The notes under the pieces are model-generated. The model searched no databases and was not told the DNA's origin. It saw only the letters and a list, made by a program, of their open reading frames with translations. A stretch of DNA of 9,846 nucleotides from Clostridia bacterium (lineage in GTDB: Bacteria; Bacillota_E; RBS10-35; JAJYVN01). Made by a program: the position numbers and the translations under genes. The DNA lies in contig DAHWHT010000190.1 of the NCBI GenBank assembly GCA_027335515.1, positions 1 to 9,846 of the forward strand. Direction: 5' to 3'. Positions 1-9,846 of the stretch are shown here, in pieces (the stretch's first letter is position 1; every line of letters begins with the position of its first letter).

Positions 1-180
1 CGGTGGTGCCTGGACGGGCGGGACCTGCACTGCGGCGACGGGCTGACGGTGCAGGTGGGCGGGCGGTGGCTGCCGGTGCGGGTCGAGCTGGACGACCGCG
101 ACGGGTGGCTGCTCTACGCCGATGGCGACCGGGTGCGTGTCCTGCCTACCCGCTCGCTGCCGGTCCGCCTGGACCCATGA
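1..180 (+). CDS. DUF5348-like small protein, C-terminal fragment
   Basis: Frame 1 is open from the window edge to a TGA at 178-180 and gives the last 59 residues of a protein whose start lies outside the window. The fragment has the look of the DUF5348 family as I remember it: a LHCG-type motif (here DLHCGDGL) followed by a short beta-rich stretch with GGRWLPVRVE and a GWLLY strand. DUF5348 proteins are small, have no known function, and are often found on plasmids and conjugative elements of Firmicutes. Codons have the strong G/C third-base bias seen in the neighbouring genes, which supports real coding. The stop overlaps the start of the next gene in an ATGA arrangement, so the two are probably translated together. 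The family call is from memory of the motif, so I hold it at moderate confidence; that this is coding is fairly sure. Confidence 0.6.
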   Translation, partial: RWCLDGRDLHCGDGLTVQVGGRWLPVRVELDDRDGWLLYADGDRVRVLPTRSLPVRLDP

Positions 181-542
181 GCCGCGGATCCGGGTCCGGA
201 CTTGCGACCGTTGATGGAGGCGGTTGGTCGTGCGTGTTCGACGGAAGGTCCTGTTTGCCCTGGGTCCTGTTCCTGGTGGCCGCTATCGGTTTGCCGGACG
301 TGCCGGCGTTTGCGATCTGGCGGCGCCCCGGACGGCAATCCTTGTCGGCGTTGACGCTTTGGTGCCACAGCCTCCAGGCGCACTTGCTGATCGCCGTGTT
401 CCACCTGGCCGCGCGGCGGTGCTCGGTGGCCAGCACCCTGGACGACTTGGCATTGCTGGTCTTTGTCGCCGGCTTGGTGCTGATCGTGCTGGCCGTGTTT
501 GCCGGCCGTCGCGGCCGGGGCACCGATGCCGCGGCTTCCTGA
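177..542 (+). CDS. Small integral membrane protein, unknown function
   Basis: I do not recognise this 121-residue protein. The chosen ATG at 177 overlaps the stop of the upstream gene (ATGA), a usual sign of translational coupling. A GTG at 234 behind a GGAGG at 216-220 is an alternative start, but its spacing is long. Hydrophobic segments lie at about residues 29-50 (PWVLFLVAAIGLPDVPAFAI), 65-80 (around LLIAVFHLAA) and 88-110 (LALLVFVAGLVLIVLAVFAG), so two or three membrane helices are likely, with a short Arg/Gly-rich C-terminal tail. Third codon positions are strongly G/C in this frame. Other frames are also open here because of the base composition, but they give Arg/Pro/Gly-rich sequence without membrane segments. 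The gene ends just before a 450-base block with no credible gene. Confidence 0.6.
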   Translation: MSRGSGSGLATVDGGGWSCVFDGRSCLPWVLFLVAAIGLPDVPAFAIWRRPGRQSLSALTLWCHSLQAHLLIAVFHLAARRCSVASTLDDLALLVFVAGLVLIVLAVFAGRRGRGTDAAAS

Positions 543-993
543 GCCGGGGACGGGCGGGTGGGGCCAGGGCAGAGGACACGCCGGGGCGCCCTCGGGGACA
601 CAGCCCCCGTCGCGCCCCGGACCCCCACCCGCCCCGTCTTCCGGGTCGGGACCCCCGCCCCGGACCCCACCCGGGTTCGGAGGCGCGGCCCTCCGCTGCA
701 CTGCGGCCCGCTTGGGAGCATTGGCGGCGGCCTTGGGCTCCCGAGTCTACCCGCCGTCGTCCGCTGCGCGGTCTTGCGGTCCTGGTGCACGGGTGCCCCG
801 GCTTCGGCCGGGGGCCTCGCGCGTCTCGCCGACGCAGCCAACCCTGCGCCCTACGGGCTGCCCCAGGGTTGGGCGGCGGCGGTCGCCCGACTGCGCCCAT
901 GCACCGACCCGCCCGGCGGGCCGGGCCTTTGGCCCGTCCTCGGGGAGCCCGTCAAGGCCACCTCCAAACAAATGGCCTTGGTGGGTGGAGTGG
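543..993 (+). other. GC-rich noncoding block rich in hairpins; possible structured RNA
   Basis: No convincing gene is seen in this roughly 450-base gap; open frames here give only Pro/Arg/Gly-rich low-complexity sequence in several frames at once. The stretch is packed with potential hairpins. The largest pairs 549-563 with 623-638 (15 pairs, one bulged C at 635) and encloses an 8-bp stem (581-588 with 613-620) and an apical 5-bp stem (593-597 with 605-609). Further stems are 641-646/669-674, 678-683/690-695, 711-719/737-745 (one wobble), 796-802/807-813 closed by a TTCG tetraloop, 838-846/864-872 with an inner 848-851/855-858, and 922-927/931-936. At such a GC content many short stems arise by chance; only the nested outer stem looks clearly beyond that. 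It may be a noncoding RNA or a long 5' leader of the RadC-like gene. I match it to no known RNA family. Confidence 0.35.
953..980 (+). repeat. Inverted repeat just upstream of the RadC-like gene
   Basis: CAAGGCCA (953-960) and TGGCCTTG (973-980) form a perfect 8-bp inverted repeat around a 12-base spacer that is A-rich compared with its surroundings (CCTCCAAACAAA). It ends four bases before the ribosome binding site GGTGGAG (984-990) of the RadC-like gene. It could be a repressor operator or a leader hairpin governing access to that site. No clear -35/-10 pair is visible beside it, so its role is uncertain. Confidence 0.35.
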
Positions 994-999
994 ATGGCG

Positions 1000-1530
1000 A
1001 TGGCGGATGCGGTGGCCCGGTCCCTGTGGGGAGAGTCGGCGCGGCCCGCCCCGGCGGTCGGCGCCGACCCTCGGTGGGTGCGGGTCGAGATGGTGCGCGA
1101 GGCGCGGGTGGGCGCGTACCGCACCTGGTCGCTGTCCGAGCCGTGCGACGCCGCGCTGCTGCTGGAGCCATTGCTGCGGCGGGAAGCGCGGGAGGTCTTC
1201 CTTGCGGCCTACCTGGACACGAAGCACCGGATCAACGCGGTGCAGAGGGTGGGCCTGGGTGCCATCGACCACGTGCCGGTCGAGCCGCGCGAGGTGTTCA
1301 CGGCGGCGCTGCTGACCAACGCGGCGGCGGTGATCGTGGCGCACAACCATCCGTCCGGTGATCCCGAGCCCTCCCACGCCGACTGTGCGGTGACCCGGCG
1401 CCTGGTGCTGGCGGGGAATCTGCTGGGGGTCGCCGTGTTGGACCACCTGGTGATCGGCGACGGCTGCTGGACTAGCCTGCGCAGTGCGCGGCCGGACCTG
1501 TTCGAGCCCGAGGCGCCGCGACCGGTGTGA
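1000..1530 (+). CDS. RadC-like JAB/JAMM-domain protein, short form
   Basis: The 176-residue product carries the RadC-type JAB/JAMM metalloprotease-like domain, a zinc-site fold of uncertain activity in this family. The complete metal motif is visible: HNHPSGDPEPSHAD, that is H115-x-H117-x7-S125-x2-D128, with upstream E98 in the PREVF motif as the likely catalytic glutamate and the usual GVAVLDHLVIGD strand after it. Full RadC proteins are about 220 residues and have an N-terminal helix-hairpin-helix part; this one has only about 40 different residues in front of the core. Short RadC-like proteins are common on mobile elements and prophages, and E. coli RadC is no longer thought to be a DNA repair factor. 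ATG 1000 is chosen because GGTGGAG at 984-990 lies nine bases upstream; ATG 994 is the alternative. The upstream frame stays open but looks noncoding. Confidence 0.92.
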   Translation: MADAVARSLWGESARPAPAVGADPRWVRVEMVREARVGAYRTWSLSEPCDAALLLEPLLRREAREVFLAAYLDTKHRINAVQRVGLGAIDHVPVEPREVFTAALLTNAAAVIVAHNHPSGDPEPSHADCAVTRRLVLAGNLLGVAVLDHLVIGDGCWTSLRSARPDLFEPEAPRPV

Positions 1531-1537
1531 CGCGGCG

Positions 1538-1563
1538 GGGCGGGGGCCAACGGGCCTCCGCCC
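1538..1563 (+). other. 11-bp GC-rich hairpin between two genes
   Basis: GGGCGGGGGCC (1538-1548) pairs with GGCCTCCGCCC (1553-1563) across an AACG loop, with one G-T wobble. It starts eight bases after the RadC-like stop and ends eleven bases before the ribosome binding site of the next gene. No T-run follows, so it is not a classical intrinsic terminator. An mRNA-stabilising or partially attenuating hairpin is possible, as is a by-product of GC richness. Confidence 0.4.
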
Positions 1564-1587
1564 ACGGCGACCTGGAGGTGGAAACGG

Positions 1588-2085
1588 ATGGGACCCATGC
1601 GGGTGTATCTGACGGGGTCCGACGGGGACGCGCAGGCTGCGGTGGCCGACTGGCTGCGACGGCGGCACGGGTTTGCGCGGGTCGCGCTCTCCGGTGGTCC
1701 GCTTGACGCGCAGCGCATGCGCGGCGGTGACTCGGTGCGCGCGGCGGCGCTGGCCCTGGAGCACGGCGATCGGCAGGCGTCCCTCGTGATCGACGGTGTG
1801 CGGACTACGGCCGAGGCGGAATACCTGCGCGCCCGTGGGGTGCTCGGCGTGCGGGTGGCGGCACGGCTCTTGCGCAGCGAGCAGCCGGACGGGTTGGCCG
1901 GTGATGCGCCGGAGGTGGATGTGGCGACCGTGCCCGTCGACCTGGTGCTGCTGCCGTTCCGCGAGCCGCTGGCCCACGACCGCGACCTGCGCCTGCTGGT
2001 GGCCCGGCTCGCCGTGTTGCATGCGACACGGGCCATGGCGGTGCGGGTGCCGCAATCGACGCGGGGAGTCCGGCAGGGGAGGTGA
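1588..2085 (+). CDS. Degenerate P-loop nucleotide-kinase-like protein
   Basis: The 165-residue product resembles small nucleoside-monophosphate/dephospho-CoA kinase-like P-loop proteins, especially phage-type deoxynucleotide monophosphate kinases. An N-terminal strand MRVYLTGSDGD leads into a helix, and the later LVIDGVRTTAEAEYL (D69, R72) matches the family's DGVR-x-x-x-E pattern, followed by a GVLGVRVAARLLR strand. The Walker A loop is broken: the expected GxxGxGK(S/T) reads G10-S-D-G13-D-A-Q-A, so lysine is replaced by Gln16 and the Ser/Thr by Ala17. ATP-dependent kinase activity is therefore unlikely, and a binding or regulatory role is inferred. The start is secure: GGAGGTG at 1574-1580 lies seven bases before ATG 1588. 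The stop overlaps the next reading frame. The fold assignment is moderately sure; that the gene is real is quite sure. Confidence 0.55.
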   Translation: MGPMRVYLTGSDGDAQAAVADWLRRRHGFARVALSGGPLDAQRMRGGDSVRAAALALEHGDRQASLVIDGVRTTAEAEYLRARGVLGVRVAARLLRSEQPDGLAGDAPEVDVATVPVDLVLLPFREPLAHDRDLRLLVARLAVLHATRAMAVRVPQSTRGVRQGR

Positions 2086-2090
2086 TGGCG

Positions 2091-2720
2091 GTGCGGGACC
2101 ATACGCACGCGGTCATCGGGGCCTGTGCCTGTGTGCCGCTGGCGATCCTGCTGGGTGGGTCGGTGATGCTGCCGATCTGCGCGGCTGCGGGCGCCATCGG
2201 CGCGGTGCTGCCCGACATCGACCATCCGCACAGTGCCTGGGGCCGGTTCGTGCCCTGGCCGGCCGCCGCAGTGGAAAACCACCACACGGGCTTTGTCGCC
2301 CACGGCCGGCGGTGGTTTGGCGGCCGGACGATCTGGCACCGGGGCGAGACGCACAGCATCGGCGCGGCGGGCATTGCGGTGCTGGCCACGCTCGCACTCG
2401 GGCGGTGGCTCTCTGGCGCGACCTTCGCTTGGCTGCAGCGCCGCGGCGCGCCGCCTGTGGCGCACCTGCCATTGGTGGCCTGGGGCCTGGCGGCCGTCGC
2501 GGCGGCCGCCGTGTTGGTCGGCTACCTCAGCCACCTGGTGGCCGACCTGGCCAACCCCAGCCCGCAGATGCTGTGGTGGCCTTTCTCCCGGCGTATGGTC
2601 CATCCGCACTGGGCCCCGGCGATCCCGGAGGCGAGTATCCAGGGGCAGTGGCTGGAGCGCGGCGCAGTGGTTGCGGCGATCGCCCTGGCAATGCTCCTGT
2701 GGGGCGGTCGGCCGGTGTGA
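2091..2720 (+). CDS. YdjM-family membrane-bound metal-dependent hydrolase
   Basis: This is an integral membrane protein of about 209 residues from the YdjM/DUF457 family, described as LexA-regulated or putative metal-dependent hydrolases; the substrate is unknown. The family's metal-binding pattern is complete: H4-T-H6 near the start, LPDIDHPHS (D42, D44, H45, H47), HRGETHS (H83, H88) and GYLSHLVADLANPSP (H148, D152), followed by WWPFSRR. Between these lie hydrophobic helices, for example CVPLAILLGGSVMLPICAAA, AAGIAVLATLALG and VVAAIALAMLL near the end. GTG 2091 is preferred because GGGGAGG at 2076-2082 sits eight bases before it and the protein then begins MRDHTH, like its relatives. ATG 2085 (sharing an A with the upstream TGA) and GTG 2082 are alternatives. 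The junction indicates translational coupling to the kinase-like gene. Confidence 0.88.
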   Translation: MRDHTHAVIGACACVPLAILLGGSVMLPICAAAGAIGAVLPDIDHPHSAWGRFVPWPAAAVENHHTGFVAHGRRWFGGRTIWHRGETHSIGAAGIAVLATLALGRWLSGATFAWLQRRGAPPVAHLPLVAWGLAAVAAAAVLVGYLSHLVADLANPSPQMLWWPFSRRMVHPHWAPAIPEASIQGQWLERGAVVAAIALAMLLWGGRPV

Positions 2721-2724
2721 GGCA

Positions 2725-2755
2725 CTGCCATCTCAAGCAGCGGCCAGGGTATCAT
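2725..2755 (+). promoter_or_regulatory. Possible weak promoter before the Uma2 gene
   Basis: TATCAT at 2750-2755 matches five of six bases of the -10 consensus, and CTGCCA at 2725-2730 is a poor -35 with a long 19-base gap. A transcript starting near 2762 would have a very short leader containing the AGGGGG ribosome binding site at 2762-2767. The gene could equally be read through from upstream. The support is slight. Confidence 0.25.
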
Positions 2756-2776
2756 GTGGTCAGGGGGCGATGCGCC

Positions 2777-3343
2777 GTGGCGGTGAGCAAGCACGAGGCC
2801 GGACGCGGCAACTTTACTTACGAGGACCTGCTGTATACGCCGGACGACGGCAAGCGGTACGAGGTGCTGGAAGGGGACCTGCTCGTGAGCCCGGCGCCGA
2901 AGGTCAAGCATCAGCGGATCGTGAAGCGCTTGCAGGGTCTCTTGGTGCGGGCCGAAGACGCGGGACACGGCGAAGGCTTTTCGGCGCCGCTGGACGTGGT
3001 GCTTTCCATGCACGACGTGGTGGAGCCCGACCTGCTCTTTATCACCACGGACCGCTTGGGGATTCTGACGGCGGAGAACGTCCAGGGCGCGCCGGACCTA
3101 GTGGTGGAAGTCATCTCCGACGGCAGCCGGCACAGGGATGTGATCACCAAGCGGCACACTTACGAACGCTACGGCGTTCGCTTCTACTGGCTGGTCGATC
3201 CCGAGGAGGAGACGGTCCGGGTCTTTGAGCTCAAGGACGGCGGCTATGGTGATCCTCGTGTGCTGACGGCCGGCCAGGAGCTCGGCTGCGCGCTCTTTCC
3301 CGGTATCACCCAGGACGTGGGCAAGCTCTTCTCCGAGCCCTGA
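2777..3343 (+). CDS. Uma2-family PD-(D/E)xK nuclease-fold protein
   Basis: The 188-residue product belongs to the Uma2 family (formerly DUF820), which has a restriction-endonuclease-like fold and is often present in many copies in Cyanobacteria, Chloroflexi and other bacteria. Its biological role is not established. Family landmarks are all present: FTYEDLLYTPDDGKRYEVLE near the start, with E29; VVEPDLLFI with E83 and D85; GAPDLVVEVIS with D107 and E111; and K125 followed by YERYGVRFYWLVDPEE. These give a plausible complete nuclease core. GTG 2777 is chosen because AGGGGG (2762-2767) lies nine bases upstream and the protein then has the usual family length; GTG 2783 is a near alternative. Base composition is visibly less GC-extreme than in the genes before 2720. 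A hairpin terminator follows within 40 bases, so this gene ends its transcript. Confidence 0.92.
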   Translation: MAVSKHEAGRGNFTYEDLLYTPDDGKRYEVLEGDLLVSPAPKVKHQRIVKRLQGLLVRAEDAGHGEGFSAPLDVVLSMHDVVEPDLLFITTDRLGILTAENVQGAPDLVVEVISDGSRHRDVITKRHTYERYGVRFYWLVDPEEETVRVFELKDGGYGDPRVLTAGQELGCALFPGITQDVGKLFSEP

Positions 3344-3371
3344 GCCACTGGAACCACAACAACACACAGAC

Positions 3372-3411
3372 GACACACTGGGCGGCCCACGAGGCCGTCC
3401 TTTCGCGTGTC
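3372..3411 (+). terminator. Hairpin terminator after the Uma2 gene (imperfect palindrome)
   Basis: GGGCGGCC (3380-3387) pairs with GGCCGTCC (3393-3400) around a CACGA loop with one wobble, and TTT follows at 3401-3403. An outer GACAC (3372-3376) can pair with GTGTC (3407-3411). The core and the loop are the same as in the palindrome at 5985-6025, of which this looks like a decayed copy. The position shortly after a stop and the short T-run suit an intrinsic terminator, though a weak one. Confidence 0.6.
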
Positions 3412-3493
3412 CGGGCCCGTTTCGAGAACGCGCGGCGGGGATGTGGCCCGATACCGCGCGGTGCTTCCGTACTGGCCCGGCGGCGACACGCCA

Positions 3494-3522
3494 TTGCCCA
3501 CGGGATATGGACGTGGTACCGT
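3494..3522 (+). promoter_or_regulatory. Candidate sigma-A promoter for the riboswitch leader
   Basis: TTGCCC (3494-3499) and TACCGT (3517-3522) are 17 bases apart, and TG at 3514-3515 gives an extended -10. A start near 3529 would place the aptamer about 50 bases into the transcript. Some promoter must lie between the terminator and 3581, and this is the best fit I see, but both hexamers are poor. The bases from 3412 to 3493 show nothing else that I can interpret. Confidence 0.35.
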
Positions 3523-3580
3523 TCGTGTGCTCGGGCGGCAGTGCCGCTGCGGGCACAACTGAATAGCGCACTATGCTGAT

Positions 3581-3701
3581 CGCTGAGTCGCCGCCAGCGG
3601 CGAACGGGGGACCCAAGACGGATCCGTGGGGCGAATCCTCGGAGACCTTGCCGAGGTAGGGGTATCATTCACTCCGAGCCCGTCAGCTAACCTCGTAAGC
3701 G
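3581..3701 (+). promoter_or_regulatory. Cyclic-di-AMP riboswitch aptamer (ydaO-yuaA class)
   Basis: The conserved blocks of the ydaO-yuaA leader, which binds c-di-AMP, appear in the right order: CGCTGAGT at 3581-3588, a hairpin TCGCCG/CGGCGA (3588-3603), ACGGGGGACCCA (3604-3615), GGGGCGAATCC (3628-3638), a hairpin CCTCGG/CCGAGG (3637-3656), GGTAGGGGTATC (3655-3666), then CCGAGCCCGTCAGCTAACC (3674-3692) and TCGTAAGCG (3693-3701). The closing stem pairs CGCT (3581-3584) with AGCG (3698-3701). A small ACGGATCCGT hairpin (3618-3627) caps one arm. Such switches usually lower expression of potassium and osmolyte transporters or wall-lytic enzymes when c-di-AMP is high. Here the only downstream gene before a terminator is a cation/proton antiporter, which fits potassium homeostasis. 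The identification rests on direct recognition of the consensus and is very secure. Confidence 0.96.
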
Positions 3702-3803
3702 TGGAATGTGGTGCAGGCTGCCCTCTTGATAGGGCGCATGGCGGTCTGCCGTGCGCCGATGGGCGGCGTCTCGGCGACGGCAAGCCTTTCTGGGGGTATT
3801 GCC
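3702..3803 (+). promoter_or_regulatory. Expression platform between riboswitch and antiporter start
   Basis: This 100-base stretch holds three short stems. GCCCT/AGGGC (3720-3724 with 3731-3735) overlaps GGCGCATGG/CCGTGCGCC (3733-3741 with 3749-3757), so only one of these two can form. GGCAA/TTGCC (3779-3783 with 3799-3803) holds the ribosome binding site GGGGG (3792-3796) in its loop and ends exactly at the ATG. None is followed by a T-run, so the switch may act on translation or by a non-classical terminator. The pairings are read from the sequence; the mechanism is inferred. Confidence 0.5.
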
Positions 3804-5963
3804 ATGCCGCTGACGCCGTCTGATCTTCTCCGATTCCTGCTAGAGTTCGCGTTGCTGCTGGCGTGTGCTCGCGGATTGGGCGAGGTGGCACGCCGGCTGA
3901 ACCAGCCCCAAGTCATCGGGGAACTCCTGGCCGGGGTTGTCCTGGGTCCATCCCTGGTCGGCGCACTCTTCCCAGGCCTCTTCGCGTCGGTCTTCCCCGC
4001 GCAAGGGCCGCAACCCCTGCTCTTGCAGTTGATTGCGCAGATCGGCGTGATCCTATTGCTCCTGCTCAGCGGGATTGAGGTGGATCTTCCGCTGGTGCGG
4101 CGCAAAGCGAAACCGGCCATCTTAGTAGCGCTGGGCGGCGTGCTGGTGCCGTTTCTCTGCGGCTACGGACTTGCTACGCTATTACCAGCCGCTCTGCTAG
4201 CCCACGCGCATGCACGCCCCGTTTTCGATCTCTTCGTGGCCACCGCGATGTCCATCTCCGCCATACCCGTGATCGTGAAGATCCTCCTCGATATGAACTT
4301 GATGCGTCGCGACGTGGGTCAACTGACCTTGGCGGCCGGGGTCATCAACGACGCGACCGGATGGTTTCTGCTAGCCCTAGTGGCCGGGATCGCGACCGCC
4401 CACGCCGTACCGGTGAATACACTAGCCCTGTCCATCTTTGGAACCCTGGCCTTCGCCGTGTTCTGCTTTACCGTGGGGTATCGGGTCATCCGCGCCCTCG
4501 TGCACTGGGTCGACGACCACTTCGCTGGTGAGAGTGCCACGCTCACCGTGGTCCTGTTGGTCGGACTGGGGGGCGCTGCGGTTACGCAGGCTCTGCACGT
4601 GGAGGCCTTCCTTGGGGCGTTCCTGGTCGGGGTGCAACTCTCTCGCATCCCACGGGTCAGTCGAGTGGCGCGGCGTCAACTTGAGGCGATGACGCTCGGA
4701 GTGTTTGCCCCGGTCTTCTTCGCGGCCGCCGGGCTGAAGGTGGATGTGCCCGCGCTATTGACACCGGGCCTGCTCATCGCGCTGGTGGCGGTGGTGACGG
4801 TGGCGTGTATCGCCAAGTTCGCCGGCACATACTTCGGTGCGCGATTGGCTGGACTGTCACCGTGGGTCTCGGCGGCTCTCGGCTCCGGCATGAACGCGCG
4901 AGGTGCGGTGGAGATCATCGTTGCCACCGTCGGATTGCAAATGGGTGTCCTGACCATCCCAATGTACTCGATCATTGTTGCTATGGCGGTGGCGACGTCG
5001 GTCATGGCACCGCCACTGCTGCGCTGGACCCTGCACCGGGCACCTGCCGATCCGGAGGAAGAGCAGCGGCTGCGGCGCGAGGCTCACGAGGCGCGCAGCT
5101 TCCTGCACGGTCTGCGCCGCATGCTGGTGCCGGTGCGCGACGGCCGTCATGCATTGGTCGCTGGTGAGGTGGTGGGACACCTCGCCGGCGCGCGGTCGGT
5201 CGAGGCGGTTGCCTTGCACGCTCGGCTCAGCGACGACGAAACGGACGTCCAGGCGTTGTCGCGGACCGAGATGTCCACCGGTGCCAATGTTGAGTGGAAG
5301 GAGCGATCGGTTACCACTCGCCGCAGCGGCGTGGTCGACGCCATTCTCGCGGAGGCTGGGCGTGATTACGATCTCTTGGTGCTGGGTGCTGCCGAAATCC
5401 GCCCTGGAGTCGGCGTCTTTGGACGCGTCCTCTTCGGGCAGGTAGTGGATGATGTGCTGCGGAAGACGCCCTGCACGACTTTGGTGTTCCAAGCTCCTCA
5501 GTGGCACCGTTCCGGGGGTAGCGTGCGACGCATCTTGCTTCCCACAAACGGGACCCGAGGCGACTTGCGCGTCGCCGAGTTTGCCTTGGCGCTGGCTCGT
5601 GGCATGGGGGCGGACGTGGTGGCTTTGCACGTGGTCGAAGCCTTTCCGCTGGCAGAGCCCTTTGGCGGTCGTGCCCTGGGGGATCTGCGCGCGGAAGAAG
5701 ACTACGGCTGGCATGCAACACGCGCGGTGAGTCGTCTGGGTGAGGAGGCCGGCGTCGCCGTCCGCTGTGAAGTGCGCACTCGCACGAGTAGCTTGGTCAG
5801 CAAAGAAATCACCAAGTTCGCATCCGAAGAGCACTGCGATCTGATTCTCCTGCATGCGGAGCTGCGCACTTCGACCGAAGAACTCTATTGCGGGCGGACG
5901 GTCGACCAGATCCTTCGTAATGCACGTTGTCCGATGGCGGTTCTCTTTGATCCCGCGCAGTGA
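3804..5963 (+). CDS. CPA2-type cation/proton antiporter with two UspA domains
   Basis: The 719-residue protein has an N-terminal Na+/H+-exchanger domain (residues about 5-413, roughly 12 membrane helices) and two cytosolic universal-stress-protein domains (about 433-564 and 573-719). Antiporter landmarks include QPQVIGELLAGVVLGPSL near residues 34-51, the ion-site motif GVINDATGW with N182-D183, FAPVFFAAAGLKVDV and GMNARGAVEIIVA with R366. It exchanges K+ or Na+ for protons across the cytoplasmic membrane. The Asn-Asp pair and the NARG motif resemble plant CHX and yeast Kha1 rather than the Asp-Asp of electrogenic NapA. No TrkA-N/RCK domain is present, unlike KefC or staphylococcal CpaA. The start is set by GGGGG (3792-3796) seven bases before ATG 3804; earlier in-frame starts fall in the riboswitch region. 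It is a single-gene unit between two hairpin terminators, under c-di-AMP control. Base composition is less GC-rich than the flanks. Confidence 0.93.
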   Translation: MPLTPSDLLRFLLEFALLLACARGLGEVARRLNQPQVIGELLAGVVLGPSLVGALFPGLFASVFPAQGPQPLLLQLIAQIGVILLLLLSGIEVDLPLVRRKAKPAILVALGGVLVPFLCGYGLATLLPAALLAHAHARPVFDLFVATAMSISAIPVIVKILLDMNLMRRDVGQLTLAAGVINDATGWFLLALVAGIATAHAVPVNTLALSIFGTLAFAVFCFTVGYRVIRALVHWVDDHFAGESATLTVVLLVGLGGAAVTQALHVEAFLGAFLVGVQLSRIPRVSRVARRQLEAMTLGVFAPVFFAAAGLKVDVPALLTPGLLIALVAVVTVACIAKFAGTYFGARLAGLSPWVSAALGSGMNARGAVEIIVATVGLQMGVLTIPMYSIIVAMAVATSVMAPPLLRWTLHRAPADPEEEQRLRREAHEARSFLHGLRRMLVPVRDGRHALVAGEVVGHLAGARSVEAVALHARLSDDETDVQALSRTEMSTGANVEWKERSVTTRRSGVVDAILAEAGRDYDLLVLGAAEIRPGVGVFGRVLFGQVVDDVLRKTPCTTLVFQAPQWHRSGGSVRRILLPTNGTRGDLRVAEFALALARGMGADVVALHVVEAFPLAEPFGGRALGDLRAEEDYGWHATRAVSRLGEEAGVAVRCEVRTRTSSLVSKEITKFASEEHCDLILLHAELRTSTEELYCGRTVDQILRNARCPMAVLFDPAQ

Positions 5964-5984
5964 TTCTGGCGCATAACGTAGATG

Positions 5985-6025
5985 ACACGCAAAGGGGCGG
6001 CCCACGAGGCCGCCCCTTTGCGTGT
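5985..6025 (+). terminator. 18-bp palindromic terminator, probably bidirectional
   Basis: ACACGCAAAGGGGCGGCC (5985-6002) pairs perfectly with GGCCGCCCCTTTGCGTGT (6008-6025) around a CACGA loop. It starts 21 bases after the antiporter stop. The GC core is flanked by AAA and TTT, so it could end transcripts from either side, though the T-run is only three bases. The core and the loop match the weaker palindrome at 3372-3411. The next gene's ribosome binding site begins five bases after the stem, so that gene needs some read-through or a promoter I cannot see. Confidence 0.75.
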
Positions 6026-6045
6026 TCGCAAGGAGGGACTGGGGG

Positions 6046-6450
6046 ATGCGGTGGCAGGTGGCCTCCGGGGTGGTCGCCATCCTGGCGCTGCGGGGCGGAG
6101 TGGCTTTGGCGGCCTGGACCTTTCCGGCAGGGGGCGCGGCTCAGCACCATGCCGTCGTCGCGTCGTCCACGGGCCGGCCGCTGCGACACCCGGAGCCGAC
6201 CTACATCTGGCACGGCATCCGCGTGCCGGTGGGCGCCTGTGGGGCGGAGGTCCATGGCCGGCCGTGGGTGTTGGCTTGCACGGATCCGCGCGTGGCGGCC
6301 TATCGGCGGCAGCGGGCACACCAGCACGCTGTTCGCCGGGATGAGTGGGCCGCGGTGGCGGTGGCACTGGTGGGGCTCGGCGCGGGGGGCGCCTTGGTTG
6401 CGGTGCGCCGACGCCGGCGGCGGCGCGATCGGAGGATGGTCGATGCGTGA
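6046..6450 (+). CDS. Small membrane protein with hydrophobic ends and Arg-rich tail
   Basis: I do not recognise this 134-residue protein. It begins with a hydrophobic segment (about residues 5-26, VASGVVAILALRGGVALAAW) that could be a membrane anchor or a signal peptide, and has a second at about 101-119 (WAAVAVALVGLGAGGALVAV) followed at once by a run of arginines. This predicts a roughly 75-residue extracellular loop with the two cysteines C65 and C78, which could form a disulfide, and a cationic cytoplasmic tail. The start is set by AAGGAGGG (6030-6037) eight bases before ATG 6046. The next gene starts eight bases before its stop, so the two are co-translated. Its place at the head of an operon that ends in a secreted FN3 protein suggests a role at the cell surface; this is inference only. 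Confidence 0.75.
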   Translation: MRWQVASGVVAILALRGGVALAAWTFPAGGAAQHHAVVASSTGRPLRHPEPTYIWHGIRVPVGACGAEVHGRPWVLACTDPRVAAYRRQRAHQHAVRRDEWAAVAVALVGLGAGGALVAVRRRRRRRDRRMVDA

Positions 6451-6913
6451 CGCCGTGCAGCGATGCCTGGACGCGCTTGGTGGGCGCACCGACCGGTTGA
6501 CGTTGGTGCGGGCCGCGGTCGACCAGGCGCTATGGGACCCGGGCGAGATCGACTTGGCGCAGCGTTACGCGGTGGCGCATGTGGCTGTGGAATGCCACCG
6601 CCTGGTCCTGGGGTCCGACGCCGGCGGCCTGCCGTATGCCGGGGTCATGTCGGGCCCGGCGCGCGTTGTGTACCTCCGTCGCGATCTCTGGCGGGCGGCC
6701 GACTACCGGGCGCGGTTACGGGCTGTGGAGGAGCAACGAGTCGCGCTGGATGTGGAGGCGGCGGCCTTGCGCGACGAGTGCCGGCGACGGTGGGGCGCCA
6801 AGTGTCCGCTGGCCCCGCGGGGATGCGACCAGTGCGGCGTCGAGGACTCTGGGATCGCGGTGGGGCGGGTGGCGGTCGATTCCGGTGAGGGGGTGCGCGG
6901 GGATGGCGGATGA
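6443..6913 (+). CDS. Four-cysteine helical protein of unknown function
   Basis: The 156-residue product has no signal peptide or membrane segment and matches no family I know. The N-terminal two thirds look helical. A charged stretch (about residues 80-118, including RARLRAVEEQRVALDVEAAA) may form a coiled coil and runs into a cysteine cluster, C113-x7-C121-x6-C128-x2-C131, which looks like a zinc site. The last 20 residues are Gly/Val-rich and probably disordered. ATG 6443 is set by GGAGG (6431-6435) seven bases upstream and overlaps the previous gene by eight bases; its own end overlaps the next start by eleven. Such tight packing between a membrane protein and a secreted giant argues for a shared function, perhaps a cytosolic partner or a regulator. 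The gene is real with good confidence; its role is unknown. Confidence 0.75.
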   Translation: MRDAVQRCLDALGGRTDRLTLVRAAVDQALWDPGEIDLAQRYAVAHVAVECHRLVLGSDAGGLPYAGVMSGPARVVYLRRDLWRAADYRARLRAVEEQRVALDVEAAALRDECRRRWGAKCPLAPRGCDQCGVEDSGIAVGRVAVDSGEGVRGDGG

Positions 6914-9846
6914 CCGTATGGCCTGGTGGGGACGGGCGGTGATCGGCGTGGGTGCGGCGGTCGCTGTGCTCGCGGTGGCCGCGCCGGCCGCTTTGGCCAA
7001 CAGCACGACGTACACGACGGGCGGATGGCAACAGCAGTCTGGGATGACGGAGGTCCCCGGAGGCACCTGCAACGTGGGCACGGTCTCTGGGTCGCCGTCC
7101 CCGGTGGTGGGTGGCGGTCAAAGCAACGGGTCGTCCTACATCCAATGGGCATTCAGCTACCTCAACACCAACGTCACGCTGCCCGGCGGCGCGACATTGA
7201 TCGGCGGCACCGTATCGGGCACGGTAGCTGAAGCCGCCGTGAGCGGCCAGCCTGTGGCGTCAGCGGGTAGCTACTACGTCGGGGTGTTTGACGGCTACGA
7301 CAACGCTCAACCGCAGGTGCAAGGCGCTCAGTGCTTAGCCCCATACGCCTACGCCACCGCCAGCGGCACACTGGGCTTCCCGGGCAACCAGGGCAATGTC
7401 ACTTTCAGTTTCGACGGGTACAACCTAATCCAGGGCTTTCTCGGCAACGGGGCCAACGGGGCGAATGCCGAGGCCCTGTCTGTTGGCAATGGTTCCATCT
7501 GGTACGCGCCGACCTCTGCCGTCACGCTGGTGGAGCAGTATGCGTACACCCCGAGCGGGATCACACCCTCCCACGTGGCCGCGGGCAACGGCACAGAGAC
7601 CTACATCACCTGGAACGCCAATGGCAACAACTCGGGCACCGTCTACGACCTACAACGGGAGACCATAGATTCCTCGGGCGGTGTGTCTTCTGGGTGGACG
7701 ACGATCTACCAGGGCACGGCGACCAACTTCACCACGACGGATCAGGCGTGTGGTGTCGGCTACGTGTATCGGGTCAACGTGCCCGGCCCGGACGCCGCTA
7801 CACCCTGGGACACGTCGGCGCAGTGGGACGGGTATCCCTGCAGCGTGTCCTTCAACAGCGCCACCACGACGGGCATCACCGTATCGTGGCCCGAGGTGAC
7901 GCCGCAGACGCTGCCTGAGGTCGCGTGGTGCGAGGAGAACACGCCAGCCGGTGGGGTGTCCTGCTCGCAGCAACGCGTCGACCTCGGCGCGGGGACGACG
8001 AGTGTGACCCTGACCGGCCTGACGCCCAACGCGGAGTATGCCGTGTGGGCATGCTCGCAGACGAACCCCTGGGGCTGCCCGGAACTCAATGCGTGGACGT
8101 ACGCGGCGCAACCCACCTTGAGCCCAAACAACCACGTGTCAGGGTTGTCCTACGATCAGCAGCCGTTCACCTGGACTACGGCGGGCAACGCGCCCGGCAC
8201 CGTGTATGTCTTTCAACAGGGGACTTTCGCTCCGAGCGGAGCCTGGCAAGGAGGCACGGTCATCTATAGCGGCACCGCGACTTCGGCCACAGCTAACCAG
8301 AGCGCTGGCGCCAGTTATGGCTACAACGTGTGGGCAAACAACGCCGGTTATGGCGATGGGACCCCGGCGTCCAACGGCGTTCCGGTCCAGGTGGCGCCGT
8401 CGCCGAGCATGACGGCCACCGGGTCCACCACCGCGACTGTCGACTGGCCAGTGGTGGCCGGCGAATCGCAGACCGGGGTGCAGTGTGGCCCCTGGGGCGG
8501 CAACCTTAGTTACCAGGGCACCAGCACGTCGACGAGCTGGCAGGTGACCGGCCTGACTCCGAACACAGGCTACTACTGCGCGATCTACGCCGTGGCGAGC
8601 AACCAGGGAATCCAGTGGTGGCAGCAGTCTGCGGAGACGACGACGGATGCCGCCCAGCCGACGGGGGCCACCCTGGGAAGCCTCACACAGACCTCCGTCA
8701 CCATGTCATGGTCGGCGGTTGGCAACCCGGGGGGCACGCAGTACAACGCGGTCTTGTACAAGTGTGCTGACACCGCAAACTCCGTGGCAGGCTCGGGGTG
8801 GACCACGGCGACCTCCTGGCAAGCGGCCGGCCTGCAGCCAGGGACGTGCTACACCGGATGGGTGCAGGCGCGTAACAGTGCGGGCGCCGGGACGGGCGTG
8901 GACTGGACGCAGCAGGCCCCGACAGTGCCTGCTCAGCCGAGCGGCTTCACCGGGGCGGACGGCGGTCTGGGTTGGTCGCCGAGCTCCGGCCGTGGCTATG
9001 CCACCCTGTCGTGGAACCCGGTGGCAGGGGCGACGGGGTATGACGTGCTGGTGTGGGACGGGACGACCTACGAGTCGTTTGACGTCGGCACGGCGACCTC
9101 GTGGAGCAGCGAGCAGGCGGCCATCTACCCGCCGGATGCCTCGCTGTATCCGAACGTGGCGGAGGCGAGCCAGAGCCCGCCCGTGTTCTCGCACTCGGCG
9201 GGCGGGCTGAACCTGCGCGACCTGCCCCTGGATCTGTACTGCACCACCGGAACCTACTACTGCACCCAGAATCCCCCGCAGAACTACTGGTTCGCCGTGG
9301 ACGCCTACAACGCTAGCGGCAACAGCGACGCCTTCCAGGGCGGATGTGCCGGGGATTGCTACCAGCCCACGCTGCCGCTGCAGACCGACCCCGGCGCCCC
9401 GACCGTCACCGATTGGAGCGTGAACGGCGGGGCGGCCTACACGTACTCGTCCACGGTCCCGTACACCCTGACCGCTGCCGAGGGGACATCCGGCATCGCG
9501 ACCCACGCGCTGTCTAACAACGGTTCCACATGGACCCAAATCGGCAACAACGACGGCTGCGTGGTTGGCCAGGTAGCGCCCTGTTCCACCATACTCAACT
9601 CTGCGGGCACTTGGGCCCTGACGCCTGGGCCCGGCGCCAAGACGGTCTATGCGCGGGTCGAGAGCGCCGCAGGTGTCTGGTCGCCGCCGACCACGACGAC
9701 GGTTTACGTCAACACCGATCAGACTGTGCCCACGGTCGACGTGACCCTCAATGGCGGTGCGGCCGCCTCCGCCAGCACCTCGGTCACCGTGGCCGTCGAC
9801 GTGAGTGACCCCGCCGGTACGGCCGCTGGTGCCACGTGGCAGGCCC
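6903..9846 (+). CDS. Large secreted fibronectin-type-III protein, 3' end beyond window
   Basis: One frame stays open from ATG 6903 to the window edge (981 codons, no stop), so the protein is longer than seen. Residues 1-32 form a Sec signal peptide: charged start, hydrophobic core around VIGVGAAVAVLAVAAP, cleavage after ALA32. The mature part is rich in Gly, Ser, Thr, Asn and Trp. An N-terminal region (33 to about 220) of unknown fold is followed by about six fibronectin-type-III-like modules, near 220-310, 314-403, 405-500, 501-583, 586-678 and 679-815. The clearest carry VTLTGLTPNAEYAVWA, WQVTGLTPNTGYYCAIYA and WQAAGLQPGTCY. Ig-like repeats start near 829 and 940. I count 18 cysteines, mostly inside modules. 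It is probably an adhesin, matrix or surface-layer protein; no catalytic domain is visible. AGGGGG (6888-6893) lies nine bases before ATG 6903; ATG 6918 is an alternative. Confidence 0.85.
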   Translation, partial: MADDRMAWWGRAVIGVGAAVAVLAVAAPAALANSTTYTTGGWQQQSGMTEVPGGTCNVGTVSGSPSPVVGGGQSNGSSYIQWAFSYLNTNVTLPGGATLIGGTVSGTVAEAAVSGQPVASAGSYYVGVFDGYDNAQPQVQGAQCLAPYAYATASGTLGFPGNQGNVTFSFDGYNLIQGFLGNGANGANAEALSVGNGSIWYAPTSAVTLVEQYAYTPSGITPSHVAAGNGTETYITWNANGNNSGTVYDLQRETIDSSGGVSSGWTTIYQGTATNFTTTDQACGVGYVYRVNVPGPDAATPWDTSAQWDGYPCSVSFNSATTTGITVSWPEVTPQTLPEVAWCEENTPAGGVSCSQQRVDLGAGTTSVTLTGLTPNAEYAVWACSQTNPWGCPELNAWTYAAQPTLSPNNHVSGLSYDQQPFTWTTAGNAPGTVYVFQQGTFAPSGAWQGGTVIYSGTATSATANQSAGASYGYNVWANNAGYGDGTPASNGVPVQVAPSPSMTATGSTTATVDWPVVAGESQTGVQCGPWGGNLSYQGTSTSTSWQVTGLTPNTGYYCAIYAVASNQGIQWWQQSAETTTDAAQPTGATLGSLTQTSVTMSWSAVGNPGGTQYNAVLYKCADTANSVAGSGWTTATSWQAAGLQPGTCYTGWVQARNSAGAGTGVDWTQQAPTVPAQPSGFTGADGGLGWSPSSGRGYATLSWNPVAGATGYDVLVWDGTTYESFDVGTATSWSSEQAAIYPPDASLYPNVAEASQSPPVFSHSAGGLNLRDLPLDLYCTTGTYYCTQNPPQNYWFAVDAYNASGNSDAFQGGCAGDCYQPTLPLQTDPGAPTVTDWSVNGGAAYTYSSTVPYTLTAAEGTSGIATHALSNNGSTWTQIGNNDGCVVGQVAPCSTILNSAGTWALTPGPGAKTVYARVESAAGVWSPPTTTTVYVNTDQTVPTVDVTLNGGAAASASTSVTVAVDVSDPAGTAAGATWQA

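Follow-up and report, generated by a model that had tools for sequence, protein, structure and literature searches.

The window analyzed here, a 9,846-nucleotide stretch of a Clostridia bacterium contig (DAHWHT010000190.1), carries what comparative sequence evidence indicates to be a true c-di-AMP riboswitch, a member of a known mechanism family that is conserved in related genomes and is located upstream of an unusual target, the gene for a CPA2-type cation/proton antiporter with two Usp domains. This arrangement would be best explained, with a probability of roughly 0.5, by an OFF switch that acts at translation in a one-gene unit. The following features of the window are relevant to this interpretation:

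3494..3522, forward strand: promoter-like site (TTGCCC, 17 nt, TG extension, TACCGT), from our own scoring, with a score reached by 1.5% of shuffles
3571..3715, forward strand: c-di-AMP riboswitch aptamer (RF00379, ydaO/yuaA), from the Rfam covariance model, also found upstream of six homologues
3733..3757, forward strand: strong expression-platform hairpin of 10 pairs without a T run after it, from the sequence and the aptamer-forced fold
3779..3803, forward strand: predicted hairpin around the Shine-Dalgarno sequence GGGGG (3792-3796), abutting the start codon, from folding
3804..5963, forward strand: CPA2-type cation/proton antiporter of 719 aa with Na_H_Exchanger and two Usp domains, from the reading frame, domain matches, NapA alignment, and fold
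5985..6025, forward strand: perfect 18-pair hairpin, probable end of the unit, with arms at 5985-6002 and 6008-6025 that are 100% complementary

The c-di-AMP aptamer proposed in the earlier note was borne out by a covariance-model search, in which RF00379 matched positions 3571-3715 with a score of 84 bits (gathering score, 38; E value, 6.4e-19; Rfam scan of the whole window). The match is full length, covering model positions 1 to 134 of 134, and is the sole Rfam match at the gathering score within the window. The earlier note placed the start at 3581, where helix P1 begins; within the RF00379 model, ten unconserved bases precede this position. The aptamer lies on the same strand as the antiporter gene, and the model ends 88 nt 5′ of the start codon.

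The stop codon of the antiporter frame ends at 5963. An in-frame GTG is present upstream at 3708, but ATG 3804 was chosen as the start since this is where the aligned relatives start. Of the six homologues with a riboswitch described below, five have GTG and one has TTG at the position matching this ATG (start codons assigned by hand). The earlier description of the product as a CPA2-type antiporter that has two Usp domains and lacks RCK has held up: PF00999 covers residues 24-410 with 180.7 bits against a cut-off of 26.2, two Usp stretches are present besides, and the domain scan reports no RCK or TrkA domain in the 719 residues. The CPA2 model TIGR00932 scores 147 bits, under its cut-off of 238.3, and the KefC equivalog scores 31.8 bits against a cut-off of 752. 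Among solved sequences, the best match is NapA, which also ranks first in a fold comparison with the predicted structure (TM-score of 0.84 by target length), followed by KefC and, lower, by tandem Usp proteins; the structure model, built from 14 sequences with a mean pLDDT of 78.4 and a pTM of 0.65, was used for the fold only. Residues D183 and K338 align with the NapA aspartate in TM5 and lysine in TM10, so that the protein combines the Na_H_Exchanger domain, both of these CPA2 residues, and a NapA-like fold.

The pairing of riboswitch and antiporter recurs in other genomes. A contig scan of genomes gave ten loci, seven of which encode full-length antiporter homologues with 55-72% identity. 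Whole-genome searches at E ≤ 1e-60 covered the orders of two relatives and found homologues in 6 of 13 and 7 of 59 genomes, respectively, and a search at E ≤ 1e-100 found them in 7 of the 154 genomes of the first relative's class. Together, this gave 15 different loci (L057-L071) from 14 genomes. RF00379 is found upstream of six of the 15 (L057, L058, L059, L060, L062, and L069), each in a different genome, whose proteins are 57-73% identical to that of the window; with the window included, 7 of 16 genes bear the riboswitch. L069 comes from Ferroacidibacillus organovorans, and L057 and L058 from Bacillota bacterium assemblies. As F. organovorans (genome G005) is missing from the matches of the class search centered on genome G001, the pairing occurs in at least two classes. 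A diadenylate cyclase domain is encoded in all six riboswitch-bearing genomes and in 13 of the 14 genomes tested. RF00379 is absent upstream of the other nine fetched loci, eight of which were judged at the gathering score; upstream of L071 and six of these eight (the rescan excluded L066 and L067), nothing appeared even at E ≤ 0.1. Mapping the riboswitch onto a 22-row protein tree requires four changes, a count equally low in 23 of 500 shuffles. Judged from these sequences, the pairing can be considered solidly conserved, which backs the view that the riboswitch serves the antiporter gene.

The seven antiporter aptamers also group together in an aptamer tree. The sample of 100 consisted of these seven and 93 others, of which 31, including one below the cut-off, were further places in seven genomes and 62 came from the class. 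In the midpoint-rooted FastTree phylogeny, the common ancestor of the seven antiporter aptamers holds exactly 7 of the 100 tips, with a support of 0.997, and each of 200 random sets of seven tips spans at least 54 tips. With the unconserved tails removed, the smallest group containing all seven has eight tips (support of 99.5/93), the additional one being L055, an aptamer located in genome G006 5′ of a gene for an ABC transporter ATPase with CBS domains. The pattern would be best explained either by a riboswitch-antiporter unit that was ancestral and later lost in some lineages or by transfer of the unit between lineages.

The antiporter link is rare among the c-di-AMP riboswitches of one relative's class. 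The seven genomes first reached have 34 listed RF00379 places, 33 of them above the cut-off, and the antiporter follows 3 of the 34. In the class of the first relative, 133 of 154 genomes have an RF00379 match above the cut-off. From the class places listed, 110 were sampled (30 loci plus 80 fetched, with high scores favored) together with 1.5-1.8 kb of downstream sequence, and an orientation check confirmed the aptamer core in 109 of them (not in L177). None of these 110 riboswitches is followed by an antiporter-family gene at E ≤ 0.01 with a family profile that detects relatives at 25-37% identity. One mechanically chosen frame per place, available at 109 places (L078 gave none), was assigned to a downstream family; among the 25 of 41 families listed, the most common were the 3D domain (29), peptidoglycan binding (21), and glycosyl transferase (17), followed by D-Ala-D-Ala ligase (15), octopine dehydrogenase (10), and amino acid permease (6). 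Titles and abstract openings of the papers returned by literature searches mention no c-di-AMP riboswitch before a CPA2/Usp antiporter, although the tables of a 2013 survey (PMC3830699) may contain one.

The leaders of the seven riboswitch-bearing genes share several traits. A promoter-like site is found in all seven, with the −10 element ending 19-52 nt 5′ of the aptamer and a score reached by 0-3% of shuffles in each case; a stricter consensus scan recovered a promoter in only one leader (L069) and none at that of the window. The distances from the aptamer model end to the start codon are 88, 84, 78, 116, 136, 111, and 94 nt. The stretch of the 3733-3757 hairpin shows little conservation across the seven leaders. 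In the Shine-Dalgarno hairpin, these leaders show weak covariation, with one compensatory pair out of eight. Local folding of positions −36 to +3 gave z scores against shuffles of −1.4, −0.3, −2.4, −1.8, −1.7, +0.5, and −2.5 in the leaders, compared to −0.7 to +1.3 in eight of the nine riboswitch-less homologues (L061 was left out); the one-sided Mann-Whitney p value is 0.009, or 0.007 with three near-identical sequences merged, for homologues that are not independent. Occlusion of the Shine-Dalgarno sequence itself is not sharply different between leaders and controls, given that its unpaired probabilities in the local folds are 0.31-0.60 in the seven leaders versus 0.38-0.66 in the eight controls. 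The start codon is GTG or TTG in six of the seven riboswitch genes and ATG in the eight riboswitch-less genes and L061. On the leader strand, no terminator-like site was found in five of the seven leaders (those of the window, L057, L058, L060, and L062); in L069, a terminator-like hairpin starts on the final base of the aptamer model, and L059 has a weaker one. These folding results are suggestive of translational control through the Shine-Dalgarno hairpin. At the other end of the unit, the strong hairpin reported in the earlier note 3′ of the gene is real, with its 18-nt arms at 5985-6025, but it has no T run behind it and is absent from the list of the terminator scan, so it can be proposed only as the probable transcript end.

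In the proposed mechanism, the gene's own promoter would drive a transcript in which the c-di-AMP riboswitch leader precedes a single coding region for a NapA-like CPA2 antiporter with a tandem Usp tail. The switch would act on translation via the hairpin around the Shine-Dalgarno sequence and would be of the usual OFF type, so that the antiporter would be made at low c-di-AMP levels, as in osmotic upshift or at low K+, and shut off at high levels. Folding, assessed in four ways, does not decide between ON and OFF because the measures disagree. When the aptamer is forced, the probability of the Shine-Dalgarno hairpin rises from 0.28 to 0.92 in the window and from 0.50 to 0.98 in L058; in the other leaders, it changes by less than 0.1 or falls (from 0.33 to 0.09 in L062). 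The mean unpaired probability of the Shine-Dalgarno region goes up in five of the seven leaders and is unchanged in two (from 0.24 to 0.51 in the window), since the free fold hides this region by other pairs; the rise speaks against an OFF switch. The energy for opening the Shine-Dalgarno region differs by −6.0 to +2.1 kcal/mol with versus without the aptamer, with no common sign in the seven leaders, and the difference in L059 depends on the chosen 3′ end (−6.0 to +0.3 kcal/mol). The 3′ strand of P1 pairs with the platform more strongly than in shuffles in three of the seven leaders (z scores of −2.7, −2.4, and −2.0), but not in the window (z score of +1.8).

The direction of the switch is approached here through characterized riboswitches, as described in the excerpts of the cited papers that were available. 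The c-di-AMP riboswitches of kimA and nlpC are OFF switches, and c-di-AMP riboswitches are referred to as off-switches (PMC9960051); OFF control was also described for kdp (PMC6488665), rpfA (PMC10117811), and ablA (PMC9337991). An aptamer that lies apart from its terminator is read as an OFF switch (PMC9337991), and the Shine-Dalgarno hairpin of the window, which does not overlap the aptamer, has such a layout. These five OFF switches and the separate position of the hairpin make translational OFF control the best guess, and OFF control at whatever level can be considered probable. The earlier note, which reasoned that the riboswitch must be of the ON type unless the antiporter imports cations or moves Na+, offered an incomplete choice: it did not consider that a standard OFF switch may control an antiporter needed at low c-di-AMP. 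An efflux target for a c-di-AMP riboswitch has a precedent in Synechocystis, where one is found on a putative chloride efflux gene (PMC10117731).

An ON switch, in which the bound aptamer would expose the Shine-Dalgarno sequence and a K+/H+ exporter would be made at high K+ and c-di-AMP as an RNA analogue of CpaA control, appears rather unlikely. It has the physiological logic of a K+ exporter on its side, as well as the acceleration of CpaA-mediated K+ export by c-di-AMP (PMC6488665), the increased unpaired probability in five of the seven leaders, an opening cost that is lowered by 1.2-6.0 kcal/mol in three of the seven (shortest 3′ end, aptamer forced), and Ser and Ala at TM4 positions 2 and 3, as in K+-selective CPA2 proteins (PMC6181914). 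However, no conserved pairing was found in the seven leaders by which the aptamer would exclude the hairpin, and the hairpin of the window becomes likelier instead; the excerpts contain no ON example among c-di-AMP riboswitches, which PMC9960051 refers to as off-switches; and motif position 4 is a nonpolar Ile, unlike the Thr of Kef proteins. The fuller version, an ON-type switch that would make a cation exporter at high c-di-AMP as the RNA counterpart of CpaA and KhtTU activation, in a unit of single origin across classes, is unlikely as well.

Transcriptional OFF control, in which the ligand-bound aptamer would promote termination within the leader and the hairpin at the Shine-Dalgarno sequence would be incidental, would fit the terminator-like hairpin of F. 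organovorans and the weaker one of L059, as well as the action by termination of the kimA, kdp, rpfA, and ablA switches (PMC9960051, PMC6488665, PMC10117811, and PMC9337991); it is nevertheless doubtful, as the window and four other leaders have no such site on the leader strand. That the aptamer is a relic or chance neighbor with no control over the antiporter could be argued from the nine of 15 homologue loci that lack it. This seems very improbable given the complete aptamers above the cut-off in seven leaders, their common origin, the promoter-like sites before all seven, and the diadenylate cyclases in all six riboswitch-bearing genomes searched.

If the preferred OFF reading is correct, the antiporter would be part of the cell's response to low c-di-AMP levels, for instance after osmotic upshift, and probably would not be used for dumping K+; an ON switch would mean that c-di-AMP riboswitches can activate export. 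The K+ targets of c-di-AMP riboswitches in the literature excerpts are importers that are shut off at high c-di-AMP, and a conserved riboswitch on an antiporter thus offers a clean test case. Either direction would bear on the cation moved by the NapA-like/Usp antiporter family, which sequence alone does not tell.

The idea that control by c-di-AMP had moved here from the protein to the RNA was not upheld. PF00999 and PF00582 are found together in all 120 relatives listed (the best 120 of 1,194) and an RCK domain in none of them; this domain composition is shared by homologue L063, which lacks the riboswitch, and by three listed relatives that were rescanned. The absence of RCK is thus a family trait, not a trade for the riboswitch. 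A loose form of the KdpD-type c-di-AMP motif of Usp domains (S-x-S-x20-F-T-A-x-Y) was found in none of 120 proteins, that of the window included; its source names further residues beyond the motif tested (PMC8214093). The UspFG ATP motif is present in 2 of the 120 relatives and not in the window's antiporter. Since NhaS5, a CPA2 antiporter of Synechocystis, is reported to be a putative receptor for c-di-AMP (PMC10117731), direct binding of c-di-AMP by the antiporter protein is still conceivable.

Like CpaA and KhtTU, the system described here ties a cation/proton antiporter to c-di-AMP. Exporters controlled via RCK_C, such as CpaA and KhtTU, carry this domain in the protein or in a partner subunit. 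In both of those systems c-di-AMP acts on the protein, in KhtTU via the RCK_C domain of KhtT (PMC10117811), whereas the link in the window is an RNA and the protein has no RCK. The riboswitch resembles other RF00379 members in its full-length match above the cut-off and its apparent position in the 5′ leader of an ion-handling gene; it differs from them in its target, a CPA2 antiporter with a Usp tail, as the transporter targets elsewhere, in the excerpts available, are K+ importers (kimA and kdp), amino acid or osmolyte transporters, and one putative chloride efflux gene. The nlpC riboswitch of Corynebacterium glutamicum likewise lacks a canonical terminator and has been proposed to exert control at translation (PMC9960051), but it controls a cell wall peptidase rather than a transporter. 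NapA of Thermus thermophilus, the best solved sequence and fold match for the membrane domain, has a DD motif and is electrogenic (PMC6181914), in contrast to the ND motif of the window's antiporter, whose Usp tail extends beyond the length of NapA.

Alignment with NapA, with the columns placed by hand, gave the CPA motif of the antiporter as I-S-A-I in TM4, N-D in TM5, and K in TM10, so that positions 6, 7, and 8 are Asn, Asp, and Lys. Electrogenic CPA2 members have an acidic residue at position 6 (DD plus Lys), where this protein has Asn; electroneutral exchange is predicted when that residue is not acidic (PMC6181914), and the antiporter would accordingly be expected to exchange one cation, Na+ or K+, per proton. 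The signs of selectivity are mixed, with Ser and Ala at positions 2 and 3 as in K+-selective CPA2 proteins and the nonpolar Ile at position 4 as in Na+-selective ones. In place of the L-S-S-T in TM4, QD in TM5, and RCK domain of Kef-type proteins, it has I-S-A-I, ND, and no RCK. Among the best 120 of 1,194 relatives, position 6 is Asp in 73, Asn in 25, Thr in 9, Ser in 5, and Gly in 1, and was left unread by the search pattern in 7. The antiporter can also be likened, by description, to the Synechocystis NhaS5/KhaB clade of CPA2 antiporters; the aligned Nostoc relatives (42% identity) carry DD where the window's antiporter carries ND. Full-length relatives of the antiporter, with 37-41% identity, are also encoded on haloarchaeal plasmids.

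Aspartate, Asn, Thr, Ser, and Gly all occur at position 6 of the CPA motif, the TM5 residue at which a non-acidic side chain predicts electroneutral exchange (PMC6181914), among the 120 listed relatives of the antiporter (the best of 1194), all of which share the PF00999 plus PF00582 architecture. Given this variability within one architecture, the Na_H_Exchanger-Usp family may include electrogenic and electroneutral members side by side.

In the core-only tree of c-di-AMP aptamers, from which the unconserved tails had been removed, the antiporter aptamers are joined by one (L055, from genome G006) whose downstream gene encodes a CBS-domain-containing ATPase of an ABC transporter. The antiporter gene of the same genome has no riboswitch, and the antiporter-type leader may have moved there to another gene. 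In four other loci (L011 to L014, four genomes), a high-scoring c-di-AMP riboswitch lies upstream of a gene for a small protein (161 to 167 residues); a Pfam scan of one such protein (L045, the same gene as in L014) returned no match.

The riboswitch-antiporter unit has the following surroundings in the window:

499-3343, RadC-like, YdjM-like membrane, and Uma2-type genes, upstream of the unit
3380-3413, hairpin repeat, copy 1
5995-6028, hairpin repeat, copy 2
6579-9845, long frame, still open at the window end

The upstream genes have no obvious tie to ion handling. The two hairpin copies, which bracket the unit, share a 17-nt core (2 matches in the window versus 0.04 expected), and no exact match was found in the 181 loci compared; the repeat is possibly a genome-specific terminator-like palindrome. 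The long frame encodes fibronectin type III domains and, judged by eye, a signal-peptide-like stretch, and its product is likely a secreted or surface protein.
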